Below are positions 1-64,000 of a stretch of DNA of 64,000 nt, one piece after another. The stretch's first letter is position 1; each line of letters starts with the position of its first letter. The translations under genes were made by a program, and so were the position numbers. The stretch spans positions 1 to 64,000 of IMG/VR virus record IMGVR_UViG_3300044799_000048; one strand, given 5' to 3'. This stretch comes from a virus. Below the pieces are notes generated by a model. The model saw only the letters and a list, made by a program, of their open reading frames with translations. It ran no database searches and was not told the origin of the DNA.

Positions 1-3
1 AGG

Positions 4-1950
4 TCACATTCCACCACCTTGAAGTAAGTTCATAAGTTGTGCAAAGTCAGGAGAGATATTCTGTCCCGGAGGAGGTCCACCCATCGCCTGCGGAGGTTGC
101 ATACCCATCATCTCCATCGGCATCCCTGAAGCCGGCGGCATTGGCATACCTGGAGGACCTTGAGGAACCGTCATCGGCATTCCCGCCTGCATCTGAGCGC
201 CCGCATTCTGTTGCTGCGTCTGCGGTGCCATAGAGGGTTGCCCTTGCGGTGGCATGCCAGGAGAATTTTGTTGAGGACTCGGAGGCGCGCCTTGCGTGAC
301 ACTCTGTACCAAGGACGGATCAAACTCGCCCATAGCCTCACGGATTGCAGTCTGTCTAAGTGTCTGATCCTGCATGGCGTCTTCTTCAAGTTGCCTCTCT
401 TCTTCCTGTTCTGGATCGTCAACGTCAAGGTAATTCTCCTGAAGTGTCCTGGTAGGTAGAAGGCGACTCTGTTTCAACTGCATAGCGGCGGCAACTTTCC
501 TAGACTCGTCCTGCGGAAACTTAGCGGCGATCTTCACGTCGACGCGAAACCCTTGCATCTGGCTACCCCTGATAGGAAGGGCAAAGGGTTTGTCATGAAG
601 ACGACCGTAGACCTGCAAATTGACGTTGGAAGCGAACTGTGCAGTAAGCGAAAGGGCCTTTCGGAAGACCATCGACCAGAACCGTTCCAGATTCTTCTGA
701 AATTGGTTGAGTCGAATCCTTCCACTATCAGTCAATTGAGAGATTGCGTATCCAGAAGTCGCATTTGCTCCTTCACCGTAGGCAACAGACGGGAATGAAC
801 CTTCTTGAATCGAGTTTTCTGCGTTTGTAAGTTCCATTCGCACATCAGGAGGAGTTCCAGGCCACGTTGGGAACCCAAATTCTTCTCCGGTCTCAAGGTG
901 CGTCACATTTCCGAGTATTGCATCGAAAATCGGCTTCTCACGACCGGGATTGGTCCGAATAAATGGCGGAAGTGCAGCATAAAGCATAACTAGACGACGA
1001 TGTTGGATCAATTGCACTTCGTAGTCAAGAATTGCATTTGCAGTCGGGTAAAGTAGACTCAAACCAGTCTCTTCCGGCTCAACAGAGGTCGTCAAACGCC
1101 CACAACCGAATGTAAACGGAAGGTCGTCGTATCCTTCCATGATCTCTGGCTGGCGAATCCACTTGTTATCGGCAATAACAGCGTTTACAACTACTTCCTG
1201 GCCAAGTTTCTTGACCTTCGGCTCGTCTTGAGGACTTTGCGACGTGTCCGGTTCAGAATCGTTAGCAAATTCGAACCCCCAATAGTCAATATAGTCTACT
1301 TCTGTCCGTTCTCGGTTCTCATTTGAGTACCCGAGGTCAACTCCCCACTCGTCTTCGATGTCAGAAATGAGTCTTCGACACGAATAGATGACTTGTTTGT
1401 TGCCCCTACGTCCCCCGGTAACCGGAAAGACGTTCTTGATATCAAGAATTGTGAGGTCAAGCGGCAATTCAGAGAACGTTAGACCCGGTGTTCCCATTTC
1501 GCCAGGTGTTTGTGTAGGTTCCGCGTCACTGTTCCATGTCTGATAAACCACAACCTGTCCGTCGAGGAGTGCATTGAAGATCGCCTGCACTTCAATATCA
1601 GACCCCTGCCGCTCGTCATTGATGTAAAGCAGACCTCGGAGGAACTTGATAACGTTCTGCGCCTCTTTCTGAGAGTCCTGCGTCTCATCAACAACCCGGT
1701 ACGCCCGAATCTTCATCGGATTGGACGAAAGAATACCCACTCCCAAGTCAACGATGTTCGTCGCCTTGTTGGAAGTAATCATCTCCGTCCCCGGAAGAGT
1801 AAGAACGTTACCGATGTGCGCCTGGTGTCTCAGAAAGTACAGATCGCGCATGAAGTCAATCTGATGGTTGCGCGCGCGGAACTTACTCTGAAGATCGCGC
1901 TCCAGATTGACAATGTAATTTTTAGCTTCATCCAAGTCTATTGGAAGCAT
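4..1950 (-). CDS. portal protein
   Basis: A 648-residue protein directly downstream of the terminase large subunit gene (1-base gap), the usual place for the portal. The portal ring is the channel through which DNA enters the capsid and the attachment point of the tail. The first 520 residues are mixed alpha/beta, and the last 90 are very rich in Pro, Gln, Met and Gly, as in the tails of many portals. The call rests on position, length and overall character; no catalytic motif is expected. The stop codon lies three bases from the window edge, so the gene is complete. Confidence 0.8.
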   Translation of the reverse strand: MLPIDLDEAKNYIVNLERDLQSKFRARNHQIDFMRDLYFLRHQAHIGNVLTLPGTEMITSNKATNIVDLGVGILSSNPMKIRAYRVVDETQDSQKEAQNVIKFLRGLLYINDERQGSDIEVQAIFNALLDGQVVVYQTWNSDAEPTQTPGEMGTPGLTFSELPLDLTILDIKNVFPVTGGRRGNKQVIYSCRRLISDIEDEWGVDLGYSNENRERTEVDYIDYWGFEFANDSEPDTSQSPQDEPKVKKLGQEVVVNAVIADNKWIRQPEIMEGYDDLPFTFGCGRLTTSVEPEETGLSLLYPTANAILDYEVQLIQHRRLVMLYAALPPFIRTNPGREKPIFDAILGNVTHLETGEEFGFPTWPGTPPDVRMELTNAENSIQEGSFPSVAYGEGANATSGYAISQLTDSGRIRLNQFQKNLERFWSMVFRKALSLTAQFASNVNLQVYGRLHDKPFALPIRGSQMQGFRVDVKIAAKFPQDESRKVAAAMQLKQSRLLPTRTLQENYLDVDDPEQEEERQLEEDAMQDQTLRQTAIREAMGEFDPSLVQSVTQGAPPSPQQNSPGMPPQGQPSMAPQTQQQNAGAQMQAGMPMTVPQGPPGMPMPPASGMPMEMMGMQPPQAMGGPPPGQNISPDFAQLMNLLQGGGM

Positions 1951-1951
1951 G

Positions 1952-3403
1952 TCACGTCCTTAACTCAAATGGAAGATTCGATTTAACAGGGGGTTTCCGG
2001 AAGGGACTGATGTACCAGACCTGACCCCTCTTGGAGGGAACGTAACCGAAACGATTCACGAGGAAATAACAAAGTGCCTTTTGCGCGTGATTATTCGCGT
2101 CAATCGGAACCTCACTCACATGACGATCTTCTTTGGGGAGGCGATACTTGTACTCTCCGTACTCTCGGATGGACTGCTCACATCTGGGAGAATAATAAAG
2201 TCGAACCCCACTTCCAGAAGCCAGAAAACTTCTGTGTCGCTCAATCCCATCTGCGATAGGAACAAGTTGGCTGGAAAGACTAATCTTTGCCAAGGAAGCC
2301 CATATCTCTTCATGCGAATCTAAACCCTGATGAGTTGTTCCTGCTACGTCAATTACACCCCGCTTGACACGAGGCCACCAAGACCGCCCCCTACACTCAT
2401 CAATCATCTGCGGAGCTGTCCAACCCTGTTTGTAGACCTCATCGAAGACGTAAACAATCCCGTCAATGACCATAAGAGCAAGAACTGCATAAGCCCCCGC
2501 ATACCCCGGATCAACCGCAATCTCTACATCGTAGTCCCACGGAAGATGAATGCACTCTAACTCCTTAGACTCACCGTAAATGAGATCGAACTTGGGATGC
2601 ATCTCCATTCGTACAACATGTTTAGTCGCGTCAAACTCTTTGAAAACAAGTGTGGAAGGTTTTGATGGAATGCCGCCAAACCGTTCCATGAAGAGGTCAG
2701 GGGGGTATTGTGCTTCGATTTCCTTAAGACGAGGGTCTTCTCTACCTAATGGGTAGATTGCGGTGTTAGACCAGGTTGGAAGACTGAAACTCTTATGATC
2801 TTCCGTTCCAACTTGCCACTCCTCCCAAAGTCTTGAGTACCAAGCGCCCCCCCTTGAGGCCATCGGCTCGAACGTTCCCGTAGCCATGATGGGAGCATTG
2901 TGCTGACCCGCCCTACCAAAAACCATTAACCACGCGTAGTGGTCTAACTGCGCCACCTCACAAACTAAAATCCCATTAGGACGCCACCCGGCAATCTTCG
3001 TCGCATCTTCAGTGGACTTAGACTCAACCCGCCCCCACGGAAGAGTTACACTCCACCCCCCCACCTTGGGTGTAGCATCTCGGCACTTAATATCCAGCAT
3101 GTGCAGGTCGTCTAATAAATAGGAGAACTCTGGCCTACACAGATCGTAAGTGGGGCCTACAAGCCACCAGAGACCTTTCTCCTTGACATGAGACTCAGCA
3201 GTCGGAACCTCGGTATCTAAACTCTTGCGACCGTAGTCGAGAATCCACTTGATGATTTCCTTACTTGCAAGTAGGGACTTCCCGGCTCCTTGGCCGCCGC
3301 CGACAATGCGTACCCTCTGCGACGAGTTGTGTATCTCCAATTCTTTCTCTGATGGATGATACCCCAATGACTTCCAGAGGATGTCACGTTTTAACCTGTT
3401 CAA
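1952..3403 (-). CDS. terL: terminase large subunit
   Basis: A 483-residue packaging ATPase/nuclease. Residues 35-43 form a Walker A loop (GGGQGAGKS), and a hydrophobic strand ending in CEVAQ (about residues 145-152) is the likely Walker B region. The C-terminal half contains VDPGYAGAY and a later VIDVAG, which fit the RNase H-like nuclease domain with its Asp residues. The gene starts inside the 3' end of the HExxH gene (20-base overlap) and is followed one base later by the portal gene, so the three are probably translationally coupled. Confidence 0.92.
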   Translation of the reverse strand: MNRLKRDILWKSLGYHPSEKELEIHNSSQRVRIVGGGQGAGKSLLASKEIIKWILDYGRKSLDTEVPTAESHVKEKGLWWLVGPTYDLCRPEFSYLLDDLHMLDIKCRDATPKVGGWSVTLPWGRVESKSTEDATKIAGWRPNGILVCEVAQLDHYAWLMVFGRAGQHNAPIMATGTFEPMASRGGAWYSRLWEEWQVGTEDHKSFSLPTWSNTAIYPLGREDPRLKEIEAQYPPDLFMERFGGIPSKPSTLVFKEFDATKHVVRMEMHPKFDLIYGESKELECIHLPWDYDVEIAVDPGYAGAYAVLALMVIDGIVYVFDEVYKQGWTAPQMIDECRGRSWWPRVKRGVIDVAGTTHQGLDSHEEIWASLAKISLSSQLVPIADGIERHRSFLASGSGVRLYYSPRCEQSIREYGEYKYRLPKEDRHVSEVPIDANNHAQKALCYFLVNRFGYVPSKRGQVWYISPFRKPPVKSNLPFELRT

Positions 3404-3683
3404 TATCGTTCCTTAATTCAGGATTGTCTCGGAGTACAGACATAACCCCGCCTGCCAACGCATCTATCAACGCCTCGTCTCCATCTCTACCCGTCATGTA
3501 CAGAATCCCGTGAATAATCTCATGCCACAGGACTAGTCTCTTGAACTGGTCACACGCACCCGCAAGTACCTTGATCGTACAGGGCGAGTAACGAATCCAA
3601 CCGTCCAGCTTTTTGCCATCATCGTGTAGCTCTTCACACTCTTCATACTTGAAATCCAGCGGCCCGATTCGGATTGTTTCCAT
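3384..3683 (-). CDS. small HExxH zinc-metallopeptidase-like protein
   Basis: A 99-residue protein. Residues 54-58 read HEIIH within a hydrophobic helix (LVLWHEIIHGIL), the zinc-binding signature of metallopeptidases, and a following Asp/Glu-rich helix could supply the third ligand. Similar small HExxH proteins occur beside terminase genes in other phages, but their substrate is unknown to me. Whether it is an active protease cannot be judged from sequence. Confidence 0.65.
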   Translation of the reverse strand: METIRIGPLDFKYEECEELHDDGKKLDGWIRYSPCTIKVLAGACDQFKRLVLWHEIIHGILYMTGRDGDEALIDALAGGVMSVLRDNPELRNDIEQVKT

Positions 3684-3704
3684 TTTGCCTCCAGTTGTAA
3701 ACTG

Positions 3705-3992
3705 TTAGTTGACTACTTCTTTTTCACGGTAGTATTCGTCAATGTCTTTATCATATACAGGATGCAGACAGTTTTCTAACTCGCTAACCAAATCAACTAA
3801 CCATGGGATATCATCACGAGCACGGGCAATGAAAGCGCCGTCCTTTTCGTTTCGCACATCCGCAAGCCATATATCTTCTTTTCCATCTTTACCATAGATA
3901 GTGTTTGTATTTTCATAACTCCACGGTCCCGGAGAGGCAAAAACATAGTAACTAATGATATTAGCTAATCTCTGTTTCTGTTCTTTATTCAT
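3705..3992 (-). CDS. conserved phage protein with GPW / FIARARDDIPWL motif
   Basis: A 95-residue protein. It has an N-terminal PGPW motif and a later segment FIARARDDIPWLVDLV, a combination recurring in many phage early proteins of unknown function (Ea22-like or 'HTPGPW' type). A second protein of the same broad type is at 11985-12284. It belongs to the leftward run of small genes between the HNH gene and terminase; its start overlaps the end of the preceding 40-residue ORF. Confidence 0.7.
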   Translation of the reverse strand: MNKEQKQRLANIISYYVFASPGPWSYENTNTIYGKDGKEDIWLADVRNEKDGAFIARARDDIPWLVDLVSELENCLHPVYDKDIDEYYREKEVVN

Positions 3993-4107
3993 TAATTACT
4001 GGACGCCACTTGGATGTATCTACTGGAGGACATGCTATCCAGTCAAGTTCTTTTTGTAACCCCTCAAGAAATTCTTCCCAAGTTTCATCGTCCTTGTCGG
4101 GTTTCAT
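3985..4107 (-). CDS. small hypothetical protein
   Basis: A 40-residue acidic ORF with two Trp residues (MKPDKDDETWEEF start). It sits in the leftward small-gene run; its stop overlaps the start of the 95-residue gene by eight bases, and it starts just after the stop of the Lys-rich gene upstream. No function recognised; support comes from tight packing with its neighbours. Confidence 0.5.
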   Translation of the reverse strand: MKPDKDDETWEEFLEGLQKELDWIACPPVDTSKWRPVINE

Positions 4108-4108
4108 A

Positions 4109-4252
4109 TTATTTCTTCTCCGGTTTCTTCTTAGTCAATTTCTTCTTGGGAGTACCATTGCCTAACTTACTCTGCGCAATAGCCCACGCCTTATCTTTCG
4201 GCATCCCGTTCGCTATCAACTCATCTGCTAATTTGTGCACCTTGACTGGCAT
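4109..4252 (-). CDS. small Lys-rich protein
   Basis: A 47-residue basic protein. The N-terminal part (HKLADELIANGMPKDKAWAIA) looks like a small helical domain, and the C-terminal 17 residues are mostly Lys. This shape recurs in short phage proteins often annotated next to structural genes. A second Lys-rich small protein is encoded at 15839-15982. Nucleic-acid binding is plausible from charge only. Confidence 0.55.
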   Translation of the reverse strand: MPVKVHKLADELIANGMPKDKAWAIAQSKLGNGTPKKKLTKKKPEKK

Positions 4253-4254
4253 TG

Positions 4255-4413
4255 TTATTCCTCCAACTTCACACCACAGAACGGACAGAAGTGAATAAAG
4301 AAGTCACGGATATTATCCTCTATTTCCAATAACCATCCGCGAAATTTATCGCCAGTCAATACGACATCAACAAAATCTGGCTGCCCATCACAAAAATGGT
4401 ACTTATCTGGCAT
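4255..4413 (-). CDS. small protein with C-terminal CPFCG
   Basis: A 52-residue ORF ending in CPFCGVKLEE. A terminal CPxCG knuckle is common in small phage proteins, and the same ending (CPFCGIKL) occurs two genes upstream at 4712-4969. An early Cys (position 8) may complete a zinc site. No function known. Confidence 0.55.
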   Translation of the reverse strand: MPDKYHFCDGQPDFVDVVLTGDKFRGWLLEIEDNIRDFFIHFCPFCGVKLEE

Positions 4414-4548
4414 CTAGCCTTCTGTATCCTCTACCCCAGATACTACTATCACAAACACCGACTCCCCATCCGATACCATCAGGCAGTCCTCAGTCGTGTC
4501 AACAATCGTCCAACTATGAAACTTGCTTAGGTCAATTGTGTTGCTCAT
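4414..4548 (-). CDS. small hypothetical protein
   Basis: A 44-residue acidic ORF (MSNTIDLSKFHSW start). Its first codon overlaps the stop of the upstream gene, and its stop (TAG) immediately precedes the start of the CPFCG gene. Overlap with both neighbours is the main support. No domain recognised. Confidence 0.5.
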   Translation of the reverse strand: MSNTIDLSKFHSWTIVDTTEDCLMVSDGESVFVIVVSGVEDTEG

Positions 4549-4715
4549 TCTATTACTACCCTTATCTTTCCTATACTTACACCGGAGGTTTCTTCCATCG
4601 AACCATCATCATTAAAGACTTCCTCACCCTTGGTCTCTATCCAAGGCTCAAGGTTGACTTCAACAATCTCGCCATCAACTATCCCGTCTAGTTTGTACCA
4701 ACCGTAAATTATCAT
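4545..4715 (-). CDS. small hypothetical protein
   Basis: A 56-residue acidic, probably beta-rich ORF (MIIYGWYKLDG start). Start and stop overlap the flanking genes by a few bases, typical of a translationally coupled run. No recognised domain. Confidence 0.5.
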   Translation of the reverse strand: MIIYGWYKLDGIVDGEIVEVNLEPWIETKGEEVFNDDGSMEETSGVSIGKIRVVIE

Positions 4716-4969
4716 AGTTTAATCCCGCAAAACGGACAGTGACGTACAGGGGCACCCCAATCTTTATTAAGACTTCCCATAGTATTGTAAAACCATTCGC
4801 CACCACGGTTCTCAATTCTAGCAACATCTGGCGTATACTCACACCGGTGCTCGCCTGGCTCTTCCCAACTAATCTCAAACTCGTCAGGAACCTGATCCCA
4901 CTCTTCATTAATTCCAACGTGATTCCAGTGTTCCCCCTTATACTTCGTAGCCTTAACCGTTTTCTTCAT
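4712..4969 (-). CDS. zinc-ribbon-like protein ending in CPFCGIKL
   Basis: An 85-residue protein from the chosen ATG, which is preceded by GGGAAAG; an in-frame ATG 12 codons upstream (5005) would overlap the HNH gene. It has a Trp/Glu-rich middle, one central Cys and a C-terminal CPFCG knuckle. It resembles the widespread small phage proteins with a single terminal zinc knuckle. Function unknown. Confidence 0.6.
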   Translation of the reverse strand: MKKTVKATKYKGEHWNHVGINEEWDQVPDEFEISWEEPGEHRCEYTPDVARIENRGGEWFYNTMGSLNKDWGAPVRHCPFCGIKL

Positions 4970-4992
4970 GTTACTTTCCCGGAGTTGTTCTC

Positions 4993-5526
4993 CTAAAATA
5001 TCCACGCATTCTCTACATCAAGATACTCAGATATGGTCTTGGTATGCATGTGTCTGTTGCAGTTTCCGCACAGACTAACACAGTTGTCAAATGAGGTCGT
5101 ACCTTCTCTTGAAATCGGAATGTCATGTGCTAGTTGTATCTCTTCAGAAGAACCACAAATTATACACGGAAATGAAAAAATAATTTCTAGTTGCTCTTTA
5201 GTAAGCGTGTCACCAGCATTCTCCTTGCGAGAACGACGCACAAGTTCATTGCCTTGCTTTATTTCCGGATGTAGTAACTTGTATATCCTGTTAGACTCGG
5301 AAAGTTTTTTGGGATTAGCAGCACGCCAATTGCGTTGGTATCCCGCAAATTTATCGAGATTGCTTCGTCTGTATTTTTCCTTTGACTCTCGTAATGATCC
5401 TATACGCCCATGCCTGTATTCTTTGTTACATGCCTTACAGTAGTAATCTAATCCGTCAGGCTGGACACGGTTCTTGTAGAACTCGGAAAATGGCTTCTCT
5501 ATGCCACACCTACTACATATCTTCAT
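4993..5526 (-). CDS. HNH endonuclease
   Basis: A 177-residue protein with two metal-binding regions. Residues C4, C7, C30 and C33 form an N-terminal zinc finger common in free-standing phage HNH enzymes. The nuclease part follows: C121-C124, H134-D135, N148, C153-C156 and H159, the order expected for an HNH fold. A strong Shine-Dalgarno (AGGAGGTG) precedes the ATG. It is the first gene of the leftward terminase block, where HNH proteins can act in packaging or as mobile homing enzymes; which applies here is open. Confidence 0.85.
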   Translation of the reverse strand: MKICSRCGIEKPFSEFYKNRVQPDGLDYYCKACNKEYRHGRIGSLRESKEKYRRSNLDKFAGYQRNWRAANPKKLSESNRIYKLLHPEIKQGNELVRRSRKENAGDTLTKEQLEIIFSFPCIICGSSEEIQLAHDIPISREGTTSFDNCVSLCGNCNRHMHTKTISEYLDVENAWIF

Positions 5527-5562
5527 CTAGCACCTCCTATAGCGCTATCCTATTTTTATTAA

Positions 5563-5617
5563 GACCCTGCCAAACAGTTAGGACGTCTGTCTTTCGGTAA
5601 TGAACCTAGGCAGGGTC
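5563..5617 (-). other. inverted repeat in leader of the leftward terminase operon
   Basis: A perfect 9-base inverted repeat (GACCCTGCC ... GGCAGGGTC) encloses 37 bases upstream of the HNH gene start. It lacks a T-run on either strand, so it is not a standard terminator. On the minus strand it would fold as a long hairpin in the 5' leader. The interior holds a further short ACAG/CTGT pairing. A regulatory leader or small structured RNA is possible. The rest of 5527-6029 holds pyrimidine-rich sequence and the rightward promoter; I see no gene there. Confidence 0.35.
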
Positions 5618-5940
5618 AGACTACGTGAAACCTAAATAATTTCAAAAATCCACAGGGGGAGGTGTATGGTGTAGTGACGTGAGGTGATACGGGTCGTACG
5701 GGTGTACTGCTATTACATAGCGTGTCCCCCCATTCATTCTAGTCATCTCATTCATGTGCTATCTGTTCAGCCACGCGTCACGCGCCTGCCCCTCCCCCCT
5801 ACACTCACGCGCCTGGTCGACCTCGCCCATCATCAGTAGCACGCGCCCAGTCTGTGGGGAGAGTTTAGCGCATTCAGCTCAGGGTGTACCACTGGTCAGA
5901 CAAGCACACCTGTCTGCTTGTGATAGCTGTGCTTTGCCTA

Positions 5941-5969
5941 TTGACTTTAGGGCTCGACTGTGCTATACT
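5941..5969 (+). promoter_or_regulatory. sigma70-like promoter
   Basis: TTGACT (-35) and TATACT (-10) separated by 17 bases, 61 bases upstream of the first rightward gene at 6030. The hexamers match the promoters at 8239 and 9471 exactly. It would drive 6030-7234. Confidence 0.8.
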
Positions 5970-6029
5970 AGAATCACGGAGAGGTCAACAAATAGGCCAT
6001 TCCGTTATGTCAAGTGAGGAGCGTATATC

Positions 6030-6599
6030 ATGGATTGCACAGTATGCCCCGTAGTCAACAAGTGTCACGCGTTGAGCGCATGCAATCAACTGCGATTCTG
6101 TGAAGCATACCAGAATCCCCAGCTGTACGACTGGTCAGATGGGTATGCTGCTGGCGTCGCGTCACAGAACACAGACGACTGGGCCATCGCGCGCGGTCAA
6201 GCCGAACGTGCCGCGTACGAAACGGGATATCGCGCGGGCGTCGCGTCGGTTGACGTATCATGCTACTACTCACTCGCCGAAGTAGGGGAGCTTAAGGAAA
6301 CAGCGTACAATCAAGGGCGCGAGACTGGTAACGCTGTCGGCTTCGAACACGGTTTCGATGCGGGTGTCGCGTCAGTTGACGAAGTGGGTGCCAACGCAGA
6401 GGGTTGGCACGATGGATACCGTGCGGCAGAATCGCACGCACGCATGACAGCCAAACTCAAAAGATTGTACGCGCACGTTTGCACGAGGCGCCATAGCACG
6501 CCCATCGTGCGCGTGCGCAATGATAGCCGATGCTATTACAGCGACCCACCCACATACAGCGGCCCATACGCTACTGTATCAGACGCGTGCTACCAGTAG
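6030..6599 (+). CDS. repeat-containing accessory protein with N-terminal Cys cluster
   Basis: A 189-residue protein, first gene after the promoter at 5941, with GAGGAG before its ATG. It begins with CTVCPVVNKC (C-x2-C-x5-C) and further Cys up to position 23, likely a metal site. Residues about 30-130 contain repeats around the core G(Y/F)xAGVAS (GYAAGVASQ, GYRAGVASV, GFDAGVASV), so an internal duplication. The next two genes share the C-x2-C-x5-C motif. No known function. Confidence 0.65.
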   Translation: MDCTVCPVVNKCHALSACNQLRFCEAYQNPQLYDWSDGYAAGVASQNTDDWAIARGQAERAAYETGYRAGVASVDVSCYYSLAEVGELKETAYNQGRETGNAVGFEHGFDAGVASVDEVGANAEGWHDGYRAAESHARMTAKLKRLYAHVCTRRHSTPIVRVRNDSRCYYSDPPTYSGPYATVSDACYQ

Positions 6600-6645
6600 C
6601 ACTCACTCGCGCGCCTGCCCGCATTGTAGGCAGGCAGAGAGGAAC
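6597..6645 (+). repeat. 49-bp leader repeat, copy 1
   Basis: A 49-base sequence identical to 6820-6868. Each copy starts at the stop codon of one gene and ends just before the next start. It contains a perfect 7-bp hairpin (GCCTGCC / GGCAGGC, 9-base loop) and the Shine-Dalgarno AGAGAGGA. It acts as the intercistronic leader of 6649-6822. Confidence 0.8.
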
Positions 6646-6648
6646 ACC

Positions 6649-6822
6649 ATGTACACGACATCTCCGAACGACCAGCACCACGCCGAGCAGCAGATGAAGG
6701 GCGACGAACGCAAGCGCGCACAGGCTGACAATTGCACGCCCGCGATCAGACGCTACACTGCGTGGCGCTGCGCAGACTGCGCCTTGCTTCGCTATTGTGC
6801 TCAGGCAAAGAACGTCAAGTAG
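6649..6822 (+). CDS. small Cys-containing protein
   Basis: A 57-residue hydrophilic protein translated from the first copy of the 49-base leader. Near the C-terminus it has CADCALLRYC, the same C-x2-C-x5-C spacing as the flanking genes at 6030 and 6873, suggesting a shared metal-binding knuckle. Function unknown. Confidence 0.6.
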   Translation: MYTTSPNDQHHAEQQMKGDERKRAQADNCTPAIRRYTAWRCADCALLRYCAQAKNVK

Positions 6823-6868
6823 CACTCACTCGCGCGCCTGCCCGCATTGTAGGCAGGCAGAGAGGAAC
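6820..6868 (+). repeat. 49-bp leader repeat, copy 2
   Basis: Identical to 6597-6645, including the 7-bp hairpin and Shine-Dalgarno, and again starting on the upstream stop codon. It leads into the gene at 6873. Perfect identity suggests recent duplication of a gene-plus-leader unit or selection on the hairpin. Confidence 0.8.
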
Positions 6869-6872
6869 TACC

Positions 6873-7103
6873 ATGGCAAACCTTAATTGTTGTGGGTGTC
6901 GATTCAATCATGAATGCAATGTGCTCCGTACCATTGGCCCAGCCTTGTCTGACCCATGTGGAGCAGTGTTCGCTGAGGGTATGCGCGTGGGAGCAATGCT
7001 ATCAGACGACACACACGCAATTCAACATGAAGTTGATAAGGTGCTTGCCACTACATACGCAGAAATCGCATACAAGCGCGGCCTTAAGGATGCTAAACTA
7101 TGA
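6873..7103 (+). CDS. small Cys-cluster protein
   Basis: A 76-residue protein starting MANLNCCGC. Residues 6-15 form CCGCRFNHEC (C-x2-C-x5-C), a motif shared with the two preceding genes, followed by an alanine-rich segment with AEGMRVGAM like the repeats of the 6030 protein. Its TGA overlaps the ATG of the next gene. Function unknown. Confidence 0.65.
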   Translation: MANLNCCGCRFNHECNVLRTIGPALSDPCGAVFAEGMRVGAMLSDDTHAIQHEVDKVLATTYAEIAYKRGLKDAKL

Positions 7104-7234
7104 AGAAGCTTCTAATCGTCGCCATCGTCATCCTGCTTTGCGTGGTCGCGTTTCAGTTGTACGTGCGCACAATGTCCTACGCCCAGCAGGAACAGTTCGT
7201 CCACTTCATGTGCGCTTACGTGATCTGCCCGTAG
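7100..7234 (+). CDS. small single-span membrane protein
   Basis: A 44-residue ORF overlapping the previous gene by ATGA. Residues 3-21 are hydrophobic after two Lys (MKKLLIVAIVILLCVVAFQL), an N-in transmembrane anchor or uncleaved signal; the rest is short and Cys-containing. Last gene before the terminator at 7262. Confidence 0.6.
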   Translation: MKKLLIVAIVILLCVVAFQLYVRTMSYAQQEQFVHFMCAYVICP

Positions 7235-7261
7235 ACACGCACCGATCTACCATCACTACAT

Positions 7262-7290
7262 GAGCCAGCTCAATCCAGAGCTGGCTTTCC
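7262..7290 (+). terminator. Rho-independent terminator
   Basis: Perfect 8-bp stem GCCAGCTC / GAGCTGGC with a 6-base loop followed by TTTCCCC. It closes the 6030-7234 transcript. The stem sequence recurs in the terminator at 9277. The remainder of 7235-7477 holds the conserved box at 7318 and no convincing gene. Confidence 0.7.
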
Positions 7291-7317
7291 CCTTGCCCCA
7301 CGTGCGCCCAGGCGCAT

Positions 7318-7355
7318 CAGGAAAGCGAAATTCTAACCTAAAATACCTAAAACCG
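7318..7355 (+). repeat. conserved post-terminator box, copy 1
   Basis: CAGGAAAGCGA followed by an AT-rich stretch with TCTAA and AATACCTA. The same arrangement follows the terminator at 9277 (9321-9365), and a variant (CAGGAAAGTGA) follows a hairpin at 16803. Its role is unknown; a protein-binding site is possible. Confidence 0.45.
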
Positions 7356-7477
7356 CACCCGCTACCCGCGCCATATAATGGAAGGGCTTGCCTCGACTCG
7401 GCGTTTTCGGTGCCCCGCGACCTGACCACGGCCATAGACTGCGCTTACTACGTTAATTCACTTCGCGAAATGTAACA

Positions 7478-8005
7478 CTACGCGTCATCATCAGCAGCGC
7501 CTAAACTTGCCAGTAGCCCCGCGAGTCCAGCTCCGATAGCCTGCGTCGCATCGGTTTCGTACAGCCCGTGGAGCTTAGCCACATGCGTGCTAGCGTCGAG
7601 CGCAAGTCGCCCCTCGACTGGTATCCCGTCGTTGACATACCTATCGCGTGCTATGTCCTGGATTTCAATGGCACGTAGACTCAATTGCCTACGCAAGGCT
7701 TCAATATCCGTTGGCGCCTTCAATAATACTTGTAACGATGCAATGTCATTTGTAGCTGTACGTATATCTATGTCTAAATCTTTGGCTATGTCGGCAGCGC
7801 TCATTCCGAACGCGTACCGATCTGCTACCTTGCGCATCCTGTCAGTTCGCGCAATTACAGAACTATTGCCTACGCGTGAGGATACATAACTATCTGAGGC
7901 ATTAATTACCGTGTTTACTGGTGATATATCAGGTGATACAATTAGTTCATTGTCAACAGTGATTACATCATGTGTGCTTTCAGTTAACATATCATCGTCA
8001 GTCAT
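7478..8005 (-). CDS. candidate terminase small subunit
   Basis: A 175-residue protein. Residues 58-90 form a helix-turn-helix (DRYAFGMSAADIAKDLDI...), followed by a helical region and a C-terminal segment EGRLALDASTHVAKLHGLYE resembling the end of small terminases, where an LxxLxGLY-type sequence recurs. Small terminases recognise DNA at the packaging site. It lies alone on the minus strand between two rightward groups, 4 kb from the large subunit; such separation is unusual, so a DNA-binding regulator is the alternative. Confidence 0.55.
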   Translation of the reverse strand: MTDDDMLTESTHDVITVDNELIVSPDISPVNTVINASDSYVSSRVGNSSVIARTDRMRKVADRYAFGMSAADIAKDLDIDIRTATNDIASLQVLLKAPTDIEALRRQLSLRAIEIQDIARDRYVNDGIPVEGRLALDASTHVAKLHGLYETDATQAIGAGLAGLLASLGAADDDA

Positions 8006-8238
8006 TGTCTATCCAGGTAGCACATACGTGCTTATGCGCACTATGTGTTGAGTCATAAGCATGCCAGGATGCATCAGGTTACACGCCATAGGTGTTTTAA
8101 TAGCACGGGACGTTGGCATACTCAATTGAAATGGTGGCATTCTAAGGGCCTTGTAGGGCATTCTAGCATTTGATGTACTCAATCGTTTCCTTAACATTCC
8201 ACAATAGCTATAGACACATTGCTATTTAGCACGAGTAT

Positions 8239-8267
8239 TTGACTTTTAGCGTGATATCGTCTATACT
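8239..8267 (+). promoter_or_regulatory. sigma70-like promoter
   Basis: TTGACT, 17 bases, TATACT, 31 bases before the start at 8299. The spacer ends ATATCGTC and closely matches the promoter at 9471 (GTATCGTC). The rest of the gap 8006-8298 shows nothing else clear. Confidence 0.85.
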
Positions 8268-8298
8268 AGATGTAGACTAGCGCACAAGGAGCTTGATA

Positions 8299-8529
8299 AT
8301 GGTTAACGCAGCATCCGTAATAACGCGAAACAGAATCAACACATTGTGCAAAGATATCCTACGCAACATTGTGCGAAAGGATTTGCATGCATACAATATT
8401 GGCATGGATAATCTTGACACAATCTGTACTGCGGTCGAGTCAGTCGCCCCCAAAAGCAAGCTTTACGATACTCTACTCGTATTATGGAGCGAGCTTGGCA
8501 CAATAGCCTACGTATCACACATAGAATAG
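8299..8529 (+). CDS. small hypothetical helical protein
   Basis: A 76-residue protein, first gene behind the promoter at 8239. AAGGAGC six bases upstream selects the ATG at 8299 over an in-frame TTG at 8293. Predicted mostly helical (ITRNRINTLCKDILRNIV...). No recognised domain. Confidence 0.6.
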   Translation: MVNAASVITRNRINTLCKDILRNIVRKDLHAYNIGMDNLDTICTAVESVAPKSKLYDTLLVLWSELGTIAYVSHIE

Positions 8530-8544
8530 ACAAGGAGATGACGC

Positions 8545-8727
8545 ATGTTAGCATGGCAAGATAGGACGGGCGGATACATTTATCCTATGAAGCGTGAACG
8601 CGGTGAAAGCAAGGTAGACTACACGTTAAGATTCTTTCGTGACATTTGCGGCTTAGGTATGTGCAACATTCTGACAGTCAATGGCAAGTGCACGCGCACG
8701 CGTAAGCGCGCTCAAAGAACACAATAA
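8545..8727 (+). CDS. small basic hypothetical protein
   Basis: A 60-residue protein with an AAGGAGA ribosome-binding site. The C-terminus is Arg/Lys/Thr-rich (KCTRTRKRAQRTQ), suggesting nucleic-acid contact, though that is charge only. It follows 8299-8529 by 15 bases. Confidence 0.5.
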   Translation: MLAWQDRTGGYIYPMKRERGESKVDYTLRFFRDICGLGMCNILTVNGKCTRTRKRAQRTQ

Positions 8728-8740
8728 GGAAAGATCAACC

Positions 8741-8983
8741 ATGGAAAACATACCGCACGACTTTACAGATCATGAACGACGCAAGTATGAAGCCACCATC
8801 TGTCTATGCAAGCATGGTTATGTTGAGACGTGGGCAGACATGATCCCCAAAGACGCGGTGCCTTATGCTATCGCTATCGCGTCATCCGATGCGAACGACG
8901 CACAAGTGGAGACGTTCGCCAAGTTTGTTACGCGTGGCTTCTTCCCACGTGATGCGTACCGTATGATCTTCGAAAGGAGCTAA
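8741..8983 (+). CDS. hypothetical protein
   Basis: An 80-residue protein (MENIPHDFTDHERRKYEA start), preceded by AAGGAA. Mixed helical, acidic N-terminus, two Cys. It ends two bases before the next start at 8985. Function unknown. Confidence 0.6.
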   Translation: MENIPHDFTDHERRKYEATICLCKHGYVETWADMIPKDAVPYAIAIASSDANDAQVETFAKFVTRGFFPRDAYRMIFERS

Positions 8984-8984
8984 C

Positions 8985-9146
8985 ATGGAACGCACTAATA
9001 TCCACACGCGAGACGATGGCATTATAGAGCGAAAGTTCTGCGAGACCTGCCGCTATTACGATGGAGTATGCCACGTATACAGTATGCCAGCGCATACTGA
9101 TCCGCACGACGACTGCGAGAAGTGGGAAAGCGCAGCCGATGCATAA
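8985..9146 (+). CDS. small zinc-finger-like protein
   Basis: A 53-residue protein with CETCRYYDGVC and a distant DDCEKW, giving four Cys in the pattern of the short 'CxxCxYY...C...W' phage proteins that probably bind one zinc. It overlaps the next gene by eight bases. Confidence 0.55.
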   Translation: MERTNIHTRDDGIIERKFCETCRYYDGVCHVYSMPAHTDPHDDCEKWESAADA

Positions 9147-9270
9147 GTGTATACTGTGTAAACAAGGAGTCGGCCGCGATAGTATGTGTCTTTGGGTATA
9201 CTCGCGCCGGCATCATCGTATGATGCGCTATTATCTATGCGCCAATTGTACTACACTAACAAAGCGCTAG
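9139..9270 (+). CDS. small zinc-ribbon protein
   Basis: A 43-residue protein with CILC at positions 4-7 and CANC near the C-terminus, a treble-clef or ribbon-like spacing, and an Arg/His-rich middle. Overlaps the preceding gene and is followed by a terminator at 9277. Confidence 0.55.
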   Translation: MHKCILCKQGVGRDSMCLWVYSRRHHRMMRYYLCANCTTLTKR

Positions 9271-9276
9271 ACACAA

Positions 9277-9303
9277 GCCAGCTTACAATAGCTGGCTTTT
9301 TTA
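9277..9303 (+). terminator. Rho-independent terminator
   Basis: Stem GCCAGCT / AGCTGGC with a 6-base loop and a run of six T. It ends the 8299-9270 transcript and has the same stem sequence as the terminator at 7262. Confidence 0.85.
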
Positions 9304-9320
9304 TTTCATTTTATTTCCGG

Positions 9321-9365
9321 CAGGAAAGCGACAATCTAATCACAAATCAAATACCTACATCGCGA
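9321..9365 (+). repeat. conserved post-terminator box, copy 2
   Basis: CAGGAAAGCGA and the following AT-rich stretch (AATCTAAT ... AATACCTA) match 7318-7355. As at the first copy, it follows a GCCAGCT-stem terminator, so the intergenic module appears duplicated. No gene in 9271-9532. Confidence 0.5.
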
Positions 9366-9421
9366 TGACAATGTACAAGGGGTAGTGGCGAACATCCGTG
9401 CTACATACGAGGGGTAGTATG

Positions 9422-9451
9422 CATACTAGATGTAGTAGCATAAGGAGCTTG
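9422..9451 (+). repeat. leader remnant repeated from 8264
   Basis: The sequence ACTAGATGTAG ... AAGGAGCTTGA matches the -10-to-start region of 8264-8296 but has no ORF after it. It precedes the functional promoter at 9471, so it looks like a leftover from a duplication of promoter-leader units. Confidence 0.4.
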
Positions 9452-9470
9452 ACCCCACTATATAAAGGTA

Positions 9471-9499
9471 TTGACTTTTGAAATAGTATCGTCTATACT
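9471..9499 (+). promoter_or_regulatory. sigma70-like promoter
   Basis: TTGACT, 17 bases, TATACT, 34 bases before the ATG at 9533. Hexamers and TATCGTC spacer end match the promoter at 8239. Likely drives the long rightward run from 9533. Confidence 0.85.
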
Positions 9500-9532
9500 G
9501 ATAGTGTAAGATCAAACAGAGGAGATGACACC

Positions 9533-9667
9533 ATGAAATGCATAATCTGCGGTCAGAAAACAGCCAGAATAATCAATACACAATCTGCGTCAGGCAAATC
9601 TATCACCGTCGCATGCTGCAACAAGTGCATTAATAAGTTTGCAATCACAAGGAGAGTAACACCATGA
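9533..9667 (+). CDS. small zinc-ribbon protein
   Basis: A 44-residue protein with CIIC near the N-terminus and CCNKC near the C-terminus, likely coordinating one zinc. GAGGAG precedes its ATG, and its stop overlaps the next start (ATGA). First gene after the promoter at 9471. Confidence 0.6.
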   Translation: MKCIICGQKTARIINTQSASGKSITVACCNKCINKFAITRRVTP

Positions 9668-9912
9668 AACACTACGTTGTCTATATCGCAGGAAATAATC
9701 CAGTTGACTTAGCAGCAAGTAAGGGCAAGCGCACCGCGGCAATGTTGGCAAGCGATGCAATGGACTATGACGACTTCGACCGCGAACAGATTGACGAACT
9801 AGTTAACCGCGGGGAGTGTACTATCTTCAATCCCCTGACAGGAAACGATATCTACACAATCAAGGTACGCGAGTGCGATTGCCATACAATTGACAATCAC
9901 TTTGACGATTAA
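9664..9912 (+). CDS. hypothetical protein
   Basis: An 82-residue acidic protein (MKHYVVYIAGN start) with a beta-like N-terminus, an Asp-rich helix and a C-terminal ECDCHTIDNH that could bind metal. Translationally coupled to the upstream zinc-ribbon gene. No known family. Confidence 0.6.
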   Translation: MKHYVVYIAGNNPVDLAASKGKRTAAMLASDAMDYDDFDREQIDELVNRGECTIFNPLTGNDIYTIKVRECDCHTIDNHFDD

Positions 9913-9924
9913 GGAGCTGGCACC

Positions 9925-10122
9925 ATGAAATTGCACATTGAAATTGACACGGGCAACGCGGCATTTGACGATGACCCGAAAGCAGAATTGCTGAAGGTCT
10001 TGTGGCCGAAAGTCTGGTATGCATACTATGAATCTCTCACGCAAGAATGCGGCATCTCGCGCAGAATGTTAGACACGAATGGCAACGCAGTCGGAACTAT
10101 CAAAACAGAATTGGAGCATTAA
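9925..10122 (+). CDS. hypothetical protein
   Basis: A 65-residue acidic protein (MKLHIEIDTGN start) behind AAGGAGC. Alternating N-terminal strand, then a helix rich in aromatics (VWYAYYES). Function unknown. Confidence 0.55.
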   Translation: MKLHIEIDTGNAAFDDDPKAELLKVLWPKVWYAYYESLTQECGISRRMLDTNGNAVGTIKTELEH

Positions 10123-10123
10123 C

Positions 10124-10321
10124 ATGCGATGTTATCACGTTACTGCAAGGACACGCGAAGAGAATACCATAACTATTGGTGTATGTGCGCTAACACGTAT
10201 GAACGCAGTATCATTGGCATTTGACCGCCTTATGGACGCAGGCTTCACTGACATTAACATCGTCGATTGCAAAGACATTAGTGTGTGCCATTGGGCACCC
10301 AATACGACCATCATCTACTGA
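10124..10321 (+). CDS. hypothetical protein
   Basis: A 65-residue protein beginning MRCYHVTARTREEN; a beta-alpha-beta arrangement is plausible. It starts two bases after the upstream stop, and a GGAG lies 10 bases before the start. No recognised domain. Confidence 0.55.
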   Translation: MRCYHVTARTREENTITIGVCALTRMNAVSLAFDRLMDAGFTDINIVDCKDISVCHWAPNTTIIY

Positions 10322-10332
10322 GGAGAATAATC

Positions 10333-10539
10333 ATGCAAGCTACACACTGGACTAGGCCGCGGTGGTTTGTTGGTGTCATCAAGGCGGGCATCGTTTACCG
10401 CACCGTCATCTTCAAGAGTCTTGTTGAACCTACCGAAGAGTCACATGGGCATCTATACACTTTCACATGGGGAGCGTACCGCACGCGCGCATCAGCTATC
10501 GAGAGTGCGAACTATCAGGGATGCCACATTATTGAGTAA
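10333..10539 (+). CDS. hypothetical protein
   Basis: A 68-residue basic protein with many aromatic residues (HWTRPRWFVGVI; YTFTWGAYRTR). GAGGAGAA precedes the ATG. It is followed by the tRNA-like element at 10545. Function unknown. Confidence 0.55.
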   Translation: MQATHWTRPRWFVGVIKAGIVYRTVIFKSLVEPTEESHGHLYTFTWGAYRTRASAIESANYQGCHIIE

Positions 10540-10544
10540 CATAT

Positions 10545-10616
10545 GGGCAGGCTGGTCCCGAAAGGGCAGCGCCTTGAGCGCTGGTTGTTATCAGAGTTCG
10601 ATTCTCTGAATGCCCA
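10545..10616 (+). tRNA. tRNA-like element, possibly degenerate tRNA-Gln(UUG)
   Basis: A 72-base element with a perfect T-arm (CAGAG-TTCGATT-CTCTG) and a perfect anticodon stem (CAGCG / CGCTG) around loop CCTTGAG, giving UUG. The acceptor stem has five good pairs (GGGCA / TGCCC), two mismatches and outward pairing beyond the usual end (10540-10620). The D-arm is short and lacks GG, and position 33 is C instead of U. It could be a decayed tRNA or a tRNA mimic. Confidence 0.45.
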
Positions 10617-10654
10617 CATGATTCTGTTTTATCACACACTGAGGAGAAACTATC

Positions 10655-11206
10655 ATGGAAAAGAAACAAGGCTTCACAATGCCAGCATCATTACGGAAAG
10701 TCGCACTTGAGTACAACACCCGTGCTATCATCTGTAACGATGGTGTAGTCATCATTGAACATCGTACTGTCAAGGTTGACACCGTGCACACCGTAGATGT
10801 TATCTTTGAACATGTTATCCCATGTGAGATCATGTTGACAGTAGATCGTCATCGTCGCGACGATGACTGGCGCAAAGAAACGGAACCTACTATCGCATAC
10901 ATCAATGCGCCCGTGGAATCTCTGATTGATGGTATCACGCGCTTGCACATTGACATTGACTCAACATCTACGCGTGGACGTGAACTAAAAGTATTCCCTA
11001 CGTCGTATCGGTATGCGTCGCAGTCTGGTGCAGTACACCGTGCTATGACCGTACCAGATTGTATTTCTTCAGACTGGGAAGCATTGTACACTGACTATGC
11101 ATATAGCAGCTTTCCGCACTATGCGGACAAGGTACGCTCTGTGCACGATGCGGTACATGCTGGTGCCATTCGCATCGAATACATTGACGGCAAGCCAACA
11201 AAATAA
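10655..11206 (+). CDS. hypothetical protein
   Basis: A 183-residue protein behind GAGGAG, one of the larger genes of this run. The N-terminal two-thirds alternates short strands and helices, with a central conserved-looking segment DIDSTSTRGRELKVFPTSYR. No motif ties it to a known family, and no membrane segment or Cys cluster is present. Confidence 0.65.
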   Translation: MEKKQGFTMPASLRKVALEYNTRAIICNDGVVIIEHRTVKVDTVHTVDVIFEHVIPCEIMLTVDRHRRDDDWRKETEPTIAYINAPVESLIDGITRLHIDIDSTSTRGRELKVFPTSYRYASQSGAVHRAMTVPDCISSDWEALYTDYAYSSFPHYADKVRSVHDAVHAGAIRIEYIDGKPTK

Positions 11207-11349
11207 ATATTAATTATTCGGAATCTCGCGTCGCATTATTTCGGCTGACCTACCCGCGACAACTAAAGACCTATGTCATTGTTGGCATGGGGCTTGCTAG
11301 GGATAGCAGGCTAAGGGCGATAGGCCGGCCTTTCGAAAGGAGAAACACA

Positions 11350-11580
11350 ATGGCAAACTACAATCGATCAATCACATGCACAATAGGATGCGCCCAGGAC
11401 CTCAGAGAAGATATTCGCGCTGGCTTGATCTATGGGCCTTATGCCCAAAAACTAGACGACGGTACGCTACAATTCTTGAGCCGTCGCCAATGGGCAACAC
11501 TCACGGGACAATGCGTCTATTGTGGCTCGCCTATGCCCACGCGACGCGTGGCTTGGCTTCGCAAGAATGAGGGGGTATAA
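11350..11580 (+). CDS. small protein with C-terminal CxxCG knuckle
   Basis: A 76-residue protein (MANYNRSITCTIGCAQ start) with an N-terminal Cys pair and CVYCGSP near the C-terminus, so a possible four-Cys zinc site. AAAGGAG lies before the ATG, and the stop overlaps the next start region. The gap 11207-11349 shows no gene. Confidence 0.6.
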   Translation: MANYNRSITCTIGCAQDLREDIRAGLIYGPYAQKLDDGTLQFLSRRQWATLTGQCVYCGSPMPTRRVAWLRKNEGV

Positions 11581-11581
11581 C

Positions 11582-11938
11582 ATGAAAACGCCAGAAACGA
11601 AACTCGAAAGGGTAGTAGCTAAGTGGCTGCGCTCTACCGGTCGCGACTATGACAACAAGGCACAAGGCGCATACGATGACCTGATGCAAGGCGGCTGTCA
11701 GTCTGGCATGGTAGGCGCGATGATCTACTACCGCGATACTGTGAAATTCTACAAGAAACACATGGCCGAGATTGACGCCATGCTTCAGGAATCTTGTAGC
11801 GAGTGCGGATGCACGCCCGCCGAACTCTTTGGCGAAAAGTGGGAAGACGGGGATCCGCTTGCACGCGACGATATGAACATGAACCTTCTCGCGTGGTTTG
11901 GATTCGAGGAGACGGCGCGTCATCTAATGGAAGACTAG
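11582..11938 (+). CDS. conserved phage protein (GGCQSGMV...IYYRDTVKFY type)
   Basis: A 118-residue helical protein. The central segment with DDLMQGGCQSGMVGAMIYYRD, TVKFYKKH and a Cys-rich turn (SCSECGC) matches a small family seen in many phages; I recall it as a domain of unknown function (possibly DUF7222) but cannot verify the number. The start at 11582 is one base after the upstream stop. Confidence 0.65.
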   Translation: MKTPETKLERVVAKWLRSTGRDYDNKAQGAYDDLMQGGCQSGMVGAMIYYRDTVKFYKKHMAEIDAMLQESCSECGCTPAELFGEKWEDGDPLARDDMNMNLLAWFGFEETARHLMED

Positions 11939-11984
11939 CACATATACGGGGGCTGCGCATCCTACAAACGCAGAAGGATTGAAC

Positions 11985-12284
11985 ATGAAACATACACCGG
12001 GACCATGGGGTATTATGCCCAAAGAACTAAACTACGACGAAGACGGAAATTGTATATCCGAGCCGCATCTTGGCACGTACATTTACAATACCAACAACAC
12101 GTTACCTGGACACTACGGAACAGGTGCAATCTGCGAACATGTGTGGTGGAACGCAGACGCAAGACTTATCGCCGCCGCACCTGAAATGCTTGCTCTACTG
12201 AAACGCTGCCTAAGACACATTGATGTTGATCTAGGACTGGTCATTGACATTCACGAGTTGATCATGGCAATCGAGGAGAATTAA
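11985..12284 (+). CDS. conserved phage protein with HTPGPW and ADARLIAAAPEML motifs
   Basis: A 99-residue protein with the two hallmarks of a very common phage/prophage family: KHTPGPWGI at the N-terminus and ADARLIAAAPEMLALLKRCL in the C-terminal helix. Function unknown, typically early genes. AGAAGGA seven bases upstream supports the ATG at 11985 over an in-frame TTG at 11979. Confidence 0.8.
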   Translation: MKHTPGPWGIMPKELNYDEDGNCISEPHLGTYIYNTNNTLPGHYGTGAICEHVWWNADARLIAAAPEMLALLKRCLRHIDVDLGLVIDIHELIMAIEEN

Positions 12285-12354
12285 CCTAGTGGTCAGTCTG
12301 CCATGATTCTGGGCAAATGCAGAAAAAGCGAAGACCTAAAAGAAAGGAACTAAC

Positions 12355-12732
12355 ATGAAGCCAAGAATCAGTATTAAACTATGGCACAACTTGGAGCTTG
12401 GTAAATGGCTGTGGTACACTTATCTCGACGAAGTGCTTGTCGAACGGTGCCGCACCAACAATAACGGCGAGGGGCTTTGGACGTGGAGCAAATCTCCTTC
12501 TCAATGGTATGCTGACGGCTCCCCGTTCTATGAATGGCATCAGGTATGCGGCACCTGTCAATTCTGGCTTTCGCCCAATCGTAAGGCGGCTTGGTCAAAG
12601 ATTCGCCGTCGCTATAATGATGACTGGTACCTTGAAATGCTCCAGGATGCTTGCCAAACACAAGAGGAGAATACAAATGAAATACACCAAGGAACTCAAG
12701 ACGCTTGGCCTCTCAGAGAAGAACTTCCGTAA
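12355..12732 (+). CDS. hypothetical Trp-rich protein
   Basis: A 125-residue protein with at least ten Trp residues and one CxxC (VCGTCQFW). The last 18 codons overlap, in another frame, the start of the next gene at 12677, so the C-terminal tail may have been acquired by readthrough past an old stop. Function unknown. Confidence 0.55.
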   Translation: MKPRISIKLWHNLELGKWLWYTYLDEVLVERCRTNNNGEGLWTWSKSPSQWYADGSPFYEWHQVCGTCQFWLSPNRKAAWSKIRRRYNDDWYLEMLQDACQTQEENTNEIHQGTQDAWPLREELP

Positions 12733-12925
12733 AATAGTCCTTCTCTGCAACGTACACGCCCGTGCAATCTACAATCAACAGAAACACGAATACGACGCTA
12801 AGGCAATGGCCGATGAAGTCGCCCATGAGCTAGACAGACAGGACCTGTCCGAAGACCGAACATCGTACTTGTGGATTATCAGCACTCAACTATGCAAGGA
12901 ATGGGGGAACAATGAACAATTCTAG
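12677..12925 (+). CDS. small paralogue A (MKYTKELKTLGL type)
   Basis: An 82-residue helical protein with GAGGAGA before its ATG. It is a paralogue of 13027-13269: both start MKYxK, have an LGLS/YGLT-x2-xF motif, then a Tyr-containing loop and an acidic helix. The pair arose by tandem duplication. Function unknown. Confidence 0.65.
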   Translation: MKYTKELKTLGLSEKNFRKIVLLCNVHARAIYNQQKHEYDAKAMADEVAHELDRQDLSEDRTSYLWIISTQLCKEWGNNEQF

Positions 12926-13016
12926 TGGCTGCCAGCAGTTTCTTTGGTTTTGCGTCGCGTTGCTCGTTTCCGTGGGACTAGTCATGGTCTACAGCGTGAT
13001 ACTAGGCTTGCAATAG
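12912..13016 (+). CDS. small single-span membrane peptide
   Basis: A 34-residue ORF, overlapping the previous gene by 14 bases, with one hydrophobic stretch from residue 10 to 33 (FLWFCVALLVSVGLVMVYSV). A small membrane protein of unknown role, like the one at 7100-7234. Confidence 0.45.
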   Translation: MNNSSGCQQFLWFCVALLVSVGLVMVYSVILGLQ

Positions 13017-13026
13017 GAGATTAACC

Positions 13027-13269
13027 ATGAAGTACAATAAGAACATGCTCAAAGACTACGGGCTTACAAAAGAAGCCTTCAACATCATCTTAAACTTGGC
13101 CCGGATTTACGCACCCGCATGTTATGACAACCAAACCGGAGAATACAACGCGGGCCTGTTAGCGGAAACAGTGGCGGAAGACCTAATGCACGACGAGTGG
13201 CTTGACGATGAACATCCGATCTATGATGTTTGCGCCGATATATGCATCACGTTGAAAGGAGCAGTGTAA
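13027..13269 (+). CDS. small paralogue B (MKYNKNMLKDYGL type)
   Basis: An 80-residue acidic helical protein, paralogue of 12677-12925, separated from it by the small membrane peptide. AGGAG precedes the ATG. The order of motifs (MKYNK, YGLTKEAF, YDNQTGEYNAGLLAE) follows that of its partner. Function unknown. Confidence 0.65.
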   Translation: MKYNKNMLKDYGLTKEAFNIILNLARIYAPACYDNQTGEYNAGLLAETVAEDLMHDEWLDDEHPIYDVCADICITLKGAV

Positions 13270-13271
13270 CC

Positions 13272-13484
13272 ATGACCAGACATACACTTCTAAACGTCTA
13301 CGCGTTCCGATCTATTGGCGAGAATGGCACGTCTCTTGAAGGTGATGAGTGCACAATCCCCAAGGGGGCTGAAGTAGTGATTGACAAACGAGAAGGAAAG
13401 CAACGCGTTCGCGTTGTAGCGGACGTTAATGGAAAACTCGCCTGGGCCTGGATGGACAAGAGCGAACTAGAAGTAACAGAATGA
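13272..13484 (+). CDS. small SH3-like hypothetical protein
   Basis: A 70-residue protein with alternating strands and glycine turns (GTSLEGDECTIPKGAEVVIDKREG ... AWAWMDKSELE), a pattern reminiscent of small SH3-like barrels. That resemblance is only by eye. AAAGGAG precedes the start; the stop overlaps the next start (ATGA). Confidence 0.55.
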   Translation: MTRHTLLNVYAFRSIGENGTSLEGDECTIPKGAEVVIDKREGKQRVRVVADVNGKLAWAWMDKSELEVTE

Positions 13485-13639
13485 GTCGAGTTTCTGGTAC
13501 GCTATTTACCTTAGCGCTCGAAGCCATAGACGAGTGTAACATCCACCAGTTTTGGGAGTTTGTTAAATGCCTTGAGTGCCTTGACGCAACCGAACAAGTC
13601 AAGGCACTAAAAAGAATCTGGTACTACTCGGATGACTAA
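13481..13639 (+). CDS. small hypothetical protein
   Basis: A 52-residue helical ORF overlapping the preceding stop by ATGA and followed 16 bases later by the secreted protein gene. It has three Cys (ECN, KCLECL) but no clear zinc motif. Support is from coupling. Confidence 0.5.
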   Translation: MSRVSGTLFTLALEAIDECNIHQFWEFVKCLECLDATEQVKALKRIWYYSDD

Positions 13640-13655
13640 CACAAGGAGAAACCAA

Positions 13656-14084
13656 ATGAGACGCATTTTAATCGTCGCGTTCTTGCTTGCTCTACTACCT
13701 AGCATAGTCCACGCACAAAGACCCGTCCGTGAGCCACTAGGCATTCACCAAGCCATAGTGTGGTGGGACTATGTATATGCCTGCCCTTGGCATAACTTAG
13801 AAGAAGAGATGACAGCGCTCTATCGCACCTTCAACTACGAAGACGATACCGTTGTCATGCAGGTGCTCGCCGTCGATGCTACTAAGTTTTCCGAAGGTTG
13901 GTTATTGTTTAACATCGCCGTGCTAATCACCTTCAAGGACGCTGCGCCACAAAACACATCGGACGTTGACCGCTTCTTATATGACCTGATCGTGGAATCT
14001 GGTTACTACGGACACATCACGCGGTCGGTGATTATCTCACAGGCCTTCGCTCAAAGACCACTTCGCGAAGAAATAGGACGTTAA
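13656..14084 (+). CDS. secreted or membrane-anchored hypothetical protein
   Basis: A 142-residue protein from the ATG at 13656 (AAGGAG upstream). It starts with a typical signal peptide: MRR, a hydrophobic stretch of about 15 residues and VHAQ, a likely cleavage site. The short motif QRP(V/L)RE follows the cleavage site and recurs near the C-terminus. It ends one base from the convergent minus-strand gene at 14085. A role in the host envelope is possible. Confidence 0.6.
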   Translation: MRRILIVAFLLALLPSIVHAQRPVREPLGIHQAIVWWDYVYACPWHNLEEEMTALYRTFNYEDDTVVMQVLAVDATKFSEGWLLFNIAVLITFKDAAPQNTSDVDRFLYDLIVESGYYGHITRSVIISQAFAQRPLREEIGR

Positions 14085-14321
14085 CTACTCGCCCAGGGCA
14101 ACACGTACGGTGCGGAGTGCAGATTGTACAGCGCTTCGCACCTGTGCTAAGTAAGCGGACTCCGCTTTCAAAGTGCGCCACTCTGGCTCGATCTTCGCAG
14201 TGGCTCGACCTACTTCAAGAAGACGGCCCGCAATAGTCTGAAGCAAGGTCGTCAAGTCTTCAGCATCCATAACACTAACTTCGAGCATCGTTAGATCATC
14301 AAGGCTAATTGTCTTCGTCAT
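14085..14321 (-). CDS. hypothetical helical protein
   Basis: A 78-residue protein (MTKTISLDDLTMLEVS start). Predicted helical with many Leu and Ala, probably a coiled-coil or helical bundle. Its start overlaps the end of the acidic ORF at 14305. Last gene of the leftward run that starts at 20567; it meets the rightward gene tail to tail with no spacer. Confidence 0.55.
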   Translation of the reverse strand: MTKTISLDDLTMLEVSVMDAEDLTTLLQTIAGRLLEVGRATAKIEPEWRTLKAESAYLAQVRSAVQSALRTVRVALGE

Positions 14322-14475
14322 TCTCTTCTTCTTCATCCTCTTCTTCGTCTTCAATGCGCCGTTCGATAATATCACATAATGCGTTGTCTAAATCTATGAT
14401 TGCACGAACGTCAACATTCTCGGCGGCTTGCAACGCAGCTAGAAAAATAGCACTCTGGACGGGTGTAGTCATCAT
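14305..14475 (-). CDS. small acidic protein
   Basis: A 56-residue ORF. The N-terminal 40 residues are helical, and the last 17 are almost all Glu/Asp/Asn. GAGGGG precedes the ATG, which overlaps the upstream stop (ATGATGA). The acidic tail could mimic DNA or bind a basic partner, but nothing proves it. Confidence 0.5.
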   Translation of the reverse strand: MMTTPVQSAIFLAALQAAENVDVRAIIDLDNALCDIIERRIEDEEEDEEEENDEDN

Positions 14476-14657
14476 AATTCATTCCCCTCACTATCGAATA
14501 GTATCTTAATAGTAAATCCGTCGTCGTCGTTTTCGACGATGAAACTTACACCATTTCCGAATATTTCCCGTAAGTCTTTCTGAAATGCAGCAACATTATC
14601 TCTATCAAATGGGTTGCCCCACGAAGTATAAATCTCTGTTGAAAGAACTTTCTTCAT
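14472..14657 (-). CDS. small hypothetical protein
   Basis: A 61-residue protein (MKKVLSTEIYTSWGN start), mixed alpha/beta with an acidic turn (ENDDDG). Coupled to the downstream gene by overlap. No recognised domain. Confidence 0.5.
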   Translation of the reverse strand: MKKVLSTEIYTSWGNPFDRDNVAAFQKDLREIFGNGVSFIVENDDDGFTIKILFDSEGNEL

Positions 14658-14659
14658 GG

Positions 14660-14827
14660 TTAGTTCTCCTCAATACCAAGCCGACGTTGGACAACCTTAT
14701 CTACACACTCCTTAAATTCTATCAATGGTTCTAGTTGAATTTGTTCAATCACCAACATAGTCAATCGAAGAAGGGGATCATATATACTATCGTGTACTTT
14801 TATCCCTATTGGAACATACGCACCCAT
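14660..14827 (-). CDS. small hypothetical helical protein
   Basis: A 55-residue ORF (MGAYVPIGIKVHDS start) preceded by AAGGAGAA. Two amphipathic helices. The stop is three bases from the start of the next gene. No known function. Confidence 0.5.
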   Translation of the reverse strand: MGAYVPIGIKVHDSIYDPLLRLTMLVIEQIQLEPLIEFKECVDKVVQRRLGIEEN

Positions 14828-14870
14828 AATGGTTATTCTCCTTCCATATCTTCATGGTTGTTACTCTCTT

Positions 14871-15077
14871 TCACATACCATATTTGACTATGCGCTCCCA
14901 AGGAGTTTCAAGGTTCTCCTCTTCGTCGTTATTACTGTACTCATCTTCGCCCTCAGAAAAACATCTTTCTGTCAGGATTTCATCAATGGCATCAGAATGA
15001 TCGAGTAGATCCTCAATGTCAATTACCTTGAGCAATTCCAGGACCGCATCGAGTAGGGCACGGTCAGGTTGATTCAT
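14871..15077 (-). CDS. small acidic hypothetical protein
   Basis: A 68-residue protein from the ATG with GGAGGGGG upstream. Leu-rich N-terminal helix (RALLDAVLELLKVIDIEDLLD), then a strongly acidic stretch (EGEDEYSNNDEEENLE). Function unknown. Confidence 0.55.
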   Translation of the reverse strand: MNQPDRALLDAVLELLKVIDIEDLLDHSDAIDEILTERCFSEGEDEYSNNDEEENLETPWERIVKYGM

Positions 15078-15133
15078 TAAGACCCCCCTCCGCCATATAT
15101 TGCGCCCATACACCATCCGTTCTATGAGTGTAC

Positions 15134-15448
15134 TTAGGCTTGATCCAAATAGGCAGCCCAGGGTGACTGACTGTAGTCGTATCCGTAGCACTCATGTAGG
15201 GCCTGAAGGAGCGCCACACGCGCGGGGCGGGTGTGGGCCTTTTCGTGGCACTCTTGACAAAGACACGCGCGATTACGTATATCGAAGCACAAAGGCAGGC
15301 CACGTAAACCGAAATGGCTACGGGGCACAATTTCGTGTACTTGACTAGCTTGTCGCTTACAGACGACACATTGGTCATGATCTCTTTGCCTTACCTCATC
15401 GCGTGTCTGAGCATCGAGCTTGCGTAGTAATGCTAACCGCTTGCCCAC
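15134..15448 (-). CDS. HNH endonuclease
   Basis: A 104-residue protein: C27-x2-C30, H38-E39, N59, C64-x2-C67, H68 and H72, the compact Cys-flanked HNH nuclease arrangement. Unlike the HNH protein at 4993 it lacks an extra N-terminal finger. Its ATG overlaps the stop of the Lys-rich gene upstream. It could cut phage DNA for packaging or be a small mobile enzyme. Confidence 0.8.
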   Translation of the reverse strand: MGKRLALLRKLDAQTRDEVRQRDHDQCVVCKRQASQVHEIVPRSHFGLRGLPLCFDIRNRACLCQECHEKAHTRPARVALLQALHECYGYDYSQSPWAAYLDQA

Positions 15449-15837
15449 TACTTGCTAACGTTTTGCTTCTTCTTCTTAAGAGCAGCGCGCTTCTTCGCCG
15501 CCGATGCTTTAGTAGTAACAGACACCTTCTTAACAGGCTTAACAGGCTTCGCTATCTGGTCGAGCATATCCATCGCGCTGGCAGGAACCGGCGGCATTGT
15601 ATCAGCAGGACTAGGCGGCATTGTGTTGATCCCAGGAAGACCAGATGGCATCTCAGGAGACATTGAAGGCGGCACCTCAGGCAGCATCGGTGGCACGGCA
15701 GGTGTCCTCGAGGCAAACGACTTCTTGGGAGGAGCAGGCTTGGTCGCGACCTTCTTGACAGGCTTACCTACTTTGCCGTCCTTCTTCTTAGCGACGTACT
15801 TGGATGGAGCAGGCTTCTTAGATTTCTTGACCGCCAT
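15448..15837 (-). CDS. Lys/Pro-rich histone-H1-like protein
   Basis: A 129-residue low-complexity protein. A Lys/Ala/Pro-rich N-terminus (AVKKSKKPAPSKYVAKKKDG), a Pro/Met-rich middle with short PxxPP repeats, and a basic C-terminus (KKRAALKKKKQ). Composition resembles bacterial H1-like DNA-binding proteins. It follows another Lys-rich gene by one base. Confidence 0.6.
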   Translation of the reverse strand: MAVKKSKKPAPSKYVAKKKDGKVGKPVKKVATKPAPPKKSFASRTPAVPPMLPEVPPSMSPEMPSGLPGINTMPPSPADTMPPVPASAMDMLDQIAKPVKPVKKVSVTTKASAAKKRAALKKKKQNVSK

Positions 15838-15838
15838 A

Positions 15839-15982
15839 TTACTTCTTTGCTTTCTTCTTATCAGCAACCTTCTGCTCAGCAGCAGTCAAGGGCTTCTTCT
15901 TCGCGGACTTCTTGCCAGGCACCGGCTCTTCTACTTCATCTTTCGGCATCAACCAGGGCGGGAGCTTCTTCTTAACAGCCAT
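15839..15982 (-). CDS. small Lys-rich protein
   Basis: A 47-residue protein (MAVKKKLPPWLMPKDEV start), Lys-rich C-terminal half. It begins with MAVKK like its downstream neighbour, suggesting common origin. AAGGAG precedes the ATG. Probably nucleic-acid binding by charge. Confidence 0.55.
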   Translation of the reverse strand: MAVKKKLPPWLMPKDEVEEPVPGKKSAKKKPLTAAEQKVADKKKAKK

Positions 15983-16033
15983 TCTATATTATCTCCTTAT
16001 GAGTTGAAAGAGTGGTGCGAAACGTAGTTTCGC

Positions 16034-16180
16034 CAAACGTAATCTCAGTAGTATTCTCAGAATGTAATATTAGTAAGTAGTATTAGTATTGTGCCCTCCA
16101 GGGCACGCACCATGTGCCTTCTGGGTCACGCACTACGTGTCCTCCGGGGCACGATCCGTTTCCTCCAGGACACGCAACCG
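16034..16180 (-). repeat. iteron-like repeats with AT-rich flank (candidate replication origin)
   Basis: Four imperfect direct repeats of 21-23 bases at 16091, 16114, 16137 and 16158. The first is a perfect palindrome, GTGCCC-TCCA-GGGCAC; the others are degenerate versions. Next to them (about 16034-16090) lies an AT-rich stretch with several TAGTATT-like elements. The repeats overlap the 3' end of the winged-helix gene at 16133. Iterons plus an AT-rich region beside a DNA-binding protein gene is the layout of a plasmid- or phage-type origin. Confidence 0.5.
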
Positions 16181-16582
16181 TTCCATTTCGAGTATTGCGG
16201 GGGCATTAAGATCAATAAAAATACATTTACGCCAACTGTTTTCCGGCGCTGGTTTCCCCCGCTCCTCGATGGTAATGAGATCAGCAGCCTCTAACCTATG
16301 TAGCGCCTCGCGTGCTTGTTTACGACTTAATCCAAATCTATCTTCAATCTGTTTATAAGATAGATGCAACGTTTCGCCAGCAAACTTTTGCTTTAACTCC
16401 CTCTCTTCCCTAAAGGGGCGAAACCAATATACTATCTCTGATAACAATATGATAGCGTTAAGGTCTGGCTTGCCATTGGGTAATCTGATATGTTCGTACC
16501 ATGAGTGGGGAATTATATGGCCCGTCAATCTTACGTCCTCTAATAAACACGCGTTGTAGTTGCTGTTCTTGTAACCTGGCAC
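16133..16582 (-). CDS. winged-helix DNA-binding protein, candidate replication initiator or regulator
   Basis: A 149-residue protein starting at a GTG with GGAGG eight bases upstream. Residues about 75-115 form a winged helix (SYKQIEDRFGLSRKQAREALHRLEAADLITIE). The N-terminal part (IPHSWYEHI, then INAIILLSEIVYW-type helix) is like replication-initiation and phage wHTH proteins. The C-terminal residues are encoded inside the iteron-like repeats. Initiator is favoured by the repeats; a transcription regulator is the alternative. Confidence 0.55.
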   Translation of the reverse strand: MPGYKNSNYNACLLEDVRLTGHIIPHSWYEHIRLPNGKPDLNAIILLSEIVYWFRPFREERELKQKFAGETLHLSYKQIEDRFGLSRKQAREALHRLEAADLITIEERGKPAPENSWRKCIFIDLNAPAILEMERLRVLEETDRAPEDT

Positions 16583-16840
16583 ATCGTCACCTCCATGACA
16601 CTTTCTCCACTAAATGATGAACCCGGGGAAAGGGATTAGTGGAGGCTTATCCCTTTGTCGGTTGCAAGCCTATCCCCGAGCGTGAAACGCGATATGATTA
16701 TGTTAATAATACTTTGGTACTACGTGGCTAATTCACGGAGGCCACCTTTCGATGGCCTCGTACCCTTTCGCCGAAGCTATCAGGGGGGATAACGCTAACT
16801 GGCAGGAAAGTGAATAATCAAATAATAATAAAAAATAGAT
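16583..16840. other. intergenic region with hairpin and conserved box, copy 3
   Basis: No ORF. It contains a 7-bp hairpin GAGGCCA / TGGCCTC (16738-16759), and CAGGAAAGTGA at 16803-16813 followed by an AT-rich run, matching the boxes at 7318 and 9321. A purine-rich, GC-poor segment precedes the winged-helix gene. It may hold a promoter for that gene, but no clear hexamers were found. Confidence 0.4.
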
Positions 16841-17125
16841 TCAAGATTCCAGGCCAACTAAAGTACGTGCTGACCCGTCTGCATCTACAATCCGTAGGCC
16901 CACGAGTTTAATGCGACTACCGCAGCCCATCTTCTTAAACTTCTTGTCAACTTGCCTATGAATGAACATGCTTCGATTGCAGTCACAATCATAATTGCCC
17001 ATTTCATTCCAGCAATACATCATCGCGTCGTCGCTGTACTCGCCATCATCGCCAGGCTCCCAAGTATCATTGATGGTGTATCGTTTGTCGTCGTATTCGA
17101 GTGTCGCAATAGCTGTCTTGCTCAT
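16841..17125 (-). CDS. hypothetical Cys-containing protein
   Basis: A 94-residue protein (MSKTAIATLEYDDKRY start). Beta-rich with YCWNEMGNYDCDCNRSMF in the middle, giving three to four Cys that may bind metal. The ATG overlaps the stop of RusA (ATGA). Function unknown. Confidence 0.55.
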   Translation of the reverse strand: MSKTAIATLEYDDKRYTINDTWEPGDDGEYSDDAMMYCWNEMGNYDCDCNRSMFIHRQVDKKFKKMGCGSRIKLVGLRIVDADGSARTLVGLES

Positions 17126-17493
17126 AATAGGTCAGGCCCGTTAATATCCTCAATCAGAAAGTCGGTATGACCATTGCCAATCTCAAGCCCGATCTTTGGT
17201 AGAGAAAGTTCTACCCAATCTGCATCGTCTTTAACTAACAACCCAACGCGGGCCATCGCATCGATCATTCCCTTCATAAGATAGTTTTGGGGGTCTCTCC
17301 TTCCTTGATAATCAAAGAAAACAGAGAAAGTAACACGACGCTTACCGGCAGCACACGGAATCCCATGAACTTGCATGGCTACCCTGAAGAGTGCCTCCCA
17401 CTTTCGGCGCAGGATAGCCCTGACTTTATAACTAGCTCGTTCAGTTAGATTTAAGCTAGTGGGAACGTCGTTTATCGTGAAGTTGTAGATCAT
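17122..17493 (-). CDS. rusA: RusA-family Holliday junction resolvase
   Basis: A 123-residue protein. The family motif is clear: RRDPQNYLMKGMIDAMARVG then LLVKDDADWVEL, with D67, N70, K74, D78 and D89-D90 in the positions of the catalytic Asp cluster and Lys. Length is typical. RusA enzymes cut branched recombination intermediates as dimers; here it fits with the RecT-like protein and SSB encoded on the opposite strand at 21531-22906. Confidence 0.85.
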   Translation of the reverse strand: MIYNFTINDVPTSLNLTERASYKVRAILRRKWEALFRVAMQVHGIPCAAGKRRVTFSVFFDYQGRRDPQNYLMKGMIDAMARVGLLVKDDADWVELSLPKIGLEIGNGHTDFLIEDINGPDLL

Positions 17494-17558
17494 AAAGGCA
17501 CGCCACCAACCAGTTATCTGTGCCGCCGCCGGGCATATATCATTTAGACCCGGCCTGT

Positions 17559-17774
17559 TTAGTCTTCGTCTGTTATGTAATCCTCAAACAATTGAAGGGA
17601 ATGTTTCTCGAACTTGATATCACTTCGTCGCATCTTAAGATCATAGTCCGTGATACCAAGTAACCATGGGGGCCACATACTAGCATCTCTTCCGTATCGT
17701 ATCTCACATACAGGACACAAGAAACGCTTTATTCCCCCCCTAATTAGCTTCCCACATGCTGAACATGAATGCAT
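17559..17774 (-). CDS. small zinc-ribbon protein
   Basis: A 71-residue protein from the ATG with TAGGAGCA upstream. CSACGK near the N-terminus and CPVC about 16 residues later make a compact four-Cys zinc ribbon. The remainder is acidic and aromatic. Function unknown. Confidence 0.6.
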   Translation of the reverse strand: MHSCSACGKLIRGGIKRFLCPVCEIRYGRDASMWPPWLLGITDYDLKMRRSDIKFEKHSLQLFEDYITDED

Positions 17775-17813
17775 AGTGCTCCTACTTGTAGGCGTCGAGA
17801 ATGGCATTATGGC

Positions 17814-18029
17814 CTACTTTTTTTTGCGTCGGGCTACATTTTTTAAGGTTCTACGCATCATATAAATCTCATATTTCACTTTCCACAATGGTAATCCCAT
17901 TATAACACATATATCATTGCGCGTCAAATCCTCGCTCTGATATAGGGCGATGTTCCATTGTCTCTCAGTCAAGAGATCACTCAGCGCAGTCAACTCCTCG
18001 CCTATAACAATAGCGTCTATGATGTCCAT
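17814..18029 (-). CDS. small helix-turn-helix protein (sigma region 4-like)
   Basis: A 71-residue protein. LTERQWNIALYQSEDLTRND followed by ICVIMGLPLWKVKYEIYMMRRTLKN has the spacing of a sigma-factor region 4 or LuxR-type HTH, and it ends in a basic tail (ARRKKK). A transcription or DNA-binding regulator is likely. Its ATG is one base from the stop of the MazG-like gene. Confidence 0.6.
   Translation of the reverse strand: MDIIDAIVIGEELTALSDLLTERQWNIALYQSEDLTRNDICVIMGLPLWKVKYEIYMMRRTLKNVARRKKK
17899..17927 (-). promoter_or_regulatory. possible internal promoter
   Basis: On the minus strand TTGACG, 17 bases, TATAAT, located inside the HTH gene. It could give extra transcription of 17774 leftwards. 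Being inside a coding region it may be chance. Confidence 0.35.
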
Positions 18030-18422
18030 TCATCGCACCCCTCGCTTAACGTCTGCTTGTGCTTTGTCGAGTGCCCCTTGCATCATATCATCTACGCCAA
18101 GAGCATGCGCAAGCACGGAACACACAACGATGATGTCTGACAGCTCTCGTCTTGCTTCGTCTGTGCTTGGAAATACTCCACATTCACCATCATCAAATGC
18201 TTCACGGGCATCTTTACCAGCTTCGGCTATCTCATCGCGAGCATTAATAACGGATGTGTTATTCCATAGTTCATCATCATCTGAAAGTTCAGGGCAAAGA
18301 ACAAGTTCCTTTACTTCCTCGATCAGTTTCATCACCTGCCTTGCAGCGAGTTGCTCTTTAGTCCATCCTTCCAAGTAGCCACGAGCACGGACTGCTTCTA
18401 CGATGTCATGTTGAATGCTCAT
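18030..18422 (-). CDS. MazG-like nucleotide pyrophosphohydrolase
   Basis: A 130-residue all-helical protein. KLIEEVKEL (E35-E36-x2-E39) and RRELSDIIVV (E93-x2-D96) match the EExxE and ExxD metal-binding motifs of MazG/dUTPase-like NTP pyrophosphatases. Such phage enzymes hydrolyse non-canonical or excess nucleotides, or alarmones. It sits between the HTH gene and a membrane peptide. Confidence 0.7.
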   Translation of the reverse strand: MSIQHDIVEAVRARGYLEGWTKEQLAARQVMKLIEEVKELVLCPELSDDDELWNNTSVINARDEIAEAGKDAREAFDDGECGVFPSTDEARRELSDIIVVCSVLAHALGVDDMMQGALDKAQADVKRGVR

Positions 18423-18571
18423 TTTATCTTTCGCCTTAGTTGCTCAATCTCAAATGCGATTATCATACTAGAATACAGAATGGCTAACATTGTAGCGGTT
18501 TGAATGTCACCCCTAATCCCCGAATAGACAATTAGAACAGCCATGATTAAACTACCAATTAGGTATCCCAT
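18419..18571 (-). CDS. small membrane protein
   Basis: A 50-residue ORF with two hydrophobic segments (residues 2-18 and 27-40) and a basic end (EQLRRKIK). Overlaps the start of the MazG-like gene by four bases. Role unknown. Confidence 0.5.
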   Translation of the reverse strand: MGYLIGSLIMAVLIVYSGIRGDIQTATMLAILYSSMIIAFEIEQLRRKIK

Positions 18572-18572
18572 C

Positions 18573-18821
18573 TTATTCTTCCTCCAATGTCATATCGTAT
18601 GCACCCTCAATTTGCCCCTTGTCATTCATAATTGTCCAGTTCTTGCAATAGTAGTCTGCATCTGAAATTTTGAATCCTTCTCCGATACATGCGGGACGCC
18701 TTACGTTATCCCACGGCATCCAGTCCTTACATGTGGCACAGATGCGCCCATAAGCTTCTATGATCGCAGCAAGTTTCTTATCCACATCCTTGACTTTTAC
18801 GTCACACGTCAATGGCTCCAT
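18573..18821 (-). CDS. small Cys-containing protein
   Basis: An 82-residue protein with RICATCKDWMPWD, then ACIGEG and YYCKNW, giving four Cys in the style of the short phage 'CxxC...C...C.W' zinc proteins (compare 8985). Function unknown. Confidence 0.6.
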   Translation of the reverse strand: MEPLTCDVKVKDVDKKLAAIIEAYGRICATCKDWMPWDNVRRPACIGEGFKISDADYYCKNWTIMNDKGQIEGAYDMTLEEE

Positions 18822-19062
18822 GCTCCTCCTCTAGTTCTGCTATGCGCGCCCGTAACACTGGCAGTTCTAATATGGCCTGAGCCGCTATGTCAAGATCGTA
18901 CATACGCAATTGAAACATTACCGCATCTTCTGTAAACAAGCCATATCTAGTTACTGATTCTGACATATATTTCTTTGTCCATCGTACATTACCAGACGCC
19001 CGATCCATTTTATTCCATCCGCGATATATCAGATATGCTTCTCGCAAATCTTGCTCGCTCAT
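18802..19062 (-). CDS. hypothetical helical protein
   Basis: An 86-residue protein (MSEQDLREAYLIYRGWN start) with a C-terminal Leu/Glu-rich helix (ELPVLRARIAELEEEHG). It overlaps both neighbours. No recognised family. Confidence 0.55.
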   Translation of the reverse strand: MSEQDLREAYLIYRGWNKMDRASGNVRWTKKYMSESVTRYGLFTEDAVMFQLRMYDLDIAAQAILELPVLRARIAELEEEHGAIDV

Positions 19063-19213
19063 TCTCTTCTAAGTCCTTTCTCCACAGTGACCAGGGTACA
19101 TGAAAACATGCGTCGCAAATGTAGACGTTGACTTGGAAGCGTCCTACCAATCTGCAATCGCGTAGTTTGGCTCCTGACTTACCACATAGATCACAAACAT
19201 GTGGATATTCCAT
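19010..19213 (-). CDS. small zinc-ribbon protein
   Basis: A 67-residue protein with CDLCGK at the N-terminus and CDAC about 27 residues later, a four-Cys ribbon. Its 3' 53 bases overlap the next gene in another frame. GGGAAA lies before the ATG. Confidence 0.55.
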   Translation of the reverse strand: MEYPHVCDLCGKSGAKLRDCRLVGRFQVNVYICDACFHVPWSLWRKDLEENERARFARSISDISRME

Positions 19214-19214
19214 A

Positions 19215-19307
19215 TTATTTCCCGTTGTTAATCTGCGAAGACAACACACACACCGCGACCGCTAACACCGTTGCAATCACGATCACTAGAATCGGAATGG
19301 CGATCAT
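19215..19307 (-). CDS. very small membrane peptide
   Basis: A 30-residue ORF that is almost wholly hydrophobic for its first 22 residues (MIAIPILVIVIATVLAVAVC). Its ATG overlaps the upstream nuclease stop by four bases, which supports translation. Function unknown. Confidence 0.4.
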   Translation of the reverse strand: MIAIPILVIVIATVLAVAVCVLSSQINNGK

Positions 19308-19645
19308 GGTGTCCATCCCTTTTGTCTGAGTAAATCTTCAACCTGTGCCATACATGCTCCAGGATTATTCGTCAGCATACTGCCCGTAAACACCAACAAC
19401 GGTATGGCCTTGATCACACAGTAGTTATGCTTCTTAGCGTCCCTTGTCTGAGCTGCCCATTGTTTGTGAAACAGTTCTTCGTTGATCTCGACACCAACGC
19501 CGTAGTCTGGAAACCATCGGTCGATCTCAAACCACGACTTAGTACCCTCAATAGTAATGTGTAGTTTCTGGCAGAACGGAAGACCAAACTGCCGGCAACG
19601 TGTGTCAAATGCAAGTTCTAGTTCTTCAGTCTTCTGGCGCGTCAT
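19304..19645 (-). CDS. PD-(D/E)XK-type nuclease-like protein
   Basis: A 113-residue protein, using the ATG six bases after GGAGG. WFEIDRWFPDYGVGVEINEE, then H, R and K residues and a strand LLVF(T) fit the Vsr/DUF559-like nuclease core (Asp, then E-x-N/K). A related nuclease is at 38101-38619. It may cleave DNA at mismatches or act as a free-standing homing enzyme. Confidence 0.5.
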   Translation of the reverse strand: MTRQKTEELELAFDTRCRQFGLPFCQKLHITIEGTKSWFEIDRWFPDYGVGVEINEELFHKQWAAQTRDAKKHNYCVIKAIPLLVFTGSMLTNNPGACMAQVEDLLRQKGWTP

Positions 19646-19817
19646 CTTCATCCTCCGGTTCTGGCAACTCAACTTTCACAGCGACTTGCATTCCACAGTG
19701 GTGGCAAAATATCACACCATTCTCTTTGGGGCTACCATTCATGAATTGCCACTTCTCACCACACGTCGTATCCCACGAATCAGTGTCTTCGTCGTAAGAC
19801 CATACACAGAATTTCAT
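19626..19817 (-). CDS. small zinc-knuckle protein (FCHHCG type)
   Basis: A 63-residue protein. TCGEKWQFMNGSPKENGVIF followed by CHHCGM matches a widespread small phage family whose core is CGxxFxFxxGxPxENGxxFCxxCG. Acidic C-terminal tail (EPEDEDDAPED). AGGGGGG lies before the ATG. Function unknown. Confidence 0.7.
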   Translation of the reverse strand: MKFCVWSYDEDTDSWDTTCGEKWQFMNGSPKENGVIFCHHCGMQVAVKVELPEPEDEDDAPED

Positions 19818-20067
19818 GTTCCCCCCTAAACCACTTGCTACAATTAGGACACACATCTATAATGTCCCCATTTTTATTCAGCCGAACAGTCCATTCAGAA
19901 AGACTCTTTCGTGCTCGGTTCAATTCTGCAAGTTCTTCTACGGCATCCCATCCCTCACGACTGAACTTCTTACCATCAATACTAACTTTCAATCTGAAAC
20001 TTCCATTTATAAACTGGTGGCAGATGTCACACTCATAGTTAAATGTTACGTTAATTGATTTAAGCAT
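19780..20067 (-). CDS. zinc-ribbon protein
   Basis: A 95-residue protein with CDICHQF near the N-terminus and CPNCSKWF near the C-terminus, separated by about 57 residues of strands and a helix. Probably one structural zinc. The 3' end overlaps the next gene. Start choice is moderately certain. Confidence 0.55.
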   Translation of the reverse strand: MLKSINVTFNYECDICHQFINGSFRLKVSIDGKKFSREGWDAVEELAELNRARKSLSEWTVRLNKNGDIIDVCPNCSKWFRGEHEILCMVLRRRH

Positions 20068-20068
20068 G

Positions 20069-20371
20069 TCATATCTCTGGTATCTCAATCTCTATTGTGC
20101 GCCTGCCGTCAAGAATATCACGCACCATATCTACAATGTGTCGCTTCTTACTCTCTTGAATATTGAGCCAGCTTAACCAGTACGTAAGTTGATCGAAGTC
20201 GGCCTCGGCTTCAACCCTTGCCCGTGCAATTACCGCAGTCCAGTTCTGTTTGGCGGGAGTGTGTCCACAATTGTACTCGCGACGGTATTTAGAACTACCC
20301 GCAGCAATTTGGGTTACTCTAATGATGTCGAATACTTGGGCCGCAGCGAGGGCCGCCATAGGATCAGTCAA
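20069..20371 (-). CDS. hypothetical helical protein
   Basis: A 100-residue alpha-helical protein (MTDPMAALAAAQVFDIIRV start). Its ATG overlaps the stop of the first gene of the operon by eight bases. No recognised domain. Confidence 0.55.
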   Translation of the reverse strand: MTDPMAALAAAQVFDIIRVTQIAAGSSKYRREYNCGHTPAKQNWTAVIARARVEAEADFDQLTYWLSWLNIQESKKRHIVDMVRDILDGRRTIEIEIPEI

Positions 20372-20567
20372 AGTCCACCATCTTCTTTAGTTCATCGAAT
20401 ATCTTCAGACTAACTATAGTAAACTCTCCCTCGCCATGATACGGCGCCTCTACTTCTTTTAGCGTCTTAATAACTACGACGCGCAGTGCGTCGTAGTTTG
20501 CCTTCAGGGCGTTGTACTTTGTCGCCATCTCTGATTCTAATGCTCCGTGATCGTCATAGTTATTCAT
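20364..20567 (-). CDS. small acidic hypothetical protein
   Basis: A 67-residue protein starting MNNYDDHGALESEM, preceded by GGAGGCGGG. First gene of the leftward operon, 19 bases from the -10 of the promoter at 20586. Helical with a central coiled-coil-like stretch. Function unknown. Confidence 0.6.
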   Translation of the reverse strand: MNNYDDHGALESEMATKYNALKANYDALRVVVIKTLKEVEAPYHGEGEFTIVSLKIFDELKKMVDFD

Positions 20568-20585
20568 ACCCGCCTCCATGAGGGA

Positions 20586-20614
20586 AGTATAACACACTCG
20601 GGCCGACCTGTCAA
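20586..20614 (-). promoter_or_regulatory. sigma70-like promoter for the leftward operon
   Basis: On the minus strand TTGACA, 17 bases, TATACT. A divergent plus-strand promoter lies at 20658, so both operons are controlled from one 150-bp region. Confidence 0.85.
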
Positions 20615-20657
20615 GTGCCCTGTAAAGTTCAGAAGTTATGAACATTGAAAAGGGGCT

Positions 20658-20685
20658 TGACTTTTTTGCAAACCCGTGTATAATG
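20658..20685 (+). promoter_or_regulatory. sigma70-like promoter for the recombination operon
   Basis: TTGACT, 16 bases, TATAAT, 30 bases before the ATG at 20716. It begins TTGACTTTT like the promoters at 8239 and 9471. It drives 20716-26181. Confidence 0.8.
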
Positions 20686-20715
20686 ACAGTATCATCATAA
20701 AAACAAGAGGGTAAC

Positions 20716-20907
20716 ATGAAAACATACGAAAAAATAAAGTTAATCAAACTTGAGATGTCAACGCTAGGCGGACTTGACATGGAGGAGCGGCACATAGAGG
20801 CAGACTGGCTGCTGATCTCTATGATTAAACTACTAGCTGAAGAACTTGAAGAAGATGTATCTGAGTTTATTTCGTATTTTGAAAACTTTCCAAAGTGGTA
20901 CGCTTAA
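20716..20907 (+). CDS. small hypothetical helical protein
   Basis: A 63-residue acidic helical protein (MKTYEKIKLIKLEMSTL start), GAGGG upstream, first gene of the recombination operon. No recognised domain. Confidence 0.6.
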   Translation: MKTYEKIKLIKLEMSTLGGLDMEERHIEADWLLISMIKLLAEELEEDVSEFISYFENFPKWYA

Positions 20908-20918
20908 GGAGGAATCAC

Positions 20919-21188
20919 ATGGACAGGGCAAGGCGCAAGTTCCTAGTAGAACTCGCAGAAGAAAACTTGTTTGACACTAAGGTATGTCAAAGAGGGCCAT
21001 ACACCCACGTCGAGGTACGCATTCGATGGAGAAATGAACTCCACGATTACCGAGAATACAACGTAGAAGGCCACGGCTTCAGTAAGTGTCGACCTGGTGA
21101 CCCCTGGAGCGGTCAGGAGGGTATCAACAAGGCACGACCGCGGGCAATCCTAGATGCTGTACAACAGATGAATTTGGTGGAGGTGTAA
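20919..21188 (+). CDS. hypothetical protein
   Basis: An 89-residue basic protein from the ATG following AAGGAGGAA. A Gly/Arg-rich middle (GHGFSKCRPGDPWSGQEG) separates two structured halves. Function unknown; position suggests early DNA metabolism. Confidence 0.6.
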   Translation: MDRARRKFLVELAEENLFDTKVCQRGPYTHVEVRIRWRNELHDYREYNVEGHGFSKCRPGDPWSGQEGINKARPRAILDAVQQMNLVEV

Positions 21189-21189
21189 T

Positions 21190-21534
21190 ATGGAAGAAGG
21201 ACATCAAGTGTTTCATGATGAACTTCGGGATCATGAACATCGTATCGTTAAACTAGAACGCGACATTACAAAAATTGCGATGGATATGTTTGGACTTCAG
21301 ACTATGTTCTCGGCACTTAAAATGCATGTCCGCCTACTAGATGGTAGCGTTAATAATTTAGAGGACTTCATCTATGGCGACGACGGCAAGGATGACGAGT
21401 ATGTTCAATTTGAACCAGAGGTGGACGGTGATGAACTCGATACACTATCGGAGAATGAAAGAGACAAACGCATACGAGAAGAACAAGAACAGGATGCAGA
21501 ACAAATTGACATATATGGAGGAAACTTCAAATGA
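21190..21534 (+). CDS. coiled-coil acidic protein
   Basis: A 114-residue protein. Residues 5-60 have heptad-like spacing (HEHRIVKLERDITKIAMDM), and the C-terminal half is highly acidic. It overlaps the RecT-like gene by four bases, so it may be an accessory of the annealing protein. That link is inferred only from position. Confidence 0.55.
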   Translation: MEEGHQVFHDELRDHEHRIVKLERDITKIAMDMFGLQTMFSALKMHVRLLDGSVNNLEDFIYGDDGKDDEYVQFEPEVDGDELDTLSENERDKRIREEQEQDAEQIDIYGGNFK

Positions 21535-22544
21535 CTGAAGCGGTTGTACCTTACGGACATGACACGGCACTTATGCCAACCACATTCGACGGCATGATGC
21601 ATCAAGCAGAGGTATTGGTCAAATCTGGATTGTTGCCAACAGAGATCAAGACGGCTGCGGCTGCGGCGGCGATCATGCTGACAGGGCGTGAACTCGGTAT
21701 CCCAACGATGCAATCATTTCGCGGCATCTACGTTGTCAGAGGAAAACCAAGTCTGAGTGCGCAACTAATGGCCGCCCTTATCAGACGTGCTGGTCACGAC
21801 TTTCATGTAGATCAATTGACTGACACATGTTGTCAAATCACCTTCGCTAGGCGTGGCGGAAAACCCTTCGTCCACACATTCACAATAGATGACGCCCAGG
21901 CAGCAGGACTCACTACGGGTACTAGCGCCGAGATGTACCGCAAGTATGCCAAGGCGATGCTATTCAGTCGATGTATGTCTGCTGGCGCTCGCATTGAGAT
22001 GTCCGATGTTATTGCTGGTATGTACACGCCAGAAGAACTAGCCGATCCTAAAGACGTGAGTGTCAATTCAGACGGAGAAGTAGTAGTAACATCTCATATT
22101 ATTGAATCTCAGCAGGTTTTAGAAGAACCAATCCATACCGTTGAGTATAAAGTCATTGAACTGCCAGAAGAACCGGATGACGATGACACCGTATCCGATC
22201 CCTTTGAAGATCGTGGACAACCGCTTCATGTTGATATGACAAAGAATGTAATCACGCCCCCGCATCTTGAACAGGATAAGACGCCAGAGCAGAAGGTAGT
22301 GCTGGATAAGATGACGCTGGTTGGACATCGAAATGAAGTTCTGGCGCTGCTCAGAGAAGCAAAATGGAATTCGTACAAGCAAGCGGGCCATATCGCAAAG
22401 TGGTTTAAGAAGACACAGTTCTCTGAATTGACAGTCGAAGAACTGGTGACGCTAAAGGAACAGATCAGGGAAGATATCGCGGCGCAGAAGAAGCCGAAGG
22501 AAAGTAAGATTCCAGAAGAACTTAAGATGCCGGAGGGACTATAA
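21531..22544 (+). CDS. RecT-like single-strand annealing protein
   Basis: A 337-residue protein. Residues 20-175 contain SGLLPTEIKTAAAAAAIMLT, GRELGIPTMQSFRGIYVV, GKPSLSAQLMAALIRRAGHD and MYRKYAKAMLFSRCMSAGAR, which match the RecT-type recombinase family widespread in phages. The C-terminal 150 residues are acidic and Lys-rich and variable. It anneals complementary single strands during recombination and replication. It is translationally coupled to SSB. Confidence 0.75.
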   Translation: MTEAVVPYGHDTALMPTTFDGMMHQAEVLVKSGLLPTEIKTAAAAAAIMLTGRELGIPTMQSFRGIYVVRGKPSLSAQLMAALIRRAGHDFHVDQLTDTCCQITFARRGGKPFVHTFTIDDAQAAGLTTGTSAEMYRKYAKAMLFSRCMSAGARIEMSDVIAGMYTPEELADPKDVSVNSDGEVVVTSHIIESQQVLEEPIHTVEYKVIELPEEPDDDDTVSDPFEDRGQPLHVDMTKNVITPPHLEQDKTPEQKVVLDKMTLVGHRNEVLALLREAKWNSYKQAGHIAKWFKKTQFSELTVEELVTLKEQIREDIAAQKKPKESKIPEELKMPEGL

Positions 22545-22906
22545 TGTTTCAACGAGTTTCGATAATTGGACACCTCGGTGCAGATCCCACGATGAAGTAC
22601 ACTGAGGATGGAACACCTGTTACAAGTTTTTCGGTTGCGACTAGCGAAACCTGGAAGAAGGACGGGGAGAAAAAGCAACGTACAACATGGTTTAGAATCC
22701 AGGCATGGGAAAAGTTGGCCGAACCCGTAAACGAATACCTACACAAGGGATCGAAGGTGTTTGTTGAAGGTGTCCTAACACCCGACCCAGAGACGGGCAG
22801 CCCTAGGATGTGGGAGAAGGACGGCGTAGCACATACGTCTTATGAACTCAGGGCGCAGACAGTTAAGTTCTTAGACAGTAGACAGGAGACACAAGATGGC
22901 GAATAA
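22544..22906 (+). CDS. ssb: single-stranded DNA-binding protein
   Basis: A 120-residue OB-fold protein. FQRVSIIGHLGADPTMKYTE, VTSFSVATSE and TTWFRIQAWEKLAEPVNEYL are the standard bacterial SSB core. The C-terminus (QETQDGE) lacks the usual DDDIPF-type tip that recruits partner proteins, as in some phage SSBs. It overlaps the RecT-like gene and the next gene. Confidence 0.95.
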   Translation: MFQRVSIIGHLGADPTMKYTEDGTPVTSFSVATSETWKKDGEKKQRTTWFRIQAWEKLAEPVNEYLHKGSKVFVEGVLTPDPETGSPRMWEKDGVAHTSYELRAQTVKFLDSRQETQDGE

Positions 22907-23156
22907 GGTGAAACGGGTTGAAGTTGAGGGTGGCGTATATTCATCGAGGTACACTTATATAATCTGGTTTGATGAGAAGTATGTTGACAAGGTTAAGGCG
23001 GTTGAAGGTGTGTCTAAAATATATGCGTCGCTTTTAAGCGAACGCTACTTCATTGACATTAACCATCTCTATAATCCGCTTGAAGTGATGTTAGAGATTC
23101 AATCGGTTGTCACTGACAGCAACATTGTTCTTGACCCGAAGGATGCAGAAGAGTAA
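22896..23156 (+). CDS. hypothetical protein
   Basis: An 86-residue protein (MANKVKRVEVEGGVYSSRY start), overlapping ssb by 11 bases. Ferredoxin-like alternation of strands and helices is plausible. No recognised family. The gap 23157-23481 holds the tRNA-like RNA and hairpins. Confidence 0.55.
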   Translation: MANKVKRVEVEGGVYSSRYTYIIWFDEKYVDKVKAVEGVSKIYASLLSERYFIDINHLYNPLEVMLEIQSVVTDSNIVLDPKDAEE

Positions 23157-23213
23157 CGTGCGATTCCGTTCGTGACCATAAGGATTGTTGCAACTTTGAC
23201 GGCGGAATGGCGT

Positions 23214-23285
23214 GGGGACGTAGCTTAAGTATGGTAAGAGCCGTCGGCGTGCTGATAGGTGCGGATTCGAGTTCCGCCGTCCCCA
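23214..23285 (+). tRNA. tRNA-like RNA with shortened anticodon loop
   Basis: A 72-base element. Acceptor stem GGGGACG / CGTCCCC is perfect, the D-arm GCTT / GAGC is normal, and the T-arm GCGGA-TTCGAGT-TCCGC is perfect. The anticodon region is only 19 bases; the best fold is stem GTCGG / CTGAT (two G-U pairs) with a 4-base loop CGTG, so no 7-base loop and no readable anticodon. It may be a decoy or mimic rather than a decoding tRNA. Confidence 0.6.
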
Positions 23286-23312
23286 TTTGCCACCATCTTA
23301 GATGGTGAGTAT

Positions 23313-23457
23313 GCCCTTCCCAATAAGGGCCAAGTTTATTGGGACTGTTCGCTAAGGGTTGTCAGCCACTATCGGTAGGACGCGTTGGCGTAGGGGAACG
23401 CAACGTAAGCGGGTAGATAGAACAATGGGGGCTGCGTTAGTAGGTAGCACAGCCCCC
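23313..23457 (+). other. structured intergenic region with competing hairpins
   Basis: GCCCTT / AAGGGC (23313-23330) and CCCAATAA / TTATTGGG (23319-23343) cannot form together. A third hairpin GGGGGCTG / CAGCCCCC (23427-23457) precedes the next gene. This suggests an RNA leader or attenuator between the tRNA-like RNA and 23482. No T-run follows. Confidence 0.35.
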
Positions 23458-23481
23458 TACATAACTAGAAAGGATTAAAAA

Positions 23482-23784
23482 ATGAAAAAGTGTCTTGAAG
23501 TGCTGGTCATGCTTGTGGTCTTGTCGATGGTGTTCCCCTTTGTGCTTTATGCACAGGGGCCAATCTGGGAAGAGCACCTCATCGTAGCAGACATGGTGAA
23601 TTACCAAATCGTTATCGACCGCTTGGAAACCGCCGGGTGGTCATGGACAGGGCTTATGGAACAGACACCTGCAGGACATATTGTCTTTGTCGTGGGTGCT
23701 TGGGTAATACGTGCAGTGAACTCAGTTCCTATTATCCTGCCTGTTCCGTATTGGCAATTTCAGAATAGGCAACCAGACGTTTGA
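23482..23784 (+). CDS. secreted or membrane-anchored hypothetical protein
   Basis: A 100-residue protein with a signal peptide or anchor: MKK, 19 hydrophobic residues and LYAQG, a likely cleavage site. The rest is a small domain with a second hydrophobic segment (GHIVFVVGAWVIRAVNSVPIIL). GAAAGGAT precedes the ATG. Similar in design to the secreted protein at 13656. Confidence 0.55.
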   Translation: MKKCLEVLVMLVVLSMVFPFVLYAQGPIWEEHLIVADMVNYQIVIDRLETAGWSWTGLMEQTPAGHIVFVVGAWVIRAVNSVPIILPVPYWQFQNRQPDV

Positions 23785-23798
23785 ACTACTAGACAATA

Positions 23799-23872
23799 GC
23801 CTACGTAGCTCAATTGGTAGTAGCGCCGCCTTTGTAACGCGGAGGTTGACCGTTCAAATCGGTCCGTAGGCT
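23799..23872 (+). tRNA. tRNA-Thr(UGU)
   Basis: Acceptor GCCTACG / CGTAGGC is perfect; the T-arm GACCG-TTCAAAT-CGGTC is perfect; the D-arm has three pairs plus one mismatch and contains GG. The anticodon stem CCGC / GCGG surrounds CTTTGTAAC, giving anticodon TGT after T33. Discriminator T, and no encoded CCA. It reads ACA codons. Confidence 0.85.
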
Positions 23873-23903
23873 CTAATCTAGACTCAATAAGTAGGAGGAT
23901 ACC

Positions 23904-24098
23904 ATGAAATTTACAGAAATCATTGCTCGGCTAATAATTGCGTTTGTTGTTATCGGTGTGACGGCGGGTGAAGTGTTAGTATTTTTGGATAATATTAAAA
24001 AAGAGGGGATCGTTTTTGCTATAATGGTTCCAATTTTAACACTTATATGCCTTATTCTTATTCTTCTTGGTATTTTATGGGCACTAAAAAACTTGTAG
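23904..24098 (+). CDS. small two-span membrane protein
   Basis: A 64-residue protein with two hydrophobic segments (residues about 7-28 and 36-62) joined by a short charged loop (DNIKKEG). GGAGGAT precedes the ATG. A holin-like size, but far from the lysis genes. Role unknown. Confidence 0.55.
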   Translation: MKFTEIIARLIIAFVVIGVTAGEVLVFLDNIKKEGIVFAIMVPILTLICLILILLGILWALKNL

Positions 24099-24108
24099 GA
24101 GGTACACC

Positions 24109-24279
24109 ATGGACGATAAAGGGGAGGAGCGCCTTGATAAGATCATCTGGAAATTCTATGACAATGATGAGGTCTTGGATTTAGAAGACACTAGATTTCT
24201 AATTGACCTGTGTGTATGGCAGAATGGATACATTGAGGGACTGAAATCGCGCATTAAAGATTGGGGGGTTACACTATGA
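24109..24279 (+). CDS. small hypothetical protein
   Basis: A 56-residue acidic helical protein (MDDKGEERLDKIIW start) preceded by AGGAGG. Its TGA overlaps the next ATG. No recognised domain. Confidence 0.55.
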   Translation: MDDKGEERLDKIIWKFYDNDEVLDLEDTRFLIDLCVWQNGYIEGLKSRIKDWGVTL

Positions 24280-24443
24280 AAACTTGGGCGGGAGTATTCA
24301 TACTCATGTGTTTTATTCTAACGGGTGCGTTGTGTATCGTTTATATGAAGAACGGAGACATCATTTCCGTTGCGCTTGGATTATCTTGTGGTACTAGCGT
24401 AATGATTGTGCTTAGATGGCTAGAGGAGGAATGGAAATGGTAA
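24276..24443 (+). CDS. small two-span membrane protein
   Basis: A 55-residue protein (MKTWAGVFILMCFILTG start) with two hydrophobic segments and an acidic C-terminus (LEEEWKW). Coupled by ATGA to the previous gene and overlapping the next. Function unknown. Confidence 0.55.
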   Translation: MKTWAGVFILMCFILTGALCIVYMKNGDIISVALGLSCGTSVMIVLRWLEEEWKW

Positions 24444-24877
24444 GGCAAGGGTTCTCGAAGTTGACTGAAGACATCGAACGCCAGCAGAATGCTATGTTCC
24501 GAGACGCGTTAGTCGGAACTATGATGGAGCGCGAAGCAACTGCATCAGTTGCACTTTCGCATGATCCTAACTGCCAAACGACGTACGCAGAAGACGCCAT
24601 TGCTCACAAAGAGTGGGTTGGAAAAGATGACGAGTACCGGAAGTGCTCAATCATCGAGTTGCCGAATCTGGGCGCGGTGTTTCGAGTCTCAGATGAAGAG
24701 GGCGGATTTATTGAGGGTGGATTAGGCATTGTGAACCTTGACGACTACGAGATTAATAAGGTTGCAGAACTAACGTATTATGACGTAGAAGGTGTTGTTT
24801 ATGTGAGGTATCGGTTTCCTGATGACAACGTTTACACATTCTTCTCGACCAATGATAGATGGATCGTATGGCAGTGA
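24437..24877 (+). CDS. hypothetical protein
   Basis: A 146-residue protein; the ATG at 24437 lies seven bases after GGAGG, whereas the ATG at 24431 is too close. Helical N-terminus, then a beta-rich acidic domain (AVFRVSDEEGGFIEGG; YYDVEGVVYVRYRF). No recognised family. Confidence 0.6.
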   Translation: MVRQGFSKLTEDIERQQNAMFRDALVGTMMEREATASVALSHDPNCQTTYAEDAIAHKEWVGKDDEYRKCSIIELPNLGAVFRVSDEEGGFIEGGLGIVNLDDYEINKVAELTYYDVEGVVYVRYRFPDDNVYTFFSTNDRWIVWQ

Positions 24878-25428
24878 AAGAACCTAAACCACGCGAGCGC
24901 AACCCCATCTTGGATGCGTGGCACGATACAATGGGAACGTGGCCCAACACAGTTCAGAGACAAGAGTTGGAAACACTTATTACAGACATCCCCTTATTCA
25001 AGGAATGCCTGAGGGTGTGGAGACTGCGTGGATTTAGCCCGATGAATGCAACCGGCGTCATAGAGTGGTACAAAGCAGGTGGGCCACCAAAACACAACGG
25101 AAAAGTTACTGTACAGTCTGACTATGGTGCTGATGTATGCCCGCAATGTCATCGCAGCCCGTGTCACTGCGACGGTGTAGATACACGTTCTGACGATGTT
25201 GCGCTCATAAACGCATGGCAATATAAACGCTATGAGTTGCAAACAGCGGGTATTATGCCGTTCTTTGAGGGCGCTAAACCCATCGGACGCGATGCTGATG
25301 GTCGCCTAATCATTGTACCAACTGATACCATGCGCGAGAAGATGACGAATACGCATCCATCTATGTCGGGTCGCATCGCGAATATCTTGAGGACCGCGCA
25401 AGAGATGGGCGTTATTGTGGGAGGATGA
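24868..25428 (+). CDS. hypothetical protein with zinc knuckle, possible replication factor
   Basis: A 186-residue protein. Residues 10-75 are helical (PILDAWHDTMGTWPNTVQRQ ... WYKAGGP), reminiscent of DnaD/helicase-loader type helical domains. CPQCHRSPCHC near residue 90 makes a compact metal site. The C-terminal half is helical. The replication link is a guess from operon context and shape. Confidence 0.5.
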   Translation: MAVKEPKPRERNPILDAWHDTMGTWPNTVQRQELETLITDIPLFKECLRVWRLRGFSPMNATGVIEWYKAGGPPKHNGKVTVQSDYGADVCPQCHRSPCHCDGVDTRSDDVALINAWQYKRYELQTAGIMPFFEGAKPIGRDADGRLIIVPTDTMREKMTNTHPSMSGRIANILRTAQEMGVIVGG

Positions 25429-25430
25429 AC

Positions 25431-25646
25431 ATGGAGAAATCAAAGTGGATTAGCGTAGAAAATGAGTTGCCAACTACCAGCGAAGCCATTTTTATTCTAG
25501 ACAAATGCGGCTATCAATGTGTTGGTAGTTTTTATGATGATACGTGGCTAGATTTGATTGGGCCACGTACAAGTGATGGAACCGCAGCAGAGATGGACGA
25601 TGTAACGCACTGGTCGCCTATCGTGTGGCCGGAGGATGAAACATGA
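25431..25646 (+). CDS. DUF551-like protein
   Basis: A 71-residue protein. KWISVENELPTTSEAIFIL at the start and VTHWSPIVWPEDE at the end are the hallmarks of the DUF551 family common in phages and prophages; function unknown. GGAGGATGAAC precedes the ATG at 25431. Overlaps the next start. Confidence 0.8.
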   Translation: MEKSKWISVENELPTTSEAIFILDKCGYQCVGSFYDDTWLDLIGPRTSDGTAAEMDDVTHWSPIVWPEDET

Positions 25647-25918
25647 AGATTTATGGAGTAACGTATCGTAGTGATCCTAAATATTGTGTTACATGGGCAG
25701 GTGTGTTAAACGAGGCAGAATTTGCTATGGCCAGTGGTAAAAGTGTTATTGTTTATGAGTATGAAGTTGATAAAGTTACAGAAGATACTCTATGCAATGC
25801 GCTCTCTGGTAATGAATGGTTTGATAAGAGGATAATAGTAGCAATATTTGAGGCCAATGATGGATGGCGCAAGTACGATTGCCACTTCGATCATACGTAT
25901 CATGGAGATTATCCTTGA
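25643..25918 (+). CDS. hypothetical protein
   Basis: A 91-residue acidic protein (MKIYGVTYRSDPKYCV start), overlapping the DUF551 gene by ATGA. Alpha/beta mix, C-terminal His/Asp/Tyr-rich tail. Function unknown. Confidence 0.55.
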   Translation: MKIYGVTYRSDPKYCVTWAGVLNEAEFAMASGKSVIVYEYEVDKVTEDTLCNALSGNEWFDKRIIVAIFEANDGWRKYDCHFDHTYHGDYP

Positions 25919-26181
25919 TCTACGGCATGGATGACCCCAATAGAATGTGCTGCAATTGTGAATACTATCGGCCTGACATTAATCCCGAGACAAAACGAGT
26001 TAGACCAAGTAGGATAGGAGCCTGCGGATTCAGGATAGAATGGCCCGCTATCCCCGAGGCGTTCCATATCTCGCATTACCGTGACGGAGTATGGCCGGGG
26101 TCAGGTACACACTGTCTTACGTTCAAACTTAAGTTCAAGATGAAGTCTGAAGTTGATACTGATACGCCGAATATGCTCTAA
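25915..26181 (+). CDS. small Cys-containing protein
   Basis: An 88-residue protein if translation starts at the TTG overlapping the previous stop (GGAG seven bases upstream); an ATG at 25927 is the alternative. CCNCEYYRPD, ACGFRIEW and HCLTF give a likely zinc site, similar to the 8985 and 18573 proteins. Last gene before the terminator at 26203. Confidence 0.55.
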   Translation: MIYGMDDPNRMCCNCEYYRPDINPETKRVRPSRIGACGFRIEWPAIPEAFHISHYRDGVWPGSGTHCLTFKLKFKMKSEVDTDTPNML

Positions 26182-26202
26182 CCTCTCGCAGGGTTACGCG
26201 AA

Positions 26203-26242
26203 GAAACCTCGGTATAATCTTCAACCGAGGTTTCTTCTATTT
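26203..26242 (+). terminator. Rho-independent terminator
   Basis: A 10-bp perfect stem GAAACCTCGG / CCGAGGTTTC with a 12-base loop, followed by TTCTATTT. It ends the rightward recombination operon. Confidence 0.85.
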
Positions 26243-26244
26243 AC

Positions 26245-26322
26245 AACGCGGGTTGCGCTAGCCGATACGGTGCTGGCCCCGAGGGGTTTGTTACCAGTTG
26301 CGACTTTCGGTCATCCCGCGTT
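26245..26322. other. tRNA-sized inverted-repeat element
   Basis: AACGCGGG and CCCGCGTT form an 8-bp perfect stem around 62 bases. Inside, GCGC / GTGC fits a D-arm, and GGCCC-CGAG-GGGTT is a hairpin with a 4-base loop, but there is no clear T-arm. The length matches a tRNA. It may be a decayed tRNA or another structured RNA. The rest of 26182-26446 shows only terminators. Confidence 0.3.
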
Positions 26323-26403
26323 ATATCACAAGATGATGGTGCTGTAGAGCCGGTGCAAGATTCCCTTGCGACTCCCATTCTACCCGCTAATGCAGCATCA
26401 TTG

Positions 26404-26439
26404 GATAAAAGCACCTACACTTATACATATCTGTAGGTG
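26404..26439 (-). terminator. Rho-independent terminator of the leftward late operon
   Basis: A perfect 8-bp stem CACCTACA / TGTAGGTG with a 12-base loop, followed on the minus strand by CTTTTAT. It lies just beyond the holin candidate, at the end of the leftward run of late genes. Confidence 0.75.
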
Positions 26440-26446
26440 TATTGTA

Positions 26447-26743
26447 TCAAGACACTGGCAGTTTTGGTTGCGGAACCTTGTCGAGCAGATCATACAGTAT
26501 GCTCGGCCCCACACCGATGAGCAGCGCTGTCAGCGCACGCCCGGCCAGTGGCGCGGCGGTGAACACGGGCAGCGCGTTTAGCCCCGTGGCGACTCCGAGC
26601 GCGGTCCCGATCACCATCGCGGCGTAGAATTTGTAGATATTCGGCCAGGCAAACTGTTTCCACAGTGGCCCGAACACCGCCTCAAAAAGCTTCTCCAAAA
26701 TGATTGCCGCGACGATTGCAGCGGCTAATGCAGCGTAGTCCAT
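26447..26743 (-). CDS. putative holin
   Basis: A 98-residue protein from the ATG preceded by AAAGGAGAA. Three hydrophobic segments can be seen: residues about 4-22, 40-58 and 68-85, with a basic/Pro C-terminus. Size, segments and proximity to the C39-like peptidase support a holin, which would permeabilise the inner membrane. No family motif was recognised. Confidence 0.55.
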   Translation of the reverse strand: MDYAALAAAIVAAIILEKLFEAVFGPLWKQFAWPNIYKFYAAMVIGTALGVATGLNALPVFTAAPLAGRALTALLIGVGPSILYDLLDKVPQPKLPVS

Positions 26744-26756
26744 AGTCTTTCTCCTT

Positions 26757-27338
26757 TCAACTAATTGCTTTCCATACTCCAAAGAACGACCAATGCTGGT
26801 TGTTCGGCATACCAAGCCCGATCAACTTTTCTCCATTTAGTGGATACCAAGAGTAAGGCCCTGGCCCCTCAGACGGTTTCCATGCCTGTCCAGACATTGG
26901 TAGATTAGACCAACCGTCTGCTTCTGGTTGTCTACTTGCCGTGCCGCCATTCTGCATCACAAAGTTCTTGCTCATGATGACAGTACCATTTACATCAAGA
27001 CACATGCCGAAAACATTGTGGTCTCCACCAAGTGTATCCAATTGATATTTCTTCGCAAACGCAGGCGGTTCATCAACGCCAGACCACTGCCCGTTTTTTG
27101 TCAACCATGCCGCAATCAGAACGTACCTCGGCCCTTCTGTAGCATCTACGTGGACGCCAATCTCCGTAAGCCTAGCGTCCCACTCTAGGGGATAACCCGC
27201 AGGCGGCACTACTGGCGGCGGCAACGTGCCGTCTAGTTCTGCGAGGAGCGCGTCAAGTTTACTATTAGTCGCTGTGAGTTTAGCGATGGCAACGTCAATG
27301 ACGACATTGAGTTGTGTCAGTTTGGTCGTGATTGTCAT
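26757..27338 (-). CDS. hypothetical lysis-region protein with beta domain
   Basis: A 193-residue protein. A short helical N-terminus (TKLTQLNVVIDVAIAKLTAT, coiled-coil-like), a Pro linker (PPPVVPP), and a Trp/Gly-rich beta domain with repeated aromatic motifs (WLTKNGQWSG, HWSFFGVWKA). The arrangement could be a carbohydrate- or wall-binding protein. This is inferred from composition. Confidence 0.5.
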   Translation of the reverse strand: MTITTKLTQLNVVIDVAIAKLTATNSKLDALLAELDGTLPPPVVPPAGYPLEWDARLTEIGVHVDATEGPRYVLIAAWLTKNGQWSGVDEPPAFAKKYQLDTLGGDHNVFGMCLDVNGTVIMSKNFVMQNGGTASRQPEADGWSNLPMSGQAWKPSEGPGPYSWYPLNGEKLIGLGMPNNQHWSFFGVWKAIS

Positions 27339-27511
27339 TCTTCTTCTCCTTCGCGATCTACCACCTTGTTGATAAGGTCTTGCAAGCACCTGATAACGTA
27401 GTCCAAGTCAAACGAATCTTCACGCATTTCTTTTTGCATAATATGGTCTATCTTATACAATTCGCTCTGCATTATCTTTCTAGCGCAACGAAGCATCTCT
27501 ACGTCTAGCAT
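27335..27511 (-). CDS. small helical protein, paralogue 1
   Basis: A 58-residue protein (MLDVEMLRCARKIMQSELYK start). Its stop overlaps the next start by four bases. It resembles the upstream 56-residue protein at 27505 in starting M(L/I)DV, in length and in helix pattern. Function unknown. Confidence 0.5.
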   Translation of the reverse strand: MLDVEMLRCARKIMQSELYKIDHIMQKEMREDSFDLDYVIRCLQDLINKVVDREGEEE

Positions 27512-27675
27512 TGGTTATTCTCCTCTAACTCCTTAATAAAATCGTCTATTTGTATCATAATATAATTCAGCACAAAACCATTGTGGAACGAACCCTGTGG
27601 ATCAGAATTGTTGTTTTTGTCAAATTCATCTTGCAATATTAATCGTGCTTCTAACAATTTGTTTACGTCTATCAT
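27505..27675 (-). CDS. small helical protein, paralogue 2
   Basis: A 56-residue protein (MIDVNKLLEARLILQDEFDK start) behind AAGGAGAA, related to 27335-27511. It overlaps that gene by seven bases. Function unknown. Confidence 0.5.
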   Translation of the reverse strand: MIDVNKLLEARLILQDEFDKNNNSDPQGSFHNGFVLNYIMIQIDDFIKELEENNQC

Positions 27676-27715
27676 TGGTTTTTCTCCTTGTAATAGTTTG
27701 AGTTAAGATGAACTG

Positions 27716-28213
27716 TTACAGTTTCGAGTAAACAGCCCACCCAAGTATCGTGAGGGCTGGTCTCAGCATTGCTTTCATGTATCCGTTTTGTGGGTCTACA
27801 CATGTGAATTTGCCAAAGTATGTCTCACTTGGGGGGAGCAATACAACCCAGTGCTCTTGGGTAATCCTACCCTTCCAAGTGTCGACTCTAGTAATAATCG
27901 GTAGTCCCCTGTCTCTATAATCCTTGATGTCTGTTTCTACGGGTGCTTCCCACGTAGGACACTCAGCAAGAATCTCCAACTTCATTCCGTATATCTCACT
28001 GATAGCCGCCCAGATCAGCAAGTTGCTAGAGGCATATCCGTGAGTATAGGTAAGAATCGCGTTAAGTTCAGCAGGGTTCCACTCAATACCGCCAACGTAG
28101 TCACCCACTATTGCCGCACAAGTCAAGAGGCAACCCGATTCCCCAATTGTCGTATCAGATGTACCTAAACGGCGGGACTTCCAATTACCATTGTTTTGCG
28201 AATAGAGTTTCAT
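27716..28213 (-). CDS. C39-like cysteine peptidase, candidate endolysin
   Basis: A 165-residue protein. GESGCLLTCAA contains the likely nucleophile C28 after a Gly-Asn-Trp start; EHWVVL supplies H121, and VDPQNGY supplies D140, the order of the papain-like C39 family. Such domains cut peptide bridges of peptidoglycan in phage endolysins. No signal peptide is seen, so release would need a holin such as 26447-26743. Confidence 0.65.
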   Translation of the reverse strand: MKLYSQNNGNWKSRRLGTSDTTIGESGCLLTCAAIVGDYVGGIEWNPAELNAILTYTHGYASSNLLIWAAISEIYGMKLEILAECPTWEAPVETDIKDYRDRGLPIITRVDTWKGRITQEHWVVLLPPSETYFGKFTCVDPQNGYMKAMLRPALTILGWAVYSKL

Positions 28214-28214
28214 G

Positions 28215-28568
28215 TTAGTACCATAGATCGAAGAAGTCCTCTACGAGTATCGACAATGCTTGCGGGTACTTCACTTCTGCAAGTTCACCTTTTCCATCAT
28301 CACTCGCGACGAGTTCAAAGAAATGGCGCATCTCATTTAGCCTGAAGTCCCATTCTTCTTCCGTGTAACGTGCTGGGTGTCCAGCATATAACACTGGAAG
28401 TCCATTCGCAAGAACTCGTGACACGTAAATATACAACGAGTATGCGTCGTAATCCGAGACGCCATACCAACCGCGTTGGACGAAGTACCGCAGTTCAGCC
28501 CAGACATAGCCGAATATGCACCACAGGCGTCGCCAGTCCATCCATGCCGTGAATGCTACACGCTTCAT
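28215..28568 (-). CDS. hypothetical protein
   Basis: A 117-residue aromatic-rich protein (MKRVAFTAWMDWRRLWCIFG start), without an obvious signal peptide. It lies between the C39-like peptidase and the phosphoesterase, with one- and six-base gaps. Function unknown. Confidence 0.5.
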   Translation of the reverse strand: MKRVAFTAWMDWRRLWCIFGYVWAELRYFVQRGWYGVSDYDAYSLYIYVSRVLANGLPVLYAGHPARYTEEEWDFRLNEMRHFFELVASDDGKGELAEVKYPQALSILVEDFFDLWY

Positions 28569-28574
28569 AGATTT

Positions 28575-29393
28575 CTATATCTCCACGTGAATAGGATTAC
28601 TTTCCGCACCAGGGGTTATAGTAATTTTTGCTGTTCCTAAAGAGACAGGCTTAAACCCCTTACGTTCAGCGTAAGTGGTAGCATCATCAAGGGCAGTCTT
28701 AAGAAATGATCCGGTACAGATAGAATACCTAGTCTTAGAAACGATCTTTCCGCTACGATCAGTACCCAAGTATACCGATGGAAAGCAAATTAGTTTATGC
28801 AAATGTCCCATTAGGTACAAATCTGCATCATAAGAAGATGATAGCCGCTCTAACTTGAGAGCTACCCCCCCCATTAAATCTCCGCCCGCCCATCCATGGT
28901 GCAAGAATATTTTGATTGTTGTTGTGCCACCATTATCGCATCTGCGAAACTTTAGATTTACCCACCCCGAAAGACCAATGCGTAAATCATGTCCAGTATT
29001 GAGCGCCTCCAAAACATCAAGATACATATCTGCTGAAAGGTCTTCTTCTACTGCTAACTCATGGTTCCCCAGTGCCATCCCAATACACTTACTACCTATG
29101 GGACTTAGTAGTTGAATTAGCCGATCCCTCTGAATTTTAAGTATGGGGTTACGCCCAAACAACCATGGTGCAAGTGTTGCTTCTTGATGTCTTTTATCGT
29201 GTCGTGATATACAATCTACCATATCTCCGACGCCAATCCACAGACAATTCTTTGTGTTCTTGATGAAGTCAATCTTCTCTTGAAAGAGCTGCTCGTCGCA
29301 GGCCCTTGCCCCTAGGTGAACGTCACCCAGAGGTACGATTGTGAATACGTCTGACCTAGAATCATACTCAATCACTCTCGTGAGAGATCGCAT
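28575..29393 (-). CDS. calcineurin-like metallophosphoesterase
   Basis: A 272-residue protein with the two-metal phosphoesterase motifs in order: D24-x-H26 (GDVHLG), GD at about 56-57 (GVGDMVD), GNHE at 109-112, a His in LHHGW and GHLH near residue 197. It could hydrolyse phosphodiesters in nucleotides, RNA or DNA ends; the substrate is not visible. It is the first gene after the promoter at 29430. Confidence 0.85.
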   Translation of the reverse strand: MRSLTRVIEYDSRSDVFTIVPLGDVHLGARACDEQLFQEKIDFIKNTKNCLWIGVGDMVDCISRHDKRHQEATLAPWLFGRNPILKIQRDRLIQLLSPIGSKCIGMALGNHELAVEEDLSADMYLDVLEALNTGHDLRIGLSGWVNLKFRRCDNGGTTTIKIFLHHGWAGGDLMGGVALKLERLSSSYDADLYLMGHLHKLICFPSVYLGTDRSGKIVSKTRYSICTGSFLKTALDDATTYAERKGFKPVSLGTAKITITPGAESNPIHVEI

Positions 29394-29429
29394 TTATCCT
29401 CTTTCTGCTATGGTTTTCCCTTGGCACAA

Positions 29430-29470
29430 AGTATAACACAACCCTGAAGTATTGTCAAATCAGGGTTGTG
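29430..29470 (-). promoter_or_regulatory. promoter whose -35 lies in the loop of an 11-bp hairpin
   Basis: On the minus strand TTGACA (29453-29458), 17 bases, TATACT (29430-29435), feeding 28575 leftwards. The -35 sits in the 12-base loop of a perfect 11-bp inverted repeat CACAACCCTGA / TCAGGGTTGTG (29438-29470). The hairpin could end upstream transcription or be an operator. Confidence 0.75.
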
Positions 29471-29476
29471 CCATTG

Positions 29477-29662
29477 TCAAATTCGAATAGCGCTAAGGTC
29501 GGGCAGAATATGGAACACGGTCAGTAGCCAGAGAACAACCACTACGATCACGACAATGTTGATGATCCGCTTGATAACCGGGTCCATAGGGATGTATGTA
29601 TTCACCAACCACAAAAGAACCCCCACGATAATCAGAAGCACAACCAAACTAATGAGACTCAT
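29477..29662 (-). CDS. small two-span membrane protein
   Basis: A 61-residue protein with two long hydrophobic helices (residues 1-22 and 33-52) separated by PMDPVIKR. The pattern resembles small conserved inner-membrane proteins found in phages and bacteria. In the lysis region it could be a holin partner. Confidence 0.55.
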   Translation of the reverse strand: MSLISLVVLLIIVGVLLWLVNTYIPMDPVIKRIINIVVIVVVVLWLLTVFHILPDLSAIRI

Positions 29663-29789
29663 CTGTTTCCTCCTTTGATTCTTCTTTCTTTTGCTCTGCG
29701 AGAAACTTCAGGATGGCTAGGTACGCGTCTCGCTGTCCTGCGTGATAACTGGCTTGCTGAATTGCAAAATCTTCTACTTCAATTTTCAT
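29649..29789 (-). CDS. small helical protein
   Basis: A 46-residue ORF (MKIEVEDFAIQQASYH start) with an acidic C-terminus. It overlaps both neighbours (14 and 4 bases), consistent with translational coupling. Function unknown. Confidence 0.5.
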   Translation of the reverse strand: MKIEVEDFAIQQASYHAGQRDAYLAILKFLAEQKKEESKEETDESH

Positions 29790-30316
29790 CTGTTTTCCTT
29801 CAGTATATTCAACTCTCGACGCAACTCCTCATTCTCTTTTTGCATGCGTGTCAATTCGTTTTGCAATGCCTGGTTGTTTTCCTGCAACACTACCACCTGA
29901 TGCTCAAGCCCCGCGATGCGAGTATCACGTTTGATCAGTTCAACCTTTGCCATGTCAATGTCGTTTTGTAGTTCGGCGGTATGGCGTTCCAACTCCTCAA
30001 TGCGTGCCTCACGTTCCCGCATGTCAGAGGCCAGAACTTTGGCGTGTTTGCGAACTTCGTTAGCCAAGGCCTCGGCGCGAGCGCGGACGTCAATGGCTAG
30101 GGTTTCGGCGTCCCTCTCCTGTTGTTTGTTGCGCACCTCTAAATCATTCATGCGTTCCATGAGTCTCCCGCTAAGCCTGTCATATCCCTCAATAATGGTA
30201 TCGGCATCCTCTTTGGTTGCCTTGCGTCGCCCCAGCAAGGTGTTTACTATGAGCGTTCCTATACTACTGATAGCCGCGACAATTAGAGTGATAAGAGCGA
30301 TATCGATAGTTGGCAC
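29786..30316 (-). CDS. membrane-anchored coiled-coil protein
   Basis: A 176-residue protein from a GTG preceded by AAAGGAG. Residues about 5-28 form one transmembrane segment, and the remainder (about 40-176) is a long heptad coiled coil rich in Glu, Arg and Leu. An i-spanin or a tail/lysis-complex tether is possible; both have this design, and the lysis context fits a spanin-like role. Confidence 0.6.
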   Translation of the reverse strand: MPTIDIALITLIVAAISSIGTLIVNTLLGRRKATKEDADTIIEGYDRLSGRLMERMNDLEVRNKQQERDAETLAIDVRARAEALANEVRKHAKVLASDMREREARIEELERHTAELQNDIDMAKVELIKRDTRIAGLEHQVVVLQENNQALQNELTRMQKENEELRRELNILKENR

Positions 30317-30326
30317 AATTTCTCCT

Positions 30327-33300
30327 TTAGGGCGTTGACGTTGATGTCGGTGCTTCTGTTGCCGTTGGTGTTGCTGTAACGGTAGGTGTAGAAAAGATGT
30401 TCGTGCTTCCAAAAGAGGGCCATTCATTCCAGACAGGTGTCACGCTGAATCCCTCTGGGCGCTGTTCAAATGACCACCCAGCTACGCCAGAAGTAATTGG
30501 CTGGACGCTATGGATAAGCGATCCGTGGTCATCGTAGATCGCGATACGTGCTGTATCGGAAATGTTGTTACGCCACTGGAAGCGCGGCCAAAGTATTAAG
30601 TATCCGCCCGCAGCGATGTTTACTCCACTTGGAACTGTGAACGTTATTTGCTTACTGTAGTATGGAGTCCCTGTGGGTGTAGGAGTGGATACCGTTCCTG
30701 TAGATGTAGCCTTAGGCGTGCGCGTAGGCGTGGCCGTAGGCGGAGTGCCAGTTGCGGTAGGTGTAAACTTTGTATCTACAACAAGTTTGTATCCAGCAAT
30801 AGACAACGTGTCCGTGTAACTGCTATAGATCTCAAGCCACTGATCGTCGATGTCTGCTACCCCATCACCATTCCAGTCGATAGTAGGATTGTACTGAACC
30901 TCGCTGACCCAAAGGACATACATAGGGGTGGGGGTATGAGTAGAGGTTCCCGTTGCAGTCTTAGTCGCCGTAACTGTCTTCGTGCCTGTAGGAATCCATG
31001 TAGTCGTACCTGTGGGTGTGGGGGTACGCGTGGGAGTTCCTGCAAGAAACGTCGCTGTACTGGTCGCCGTACTAGTTGCCGTCGCGGTGTGAGTACTCGT
31101 GCCTGTTGCTGTGGAAGTGCTTGTGTTTGTAGGCGTTGCCGTTGGCGTCAATGTAAATGTGGGTGTAGCCGATGGAGTCTGAGATGTAGCGGTTGAAGTA
31201 GCAGTTGGCGTTATGGTAGGTGTCGCCGTCGGCATACCCTCGGGGGTAGCATAGACGATGGACAGGTAAGGGACGAGATCAGAAAACGCGGCAATCGTAG
31301 CTTTCTCTGTTGAATAGAAGTAAGCAGCCTCAGAAGATGTCGTAGTTATATCACGGCTTACGAACAAACCATTATTTGTAAAGGTTCCTGAAATCCACTC
31401 TCCTACCAAGGACGTAATGTCCCATGAATACCACCCTACTGTTGTGAATAGAGTCGTTGTAACATAAGAAGATGATTGGTCAGCATCTCCTCTTCCTGCA
31501 TCTTCTTCCCATGCAATACCGTCCATTGCATTGAGATAGGTTGTACCCGTCATCGTGTCGGTGTCTGTCAGGATTCTCCTGACAGTAGTGTCTATGAAGT
31601 TCGCCCCCGTGCGCTCATTCATGTACATGTACAAAATTGCGCTATAGAGTGTACTTGTTACAGGAACGCTGGAGAAGTCGAACTTAAGGGCCGTCCTCCA
31701 GCCCTTTCCATAAAGAGCGTAAGCACCGATGTTTAAGTGATCTTCATCATAGTGTGCAGTACTTTGAGAGAAGTAGTGCAAGTATGTGTCGTAACTAGGT
31801 GTCCAGACTGCAACGGGTACGGTAGGTGTGGATGTAATCGTGGGGGTTGCGGTTGATGTGACTGTGGGTGTGATCGTGGAAGTCGCAGTTAGTGTAATCG
31901 TGGAAGTCGGTGTCGATGTAGGAGCGGGCGTTGGCGTTGCGTAAACGATGCTCAGATACGGTTGATTTGACGTAGCCTCACTGCTTGTGAAGTTAATCAG
32001 TTTTGCGTCAAGTTGGATATTTTGTGGCTCCAGTATCATGCCATGATTCGAATATGTGTTCGCAAACCATTCAGCTACAAGCGACGTAATATCGAATGTA
32101 TACCACGTGTTAGTCATATTGACCGTCGTGGTCACATAGGATGCAGCCGCGCGGTCACTAACCGCGTTTGCGCCGGCCTCCTCCCAGGGGTTGCCATCGG
32201 CGGCGTTGGTCCAGGTCGTCGTGGTCATGTCCCCAATATCGCGCGCTACCCGTAACACACCAACATTAATTGGTCCAGAAAAACCAACGCTTATTGGATA
32301 AATGTGCAATGTTGCGGTGTAGAGTGTGCTACTGGACGGAATATCATAAAGCCAAAATTTCATCAGGGGTTTATAGGACACTATCGTTAGTGGCGATGGA
32401 GTTGTCTGTTTGTATGAGTCAATAGTCCAGTATTGCTCGCTGGAATAATTGGTATTGGGGGAACCCGAGTAGATGTATGTGTCATAATACGGTGTACGTA
32501 TTACTGCCGGCCAAGTCGGGGTCGCCGATCCCGTGGGCGTAGATGTAGAAGAGGGCGTGGAAGTAGAAGTAGAAGTAGGTGTTGTTGTCGCTGTAGACGT
32601 TGGCGTATTGGTTATAGTGGGGGTAGATGTTTGTGTGGCCGTTGGCGTGTATGTCGGTATTGTTGTGTTCGTCGGAGTCAGTGTCCGTGTACTTGTTGGA
32701 GTGGCGACGGAGACAGTCCACTGGACATACAATTTCGGACGATAGCCCGCTGTGTTGGAGTTGGAACTGATGATACCATAGTATGTATTTACAGACCCAG
32801 CAGATTGAAGTAGCAGGCCGTAGTTAGGTGAGCCATCAGACCATGACTGAACTGCGGTCTTTACGTCGATATTAAACCACGCGTTAATACTACCCATCGT
32901 CACAGAACCGATGGAAGTTGGACTTATGTCACTAGAAGATGTCCCTCCAGCAGTACCCCACGTAGATACTCCAGATGTATTCCACGTCGCGAGTGTAACA
33001 GAGATAGGACGCACGATCCGGTATGCATTGATGTCTACATTCGCGGCAATACTACGATATGTTGGATAGAACGAGAGCGTTGCGGTGTTGATCGTCGCAT
33101 GGGCCGGAATCGCAGATAGATCAAATTTGATGACAGGGTGTACGGTATTAGCATTGTACACGTACACATTTACAGCAGTAGAAAAGTTTATCGTCTTGTC
33201 GTAACTACTCAGGTAAGTGTCTTCTGCACCAGTATAACCATCGAGTCCCTGTTGAAAAGTCTTCGCTCCACTACCGGCCGCGCTTGTAGCAGTTGCGGTT

Positions 33301-34934
33301 GGATTCACAGTTGGAGTTCGTGTCCACGTAGCAGCACCAGGAATGGGTGTATTAGTTGGCGTGTGTGTAGGAACTGTAGGTGTGGGAGTGCGCGTGGGAG
33401 TGCGCGTAACCGTTGGGCCGGTAGGTGTTCTGCTTGGTGTATATGTTGGAACGGGCGTATTAGTTGGACCACCAGGGACGTAAGGGATAGCCAGATAGTG
33501 ATTCCAGTTAGTTGTCAGACCCGCTAGTAGTTGCGCCCGCGTGTAGGTGTTCATCGGGTAGGTGGTATTGTCGTATAGTGGCTCGCCCGTAAAACAAGCA
33601 GCGCTTATCCCCGCATCAATGGCATTTTTTAATGACCAATAGTTGTGTCCCGCGGCTGCTCCCGTACCAGTACCGCCACCTGTCCACGGCGCTGTCTGAC
33701 CAGTTTCATACATGGTGCGCGTGAAATTCTTGTAGCGCCCAAGTTCCGTGTCAAAACTATAACTCCAACAAACGCGCACGGTCGATCCGAAGAGGCAATC
33801 GAAATCTTGTCCACCGGTAGGAAAAGTACAGTAACAACTAGCAGCACTTGTATTGCCCCAGCCGTTCTGTTTGAGCCAACCTTCCTTGCCATCTTGATTG
33901 ACCACGTAATCCGCTACATAACCGGCAGGCCCATATTGGTTACGAGGATCGTTGACGCCATACCAGATAGCTGTACCTGCCCCAGAAAATCCACTCCCAA
34001 GTTGCACTATAACAGGAGTATGGATAAAATACTTCTTATATATTTCATATAAGCGAATCGTGTTGCGGGCATAGTAGTAGTCCCATCTGACGCGCCAGAT
34101 TGATCCTGCTCCCCACCAACCAAGCGGGACTGTCCAGGGACTTGTAACAAGTTCTGCTGGCGTAACAGTTTCATTCCACGTTGCCAATGCCGCGACCATC
34201 GCCCGAACTGGCATTGAACTGACATCGCACACAACAGCCGTAGGGTCAACAGTACAATTTCCGGTCATATAACCCGTATCGCCATTGTAGGGGCGCTGTC
34301 CCATCTCGCCCCATTTACCACCAGCCATAATCAACACGCCACCTACACGTGGGTCATTATCATACTTTGCCGCCATTGCAGCGACGAGGGGTTCCCACAA
34401 AAGATGGAAATTCTTGTCCCATTGTAATGCTAACCCAGGGTAAACATCCTTTGCACTACTGTAAGCGTTCTGATTTCCACCCTGAATTCTCATGACATTA
34501 TTATCACCAGAACCAGTGGTGGCCCATGCTGGCACAACACGACTATTCACATCGGCGTTGGCGACTGCTTGCACAAACATCGTATTTGTGCCCGTGGTTA
34601 CGGTCGAAAGCCGCAAATCAATCGTACTCCAGTTATACGTGTGAACACCATTTACGGGCGCGTTCGGCTCGATGGTGTTCCAGTAGGCATCATAACCACT
34701 GGGATAACCCCATGTGACAGGTACGCCGCCATAGGCGTTCCCAAAATTCACTGATTGGCAGAGACCCAATAATCCCGCAGGCGCGTTGAACTTGTCGCCA
34801 GATGCGCCTCCTACCAATTCAGGTCCAGTAGACACGGGTGTAATCTCAGGAGCGCGTAGAATTATAGCGAAGTAACTTACAGTCGCCACAATAGCAATTA
34901 CTATTACAGACAGAAAGAGGAGTTTTCTATTCAT
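30327..34934 (-). CDS. giant secreted multidomain protein with TPT linkers
   Basis: 1535 residues. An N-terminal hydrophobic helix (residues 5-27) acts as signal or anchor. Residues about 40-486 look like a TIM-barrel glycoside-hydrolase-type domain (W-NTIEPNAPVNG-YNW). Three DNRLRE-like beta modules follow (about 551-740, 808-998, 1046-1228), separated by Thr/Pro-rich linkers, then a lamin-tail-like domain (about 1334-1510) with a further linker inside. Such proteins are typical of Chloroflexota surfaces, not of virions. Its gene lies beside tail genes and starts within the end of 34927. It may be a lysogenic-conversion factor or an adhesin. Confidence 0.75.
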   Translation of the reverse strand: MNRKLLFLSVIVIAIVATVSYFAIILRAPEITPVSTGPELVGGASGDKFNAPAGLLGLCQSVNFGNAYGGVPVTWGYPSGYDAYWNTIEPNAPVNGVHTYNWSTIDLRLSTVTTGTNTMFVQAVANADVNSRVVPAWATTGSGDNNVMRIQGGNQNAYSSAKDVYPGLALQWDKNFHLLWEPLVAAMAAKYDNDPRVGGVLIMAGGKWGEMGQRPYNGDTGYMTGNCTVDPTAVVCDVSSMPVRAMVAALATWNETVTPAELVTSPWTVPLGWWGAGSIWRVRWDYYYARNTIRLYEIYKKYFIHTPVIVQLGSGFSGAGTAIWYGVNDPRNQYGPAGYVADYVVNQDGKEGWLKQNGWGNTSAASCYCTFPTGGQDFDCLFGSTVRVCWSYSFDTELGRYKNFTRTMYETGQTAPWTGGGTGTGAAAGHNYWSLKNAIDAGISAACFTGEPLYDNTTYPMNTYTRAQLLAGLTTNWNHYLAIPYVPGGPTNTPVPTYTPSRTPTGPTVTRTPTRTPTPTVPTHTPTNTPIPGAATWTRTPTVNPTATATSAAGSGAKTFQQGLDGYTGAEDTYLSSYDKTINFSTAVNVYVYNANTVHPVIKFDLSAIPAHATINTATLSFYPTYRSIAANVDINAYRIVRPISVTLATWNTSGVSTWGTAGGTSSSDISPTSIGSVTMGSINAWFNIDVKTAVQSWSDGSPNYGLLLQSAGSVNTYYGIISSNSNTAGYRPKLYVQWTVSVATPTSTRTLTPTNTTIPTYTPTATQTSTPTITNTPTSTATTTPTSTSTSTPSSTSTPTGSATPTWPAVIRTPYYDTYIYSGSPNTNYSSEQYWTIDSYKQTTPSPLTIVSYKPLMKFWLYDIPSSSTLYTATLHIYPISVGFSGPINVGVLRVARDIGDMTTTTWTNAADGNPWEEAGANAVSDRAAASYVTTTVNMTNTWYTFDITSLVAEWFANTYSNHGMILEPQNIQLDAKLINFTSSEATSNQPYLSIVYATPTPAPTSTPTSTITLTATSTITPTVTSTATPTITSTPTVPVAVWTPSYDTYLHYFSQSTAHYDEDHLNIGAYALYGKGWRTALKFDFSSVPVTSTLYSAILYMYMNERTGANFIDTTVRRILTDTDTMTGTTYLNAMDGIAWEEDAGRGDADQSSSYVTTTLFTTVGWYSWDITSLVGEWISGTFTNNGLFVSRDITTTSSEAAYFYSTEKATIAAFSDLVPYLSIVYATPEGMPTATPTITPTATSTATSQTPSATPTFTLTPTATPTNTSTSTATGTSTHTATATSTATSTATFLAGTPTRTPTPTGTTTWIPTGTKTVTATKTATGTSTHTPTPMYVLWVSEVQYNPTIDWNGDGVADIDDQWLEIYSSYTDTLSIAGYKLVVDTKFTPTATGTPPTATPTRTPKATSTGTVSTPTPTGTPYYSKQITFTVPSGVNIAAGGYLILWPRFQWRNNISDTARIAIYDDHGSLIHSVQPITSGVAGWSFEQRPEGFSVTPVWNEWPSFGSTNIFSTPTVTATPTATEAPTSTSTP

Positions 34935-35445
34935 TCAATAGTTCCCGTTTAGGTAGTTGCCCAATCTGTCGAAGCGCGTCGATGTTTCCAACACTTACAC
35001 GTCCAGATGCGATCAGGTCTTGATTAGCCTGCCGCGTCAGCCGCTTCTCCCAGTATTCCCGCTGTGCGGCGTTCAGTTCCTCGTGCGTGTATTTGTGTGG
35101 AAATGATTTCCAGATGCCATATAGTGCCTCGAACTCACGTGACGCGCCCAAGTAGGCTCTGTCCTGAATCTCGATGTCGATGCGCTTCAGGGCGGCGTCA
35201 ATTTGTGAAGTCTCTGTGCCAAGTGCTTCGAACTCAGCAATCTCAATCTCTAGTTTGCGGCGATGCAATTTGGCCTGGCGGATGACGTCGTATTTGATCT
35301 GGAGCTCGAGAACACACTGAGCATAGCGCGCCGGATCGGTGTCTTTCTCACCGACAACAAAATTCTGAAGAACGTAATCCGAGCGGGGCTGCTGGATCTC
35401 GTCGAACGCGCCCTGCATCTCTGCAATTGCCTGTGCAAAGTTCAT
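34927..35445 (-). CDS. helical tail-region protein
   Basis: A 172-residue protein, mostly helical with coiled-coil-like stretches (KLHRRKLEIEIAEFEALGTE). AGGA nine bases upstream favours the ATG at 35445; 35454 is another choice. It follows the kelch-like fibre gene. It might be a tail-assembly helper, but no family was recognised. Confidence 0.55.
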   Translation of the reverse strand: MNFAQAIAEMQGAFDEIQQPRSDYVLQNFVVGEKDTDPARYAQCVLELQIKYDVIRQAKLHRRKLEIEIAEFEALGTETSQIDAALKRIDIEIQDRAYLGASREFEALYGIWKSFPHKYTHEELNAAQREYWEKRLTRQANQDLIASGRVSVGNIDALRQIGQLPKRELLNE

Positions 35446-35447
35446 GT

Positions 35448-37457
35448 CTACCATCCTGTGTCGCTTGCCCCTGCTACCCCATATCGATCCGCGCTCAAAT
35501 CGGCAGTAACGCAAGCCGCCGTCGCGTCGGTGGCAAACGTGATCTTGTCCATCGTCACCACGGGGGTACTTTCCGTTGGTGTGCAGCCGCCTCCGAAATA
35601 TCCCTTCGCGGCACCCCCACTCAGGCCGGCCAGACCCCACCGCGCCTGACTCAGGTTGGCGGTTGCGCATGCGGATGTCGTATCCGTCGAGAAAACGAGT
35701 TTGTCCGCTGTCGCTACTGGAGTGTCGTAAGCCCCTACGTCGCCGCCGGCGAAATAGCCCTGTGTACTACCATCACTGACGCCTGCCATAAATCCGCGTG
35801 CCTGACTCAAATTAGCCGCGGGGCAGGCAGCAGTCGTATCCGTGGCAAATGCAACCTTGTCCGCCGTGGTTACATATCCCCCAGCGAGAGGTTCCCCGCC
35901 AACAAAATAACCCTGCGTGCTACCATTACTGATCCCCGCCAGGCCACCCCTCGCCTGACTCAAATTGGCTGTAGCAACAGCGGCGATAGTATCGATAGGA
36001 AAGATGATCTTGTCTGCGATAACCACCTCGGTTGGTGTACCACCCCCGACAAGGTATCCTTTTAGATCACCGTCTCCTAAACCCGCTAGCCAATAACGCG
36101 CCTCACTCAAGGCCGCCGTTGCGCATGCCTCGGTTATCTCTGTCACAAAAGTTAGTTTTTCGGTCGACGCAAAATATACCGGTCCGGTATCCATACCCCC
36201 TGATATGAATGCTTTCACCTCTGCCTGAGCCACACACGCCGGGGCTTCGCGCTGTTGTACCAGATCCGCTGTCGCGCAAGCGGCCGTGACGTCTGTAGAA
36301 AAGACGACCCGGTCAGCAATGTACATCTGTATCGTGAATGGCGGCGCGGGCAGTATATGCACCCCGCCGATGAAAAATCCCTTGGCACCATAATATGGCG
36401 CTACTGTTGTCGCAAGTGTTTTGTATTCTGTACCAGAGTAATATTCATAGACCGAGTTCGTGTAATCCCATCGCATATCACTTGGCAGAGGAACCGTAGC
36501 CCTCTCGGTAGGATAGATGGAATTGTAGAAGTTTACGGGATATCCCCATAGAATATTCCGCACCCCATCAAGGTACATTCCACCCATGCCAACAGATAGA
36601 ATAAGTCCAGCGGACTCACTTCCGCCACCAGTCTTGGTATTCTTTACGGTGGTTATTCCGCTCTCACTTACATCGACAGAATATGTGAACTCTCTATCGT
36701 GAGACTTTATTTCAAGAGTACCCGGGCCGAGTTCTGCAAATACCAAGCCATCTTCGCTAGATAGATAGAGTGTTTGCGCAAACGAACCGTCAGGCGTACT
36801 GAATTGCACGCCGGCAGAAACGGCATTCATCTTAGTGCTGGATATCAACCCAATTATGCCGGTTTCACTACTCTCAGAACTAAATGCCTTTAATGTTAGC
36901 CCCGTGTTGCCATACAGATTCGCTATTTCGATGTTGCCATCACGTAATGTTACATACTCAAAGAATGCTTCAGCACCCCACGTTGTAAATGATCCATCAT
37001 TGTTCAGGCCAAGAGTTCCTAAACTGACAAAGGGAAGGACACCGGTATTCAGGAATATAGCTATGTCATTTTCTACATTTAGTGAACCCACGGGAATAGT
37101 AAGTGGTAGGTTACATCTACCATCGATCTCTACTTCTTCCGTGACGCCGTTGTAGTCTATTCCAGCATGTTCCGGAAGACCCAGGCGGAAGTAATCCGTG
37201 ATGTATGTCTCGCGCTTGTAGATGCGGTTATGTTCGTCATAGTCAAGCATACCGTGATCAATGTCGCTGAACACAATCCTACGTCCAGTAGACTGGCCAA
37301 GTTCCATGTCGCCCGCGGTGATATGCCCGATGTCTGGACTGACATCAGACCATTGTGCGACGTTCAGATTCGCGGGACGCCATTTCAACATGCTGCCCAT
37401 CGTGTTGTTCTTCAGCATGTTTTCAAGAGCAGTTAGGCGCTGCTCAACAGTTGGCAT
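35448..37457 (-). CDS. tail fibre with six-bladed kelch-like propeller
   Basis: A 669-residue structural protein. A coiled-coil start (VEQRLTALENML), a beta-rich body, and from about residue 360 a propeller built of ~50-residue repeats with cores ATANLSQAR, KGYFxGG and TTAAC. Five full repeats lie between a C-terminal half-blade and an N-terminal half-blade, so the ring closes as six blades. Probably receptor binding. Confidence 0.7.
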   Translation of the reverse strand: MPTVEQRLTALENMLKNNTMGSMLKWRPANLNVAQWSDVSPDIGHITAGDMELGQSTGRRIVFSDIDHGMLDYDEHNRIYKRETYITDYFRLGLPEHAGIDYNGVTEEVEIDGRCNLPLTIPVGSLNVENDIAIFLNTGVLPFVSLGTLGLNNDGSFTTWGAEAFFEYVTLRDGNIEIANLYGNTGLTLKAFSSESSETGIIGLISSTKMNAVSAGVQFSTPDGSFAQTLYLSSEDGLVFAELGPGTLEIKSHDREFTYSVDVSESGITTVKNTKTGGGSESAGLILSVGMGGMYLDGVRNILWGYPVNFYNSIYPTERATVPLPSDMRWDYTNSVYEYYSGTEYKTLATTVAPYYGAKGFFIGGVHILPAPPFTIQMYIADRVVFSTDVTAACATADLVQQREAPACVAQAEVKAFISGGMDTGPVYFASTEKLTFVTEITEACATAALSEARYWLAGLGDGDLKGYLVGGGTPTEVVIADKIIFPIDTIAAVATANLSQARGGLAGISNGSTQGYFVGGEPLAGGYVTTADKVAFATDTTAACPAANLSQARGFMAGVSDGSTQGYFAGGDVGAYDTPVATADKLVFSTDTTSACATANLSQARWGLAGLSGGAAKGYFGGGCTPTESTPVVTMDKITFATDATAACVTADLSADRYGVAGASDTGW

Positions 37458-38098
37458 TAGATGAAGTAACCCGTGACGTAGAAATAAAGATAAACCGATC
37501 CGCCAGAATAAGACGGAATAATCTGATAGTAACTCGTACCATCAACGGCGGAGATAGGAACGATACCGGATACACAAGTGTAATCTGAATATCCACCAGC
37601 CAAGAGAGTCGTAGCGGTAGTATATGCTTGTAGCGACCATTCTTGTGTAGCTTCTTTGGCCTTAATTTTGAAGATGCCCTGATTAGTGCGAAGAGATGGA
37701 TTAGAAACGTCATTTATCAGAATAGTCAATTGAACCGCCCTGGCAGCGGCGGGTACTCCAAAAACCGAATACCAGTTTATCGTACCAGTAGCGGCAGATT
37801 TCGCCCCAGCCCAACTTGCAGTTCCTAGTGGATCAAAGGCTCCGTTATCAAACTTATCCGCTGGGACAAACTGATACACCTGCACCGTGGCCTTTTTTGT
37901 GACACTTGCCAAGGCATCGGCGGTCATAGAGTTGTAGGTCACGTCCTTGTGATGACCTTCGTGCCCGGACGCGTAATCATGCTCGACGGCCAGGTCGGTG
38001 TCGATCTCCTGAAGGGTAGAAAGCAGTGCTGTCGCGTAACCAGTACCAGCGTCGCCAACGGCGGGTCTGGCCCATCCGTAGTTCGTTGTGTTTGCCAA
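37457..38098 (-). CDS. tail-region structural protein
   Basis: A 213-residue protein starting at a TTG with GGAAGGAG eight bases upstream, a better start than the upstream in-frame ATG, which would sit inside the nuclease gene. Gly/Ala/Thr-rich and beta-like, without membrane or catalytic motifs. Likely virion-associated by position. Confidence 0.55.
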   Translation of the reverse strand: MANTTNYGWARPAVGDAGTGYATALLSTLQEIDTDLAVEHDYASGHEGHHKDVTYNSMTADALASVTKKATVQVYQFVPADKFDNGAFDPLGTASWAGAKSAATGTINWYSVFGVPAAARAVQLTILINDVSNPSLRTNQGIFKIKAKEATQEWSLQAYTTATTLLAGGYSDYTCVSGIVPISAVDGTSYYQIIPSYSGGSVYLYFYVTGYFI

Positions 38099-38100
38099 AA

Positions 38101-38619
38101 TTAAGTCTCCTTCCGAGGTATAAAACTGCCAAGATTTCTCATACACCAATCGTTGAAAAGATTCACATTTAATATGGCCCAATCCCAAAAGATCAATACT
38201 TCGTAGCCCTTACTCTTTAGGATCGCGTCTCGCCTTGCGTCTCTTACGTCCGCTACAATTCCAGTGTGCCATGTAAGGCCGTCTACTTCGATGATAGTCA
38301 TTCTATCCAGGAGGATAAAGTCAACAACGATTCCACCGAACTGTTGCCGACCGCCCTGGCTCGAACTCTGAAACGAAAACGGTATGCGTCTGCGTTCCAG
38401 TTCTTTATAGAGGATTCGTTCGGGGAGAGAACCGTATACTTCAGAGATAGGAACTGCCCTTTGTTCTTGTGGGTCTACGCCAACCGTTGGACGGTAGGTA
38501 GACCGCGGCCCCTTTCGGTAGATTGGGCCATGTCTCTTTCTTAACGCCGCGGTCTTGAAGTAATCTGCCCGATTGAACTTAAGGGGACGCCATCTTACGG
38601 GGAATTGAAGTGCAGGCAC
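38101..38619 (-). CDS. DUF559/Vsr-like PD-(D/E)XK nuclease
   Basis: A 172-residue protein. SLPERILYKELERRR, then VVDFILLDRMTIIEVDG-LTWH and RD-ILKSKGYEVLIFW fit the DUF559/Vsr nuclease core (Glu, Asp, E-V-D). It lies between two structural genes with overlap/coupling, an odd place for a nuclease; it may be a free-standing homing-type enzyme or a packaging accessory. Related to 19304-19645 in motif order. Confidence 0.6.
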   Translation of the reverse strand: MPALQFPVRWRPLKFNRADYFKTAALRKRHGPIYRKGPRSTYRPTVGVDPQEQRAVPISEVYGSLPERILYKELERRRIPFSFQSSSQGGRQQFGGIVVDFILLDRMTIIEVDGLTWHTGIVADVRDARRDAILKSKGYEVLIFWDWAILNVNLFNDWCMRNLGSFIPRKET

Positions 38620-40859
38620 TAGACACCCTCAGCATTAGCAACCACAAACATTACCCGAACATCCCCCTCAACTTCAATGGGTTCATCTGCTTTTGCTGGC
38701 CCTATTACCGATTCAAAGCGCACTGGAATCCATGTGAGGGAAGAACAAAATACATAGTGTCCCCTATCCCATTTATCCATAAAGTACATTGGAACCTTTG
38801 ATGCCCTTGCGTCTTTAAGTACATTGTAGATTCCCCAGGCCGTAAGCGTTTCGAGTTCACCATCTAACTGTTTAATTGAGTCGGCGTTGATAACATTCAT
38901 TGTGTAAGAGTAGATTGTGTCTGGACGCGGAACGTATTGGAGAATCATCTTGAAAAGAACTGGTGTCACGGCCGCTTCAGATGTCTGGAAGTTCAGACGA
39001 AACCGAACGCGTTTTGCTACAGAACCAGCAGTGGAACCAGTCCATCCAAATAAGCCGTCGCCAAACTTGCCATCGCCGAAAAAGCTTTGTACTTTCGGAA
39101 AGTAGATCGTCTCTGTTCCAGAAGAGTCATTGAATGTTCCAAGGTGCCACCATGTACCACCATCGAGCGCATAGTCAACATCTATCCCGCAGTTCTCAGA
39201 GAAGTTAGCACCCATGAGTGTGAGAGATGCAAAGTATTTGTCAATCGTCGCCAGCATCGCATCAAACTCACTGGTGTAAAGGTAGTGAGTGGACGCGTGG
39301 TTAGACGGCATAATTGTGTACAGATTTCCAGTATCAAACGTGATTACAGAGCCAGATACACAAGTAACCGTATTGGTAGTGTTAGATGCAATCTCACCAA
39401 TGTTGTCGTCAAGTCCCACTTTCGTCTGAGACAAATTACGGATTGTATCTCCCACATATTTATTTGCTGTCCACGTCTGAGTAGAATCAGTTAGAACCGC
39501 AGCGTCATTGGCTCCTGTATGAGAACCCTTCTGAACTATATCGTAGTCTGCATAGGACATATTAGACGCAGACTGAAATGGAATATAATAGATCGATCCT
39601 GTAGTATCGAAGTGGTTTATACCAACCCACAACTTATCGTTTGTAGGTGTATAGTTCATCGCAGAAACCATATCGGTATCAGCAGATAGATCTGCTACCT
39701 TATGCCAACCCGTTCCGTCTGTGACAAGAAGAACGTCCCTGGTTTGGGAATATCCGAATAGTCCCCATCCAAACCAGTGGTCTCCAAAAGTAGATGTAGT
39801 CCCGAAGTCTTCAGAGGCTATGACGTAAAGGAATGGGCCGGCAGGAGTGAAGTACCTAAAGTGCCCATATCGCTTGTAGGGGAATGAGAAGTCGATCATG
39901 GGAGGAGTGGCATTGATGACCGAATTGCCACTTAATTTCCATATTTCATTCTTGATCGTAAACCAGAGTGATCCCTGGAAAACCGCGGTCGCCTTGAAGT
40001 TGAAAGAATGACGCTCGCTGGTATAATTCAGAGCGCGGAATGCGGCACTCTGGTCATCGTCTGGAACCTGCCACATGCCATCCTCGCGGCAGGCGTACAA
40101 CGCGTTATTGTAACTGATGAGCGCCTTCATAGGGACGAACCCGGGGCCGATCTTTATCTCCCCGCCGGCTCCAGAAATGTCATTTTCGTGCGAATGCATG
40201 TCTGTCCACACATCAGAAGCAAAGTGTACATAAGACGATTGCCTGTCATTGGAGAAGATAAATCCCGCAGACATTGCAAACCATTCTAGGTCAGACGTTT
40301 CTTCTTGCACCAAGTCCGTCCAAGATGCACCGTCATATCGTTTTGGACGAGCATCTTTCAGTGTGACGTACAGATATGTTCCATCCGTGATAGCATCAAG
40401 GCAATCCCCAGAGTCAAGTCCACACGACTCAAACGCCGCGCCAGTCCACTTCCACACGCCCACGTCTGTGAGGCAATATACCTGATCTGCATACTCCACA
40501 AATTTAGACGGGACGTAACAGGTAGCAGGAGAGGCATCGGTTGCCTTGGTCATCATCATAGCCATGTGGGGCCAGCGCGTATCAACTCCGCTCTGAGGAA
40601 GTGTTGCATTCGGTTCAGACCCCGAGAACGCATATCCCTCTGGGTCTGTCATTTCGCGAAAGCCAAACCCATGCGCCCAGTTTTCCTGCAACAAGGTTTG
40701 GTTGATGGTCTGGTCAGTGTACCGCATGTCACCCGAGGCCATCTTAGCAGAGAATGAGTTTATATCACTCTCCTGGTACGAATGTGGACGCAACAAGAAG
40801 CCGTATGTATTGTTGCCTATAGACAGTGTAACGTGGTGAGTTACTTGGGCATTAGGCAT
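38619..40859 (-). CDS. tail tube/tip structural protein (beta-propeller-like)
   Basis: A 746-residue Trp/Gly/Thr-rich protein. Repeated short strand motifs (VGVWKWTG, DGTYLYVTL, NNALYACREDGMWQV) suggest a beta-propeller followed by a tail-tip-like C-terminus. Its position next to the adaptor-like 40860 gene suggests a tail tube or nozzle protein. Overlaps the nuclease stop by one base. Confidence 0.6.
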   Translation of the reverse strand: MPNAQVTHHVTLSIGNNTYGFLLRPHSYQESDINSFSAKMASGDMRYTDQTINQTLLQENWAHGFGFREMTDPEGYAFSGSEPNATLPQSGVDTRWPHMAMMMTKATDASPATCYVPSKFVEYADQVYCLTDVGVWKWTGAAFESCGLDSGDCLDAITDGTYLYVTLKDARPKRYDGASWTDLVQEETSDLEWFAMSAGFIFSNDRQSSYVHFASDVWTDMHSHENDISGAGGEIKIGPGFVPMKALISYNNALYACREDGMWQVPDDDQSAAFRALNYTSERHSFNFKATAVFQGSLWFTIKNEIWKLSGNSVINATPPMIDFSFPYKRYGHFRYFTPAGPFLYVIASEDFGTTSTFGDHWFGWGLFGYSQTRDVLLVTDGTGWHKVADLSADTDMVSAMNYTPTNDKLWVGINHFDTTGSIYYIPFQSASNMSYADYDIVQKGSHTGANDAAVLTDSTQTWTANKYVGDTIRNLSQTKVGLDDNIGEIASNTTNTVTCVSGSVITFDTGNLYTIMPSNHASTHYLYTSEFDAMLATIDKYFASLTLMGANFSENCGIDVDYALDGGTWWHLGTFNDSSGTETIYFPKVQSFFGDGKFGDGLFGWTGSTAGSVAKRVRFRLNFQTSEAAVTPVLFKMILQYVPRPDTIYSYTMNVINADSIKQLDGELETLTAWGIYNVLKDARASKVPMYFMDKWDRGHYVFCSSLTWIPVRFESVIGPAKADEPIEVEGDVRVMFVVANAEGV

Positions 40860-41714
40860 TTACACCTCAAATGGGTAATCACTGGAAACGTATGATCCGC
40901 GCGTCTCACGTTCCATCTTCATTGTCTCTGTCGGCCAACGCATCGCGTGCCGGGTCTTGAAGTCATCAGAGAGACCCTTGAACATTGTGGCAAGGTTCTG
41001 TGCGGGTTCCACTTCATTACCAGGCGCTTTCCCCATCCTCCAGAACCAAAGCAATCCTGCGGCACAGTTGATGATGTACTCAGCAGGAACGTCTGTATCA
41101 TCAGTATCCGCGGTTAGGGTTGTTGGCTCGGTGATGTAATGCAACTTCAGATAGAACCCTGGAGTGTACTGCGCCTTGAGCCACAACTTAGTCGGATTGC
41201 GATTCTTGTCTACATTATACGCAAGAATCTGTGTGTAGTCCGCGTTCTGGTCTACTACGTTCTTGAGCATATAGTATGATGTTGTATCGGGGGCGACTGT
41301 CCAGTTATATCCAGAAGTGGTAAGGGTTAATGCGGTCGCCGTGTTAGATGTAACAGAGGCGTACTGTCCCGCTCCAGTACCGTCATAGATGACAACATGC
41401 CATCCGGCATATTCATTAACCGTCCAACTCGCCGCTGAGTCCGTAAGTGACGCATTTGTTCCACTTGTCGCCACCCCGGTAAAGTATTCGCCCGGGCGTT
41501 CTAACCACACGCCGATAAGTCTCGTCATTGTCGGAAGATTGTAGAACAACTTATCTTCACACACAACAAGTTCATCAGTGAACGTCTCAGTAAACCACGC
41601 GGGATACGCGTCTCGAATGGCCGCGTTGATAGCGCGATCCTTCTCGGCGGGTTGCCAGACATTTGCATTAAGGCGATCAGATAGTTCAGTTCTAAGCGCT
41701 AAAAGTGTGGTCAT
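40860..41714 (-). CDS. head-tail adaptor-like protein
   Basis: A 284-residue protein. The N-terminus (TTLLALRTELSDRLNANVWQPAEKD, INAAIRDAYPAW) resembles the N-terminal helix pair of head-completion/adaptor and tail-tube-A proteins of short-tailed phages. A beta-rich domain follows. It directly precedes the 38619 tail gene, as expected for a connector. Confidence 0.55.
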   Translation of the reverse strand: MTTLLALRTELSDRLNANVWQPAEKDRAINAAIRDAYPAWFTETFTDELVVCEDKLFYNLPTMTRLIGVWLERPGEYFTGVATSGTNASLTDSAASWTVNEYAGWHVVIYDGTGAGQYASVTSNTATALTLTTSGYNWTVAPDTTSYYMLKNVVDQNADYTQILAYNVDKNRNPTKLWLKAQYTPGFYLKLHYITEPTTLTADTDDTDVPAEYIINCAAGLLWFWRMGKAPGNEVEPAQNLATMFKGLSDDFKTRHAMRWPTETMKMERETRGSYVSSDYPFEV

Positions 41715-41773
41715 GTATTATCCTTCATGCTCTCATATCCTCATGCCGTTCGGCGAGCCGCGCCGGCGAGACG

Positions 41774-43135
41774 CTATGGGTACTCATGGCACCCCATCGA
41801 CGGATTGACCGCATTGCGCGGCCGGTGGAACAGATCATACGCGACCAACCCGCCCAACCCAGACGCCTTGACGCCGGCGGGTGAGCCGACGCTCAATTGG
41901 TACTCTGTCGCGTTCGCGAACACAGGGTCGCCGTTCTCTGCGTGTGTGCCATCATCAGCATCGGTCGGATATATGTTATTATAATCCCTCGTAATCGTCC
42001 CGACTCCCCATACCGCCATTTGGACAGTGTCAGAGTTAGAAAGGATATTGTTCTTTACATTGTATGTCCCGGCTTGACCTATAAGTATGCCACACCCAGG
42101 ACCAGTGCCGGAATTAGTGATGCCATTGACCGTGTTGTGGTAAATATCCAATATGCCAGCGGCATGTCCACTGGCAACAATAATCCCAGCAAAATCGTTA
42201 CTAGTGTTGCTAGACCACACAATCAGATTATTGCGAATAACGTTGGCAATTGTAGAGTATGCATCCATGGAAACATAGATGGCACCATAGTCTCCACCAC
42301 TGCCAATCCAGATATTACCGTCGATAACCGTGCCGTTCAGATTAACACATGTCCCCCCTATGTCACCGGGGGTGCAGCGAATGATATTATTACGGAATAT
42401 CGTGTTAGACGGAAGTTGTTTGCTTACCTGACTACTATGCTGAAAGACCTCATCGTGAATAGTGCCAGTAATTAGATTGCTCTCGAATATATTGGAATCC
42501 ACACTGACCGCGGCATCATCAAGCCACTTTTTGATGTACAATGCCTCCTGACCAATGTCGTGTATGTGATTTCGACGAATCACGTTGCGATCGGTTGCCG
42601 CGCCGGTGGCGCTTTGATTACTATGTACATGTATGCCGACCTGTCCCGCAACGGGGTTATCTGACCAGATTTCATTCGATTCGACCGCACAATCGCTACT
42701 CTCACTGACCGTGATCCCCTGCGCGTCATTTTGTAACAATATCTCAAATCCGCGGACAGTGACGAAATTGCTCAAGCCAACTTGTAATGCCGTCCATGGA
42801 CCGGCGCCAGAACAAACCAACTTCACACGTTCGCCTGGAAACTCACGAAATACGAACGGAGACAATACACTTCCACCAATACCAACATGCAGGTTGGTTT
42901 CTGCATCTGCCGTGATCGAATATGATCCGCCACGGGAAAACACAGTATACCCCCCCGCAGTATTGTGGATGATGGCAGCGGCTTTGCCCGGCGAGAAAAA
43001 TGGATTGAGAAACGTCCCGTCGCCCGTCGTATCGTTGCCCGCCGGCGAGCAGTGAAGCGCCCACGAGTCGAACATCCAGCCGTCGCGCCTCGTCATGCGC
43101 TGCGCGTAGATTCGTCCTGCCAATCGTGGAGCCAT
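41774..43135 (-). CDS. parallel beta-helix protein, tailspike-like
   Basis: A 453-residue protein from the ATG that overlaps the upstream stop region (GGGAGAG before it). After residue 30 it has the Asn/Ile/Val-rich repeat pattern of right-handed beta-helices (NVIRRNHIHDIG, NTIFRNNIIRCT, ANVIRNNLIVWSSN, LDIYHNTVNGI), as in pectate lyase-like tailspikes. Likely binds or cuts host polysaccharide. Confidence 0.7.
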   Translation of the reverse strand: MAPRLAGRIYAQRMTRRDGWMFDSWALHCSPAGNDTTGDGTFLNPFFSPGKAAAIIHNTAGGYTVFSRGGSYSITADAETNLHVGIGGSVLSPFVFREFPGERVKLVCSGAGPWTALQVGLSNFVTVRGFEILLQNDAQGITVSESSDCAVESNEIWSDNPVAGQVGIHVHSNQSATGAATDRNVIRRNHIHDIGQEALYIKKWLDDAAVSVDSNIFESNLITGTIHDEVFQHSSQVSKQLPSNTIFRNNIIRCTPGDIGGTCVNLNGTVIDGNIWIGSGGDYGAIYVSMDAYSTIANVIRNNLIVWSSNTSNDFAGIIVASGHAAGILDIYHNTVNGITNSGTGPGCGILIGQAGTYNVKNNILSNSDTVQMAVWGVGTITRDYNNIYPTDADDGTHAENGDPVFANATEYQLSVGSPAGVKASGLGGLVAYDLFHRPRNAVNPSMGCHEYP

Positions 43136-43137
43136 GG

Positions 43138-43743
43138 CTAACTCTCCCGGCGATACCACGCGTTGAAGTGCAGCGTTTCGTTATGCGCCGCATTGTCATT
43201 GAACCCAACCGCGGACGTATGGAACCAGACGAAATACAAATTCGCAAGCGAGTGAAATGCCATCGGCAGCCCAAGCACTGGCTGCGCCGACGCGCCAGTA
43301 GCATCCCCCGCGCCCCAGTCGGCAGCAGAGATGGGGAATTTCCCGATGACCGTCAACCACTCGGCGGCGGTTATTGCCGCATCCGCGGCGGCTACGGCCG
43401 GGTCGGCATCCAGAACATACAACACACCGGACGGCTTCAGGATCGCGCCGTCACCATTCTCTCGGTTGATGAGCGTGATCTGCTCGATTGTGCCCGATGC
43501 GGTTGTGGCCAACGCCACGCCGATGGAACCACCGTATTGATTCTGTGCGACCGCCTCATCCTCGCCAATGAGTTCCGTGACGCCGGTCTCAACCAGCGGC
43601 AGGAAGGGTTTCGCAGATACGGTGTTGACTTCCCCCGCCGTGCCGATGAGTTGCCCGGGCGACACCCGGGTTGCAGCAGTGCGCGCGGTATTTGCCGCGT
43701 TCACATCCACGTCTGTTATAGTCGTTCCAGTTCCCATTCCCAT
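43138..43743 (-). CDS. virion structural protein
   Basis: A 201-residue protein, Gly/Ala/Thr-rich and probably beta-structured. The motif NAANTARTAATRV recurs in the fibre-like gene at 45622 (NAANTARTTATRV), so the two share a module. No known family; structural by position. Confidence 0.55.
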   Translation of the reverse strand: MGMGTGTTITDVDVNAANTARTAATRVSPGQLIGTAGEVNTVSAKPFLPLVETGVTELIGEDEAVAQNQYGGSIGVALATTASGTIEQITLINRENGDGAILKPSGVLYVLDADPAVAAADAAITAAEWLTVIGKFPISAADWGAGDATGASAQPVLGLPMAFHSLANLYFVWFHTSAVGFNDNAAHNETLHFNAWYRRES

Positions 43744-43768
43744 ATTCTAATCTCCTATCGCGTGGCTT

Positions 43769-43846
43769 TCACCACGTCGGATGTTTGCTTGCGCGCCATC
43801 TGACCAGCGCGATGATGACGATTGCCAGAACCACGAGCGCTATCAT
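43769..43846 (-). CDS. very small membrane peptide
   Basis: A 25-residue ORF with a hydrophobic stretch (MIALVVLAIVIIALVRW). It overlaps the preceding stop by ATGA, which is its main support. It could be a chance ORF. Confidence 0.35.
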   Translation of the reverse strand: MIALVVLAIVIIALVRWRASKHPTW

Positions 43847-44472
43847 GCGGTCATCGCTCCCCAGAGTTGCGCCGTCGTGTAACCCAGGGCCGCCACGATT
43901 GCCAGTATCTGCGTATGCTCCGTCGTCGCGGCCCGGAGCGCGGTGCTGGACTTGCCCAAACTGTCCAGGTACGTTGCGATGCGATTGCGCCGCGCCAGTG
44001 CCTGCGCCGCGGTCATGCCAACCGTCGCCATAACCGCGGTCGGATAGAATGCCGTCCCGAACGTCTGCACGACGGCCAGAGCGCCAAGCGTAGACGCGGG
44101 CGCCATGCCGTACAACTCATTGTGCAACGCGATGATGTTGTCGGCCTGTGCGTCAACCTGCCAGAGCGAATAGGCCCCGAAGTCCACGAGATGGTACACC
44201 GCGCCGGCGAGTTGCGTCTGCAATCCGACAATTACGGTCGGCGCGACGAAGATCGCCTTGACGACGCTGGCGCGTAGGTCTGCGATACCGAGCGCGGCCA
44301 GGGCTTGCGGCGCAGTGAGAGACAGATTCGCCATGAGATTCGCGGCGTGGCGTGAATCCATCAGTGAGAGTGTGTCCGCCCCGCGAATCAGCGGAAACGC
44401 GAGTGCACCGGTCGCCTCAAGGTCTATCGTCGCCACCAGTTGGTCGTTACAGATGACGTAGTAAATTGTCAT
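43843..44472 (-). CDS. virion structural protein
   Basis: A 209-residue Ala/Leu-rich helical protein (MTIYYVICNDQLVATIDLEA start). No signal peptide or catalytic motif. It lies in the run of fibre and baseplate-like genes; function unknown. Confidence 0.5.
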   Translation of the reverse strand: MTIYYVICNDQLVATIDLEATGALAFPLIRGADTLSLMDSRHAANLMANLSLTAPQALAALGIADLRASVVKAIFVAPTVIVGLQTQLAGAVYHLVDFGAYSLWQVDAQADNIIALHNELYGMAPASTLGALAVVQTFGTAFYPTAVMATVGMTAAQALARRNRIATYLDSLGKSSTALRAATTEHTQILAIVAALGYTTAQLWGAMTA

Positions 44473-44480
44473 ACTACCCC

Positions 44481-45617
44481 CTAGTAGGTAATCACAAAAT
44501 TAGTGGTGTGATCCGATTGTGGATCGACCACAAGTTTGTAGACCATTTCTAGACCTGTCACAGGTGGCGTCGTATTCTGATACACGCCTGACGGATCTGC
44601 GTTTGTGCCACCTAACGTGCACGTCAGCGTTGCGGCGGTATATGCCGCACGTGCGGTATAGAGCGCCAGCACAAGCGCGTCTACCACGGCCTGGGAGAGC
44701 GCGTTGTTGGCTACATTGAGTGTCGCCAACGCGATACATGTACCCACGTCCCACGAGACCGTATTGCTACCAGTAATGAGCAGGTACGTCAGACCCGTCA
44801 GGGCCGCTACGCTGCCGGATAACGTATTGTTACCAGTGACGGTCATGGTTGTCAGTAATGTCAATCCAGCAAGACTGCCCGATATTGTGTTGGAACCAGT
44901 GAGAGCCAAAACCGTCAGCAACGTCAATGCCGCAATGCTGCCCGATACCGTGTTGGAACCCTGGACAGTCATGGATGTTAGCAACGTCAGCGCTGCGATG
45001 CTGCCAGATACCGTATTAGAACCCGTGATGTACAAGAATGTCAGGCCAGTCATCGCCGCGATGCTACCAGATACTGTATTAGAACCCGAAAGGGTCATGG
45101 CTGTCAGTAGCGTCAGCGCCGCCACACTGCCCGAAAGTGTGTTCGAGCCTGTAACACTTATAAATGTCAAATTTGTCAGTCCGGCCACGCTACCAGAAAG
45201 TGTGTTGGAACCCGCGATACTTAGATACGTCAGCGCCGTCAGTGCCGCGACACTGCCGGACAATGTATTGCTGCCCGAGACGCTTAGGTACGTTAGACTC
45301 GTCCACGTGGACAAGTCTGCGCCCCAGTTTGCCCAACCGCTGCCGCCTGTGTAGATACTCGTCAGTCGCACGATATTCTGCGCGCCCGAGATCGTGATGG
45401 TGCGCGCCGCGGCCGCGGCGTAGGTGTAAGAGATCGCCGTGTCTACGGTGGACGAGAGCGTGTAGACGTTGGACGAGCCGTCGCCCCACAACACAGTCAC
45501 GACTTGTCCCGTTATGCGCGACCTTACGTTGATCTGGAACAGCAACGTAGACGCCGGATTCGTGAAAGTCCAGACCGTCGGCATTTTGTTGCGGAAGAAA
45601 CGCTTGATTACGCTCAT
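44481..45617 (-). CDS. leucine-rich-repeat virion protein
   Basis: A 378-residue protein. Residues about 30-100 form a beta domain (with LWGDGSSN, PKD-like). Then come nine near-identical 21-residue units, e.g. ALTxLTYLSIAGSNTLSGSVA, making a solenoid. At DNA level this is a 63-bp tandem array (about 44760-45315). The C-terminal part is a beta cap. LRR solenoids are rare in phage structural genes; receptor recognition is likely. Confidence 0.7.
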   Translation of the reverse strand: MSVIKRFFRNKMPTVWTFTNPASTLLFQINVRSRITGQVVTVLWGDGSSNVYTLSSTVDTAISYTYAAAAARTITISGAQNIVRLTSIYTGGSGWANWGADLSTWTSLTYLSVSGSNTLSGSVAALTALTYLSIAGSNTLSGSVAGLTNLTFISVTGSNTLSGSVAALTLLTAMTLSGSNTVSGSIAAMTGLTFLYITGSNTVSGSIAALTLLTSMTVQGSNTVSGSIAALTLLTVLALTGSNTISGSLAGLTLLTTMTVTGNNTLSGSVAALTGLTYLLITGSNTVSWDVGTCIALATLNVANNALSQAVVDALVLALYTARAAYTAATLTCTLGGTNADPSGVYQNTTPPVTGLEMVYKLVVDPQSDHTTNFVITY

Positions 45618-45621
45618 GCTA

Positions 45622-46410
45622 CTACGTCCACGCGATGATTTCGGCCACGACGCCGGCCTGCGCGCTGGCCAGGTACACGGTCAGAGACGACATGTTCGCG
45701 TCAGATTCGTTGTACGGCGCGCCCGCATTGATGGTCGCCCAGGGCGATGTCGGACCCGCAACCTTGCCAGTCTCGAACGAAAACTCCATATCGAAAGCCG
45801 TCCGGCACTTAATGGTGAGTTTGTGGCACGTCGCCGGGAGCGCCTGACTATATTGGGTGCGCGCGTTGGTCAGCGTGACGTTGTACATGGTTGGTACAGA
45901 GGCCGCTGTCATGAGCGCAAGCATGGTGTCAAGAGAGATCGTGCCGTCCGCGGAAATGGGCTGAGTAGGTATCACGCGCGTCGCCGTGGTGCGCGCCGTG
46001 TTGGCAGCGTTCATGTCCGCAATGGCGCCGGTGGCGATTGCTCCACTGGAAACGGCTCCAGATGCAATTGCACCGCTGGCCACCGCCCCCGATGCTATGC
46101 CACCAGATGCGACGGCGGCATTTGTATACAACCTCCCGTTAGCATCTGTCAGTAGGGTAGTATAGTCCCCCGCAGCAGCAGTGGCCGTAGCAGTATCGGA
46201 ACGCACGGCGAGCGCGAGCGCACCGAGGTCACCAGATACATGAGCAGCATCCTCGGCATACCCCCCGCCACCACCAAGGGATGTAACCTCAGTGCCAGTT
46301 CCATTGACCAGAGTAACAGCAACACTCTTACTCGCGAATGTGTCAGTGTTACTATGATTGAACAACCCAATACGATGACTCCAAAGCGTGAAATAATCTG
46401 CGATTGCCAT
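45622..46410 (-). CDS. fibre-like structural protein with hexapeptide repeats
   Basis: A 262-residue protein. Its centre has short repeats (AVASGGIASGAVASGAIASG) like left-handed or trimeric fibre repeats, then the NAANTARTTATRV motif shared with 43138. The C-terminal domain is beta-rich. Probably a trimeric tail or head fibre. Confidence 0.55.
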   Translation of the reverse strand: MAIADYFTLWSHRIGLFNHSNTDTFASKSVAVTLVNGTGTEVTSLGGGGGYAEDAAHVSGDLGALALAVRSDTATATAAAGDYTTLLTDANGRLYTNAAVASGGIASGAVASGAIASGAVSSGAIATGAIADMNAANTARTTATRVIPTQPISADGTISLDTMLALMTAASVPTMYNVTLTNARTQYSQALPATCHKLTIKCRTAFDMEFSFETGKVAGPTSPWATINAGAPYNESDANMSSLTVYLASAQAGVVAEIIAWT

Positions 46411-46439
46411 GATACTTAACCTCCAAAACGGTTATAACT

Positions 46440-46964
46440 TTATGATTCTCTTAGACTCTCAACTTGCGCCGCAACGTCCCCGACGCCTTGTACCCTATTA
46501 CCCTGACTCATATAGAAAGCGCGTACGTTTTTCTCTAAGAGGATTGCCTTCTTGTATCCATCATACGCTTCCTTAACGGGAGTGGGAACACTATTCATCA
46601 CGCCACTTTTAATTATGAACCGCTGATTATTGATTACAAATGGGATGTCCTCAAGCGTGTCCCCAAACACCTCAACAATAGGAGCCGCGTTCATGGCCTT
46701 CTGCTTAACGCCCCGCCTATCCACAATCGTCTGTCTCAATTGTGTAAGTTTGCGTTCGGACTCTTCTTTTGTCTCGCCTTGCGTTTTCTTGACGGATTCG
46801 AGTTCAGTCTGGACGTCCTTCAGTTGTTCCTGCATCGAACGAAGCACTTCGAGCACAACGTTATCCATGTGTTCCTTGCCGACTCGGACGTGGAACCGGG
46901 TATTGTGCGCCTTAAGCGCAGATTTCGTTTTGACTTCCTTGCCGCAGATTTCGCACTTTTCCAT
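46440..46964 (-). CDS. C2H2 zinc-finger coiled-coil protein
   Basis: A 174-residue protein. Residues 4-25 have C-x2-C-x12-H-x4-H (CEICGKEVKTKSALKAH...), a classical C2H2 finger. A coiled coil follows (LRSMQEQLKDVQTELESVKK) and a C-terminal helical domain. C2H2 fingers are uncommon in phages. DNA or protein binding is possible; the gene lies at the edge of the glycan cassette. Confidence 0.6.
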   Translation of the reverse strand: MEKCEICGKEVKTKSALKAHNTRFHVRVGKEHMDNVVLEVLRSMQEQLKDVQTELESVKKTQGETKEESERKLTQLRQTIVDRRGVKQKAMNAAPIVEVFGDTLEDIPFVINNQRFIIKSGVMNSVPTPVKEAYDGYKKAILLEKNVRAFYMSQGNRVQGVGDVAAQVESLRES

Positions 46965-46976
46965 TGCTGTTACTCC

Positions 46977-47657
46977 TCATGTTTGTCTACTTACTGCAAT
47001 CAATTCTTCACACTCACGGACGCTCTTCGATAAGAGTTCCTCGGGAAGATAATGGGCGCGATACTCTGTGCCAGAACCAGCCCCGGGGCGAATCGTGTCG
47101 TAATGCTTCACTAACTGCTCACGTTCCCCTCTTGATTTCAAAAGTAGGTTTAGGTGAAATAGGTGAACACTTTCAAGTTCGCACGTTTCGCCGTATATAG
47201 CAGGCGTTGTATGGATAACTGGCGCTTGGTTTAAAGAGTTTTTCCGAAATAAACGCACCTGATAATCCGGGTATAATGGCCAGGTAGACAAATAGTGATT
47301 CATTTCGGCTCCGACCACATTATATCTTGGAAGCCAACACGCCGCCTGTGGCAAGTCAAGTATTTCCTGTTTCATTTCTACAAATCTGGTTCCTAAAAGC
47401 TCGTCGTCGTCTACGCGTAAGCACCAAGGATAATGCGCCAGCGAGTAAGCATAGTTCAAGACTGGTTCAACATAACCCGGTGTCTCTATAAACTCAACAC
47501 GATTAGCGTACTGCTTACAAATGTCGTAAGTGTTGTCGCTAGATGCGCGGTCAACCAAAATAATAAGTTCGTCCGCATAGAGTTGTGTCTGAAGAAGCAA
47601 TCTCTCTACCCAACGGGAGGAGTCTTTTGTGATGATAACAACACTGAGCTTCTTCAT
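46977..47657 (-). CDS. family 2 glycosyltransferase
   Basis: A 226-residue GT-A-fold protein. It begins with LSVVIITKDS and has LIILVDRASSDNTYDIC, and the metal/nucleotide-binding D83-D85 motif (RVDDDE). Transfers a sugar from a nucleotide donor. Adjacent to the methyltransferase/radical-SAM gene (4-base gap). Confidence 0.8.
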   Translation of the reverse strand: MKKLSVVIITKDSSRWVERLLLQTQLYADELIILVDRASSDNTYDICKQYANRVEFIETPGYVEPVLNYAYSLAHYPWCLRVDDDELLGTRFVEMKQEILDLPQAACWLPRYNVVGAEMNHYLSTWPLYPDYQVRLFRKNSLNQAPVIHTTPAIYGETCELESVHLFHLNLLLKSRGEREQLVKHYDTIRPGAGSGTEYRAHYLPEELLSKSVRECEELIAVSRQT

Positions 47658-47661
47658 AGGT

Positions 47662-49062
47662 TCAATAACTACTAAAGCAACGTTTACACAATGGCAGTTC
47701 CTTCTTCTTACCTGCTATATGCTTTGCTCTCAGTTTCTCAAAAAGACGCCCACGCCAAACTTGGGAAACGTTGTTCTCAAACACATTGCCAAGCGTCATT
47801 TCTGCATTCCAATCTTGACAACACATTACCACCTGCCCGTCGGTGTGGACTATTAAATTTTTGAACGGTTGGTGACACGGAAGATCGTCGCTCGCATCCA
47901 TGAGAGCACCCTTGCCATCTCTGTTCTCACGCGGAACCCAAGTAAGAAGCACTCCATTTCCGCCCCACACTTTAGGCATCAACGGTATTTCGTGAATGTT
48001 CTCAGCTTGGGCAACCATATGTATTCTGACTTCACACTTGCCCCCCGCTTCTTCAATGAATCCGTGGACGTTCCTATAAGTCTGATCGAAGTTCAACCCA
48101 AGGCGAATTTTCTCATACGTCTCTTTAGTAGCGCCATCAATACTGAAAGCAATAGACTTCAACCCTGCATCAAGTAGTCCCCTTGCGCGCTCCCTAGTCA
48201 TCAATGAACCGTTAGTAAAGAAAAACGCATTCGCACCATGTTTAGTTATATACTCGACACGTTCTTCCAAACACTTGTCAATCAGGGGTTCGCCGTATTG
48301 GGCCAGATTGAAGAACCTTGTGCCCATATCAACCGCCTCATCTACCACCCGTTGAAAGTTAAGTTGTGGCATATAGGATAGACGGGAGATTCGCTCGTGC
48401 GGGCACATGATGCAACGTGCATTGCATAGGCTTGTAACTTCACAGTTAACAGATTCAAGTTCTACCTTGGTGTCAAACACCTTCGCCGTATTTGCCGGGA
48501 TAAGTTTAGCGATATCAAGATCGCTGAATCCCTTCACAAATACTACGATGTTATTCTTGTAGTAGTTCGCCGCGATGCTGATGTGCCCTATCCTAGATCG
48601 CAGGCAATCTACTAACTCAAATCCATGTTTCTCGAAACGTTCTTTCCAGTAAGAAAGAGGTTGTAGGTTGATGTGGTTCTCACCGACTTGCCCTGGGGGA
48701 GCAGCGGAAAATACAATAACATTCGACGCGTTACAAAGAATAGACACCAACTGCTCCCCCGCCGACTCAGATAGATGCTCTGCTGTTTCCAGAGACATCG
48801 CCATATCAAATTTACGGTCAAGTGTGAATGGTTGTTCAAGGTCTGCAAGGATGTGCGGAACGATTGGTTTTGCCCACGGCCCATCTATCCCAAGTACATC
48901 TATTCCACCTTGCATGAAAACTTGTAACCATAGTCCCTGTCCACAACCAACATCCAAAATAGAAGACGGGTGGAAAAGTTTCACAATAATAGGAACGATC
49001 GCTTGCGCCGAACAGAACGAGTCCCCCGCATTTTCTCCATAGAACTGTTTGTCATAACTCAT
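47662..49062 (-). CDS. fused SAM methyltransferase and radical SAM/SPASM-like protein
   Basis: A 466-residue two-domain protein. Residues 30-180 form a Class I methyltransferase (LDVGCGQGLW at 36-45, ISAAPP-like region). Residues 200-460 form a radical SAM domain with C213-x3-C217-x2-C220, then C-terminal Cys (MCC, LCKRC) suggesting a SPASM/twitch-type cluster. The pairing of both in one chain is unusual. It may modify a sugar or peptide. Overlaps the upstream methyltransferase by four bases. Confidence 0.75.
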   Translation of the reverse strand: MSYDKQFYGENAGDSFCSAQAIVPIIVKLFHPSSILDVGCGQGLWLQVFMQGGIDVLGIDGPWAKPIVPHILADLEQPFTLDRKFDMAMSLETAEHLSESAGEQLVSILCNASNVIVFSAAPPGQVGENHINLQPLSYWKERFEKHGFELVDCLRSRIGHISIAANYYKNNIVVFVKGFSDLDIAKLIPANTAKVFDTKVELESVNCEVTSLCNARCIMCPHERISRLSYMPQLNFQRVVDEAVDMGTRFFNLAQYGEPLIDKCLEERVEYITKHGANAFFFTNGSLMTRERARGLLDAGLKSIAFSIDGATKETYEKIRLGLNFDQTYRNVHGFIEEAGGKCEVRIHMVAQAENIHEIPLMPKVWGGNGVLLTWVPRENRDGKGALMDASDDLPCHQPFKNLIVHTDGQVVMCCQDWNAEMTLGNVFENNVSQVWRGRLFEKLRAKHIAGKKKELPLCKRCFSSY

Positions 49063-49529
49063 GGGATTTTCCTGAGAAGAAAGTGAAGGCCATGCTCAAG
49101 AACCGCTTCTGATTTTATGATGTGAAACCGGCACGATGAATAGTGAGGCAATAACTGGCACAGGAGTCTGTCGGGATCAAAGTAGTCCATCGAGAGATAG
49201 GTGAAGAACATAGTATGTGTCGGGTCTACAAAAGCCTGGGCGGTCGTGGCGTCTGGAACTTGACAGGCAAACTGTCCGTTGGGAACTAAGACACGCCAAA
49301 CCTCTTCCATCACTTCAATGAAAGAACCAGATGTAAGATGCTCAAGACTATCGCGCATAACAATCGCTTCTGCTGTACTGTCAAGCCAAGGCCAGGGTTT
49401 CTTGTTAAGATCGCATTGAAGAAAGTCCTTGCCCTCGACGCGTTCTGGAAACCTAACTCTTATATCTACCTTGTCAACGTTGAGAAAGTCATCCAGAAGA
49501 AGAATGCCACATCCAAGATTAAGTTTCAT
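49059..49529 (-). CDS. SAM-dependent methyltransferase
   Basis: A 156-residue protein starting MKLNLGCG, a glycine loop of class I methyltransferases, then DKVDIRVRFPERVEG and FLQCDLNKKPWP, and a conserved SLEHL (carrying the catalysis/substrate-side His) typical of small sugar/lipid methyltransferases. Overlaps both neighbours. Part of the glycan cassette. Confidence 0.75.
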   Translation of the reverse strand: MKLNLGCGILLLDDFLNVDKVDIRVRFPERVEGKDFLQCDLNKKPWPWLDSTAEAIVMRDSLEHLTSGSFIEVMEEVWRVLVPNGQFACQVPDATTAQAFVDPTHTMFFTYLSMDYFDPDRLLCQLLPHYSSCRFHIIKSEAVLEHGLHFLLRKIP

Positions 49530-49852
49530 GAAAGTTTCACTTCATTCACATGAAATGGGGCGTGTTCAGGACAATAACACCTGGCGTTATCATCACATTC
49601 AAGATCGCCACCTTCTGAGTCCTCAATATCAAAAAAGCCCCACTTTAAATCAGGCCAGAGTATAAGTTTGGGGGTCACGCGTTTTCCCATACCATCAATG
49701 AATAACCAATCTTCCCATTTGCTAGCATCTTCTTCGTCGTAACTAGTAAGATTGTCGATGAAATCTGGATATGGCCCGCACCTATCATCATCGCAAACCC
49801 AAGTATCAGTGTCTTCATCATCACTGCCACCAGAACTCCAACCATGTCCCAT
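49526..49852 (-). CDS. acidic Cys/His protein
   Basis: A 108-residue protein, strongly acidic (many Asp/Glu) with WVCDDDRCG and CDDNARCYCPEH clusters that may bind zinc. Lies between the methyltransferase and the GT4 gene and overlaps the former by four bases. Function unknown. Confidence 0.5.
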   Translation of the reverse strand: MGHGWSSGGSDDEDTDTWVCDDDRCGPYPDFIDNLTSYDEEDASKWEDWLFIDGMGKRVTPKLILWPDLKWGFFDIEDSEGGDLECDDNARCYCPEHAPFHVNEVKLS

Positions 49853-49863
49853 GTTATTCTCCT

Positions 49864-51063
49864 TTAACTCAACCAGCGTTCTGTTTCAGATTCGGAGTCA
49901 ATCTTCTCTTGAAGAAGTGCGAGGGCCGGCACCCACGATTCCATTACGACTTTATCCGCATCCCAATTTAGGGCGTGTTCGCGAGTCTCTACTTTCATCT
50001 GCTCCCACACCGAATTGGCATTCTCTTTTAGATAATATGCTTCAAGAATCTTATCGGCTAGTTGTTCATCACTCACAACCGCTTGATAGGAGTGGTCATC
50101 TGGACAAATTACACGACTCACTGGTTCGAGAAGCCAACCATAGGTAATCTCAGTCATCGCCGTGTAGTTGGTTGCAATAACCGGAACGCCACACGCATTC
50201 GCCTCAAGGATAGGAAGTCCAAACCCCTCACCGCCGCTTGGCAGAATGAGAATGTCCATTGCGTTGTAGAGTTGAGCCATCTCCTCGCGCTGGAACCCAA
50301 GATGAAAGTTCTTAGGGCTTGTCATCGAAACGAAGTCGGCAACCCCGTTCTGCGTAATGAGGAACTCAAGGTTCAGTCCAGTAGGTGTTACTTTCGGAGC
50401 ATGGAGTAGGAGTTTAATTTCAGGAATCTTATCTTTCAAAAGCGCAATGGCATGGAAGGCCCGCTCGATTCCCTTACGGTAGTCCATATTTGCCGCGACC
50501 ATTCCCACGACAAACTTGCCATCAACACCCAGATTCTTCTTGATGATGTCTTTGTCACATGGAGTTCCATCGGGAAGAACGGTAAGCGGTTTGAAAATAT
50601 TCGTGTCAGTACAAAGCGGGACAACGGTTAGGTTGTGAAATCCCTTATCTTCAAGGGCTTTCTTGGCATCTTGACACCACGGCCACAACCAGTAGGCAGT
50701 CTTGATAGAACTCGCAACCCTAACAGAGAGTGGGTGGCGGTCAATCGGAAACCACGGAACCCACCTGACACCCTTGCGAATACCGAAGGATGCAGGGATA
50801 GGCCATGCATCCCAATGAGTGATAACAATGTCGGGGTGAAGCATGTCGGTATAGAACTCAATCACCGAATCACAGGACTGATCGAAGTCAGACCGATGCC
50901 AGCAGTCGAAATTTTCCCAAGTAGCCTTGGCACCCTCGACCCCATAATTACAGAGAAAGGTAATTTTATGTCCCAATTCCCTAAGACGCGGGGCTACAAA
51001 CGAAGGAGTGGTTGCGTAGGAGCCGCTACTCCACGGCGAATTACACACTAAAAGCAGGTTCAT
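49864..51063 (-). CDS. family 4 glycosyltransferase
   Basis: A 399-residue GT-B protein. MNLLLVCNSPWSSGSYATTP is the N-terminal nucleotide-like fold; the C-terminal lobe has GGEGFGLPILEANACGVPVI, the E-x7-E motif of GT4 enzymes. Transfers a sugar from a nucleotide donor. First gene of the cassette. Confidence 0.85.
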   Translation of the reverse strand: MNLLLVCNSPWSSGSYATTPSFVAPRLRELGHKITFLCNYGVEGAKATWENFDCWHRSDFDQSCDSVIEFYTDMLHPDIVITHWDAWPIPASFGIRKGVRWVPWFPIDRHPLSVRVASSIKTAYWLWPWCQDAKKALEDKGFHNLTVVPLCTDTNIFKPLTVLPDGTPCDKDIIKKNLGVDGKFVVGMVAANMDYRKGIERAFHAIALLKDKIPEIKLLLHAPKVTPTGLNLEFLITQNGVADFVSMTSPKNFHLGFQREEMAQLYNAMDILILPSGGEGFGLPILEANACGVPVIATNYTAMTEITYGWLLEPVSRVICPDDHSYQAVVSDEQLADKILEAYYLKENANSVWEQMKVETREHALNWDADKVVMESWVPALALLQEKIDSESETERWLS

Positions 51064-51091
51064 ATTTATTCTCTTTCTCTATGTTTTTATT

Positions 51092-51113
51092 GGGAGGGAC
51101 TTACGCCCCTCCC
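51092..51113 (-). other. intergenic hairpin downstream of 51121
   Basis: A 7-bp stem GGGAGGG / CCCTCCC with an 8-base loop between the structural gene 51121 and the GT4 gene. No T-run on either strand, so it may reduce readthrough or stabilise mRNA. Confidence 0.45.
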
Positions 51114-51120
51114 CGGTGTT

Positions 51121-51735
51121 TCAGTCAGAAACAGTCCACGTGAAGGCGACGAGCGCGTCCGAGATTGTAGTTCCGCCAGCATTGGTACTTTTCTTTGCCA
51201 TGACCCAATCACCAGAAGCGAGTGTGCCACCAGTGATAGTACCCCACGACAATGGGGTCAATGCAAGCAATGTTCCAGCCGTTCCACTATTCACAGAGCA
51301 GATTGTTCCAGCGAGCGTGGTTCCGCCAGTGTACTTCGTCAGCATCAGTGTGTTGTTATCAGCGGCACCGCCAATAATCGCAGCACTGGACATGAAGTAC
51401 GCAGCAGATACGACGCCAGCACCAGGAGCCTTGAAAACAGGACTCTCGATATTAGCAGCAACACTAGCATGAATCCACTTTGTTGCAACGGGATGCACCT
51501 TAGCAGCCGTAACTAGAAGCGCCGCAGTAATACTGCCAGCCAATTTAGCAGCAGTGATACTGCCGTTTGTAAGACCGCCGACGGGAATAAGTGTCCCATC
51601 AGGAGCGCCCGTATGAGTATGACCGTTGTCAAACGCAACCATCGCTACGAGGTTGGTGTAACCGGCCTTCATCCATTCGCCTACGCCTTGCTGTAGTCGT
51701 TTCGACCAAGTAGCAAGGGCCGTTGTGATAGCCAT
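51121..51735 (-). CDS. capsid-region structural protein
   Basis: A 204-residue protein from the ATG preceded by GGAGGTAC. Ala/Gly/Thr-rich (TNGSITAAKLAGSITAALLV), helical start, no membrane segment. It lies directly downstream of the decoration-like pair, so a capsid accessory or fibre is likely. It is flanked by hairpins at 51092 and 51781. Confidence 0.55.
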   Translation of the reverse strand: MAITTALATWSKRLQQGVGEWMKAGYTNLVAMVAFDNGHTHTGAPDGTLIPVGGLTNGSITAAKLAGSITAALLVTAAKVHPVATKWIHASVAANIESPVFKAPGAGVVSAAYFMSSAAIIGGAADNNTLMLTKYTGGTTLAGTICSVNSGTAGTLLALTPLSWGTITGGTLASGDWVMAKKSTNAGGTTISDALVAFTWTVSD

Positions 51736-51780
51736 TTGTACCTCCATGAGCGCGCGTTTCCACGCGCAATCGGTGATGAA

Positions 51781-51803
51781 GGGAGGACTTATCCAGTCCT
51801 CCC
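51781..51803 (-). other. intergenic hairpin between decoration gene and 51121
   Basis: GGGAGGAC / GTCCTCCC with a 7-base loop. It resembles the hairpin at 51092, so the gene between is flanked by similar stem-loops. Confidence 0.45.
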
Positions 51804-51816
51804 CCATTGAGTAAGT

Positions 51817-52347
51817 CTAGTACGTGTATTCCAGTGTCAACATCATGACAGGAACCAACGTGCCAGAGGTCGCTGTGCTTCGGTTGAAGAACAGCGGATA
51901 CGTAGCGGGAACAGTCCCCAGAGGAGTCACCGTACTGATGGAACCCATGCTCGTCTTAACGCCACCGACCAAGGTGCCGGCTGTACCAGTGTATGTGAAC
52001 GGTGTCCCATAGGGAGTAACCGTTCCAGCAGTAGTACACGTCACTAGATCGTAAGCGTTGTACGACACGGCCGCACTAACGACGTTAGATGCAGCGGTGA
52101 GATAGGCGCCGGTCAGTACAATGGCCTTCGGTTTGACAAACAACGGAAGTCCAAGAACTCCCGCCGCGCCACTCGGAATGTAGAACTGTTCCGTGACCTT
52201 GTTGTTCGAGACTGTCTCCCCACCAGCTTCTAGGATTGCCTTGATTTCAGCGAGGTGTTGGTCAGCACAGACGTGCGGGCCAGTCCCACTGAATTCGTAG
52301 CCTAGAACCTTGGCGGTGATTGTCCCGGAGGTTGTGAAAGTTGCCAT
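51817..52347 (-). CDS. capsid decoration-like protein, copy 2
   Basis: A 176-residue protein very similar along its full length to 52356-52889: same MATFTTSGTITAK start, GPHVC-DQH, VTPYGTPF and ending MLTLEYTY. The two genes arose by tandem duplication. Small Thr/Gly-rich beta proteins beside the major capsid gene are commonly decoration proteins. Confidence 0.65.
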   Translation of the reverse strand: MATFTTSGTITAKVLGYEFSGTGPHVCADQHLAEIKAILEAGGETVSNNKVTEQFYIPSGAAGVLGLPLFVKPKAIVLTGAYLTAASNVVSAAVSYNAYDLVTCTTAGTVTPYGTPFTYTGTAGTLVGGVKTSMGSISTVTPLGTVPATYPLFFNRSTATSGTLVPVMMLTLEYTY

Positions 52348-52355
52348 GTTACCTC

Positions 52356-52889
52356 CTAGTAAGTGTACTCCAAAGTCAACAGGATGTTGGAGGTAGTTAC
52401 GCCCGAACCAGCCGTACCCTTCTGATAAAACAGGGGATACGTCGCGGGAACGGTGCCCAATGGAGTCACTGTGTTCAACGAACCCATCGAGGTCTTTACC
52501 CCACCAACCAACGTGCCCGCAGTCCCGCCCGTATAAGAGAACGGTGTCCCATACGGCGTAACAGTTCCAGCCGTAGTGAACGTCACAAGACTGTGAGTGC
52601 AGTAGTTGTCAGCGTGCCCAACGATATTGGCCGCGGCCGTGATGTAAGCGCCGGTCAACACGATAGCATGGGGTTTGACAAAGAGGGGTTGACCGATGTT
52701 AGCAGCAGCCTGGCCAAGAACGTAGAACTGTTCAGTCACCTTGTTAGCCGAAACGGTTTCGCCACCGGCCTCCAAGATAGCCTTGATCTCAGCCATGTGC
52801 TGATCGCCACACACATGCGGCCCCGTGCCAGAAAACTCGTAACCAAGAATCTTAGCTGTGATCGTTCCAGAGGTAGTAAATGTAGCCAT
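52356..52889 (-). CDS. capsid decoration-like protein, copy 1
   Basis: A 177-residue protein, paralogue of 51817-52347. It lies 11 bases after the major capsid stop. Divergence is concentrated around residues 57-100 (YVLGQAAANIGQ versus YIPSGAAGVLGL), as expected for surface variation. Confidence 0.65.
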   Translation of the reverse strand: MATFTTSGTITAKILGYEFSGTGPHVCGDQHMAEIKAILEAGGETVSANKVTEQFYVLGQAAANIGQPLFVKPHAIVLTGAYITAAANIVGHADNYCTHSLVTFTTAGTVTPYGTPFSYTGGTAGTLVGGVKTSMGSLNTVTPLGTVPATYPLFYQKGTAGSGVTTSNILLTLEYTY

Positions 52890-52900
52890 TATACCACCCC

Positions 52901-53569
52901 CTATCCCAGACTAACGCCGTGGCGAATCGCAACCATGAAGTCCTGGTTGAGAATCTTTGCCACGAACGTAGTCTTCCAGCCGATGCTTCCGCGCTGATTC
53001 AAGGGATCCTCAGCGCCGCCGCCACCGACCGGTTTGATAATCATCGACACGGGATTGACCTTCTTGCCAGTGCCAGACGAATCGCCGCCAGCCGTTGTAG
53101 CTGGAACCGACCCGAACATGTCACCAGCGAGACCGCCGATACCGTAGGCATTCTTGCCCAGGATCAACGTGGTCATCACACGTTCCGAAGATGTATTCGC
53201 CACAAGACCCAAGTCAGTCGCCCGACTCGACACGTACCAGTCAACTCCAAGCCACGTCGCAAACTTGTACGTCGCGAGAGGATTGTTCTTGCCAGGCTCG
53301 GTCGCATACAGGGCCGTGTTGATGAATGTACTGTCCTGCATGAGGTCAAATTTTGTCTTCGGATGTATGATTCCCACGTAGTTCGCGCCCTGGATCGGAC
53401 GCGCGTTGTTGGTTTCCAACGTAGACAATGCTTCCATTACTTCAGCCGCCGTCAGCGTCATCGTTCCACGAAGTGTATCGTTCGTGGTGGCGGTGGAGGC
53501 GTACTGAATTGTGGTCGCCGCGGCTAGGATGGCGCGAGTCAGTTCGTCTACTGTTAAACCAGCCTGCTC
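52901..53569 (-). CDS. major capsid protein (N4-gp56 family), exon 3
   Basis: Third and largest exon (222 codons plus stop) of a 343-residue N4-gp56-type capsid protein. It continues the reading frame of exon 2 with EQAGLTVDELTRAILAAATT, and includes NYVGIIHPKTKFDLMQDSTF, typical of the family. Taken alone it would seem to start at the internal ATG at 53461, but the 36 codons upstream are clearly capsid sequence. Confidence 0.8.
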   Translation of the reverse strand, partial: EQAGLTVDELTRAILAAATTIQYASTATTNDTLRGTMTLTAAEVMEALSTLETNNARPIQGANYVGIIHPKTKFDLMQDSTFINTALYATEPGKNNPLATYKFATWLGVDWYVSSRATDLGLVANTSSERVMTTLILGKNAYGIGGLAGDMFGSVPATTAGGDSSGTGKKVNPVSMIIKPVGGGGAEDPLNQRGSIGWKTTFVAKILNQDFMVAIRHGVSLG

Positions 53570-53597
53570 CGACCTGTTACTTTCTAACCATCGTGAT

Positions 53598-53626
53598 TTG
53601 ACAAGATTTGAGTTCTATGATATACT
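53598..53626 (+). promoter_or_regulatory. sigma70-like promoter inside intron 2
   Basis: TTGACA, 17 bases, TATACT, 29 bases before the start of the antisense endonuclease gene at 53655. It allows expression independent of the capsid transcript. Confidence 0.8.
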
Positions 53627-53654
53627 TGGTGATAATACATTATGGAGGTGTTTC

Positions 53655-54446
53655 ATGAACGTGTATGGGCGTCCAAGAAAGTGGCATATCCCCACGCGAG
53701 AACAATTGTATCAGGATTATCTTGTTGATCGTCTGTCTATTGATGAACTAAGAGATAAGTGGGGTTGCTATGAAAGTTGGGTAAAGAAATTGGGAATTCC
53801 CCTTCGGGGGTATCCAGTGAAAGATGTACAACGCAAACGATTTACACCCTCACAACTACAAATTGTGTATGGTGTCGTTCTTGGTGACGGTTATCTAAAC
53901 ATCCCCAAGGGATGTAGGTGGCCGCAACTTTCCATAGAACACTCTGTATTACAAGAAGAGTATGTTATCTGGTTAAGAGAAAAACTCGAACCATTCTCTG
54001 GAAAGTTAGAACGATATGCCGCACGCCAAAATGTGTATAAAGGAAGAACCATCTTTGGTAAGGGGTCTGTTAGGTTTAGAACGTGTGCCCATCCGGAACT
54101 ATTACCAATCTATGAAGAATGTTATCCGAATAAAGTACGTCATATTACCGCGGAACACTTAGAAAAGATGGATGCGCCGGCAGTTGCGGTTCTATTCATG
54201 GATGACGGATGTAATAGCGATCTAAATAAGGGTATTTGTTTTTCAACCGGAGAACATCCTATTGAAGAACAACGTATCCTATCAGATTGGTTTCTTTCTC
54301 AGTGGGGCCTTGTTAATACTATTAGACACCAAAAAGAATGCGGGTATCGCATTACATTCTATGGGAAAAGTGCAAGGGGACTATTAAGTTTGATTGAGCC
54401 ATACATAGCACCAAGTATGCTATACAAATTACACGGTGGCGGGTAG
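53655..54446 (+). CDS. LAGLIDADG homing endonuclease, antisense to the capsid gene
   Basis: A 263-residue protein with an N-terminal HTH-like region (TREQLYQDYL ... YESWVKKLGI) and two LAGLIDADG-type helices: YGVVLGDGY at residues 72-80 and VAVLFMDDG at 177-185. These carry the Asp residues of a single-chain LAGLIDADG endonuclease, which cuts intron-less alleles and so spreads the intron. GGAGGTG precedes the ATG; it is encoded on the strand opposite to the host gene. Confidence 0.85.
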   Translation: MNVYGRPRKWHIPTREQLYQDYLVDRLSIDELRDKWGCYESWVKKLGIPLRGYPVKDVQRKRFTPSQLQIVYGVVLGDGYLNIPKGCRWPQLSIEHSVLQEEYVIWLREKLEPFSGKLERYAARQNVYKGRTIFGKGSVRFRTCAHPELLPIYEECYPNKVRHITAEHLEKMDAPAVAVLFMDDGCNSDLNKGICFSTGEHPIEEQRILSDWFLSQWGLVNTIRHQKECGYRITFYGKSARGLLSLIEPYIAPSMLYKLHGGG

Positions 54447-54625
54447 TCAATTTCTGCTACCTCTTACAGTTCGTTTCCTGTAAGTCCAGATCATCGTTTC
54501 ACCTTACGGTGTCTTCTCGCTTGATCGTTGCTGCTGCACGCTTTCGCTGCTTGCATCGGGTAACCATCACAGGCGTTCCCGTTATTCAGAGAAGATTTAG
54601 GCTCGGCAAATTAGTTTATTCGGCT

Positions 54626-54811
54626 ACCGAGCAACTCACTCTCCTCGGTCACAATAGGATCGATGGACAGTTTGTCGATCAGGTCACTGTGCTGAATCCA
54701 CGCGCCGTACTGATCTACGGTAGCGGTGATCGCGGTCGGGCTGATACTCACGCCGATGGGGGTCACGCCTTCGGAAAGGGGCGTGGTCGCGACCGCGAGA
54801 GAACCAAACTT
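54626..54811 (-). CDS. major capsid protein, exon 2
   Basis: A 62-codon internal exon of the capsid protein, KFGSLAVATTPLSEGVTPIG through ITATVDQYGAWIQHSDLID to TEESELLG. Its ATTPLSEGVTP segment is a hallmark of the N4-gp56 capsid family. It is flanked by the two introns and restores the frame from ..TVNFR of exon 1 to EQAGL of exon 3. Confidence 0.75.
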
Positions 54812-54830
54812 CAATCTGTTACTTTAGGAT

Positions 54831-54859
54831 TTGCATATTCTCAAGAATTGTGTTATGAT
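54831..54859 (+). promoter_or_regulatory. sigma70-like promoter inside intron 1
   Basis: TTGCAT, 17 bases, TATGAT, 21 bases before the ATG at 54881. The following leader ATGGAGGTGTTT is shared with intron 2. Confidence 0.6.
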
Positions 54860-54880
54860 AGTCAATCAATGGAGGTGTTT

Positions 54881-55150
54881 ATGGTTTCAGAAACTTATTT
54901 TGTCATAACGTGTAAAAACTGCGGACACGAGGCCCACAAACCAATGGGTAGTTGGCACGATGCAGAAGTATCCGTAGAACGAGGCGGCTGGAAATTTGTC
55001 CGTGGTGCTAAATCCCTTACTGGTGATTGGTATTGTACCAATTGTCTAAGGGAGGCGGATTCTGCTGAAGATTATGCCATTCGGTGTGGATGGATGAAAC
55101 CGCCGCGCCCATCATTCTGGAAACGTATCGGTGCAGTCTTTTTTGATTGA
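54881..55150 (+). CDS. zinc-ribbon protein in intron 1, antisense to the capsid gene
   Basis: An 89-residue protein from the ATG behind GGAGGTG. CKNCGH and CTNC form a zinc ribbon; the C-terminus is basic and aromatic (PPRPSFWKRIGAVFFD). It has no HNH, GIY-YIG or LAGLIDADG motif that I can see, so its relation to intron mobility is unclear; it could be a remnant or a partner of such an enzyme. Confidence 0.6.
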   Translation: MVSETYFVITCKNCGHEAHKPMGSWHDAEVSVERGGWKFVRGAKSLTGDWYCTNCLREADSAEDYAIRCGWMKPPRPSFWKRIGAVFFD

Positions 55151-55358
55151 ATATGCAAACGGGTAGCCATTTCTGCTACCTCTCCACCTTCAAATGTTAT
55201 ACGTGGAGTTCAGAGCACATCATCATCCTTACGGATGTCTCGTCTATGCTCGTTACGCACTTCCCTTTCGGGGTTGGTTCGGTATTGCCCACTCCTGGGT
55301 GTCCACCGAGTTAGCGAGATTTTCAGATACCGTTTCCGGTATAGGCCGCTAGTTATTA

Positions 55359-55535
55359 ACGGAAGTTAACTGTAAGACCCTGATGGTCGGGAATCTGGAA
55401 GGAGCGGCCCTTCTGACCGAACTGGGCATGAACCAAGTTCGGAAGGGCACGTTCCAAGAGAGTCTTGTCATAAAACGCTGCTACCTGTTCGGCACTCCAG
55501 CCTGAAGCGCCATAGGTCTGTGTAGTTGTTGCCAT
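55359..55535 (-). CDS. major capsid protein, exon 1
   Basis: A 59-codon first exon: MATTTQTYGASGWSAEQVAA, FYDKTLLERALPNLVHAQFG and IPDHQGLTVNFR, matching the N-terminus of N4-gp56 capsid proteins (FYDKxLLERA..P). AGGAGG precedes the ATG. If unspliced, translation would end right after the exon. Confidence 0.75.
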
Positions 55536-55544
55536 GAAATCCTC

Positions 55545-56240
55545 CTAGAGGTCAGAGGCAGGCAACCCCCCTTGTTTTCCACGTTGAATCACGAGGTCGC
55601 GTTCTTCGTGTGTCATACTGTCCCACTTTGCCATAATGCCAGAAGCGGGTGCCCCCTGTCTGTTAAGTGAAACCTTGGGGGCCTGCGGAGGTGCCTGCGT
55701 GCGTAGTCTGTTTGATTCGCGCATGTATTCTGTAATGAACCGCCCCAACTCCTGCGGGCTTGAAGCGTGTGACTCTGCTTCTGCACGAGAGATACCGACG
55801 GACATGGCGGCCTGAATAGACCGCTGTTGTTCTTCGTATCCCCTGCGCTCAGCTTCCTGGGCCTGCATTCGCTGATTCAGTTGTGCAATTTCATTGTCGC
55901 GTTTCTGTAATTCGAGTTGAAAGTCGTATGCCTTCTTCTGATCCGGCTCCATACCGGCCGTTTCAAGTTTGTACAACTTCTCCTTATCAGCAAGCATTTC
56001 CTGATTCATCTGCTGGATATAGGCGTTGTACTGTGCCTGAAGATCGGCTTGACGGCGCTGTTCAGAAGCGCGAACGGCGTCCAAGTCCTTACGCGGGACA
56101 AGCGGCTCATCGCTAGGCGTAACGGCGGGCGTCGGTTCTACAACCCCACCTCCCTGATCGGGCGTCGTCTCTACAACCGGTTCTTCTACTGGCGCTTCTA
56201 CAACCCCGGGGGCACCTGCAACTGCATTTGTATCTACCAT
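55545..56240 (-). CDS. scaffold-like protein
   Basis: A 231-residue protein 9 bases upstream of the capsid gene. A Pro/Val/Glu-rich disordered N-terminus, then a long coiled coil (ASEQRRQADLQAQYNAYIQQ, LQKRDNEIAQLNQRMQAQ), then a Gly/Lys-rich tail. Position and shape fit a capsid scaffold, which templates the procapsid. Confidence 0.75.
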   Translation of the reverse strand: MVDTNAVAGAPGVVEAPVEEPVVETTPDQGGGVVEPTPAVTPSDEPLVPRKDLDAVRASEQRRQADLQAQYNAYIQQMNQEMLADKEKLYKLETAGMEPDQKKAYDFQLELQKRDNEIAQLNQRMQAQEAERRGYEEQQRSIQAAMSVGISRAEAESHASSPQELGRFITEYMRESNRLRTQAPPQAPKVSLNRQGAPASGIMAKWDSMTHEERDLVIQRGKQGGLPASDL

Positions 56241-56255
56241 TGTATTGTTCTCCTT

Positions 56256-56459
56256 CTATCTCTTCGTACTTAGTTCTGCCAACTTACTGTTCAGATAGGG
56301 CATGTCAAGTTTCAATGTCTCGCGAAACTCAACTAGGCCAATTGCCTTGCCCTCTTCGATTCTAATCGAGCAGTTTCCATACCAAATATCCGACAAACGA
56401 GAAACTTCATTGAGAACCGCTGCCCATTGCAGAAGCTTCTTTTCATCCATTGCGTCCAT
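56256..56459 (-). CDS. small hypothetical protein
   Basis: A 67-residue protein (MDAMDEKKLLQWAAVLNEVS start), GAAGAGGAT before the ATG. Helical, acidic. Its place between virion genes suggests a structural or assembly role; unassigned. Confidence 0.5.
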   Translation of the reverse strand: MDAMDEKKLLQWAAVLNEVSRLSDIWYGNCSIRIEEGKAIGLVEFRETLKLDMPYLNSKLAELSTKR

Positions 56460-56480
56460 ATTTTATCCTCTTCTTTAGAT

Positions 56481-59400
56481 TTATTGCCATCCCTGAGAAT
56501 AGGAACGGCCATGTGATACGTAAGGCGCCGCTGCTTTCGTTAGTGCCACTGTTGCCGCCGGGTCCTTGCCCCATCCGAGTTTACTTATCTCTGGGTTTGC
56601 GGCTTGAAATGCATGTAAGTAATCCCAATAACTCTTCAGGTTCTTCGAAGCCGTGACTGGTTTACCTGCATCCTTCAGATCGTAATATCTCGTCTGTTCA
56701 TCGTAGATATTCTTACCAAACTTGACGGGGACGGATGTCATAAAATCGGCATACTTCTTGGCGATCTCCGGTGTGACTTGTTCTAGTTGTGTCTTTCCAG
56801 GACGGAAGGTCGGCACGCCTTCTTTGAATGCCGGGGGCATGGGAGGACCGCCAGGCTCTCCTGTCGCGAGTGTTGGTAGTTCTACTCCAATCGCATCGGC
56901 CAGTTTTGCGAGTTGTTCTGTAGTCGCAGTTCCAGCGTAGAAGGCTTTCATCTCATCGGGATATGCGGTTGCAATTTGTTTGCGATCCAATGTAGGAAGA
57001 TCATAGAGTGCGCTCGTGAGATAGGCAGAGTAACGTTCGCCAGGTAATTTGCCGATTTGGTTTTTTACATAGTCCTCGTGCATTTTCCACCAGTTTGAAA
57101 TCGCAGTCTTGTCGCCCGCTTCATAGAGTTTGCCTATCTCAACCATCAACTTACGCTGGTTTTCTTCGCCCGTCGGATAGATTTTCTGACGCCCGGGAAG
57201 TAACATTCCAACACCAGACTCGGCACGCGACCTTGCAACGGCCAAGTCCCATGCCGGTCCTGCGTGTTCGAGAAGGGCCTTGCTTCCAATAGCAGCGGTG
57301 ATCGTTCCATCCCCTACCATGTTACTAACCATACGTTCTGTCAGGTAAGTGTCGAACTCACCACCAAGTGGAAGGTTCGTTCCGAGTGTCCTATTAGCAA
57401 CACCACGTAACGCACCGCTAACATCTACGCCTTGTTTACCTGTTACAAGCGCAGAGACGTTCCTTAAGAAACCCGCCCCTGGAATTATTGGTGGCTGCGG
57501 TTTCCCCTGCACCAAGTTAGATACAAGTTGCACCCACAACGGAACACTTGTAAGAACTCCCATGTAGTCCATCATGTCACGGCCAGACGCTTCCTTGAGG
57601 GCCGTGCGAATCTCTGCAATCTGTTCAGGGGTTCCGCCGTTCTTAGTGGCGTTGTCTAGTTTACTCTGTAGGGACTGTTGTGTCGTCTGATAGAAGAGGT
57701 TGTTGATTCCATACAGGAAGTTTTCAAGAGGAAGTCCACTTGTCGTCAGTGGATCAACGAATACATCCCCCATCCAGTCAGGAAGGAATGGCATTTCAAG
57801 TTTAATCATTCCCTTTAGACGAGCGGGGAACGACGCATCACTCTCCGTTTTGTAGAGGTCGTTACGCATTCTCGCATACTGTGTAGCAAGGGCAGGCGTT
57901 TCAAGGAACTTCCTACCCCAGTTTCGAAGACTACTTGTAAACCAGAACTCATACGGCATGAAGTAACCAAGTACCGTGTTGAGACCGTACCTATTGTCAT
58001 AGTTCAACATGGCCTGGTCGCGATACCACTCACCTACCTTTGTCGCAGCGAGTTTCGTTTCGTCCTGTTCGCTTGCAACTTTCTTGAGCCACGCGGTCAA
58101 CATGTCTCGCGTTGCTTTTTGTTCCGCCGCGCCAAGTTGTGTGAAGTTGCCAGGTTTACCGATGTCGAACTGTAACCCATCTGCAAGTGCAGCAAGCACC
58201 TTCTGAATGCTACTGACTGCGTTGGAGTTGATGTCTAGTACGTCAGGAAATGCGCCAGACAGGTCTGTGACAACAGGAGCAGCTGCTTGTGCTACGGGTT
58301 TGACTGCACCAGTAACTACTTGTGCGATTGGGGTCGCGGCTTGTGCAACAGCAGGAGCGACTTCTTCTGGCTGAATCAAACTACTAATTGCACTGGCATC
58401 TTTACGTAGAGAGATCGGCGTCAGTTCGGGGATAATGTTAGGATTTACTTTGTTTAACTTACGTAGACCGACATAATCCTTGCCGGCTTTCTCAAGCGCA
58501 TCAACTAGGTTCGCGTCTGCCAGCCATCCCGTCGCCATCTGCATAAACGGGTATTCTTCTGGTTGCGCCGCCATGTCTTCTACGACCTTGCGTACATCTC
58601 TATACTTCTTGCGTAGATCGCCTTCTGGAGTAAAGAATTTCTGGAACTCCTTACTATTCATCACGCCGCGCCCCTGTCTTACATCACGTTGTGCGGCGGG
58701 AAGAAGTCCTGCATTGGCATTCCCAAGAATCGCATCTTTGATTGCCTGCACGTTACTTGTATCTACTCCCGCTAAATTATGGGCTTCGATTAGTTTGTCA
58801 GGATCAATCGCTCCGATTTGTTTTATGTAATCGTTTACAAGTTGATTAGCAAGTTCAGGACTCATATTCTTAGGGAGTTCAGGGACGGTCTTCCCAGTTA
58901 CCCCTGTTAGAACCTTGCGATAGTTTTCTACTACGTCGCGTTCCATATCTGCAACGATGGTACTTGGTTTTGCTGAAACCCTTGCGGCACGTGCAGTTTT
59001 ATCGGCGATAACTCTTTCGGCAGCGGCATACACATCTGGATCACTAAAGTCTATCTTACTCTTTTTGGTGATCTTCCTAAGAATACTAATGCCGCCGTCT
59101 TTTGCTCCCGTTACTCTTGCAAGTTCCGTCCCAATCTTGGCGATTTCTTCTGGCGTCTTCGGAATTGTGGGTATCGCCGCTTTTATCTCGGCGGGGACAA
59201 GCGCCGCAATCTCTTGCATCTTGGATTTACTTGCAGCGTGGTATAAAGCTTGGTGATCTTGTCTGACTTTATCAAGAGAACGAAGAGCCGCTTCTCGTTT
59301 ATCTCCAAACGCCATCACGTTAATTGCCTTGTGGCCCTCAGAAAGAATCTCGGCATCTTTATCGTGCCAAGTCTTACGCATTCCCATAAAGTCATCAATC

Positions 59401-62015
59401 AAAGTCTTAGCAGAAGGATTGTTCTTTGAGGCGTGATCTAGTACCGTGCGCCATGCCTTGTCATTGTAACTGGCATACGCAGTTCTGTACCCATCCCATA
59501 ATGGAGAGACTTTTCCGTTGAATTCTTGAAGAGCAGCAGTTCTTGCTTCTTCGGGCAACTTGAAGATTTTACCCATTTCTTTTTCTGTGAAGACACGAAT
59601 CTTCTCGTTCTGTTTGATGAGGTCTTCAAACCCCTCAATCTTGATTCCGTACTTTTCAAGAAGTTTATTATTCTGAAGGCTTCGCCCCATCGCTTCCTTG
59701 AAGTGTCTGGTAATCTCGCTACTGATAGAGGAATAGGGTTGCCCTGTAGCATGTTGCATCGCAAGAAGTTGGTCACGTTTCGCAAATGCGTAGTTGATGT
59801 ATCCGTCATTTACACCGAGTACATACGGGGCGGCCCACTCCCCACCGGTTGCCATTCTCTGTGCAAGTTCAGTAGCGTCATTCTCCAATACTTTTGTATA
59901 AAGAGCACTGTGTTCATCCAGGAAGTCATTCGCTAGTTTGAGAAGGCCCTTGCGTTGTGCAACGGGGTCGAGGTCTTTTAGTGGTTGAAGAGCGGGTGCA
60001 ATCACGGACTGATAGAAGTGTTCGTCTACACTGTTGAGTGTTTTGCTTTCCATAAGACCATGAAAGATTTCGTCAAGGCTGTTCTTGTTAGAGAACACGC
60101 GCGTTAACATCTCTTCTTTGTTCATACTAGACCGAACAGCGCGAAGAACGTCGTTCGGATTAACACCAATGGTGGAAAGCGCGGCCTTAAGTCCCACGTC
60201 CATATCGGTAAATCCGACACCGGGTCGCCAGGACTTCATCCAATACCGCACCGTTCCCATCATCGTTGCACCCTTGGAGGCATTCGACTCAGCTAAACTA
60301 GACGCCTTCGCAAATACAGCAGTCTTCTGAAACTGGTTAAGTCCACGCTTTACTTTTGCCATCAACCCAGTCGCCTCTGGTTCTGTCGCCACTCTCATGC
60401 CGCGCTCCACTGCGCCGTATACTTCCTGTCCAACTTTTGCAGCACCAGAAAGCGCAAGTTCGGCAGGGCCGACTCCGGCGTACATACGAATAGGGGCGAT
60501 GCCAAGTCTATTAAATGTTGGTTCTACCATGCGACTCATAAAAGCAGGAACGCCGTACACCATAGTGGTCGCCATGTTGTTGATCCAGTTGTTCATGAAG
60601 AACATAGGGTTCCATCCGAGGAACGGGACGGACTGCGCTCCCTTCAGAACTTGATGGATGCGTTGTATCTGACTTGTCTCTTTAACGCCGAACGCTTTAA
60701 CGGCGTTTGCGATAGAAGTATCAACAAGTTTAAACTGGATTTGTCCCTTAAGTTCTGCGAGTGTTCTTGGAAACTTAGACGCAGTGTCAAGAAGTTTCTT
60801 CGCTTCTGGGGCAAGGGTCTTCAGGTCCGTCTTAGCAAGGAAATCAGTCACGCCGGCTTCATCCGCCACTCCGACTATTCGCGCAAAGTCTCCCCAAAGT
60901 GTACGCGATTCGTTAAATCCGCTGACAAGTCCTCTCACTTCAGGGGCGGCTCCAGAAAGCAGGTAGGATGTTCTCTGCCCCGCCTTGCTCATGAAAGCGC
61001 CGCCCTTTTCGACAAGAGACTTGCCACCTTCCAGAAGGGGGTCGAGCCACTTCATCATATCTATGGTGTTGTCAGTCAGGGCAACACCGGCCCCAGCAAA
61101 GTCAATGGCGTTTACCGTATTGATGATTGCCTTAGACTTGGGTTCAAGGCGAAGGAGATTCGTAACCCTAGCCAAAATACCAGTGGGGTTCTCCCTTAGG
61201 CCGAGAGATGCTGCTTTCGCAATACCCTTGAGCGGCTTGGAGTATTCCGCGGCCTTCATCGCCTCACGTGAAAGGCCGAAGGGTTTTAGAACCGGCCCGC
61301 CGATTACGTTTATTGGGTCGCCGCCAAACCGCGTGAGATTCTTCATCCATTCAGGAGAACGTTCCCATGCCTGGTAGGACTTGTTCTTCATGATGTCGCC
61401 AAGTTCAGACACGGGAGTTACGGCCTCGGGATGTTCCACTCCAGCCTTCAGATAGGCGCCTGCTCCGGCTGCGTATTTTCCAAATGCATTGGGAATCGCA
61501 GTAAGCCAGTCTGCCGTATCCTTAACCGCATGAAGCGCCCACGGATCGTCAGGATTCTGTTTGGTATATGGAATCGGTTCTACCGCATTCATTTTATCCA
61601 TAACGTACTTTTTGTACGCTGGGTTCTGTTCTGCCATAGCTTGTGGCATACCAAAGAGTGGCCGCAGTCCCGTCTCCCAGGGCGTGAACAGTCCGCCTAG
61701 AATGGCATCGGGAACACTATAGAGACTTTGTAGAAACTTGCCAGACTCGCCCGCGCGAACTCTCGGGAAGATCGTCGCATCTGTACTGGGACGCTTAATC
61801 CAGTCCTTCATGTAGTGGAGAGGATCAAAGGCGTAGTTCTCGTCGGGCATTGCAGGTATTGTGGCCGCGGTAGAATGGGGAACTAAGCCCGCGAAGGGAT
61901 CACTCGTAGGAGATGAACCCCTAGAGGTAGGAACCAGGTCCGCAAAAGTATCATTCTTAGGCGCGACATCTGGTGTAGTATTATGAGGAACTAGATTGGC
62001 AAATGGATCAGACAT
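56481..62015 (-). CDS. very large virion-associated protein
   Basis: 1844 residues. Three N-terminal DPFAxLVPH-type repeats (residues about 3-53), then mainly helical sequence with Ala/Lys-rich stretches, and in the C-terminal third several hydrophobic segments (YFMPYEFWFTSSLRN). No motif for RNA polymerase or transglycosylase was found. Such large internal proteins in phages are often ejected with DNA and form channels; this role is inferred from size and place. Confidence 0.65.
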   Translation of the reverse strand: MSDPFANLVPHNTTPDVAPKNDTFADLVPTSRGSSPTSDPFAGLVPHSTAATIPAMPDENYAFDPLHYMKDWIKRPSTDATIFPRVRAGESGKFLQSLYSVPDAILGGLFTPWETGLRPLFGMPQAMAEQNPAYKKYVMDKMNAVEPIPYTKQNPDDPWALHAVKDTADWLTAIPNAFGKYAAGAGAYLKAGVEHPEAVTPVSELGDIMKNKSYQAWERSPEWMKNLTRFGGDPINVIGGPVLKPFGLSREAMKAAEYSKPLKGIAKAASLGLRENPTGILARVTNLLRLEPKSKAIINTVNAIDFAGAGVALTDNTIDMMKWLDPLLEGGKSLVEKGGAFMSKAGQRTSYLLSGAAPEVRGLVSGFNESRTLWGDFARIVGVADEAGVTDFLAKTDLKTLAPEAKKLLDTASKFPRTLAELKGQIQFKLVDTSIANAVKAFGVKETSQIQRIHQVLKGAQSVPFLGWNPMFFMNNWINNMATTMVYGVPAFMSRMVEPTFNRLGIAPIRMYAGVGPAELALSGAAKVGQEVYGAVERGMRVATEPEATGLMAKVKRGLNQFQKTAVFAKASSLAESNASKGATMMGTVRYWMKSWRPGVGFTDMDVGLKAALSTIGVNPNDVLRAVRSSMNKEEMLTRVFSNKNSLDEIFHGLMESKTLNSVDEHFYQSVIAPALQPLKDLDPVAQRKGLLKLANDFLDEHSALYTKVLENDATELAQRMATGGEWAAPYVLGVNDGYINYAFAKRDQLLAMQHATGQPYSSISSEITRHFKEAMGRSLQNNKLLEKYGIKIEGFEDLIKQNEKIRVFTEKEMGKIFKLPEEARTAALQEFNGKVSPLWDGYRTAYASYNDKAWRTVLDHASKNNPSAKTLIDDFMGMRKTWHDKDAEILSEGHKAINVMAFGDKREAALRSLDKVRQDHQALYHAASKSKMQEIAALVPAEIKAAIPTIPKTPEEIAKIGTELARVTGAKDGGISILRKITKKSKIDFSDPDVYAAAERVIADKTARAARVSAKPSTIVADMERDVVENYRKVLTGVTGKTVPELPKNMSPELANQLVNDYIKQIGAIDPDKLIEAHNLAGVDTSNVQAIKDAILGNANAGLLPAAQRDVRQGRGVMNSKEFQKFFTPEGDLRKKYRDVRKVVEDMAAQPEEYPFMQMATGWLADANLVDALEKAGKDYVGLRKLNKVNPNIIPELTPISLRKDASAISSLIQPEEVAPAVAQAATPIAQVVTGAVKPVAQAAAPVVTDLSGAFPDVLDINSNAVSSIQKVLAALADGLQFDIGKPGNFTQLGAAEQKATRDMLTAWLKKVASEQDETKLAATKVGEWYRDQAMLNYDNRYGLNTVLGYFMPYEFWFTSSLRNWGRKFLETPALATQYARMRNDLYKTESDASFPARLKGMIKLEMPFLPDWMGDVFVDPLTTSGLPLENFLYGINNLFYQTTQQSLQSKLDNATKNGGTPEQIAEIRTALKEASGRDMMDYMGVLTSVPLWVQLVSNLVQGKPQPPIIPGAGFLRNVSALVTGKQGVDVSGALRGVANRTLGTNLPLGGEFDTYLTERMVSNMVGDGTITAAIGSKALLEHAGPAWDLAVARSRAESGVGMLLPGRQKIYPTGEENQRKLMVEIGKLYEAGDKTAISNWWKMHEDYVKNQIGKLPGERYSAYLTSALYDLPTLDRKQIATAYPDEMKAFYAGTATTEQLAKLADAIGVELPTLATGEPGGPPMPPAFKEGVPTFRPGKTQLEQVTPEIAKKYADFMTSVPVKFGKNIYDEQTRYYDLKDAGKPVTASKNLKSYWDYLHAFQAANPEISKLGWGKDPAATVALTKAAAPYVSHGRSYSQGWQ

Positions 62016-62986
62016 TAACCACCCGGTTGTACACCACGCCTCTTAAGTGCTTCTCGTTGTTGATAACTACCTTCCCACGCTGCTTGATCTGGCGCTCTGC
62101 CATAAGTACGAAGGTACTGATCGCCCCACGCCCTATCCCACTCAGCAGACTGTAAAGACTGTTCTGGTGTTCTCTGCCAATCCCTAGGAGCATAGTTGTT
62201 TCCCTGTCCTACACTAGAACCAGATGATCCATAGTCAGAGATTGGATCACGCCCGCCATGTTGTGCCTGATATGCAGTAACCCAAGACGGGTCTACACGA
62301 TATCGCGAGTAGACACTGGCATAGGGATTTTCATAGGAAGGCCCACTAGAACCTCCCGTAGTACCAGAAGTAATACCAGAAGTAGTATCAGAAGTAGCAT
62401 TTTCTTGCTGAATGATTAGTGCCTGAATTTTTGCAAAGTTTGTTGGATCACTCGCAGCCATATTAAACTCTGCCTCTGTTCCTGGTCCACCCTGCTTAAC
62501 ATAACGTTGATACCACGAAGAAGTACTACCAGATGTAGTTCCCACTGTAGTTCCAGGTGTAGTACTAGACCACGGTTTAATCGGTTGTGCCAGAGGACCA
62601 CCAGGTAAAATATTACTAGTAGATTGTTTTATCCATCCTGAACCAACGCGTTCAGATGGAGAAGCAGAAATAGTAGAACCACCACCGCCAATTCCAAACA
62701 CCTGTTTTAAGAGTTGCCACGCATTTCCAAGATTACCATAATTCTGTTGTCCAGCACTCCACGGATTTCCCTTGTCGGTAGAAGAATAAGTTTGATTCCA
62801 CAACCTTGAGGGAGACTGAACACTTCCTACCATTCCAGGAAGCGTAGGAGGAGAAGCGGGGGTTCTATTCTCATACGGATAGGACGCGGGAAGGGCAATC
62901 CCCCCGCCGCCGCCAGAAAAATTTGGCATCGGAGTAACTTGTGGGCGAATCCATGGGTTGTATTGATTTTCGTTAGGCCATGCCAT
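62015..62986 (-). CDS. Gly/Ser/Gln-rich virion protein
   Basis: A 323-residue low-complexity protein (Gly-, Ser-, Gln-, Pro- and Tyr-rich). The Ser/Thr/Gly middle (TTPGTTVGTTSGSTSS) and the Gln/Arg C-terminus suggest a disordered linker-type virion protein. Coupled by overlap to both neighbours. Function unknown. Confidence 0.55.
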   Translation of the reverse strand: MAWPNENQYNPWIRPQVTPMPNFSGGGGGIALPASYPYENRTPASPPTLPGMVGSVQSPSRLWNQTYSSTDKGNPWSAGQQNYGNLGNAWQLLKQVFGIGGGGSTISASPSERVGSGWIKQSTSNILPGGPLAQPIKPWSSTTPGTTVGTTSGSTSSWYQRYVKQGGPGTEAEFNMAASDPTNFAKIQALIIQQENATSDTTSGITSGTTGGSSGPSYENPYASVYSRYRVDPSWVTAYQAQHGGRDPISDYGSSGSSVGQGNNYAPRDWQRTPEQSLQSAEWDRAWGDQYLRTYGRAPDQAAWEGSYQQREALKRRGVQPGG

Positions 62987-64000
62987 TAGTAGTACCCTTG
63001 ATTTCCGTACGCGTACTTCGTACTAGACCCCCTAGTGTTCTGCGCCGGTCCACCGATAGCGGTGGTCAACTGCGGTGTAGACACGGTAGGACTGAGTAAT
63101 GACATTAACGTAGCAGCAAACGGATCGTCAGGATGACTGTCTGCGTAGGTGTTAGCACGGTTCCAGAAGTCCCTGCGTTCCTGACGACTCATGGGGCGGT
63201 CTTGACTCCAAACACCCTGAGTGTTCATTCCGCCGGGGCCACCGCCACCACCGACAAGTGTAGTCAGAAGGTCAATCATATCCTGACTCCACTTTTCTTG
63301 ATTACTCAGGTCGGAAGGAGTGCCATTGAGGTCAGTAGGGGCACCAGTTGTCGCGCGAAGAATCTCACGCAAGCGATCCCTGTCACCATAGTCGGTCCCG
63401 GTAGTATTCCACTGTCCCTCTTTCGCATTAGCCCCAGCTCGAAGCATGTCCCTGAAGTAAGCAACGGCAGCAGGATCGTCCAGTGAGTCAAGAGACATCT
63501 CTACCTGTTGACCATAGGTAGCACGGTCTGCCGGAGAGAGCATCGGAAGAATCTGGTTAAACCAATTCAAGTAGTTAGCAGACTGAATCTTCGACTCAGA
63601 AGTGGGATCATTGGGATTAACGAGGGGAATATTTACCTTGAAGTTAGGGTCCCACGAAAGTCCCTGAAGCGCGCCGTACCCGCCTTGAGGATTCCACAAC
63701 TCAAAGCGCGGTTGCCCCCCACCCCAATTACCCGCGCCAGAGACCGATTGAACCGGGGGGGTAACAGGTTGCGCGGGACTAGGAAACAACGGGGTAAGTC
63801 CCTGCCGCGTATCCATCGGGGGAACTCCAAACGGTAGTCCAGTACGAGTGCTAGGAGTTTCTCCACCATAACCGAATATCGGTTTGTCAAGAGGAGGAAC
63901 ATTTGCCCCATACCCATACTCATCCCCCCCTCCTCTAATGGGTTTTTCATACGGATTTGCCCAATTTGTATTCCATGTACTAGGGGCGGTATTACCCCCT
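62986..64000 (-). CDS. virion protein, 5' end beyond the window
   Basis: An in-frame ATG at 63816 would give 276 residues, but the frame stays open through the right edge with the same Pro/Gly/Trp/Asn-rich character (TWNTNWANPYEKPIRGG), so the true start lies outside. The visible part is Pro/Gly-rich with a helical centre (LNWFNQILPMLSPADRATYG). Structural by position. Confidence 0.6.
   Translation of the reverse strand, partial: GGNTAPSTWNTNWANPYEKPIRGGGDEYGYGANVPPLDKPIFGYGGETPSTRTGLPFGVPPMDTRQGLTPLFPSPAQPVTPPVQSVSGAGNWGGGQPRFELWNPQGGYGALQGLSWDPNFKVNIPLVNPNDPTSESKIQSANYLNWFNQILPMLSPADRATYGQQVEMSLDSLDDPAAVAYFRDMLRAGANAKEGQWNTTGTDYGDRDRLREILRATTGAPTDLNGTPSDLSNQEKWSQDMIDLLTTLVGGGGGPGGMNTQGVWSQDRPMSRQERRDFWNRANTYADSHPDDPFAATLMSLLSPTVSTPQLTTAIGGPAQNTRGSSTKYAYGNQGYY

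Follow-up and report, generated by a model that had tools for sequence, protein, structure and literature searches.

In mycobacteriophage LittleE, reported in 2013, a group I intron interrupts the capsid gene and carries a LAGLIDADG gene on the bottom strand, and its splicing was established by RT-PCR and protein sequencing (PMC3706429). The same paper cites an earlier capsid intron, in Tuc2009 (PMC3706429). In the nuclear rDNA of Didymium squamulosum, intron Dsq.L2066 carries the gene for endonuclease I-DsqI in antisense orientation within P9.2, expressed from the opposite strand (PMC9548176). The locus analyzed here lies in a stretch of 64,000 nucleotides from the viral IMG/VR record IMGVR_UViG_3300044799_000048 (hereafter the window). 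With LittleE (PMC3706429) and antisense genes in P9.2 of slime-mould introns (PMC9548176) already known, the arrangement in the window has precedents. As in the window, the major capsid gene of LittleE (JF937101, L134) contains a group I intron, and a LAGLIDADG endonuclease is encoded on the opposite strand. In addition, the LittleE core matches the covariance model R1 described below (E = 3e-7), and the P9.1 loop is common to LittleE and the window introns. However, LittleE has one intron instead of two and an endonuclease of the LAGLIDADG_3 rather than the LAGLIDADG_2 type, and its capsid gene belongs to another phage group (siphovirus, Cluster J). Dsq.L2066 resembles the window introns in being a group I intron with an antisense gene within P9.2, but it differs in its slime-mould nuclear rDNA setting, its group IE ribozyme, and its His-Cys endonuclease gene, which contains a spliceosomal intron.

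The T4 introns in td, nrdB, and nrdD, with their I-Tev endonucleases, are phage group I introns whose endonuclease genes are under their own transcription control. This separate control resembles the window, whereas the endonuclease genes of T4 are in sense orientation and the host genes serve nucleotide metabolism. Around P4-P6, intron 1 of the window shares 42 nt at 83% identity with the record of Streptococcus thermophilus phage S3b (AF148561), a match that is not significant alone (E = 0.7). The S3b intron is a lysin-gene group I intron; unlike those of the window, it lies outside the capsid gene and is not known to have an antisense ORF of the window kind. Compared with the openly licensed PMC papers, and as far as searched, the new elements are a single capsid gene with two introns that both carry antisense ORFs, the LAGLIDADG_2 member among antisense capsid-intron endonucleases, and how widely and regularly capsid introns show the antisense layout.

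The capsid gene of the window is arranged as follows.

55359..55535, minus strand: major capsid protein exon 1 (codons 1-59, last codon CGT)
54812..55358, minus strand: group I intron 1 (547 nt, between R59 and K60)
54626..54811, minus strand: major capsid protein exon 2 (codons 60-121)
53570..54625, minus strand: group I intron 2 (1056 nt, between G121 and E122)
52901..53569, minus strand: major capsid protein exon 3 (codons 122-343 and stop)

Read unspliced, the locus contains many stops. When joined (55535-55359 + 54811-54626 + 53569-52901), the exons give 343 stop-free codons, in agreement with an initial sequence-only reading, which had described three capsid pieces in minus-strand order, connected by the joins TVNFR|KFGSL and ELLG|EQAGL into a protein of 343 residues. 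Residues 4-338 of the 343 in the joined product align to the profile of phrog_1357 (major head protein; 1.3e-51). Intronless relatives, including IMG/VR contig L001 and podophages such as Bacillus phage Pony (L006), align through both junctions with 0 indels. No further capsid gene beyond the three pieces was found when the whole 64,227-bp record was searched. Portal and terminase genes are also present in the window, consistent with a tailed phage. An intein reading of the capsid inserts was ruled out by the stops and the separate frames. After the capsid gene, positions 51817-52347 and 52356-52889 hold a tandem pair of clearly similar genes of ~176 aa, likely for a decoration or head protein that has been duplicated. 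An HNH endonuclease gene (4993-5526; PF01844, 1.2e-7), located upstream of the terminase region, is possibly a further homing gene of the window phage.

Judged from their sequence, both capsid inserts are group I introns, and they are predicted to splice. At the Rfam gathering threshold, and at E<=1 on larger stretches, neither window intron was matched. In a tight search with RF00028, intron 1 aligned end to end in the right register at a sub-threshold 20.6 bits (E = 0.0023), and intron 2 gave no match. The Rfam group I check proposed in the sequence-only reading was thus passed by neither intron at the gathering score and approached by intron 1 only. This failure is not counted against a group I identity, because the LittleE intron, which splices experimentally, and several related introns stay below the cutoff as well; for the same reason, taking a missing group I covariance match as a refutation misleads at Rfam defaults. 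We treat the RF00028 gathering score as a library threshold of low sensitivity and not as a defining biological feature. L116, a close relative of intron 1 with a similar core, clears it at 56.2 bits.

Since both window introns were missed at the curated Rfam threshold, other introns were collected via the P9.1 motif. An earlier pattern fitted intron 2 only and gave 0 matches; the corrected, gapped pattern retrieved 43 IMG/VR contigs, of which 34 were judged intron-like by eye and nine were set aside. A covariance model, R1 (85 positions covering P7-P8-P9-P9.1), was built from 26 collected phage introns, with the window left out. Using cmsearch, R1 matched intron 2 at 72.1 bits (E = 1.8e-14) and intron 1 at 53.8 bits (E = 2.3e-10), E-values that are somewhat flattered because P9.1 both belongs to the model and served as the motif for collecting the training introns. 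No other significant match occurred in the 64 kb. As controls, the LittleE intron was recovered (E = 3e-7), and 87 loci of capsid relatives without such introns gave 0 matches.

In the alignment, 98.7% of cells are paired, and two-sided changes occur in 9 of 16 pairs, a level reached by none of 500 shuffles. This covariation support spans P7, P9, and P9.1. P7 is found as GACUA/UAGUC, GAUCA/UGAUC, and GAGCA/UGCUC, with three of its five pairs covarying and the window introns contributing some of the changes. The R1 matches and the covarying helices bear out the original proposal of two group I introns within the major capsid gene. Group II introns were looked for through Rfam only, and the structure found is that of group I. 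A blast search of the intron 2 DNA against phages gave no match.

The following structural elements were assigned.

55346..55362, minus strand: intron 1 P1 over the 5' splice site (CCGTTA/TAGCGG, U.G at the splice; from sequence)
55160..55253, minus strand: intron 1 ribozyme 3' core (P7, GAGCA/TGCTC, P8, P9, and P9.1; from R1)
54829..55160, minus strand: intron 1 P9.2 (arms 55149-55160 and 54829-54840 around the antisense ORF)
54601..54632, minus strand: intron 2 P1 over the 5' splice site (7-bp GCTCGGT/GCCGAGC, U.G at the splice; from sequence)
54440..54528, minus strand: intron 2 ribozyme 3' core (P7, GATCA/TGATC, P8, P9, and P9.1; from R1)
53586..54440, minus strand: intron 2 P9.2 (arms 54432-54440/53586-53595 and 54409-54418/53622-53631 around the antisense endonuclease gene)

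In both introns, the core elements P3, P4-P6, P7, P8, and P9 follow in the right order, and the intron ends in G (omega-G). P1, P3, P4-P6, P8, and omega-G were placed by hand; for P3-P6 and P8, the by-eye placement has partial support from folding and, for intron 1, from Rfam. P9.0, also read by eye, covaries between the two introns, with AA/UU in intron 1 (A55210-A55209 with U54813-U54814) versus GA/UC in intron 2 (G54486-A54485 with C53571-U53572). By eye, P10 is weak, and most so in intron 2. The P9.2 arms are kept as inverted repeats flanking the ORF in both introns. The structural observations of the initial reading hold up: the 5' splice-site pairings with U-G are present in both introns, the common 3' intron end AAGTAACAGRTYG occurs without mismatch at the two 3' splice sites only, and the shared core is real, its best-conserved piece being P9.1.

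An ORF on the strand opposite to the capsid gene is present in each intron, together with the following elements.

53598..53626, plus strand: endonuclease-gene promoter (TTGACA-17-TATACT, extended -10)
53642..53653, plus strand: leader ATGGAGGTGTTT of the endonuclease gene (Shine-Dalgarno GGAGGTG)
53655..54446, plus strand: LAGLIDADG_2 homing endonuclease gene in intron 2 (263 aa, antisense to the capsid gene)
54830..54859, plus strand: promoter-like site of the 89-aa ORF (TTTGCA-18-TATGAT, extended -10)
54869..54880, plus strand: leader ATGGAGGTGTTT of the 89-aa ORF (Shine-Dalgarno GGAGGTG)
54881..55150, plus strand: 89-aa Cys-rich, zinc-ribbon-like ORF, antisense in intron 1

The intron 2 ORF matches Pfam PF03161 (1.2e-21) and PHROG 11023 (8e-13), shows weak similarity to I-SceI, and keeps both LAGLIDADG motif acids (D78 in LGDGYL and D184 in FMDDGC). 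Its TAG stop falls inside P9.1. Its promoter, one of the six best 11-of-12 matches in the window, was equalled or beaten by none of 2000 shuffles. The 89-aa ORF of intron 1 has two CxxC pairs and only sub-threshold zinc-ribbon matches in Pfam, where no recognisable nuclease domain was found, and it has no relatives in the phage collection. Its promoter is weaker than that of the endonuclease gene (shuffle p = 0.012). An AlphaFold model of the 89-aa ORF, made without an alignment, reached a pLDDT of 56, and the single-sequence models of both antisense ORFs were too poor for a fold search. The exact leader ATGGAGGTGTTT precedes the two intron ORFs only, as originally noticed; the ATG within it is not the start codon. 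Of the claim that each intron has an antisense ORF with its own promoter, the orientation stands for both and the promoter is convincing for intron 2. The equal standing given to the two ORFs is not supported, only the intron 2 ORF being a recognisable homing endonuclease and the 89-aa ORF lacking a relative in the phage collection. Terminator-like sites around the locus are no more frequent than in shuffles, and none was found on the plus strand.

The window locus is one of many in which related group I introns, with antisense LAGLIDADG genes, have repeatedly settled in capsid genes of the phrog_1357 type. Among the P9.1-selected introns, a LAGLIDADG ORF is antisense in 16 loci and sense in two (L108 and L123). 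A scan for relatives of those antisense endonucleases yielded 80 loci, and the best 50, corresponding to 45 non-duplicate IMG/VR loci, were analyzed for core and strand. The R1 intron core lies on the strand opposite to the endonuclease in 50 of these best 50 loci (45/45 non-duplicate), and the capsid exons lie on the intron strand in all 50. This common orientation partly reflects inheritance and not 45 independent events, because the loci were found via similarity to antisense genes. A test protein joined from the relatives' capsid exons is a phrog_1357 protein. Within the 45 non-duplicate loci, the endonuclease gene is located in L9.2 in 33 and 5' of P7 in 12, and one intron core is present in 21, two in 10, three in 11, and four in 3, with L142 holding four in a single capsid gene. 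A capsid intron with an antisense ORF, and two introns in one capsid gene, had both been called unusual at the outset; the LittleE precedent (PMC3706429) and the 45 loci show that the former is not unique, and the 24 of 45 loci with 2-4 cores show this for the latter.

Window intron 2 is not claimed to occupy the VSL|RQT site common among relatives, because it lies 9 nt upstream. At this VSL|RQT site, five contigs (L144, L145, L136, L143, and L148; L144 and L145 are the same contigs as L107 and L100) have four extra bases in the capsid frame, exactly at the intron position. The insertion reads CGTTACG, CGTTATG, or CGTTTCG before CAAAC, and the conserved RQTEDQLTRDM resumes only in the shifted frame, which may reflect a programmed frameshift, a micro-insertion, or another RNA-level correction. 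The R|[KR] site homologous to that of window intron 1 is occupied by one intron of L156. In the same L156 capsid gene, two introns have small sense-strand ORFs (4666-4466 and 4193-3957, minus strand) in the ribozyme 5' half, and one of these ORFs is Cys-rich (CxxC), recalling the zinc-ribbon-like passenger of window intron 1. The sole GTDB contig that matches the P9.1 pattern, L215 (JAGWJP010000006.1, from the Patescibacteria MAG REEB140), has two intron cores in its capsid gene and, at 3871-4779, a LAGLIDADG gene in antisense orientation, which may hint at the host of the phage group.

The antisense endonucleases of the related introns are full length and share 31-62% identity. The window endonuclease has no significant similarity to those of the 45 IMG/VR loci, and the antisense layout therefore spans several endonuclease types, namely, LAGLIDADG_1 in the IMG/VR set, LAGLIDADG_2 in the window, and LAGLIDADG_3 in LittleE. 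No close relatives of the window endonuclease were found in IMG/VR, and among phages it has distant LAGLIDADG proteins only, one of them annotated in an intein.

A promoter score of >=10 is reached within 120 nt upstream of 86% of 44 antisense genes versus 5% of shuffles, although the 44 cases are not independent observations, because the genes are related. In the relatives, the -35 element TTGACT is the antisense of the ribozyme 3' end (AAGTCAA.AAGTAATAG), and in the class with the gene on the 5' side it is the antisense of the segment directly before P7. The -35 element lies within ribozyme sequence in most of the 45 loci. The distance from the -10 element to the ATG is 6-7 nt in 34 of the 44 genes, which suggests leaderless mRNAs in the relatives. 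The window ORFs, unlike these, have a leader and a Shine-Dalgarno sequence. The L130 intron, which has no endonuclease gene, already contains the TTGACT -35 element at its 3' end, as if this ribozyme end were pre-adapted to drive an antisense gene.

We consider it highly probable that a tailed-phage capsid gene is here split by a pair of related group I introns, both with an antisense ORF and the second encoding a homing endonuclease. In the capsid transcript, each intron would fold its P3-P8/P4-P6 core and be excised by guanosine-initiated transesterification, giving the 343-aa protein. Both ORFs lie in L9.2 on the opposite strand and are therefore absent from the spliced capsid mRNA and untranslatable from it. 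The endonuclease would be read from its own host-type σ70 promoter near the intron 3' end and most likely cuts intronless capsid alleles at LLG|EQAG, where repair would spread intron 2. Intron 1 is probably no longer mobile alone, because no endonuclease can be recognised in its small Cys-rich ORF. The antisense placement most likely frees endonuclease expression from the late capsid transcript, plausibly early in infection. The sequence-only reading went further in describing the ORFs as shielded from capsid transcription, which can only be presumed; convergent transcription and antisense RNA could disturb capsid expression too, and a benign decoupling of endonuclease from capsid is not certain, because the antisense transcripts overlap upstream exons.

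The many stops of the unspliced gene and the missing Rfam gathering match in this region would also fit a dead capsid gene or mis-assembled fragments, in which the inserts are ordinary mobile genes in a broken gene, without a ribozyme. This is very improbable given that the joins are exact relative to the intronless relatives, that an independent model finds a ribozyme core with covariation, that the record holds no other capsid gene, and that dozens of contigs from other metagenomes show this layout again. Alternatively, the introns may splice while the antisense ORFs are degenerate passengers, with promoters that mainly make capsid-dampening antisense RNA. The full length of the intron 2 ORF, its two motif acids and strong Pfam match, and the retention of full-length antisense endonucleases in related introns make this unlikely as well, even though the 89-aa ORF has no relatives, antisense transcripts would span the introns and upstream exons, and a plus-strand terminator-like site was not found.

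A further alternative concerns the orientation, which might have no adaptive meaning and go back to a single chance insertion inherited by the lineage. The homology of the 45 IMG/VR endonucleases, with their partly inherited orientation, and the sense LAGLIDADG genes of L108 and L123 point that way. Antisense genes are nevertheless seen with the unrelated types LAGLIDADG_1, LAGLIDADG_2, and LAGLIDADG_3 and, within the IMG/VR family, on either side of the ribozyme core (33 in L9.2 and 12 5' of P7), which suggests several independent antisense insertions, and we find a single inherited insertion doubtful, though still deserving some weight. Returning to the reading of two spliced introns with antisense genes, our judgement is evenly poised on its broadest form. 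In this form, a widespread intron set is specialised in phrog_1357 capsids, with endonucleases almost always antisense in ribozyme peripheral loops, -35 elements encoded by the ribozyme, many leaderless mRNAs, and expression uncoupled from late capsid transcription; the window would belong to this set with two introns, an endonuclease of another type, and ORFs that have leaders.

The finding accounts for the split capsid genes of many metagenomic phages, which gene callers will mark as broken and whose introns the Rfam group I model misses in many cases. The capsid protein ranks with the most abundant products of an infection, so a capsid gene with several self-splicing introns depends on their efficient removal. 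Should antisense placement prove to have arisen more than once independently, it would be a simple way to time and dose an intron endonuclease apart from the host gene, with a single DNA segment serving as ribozyme on one strand and as promoter and stop codon on the other.
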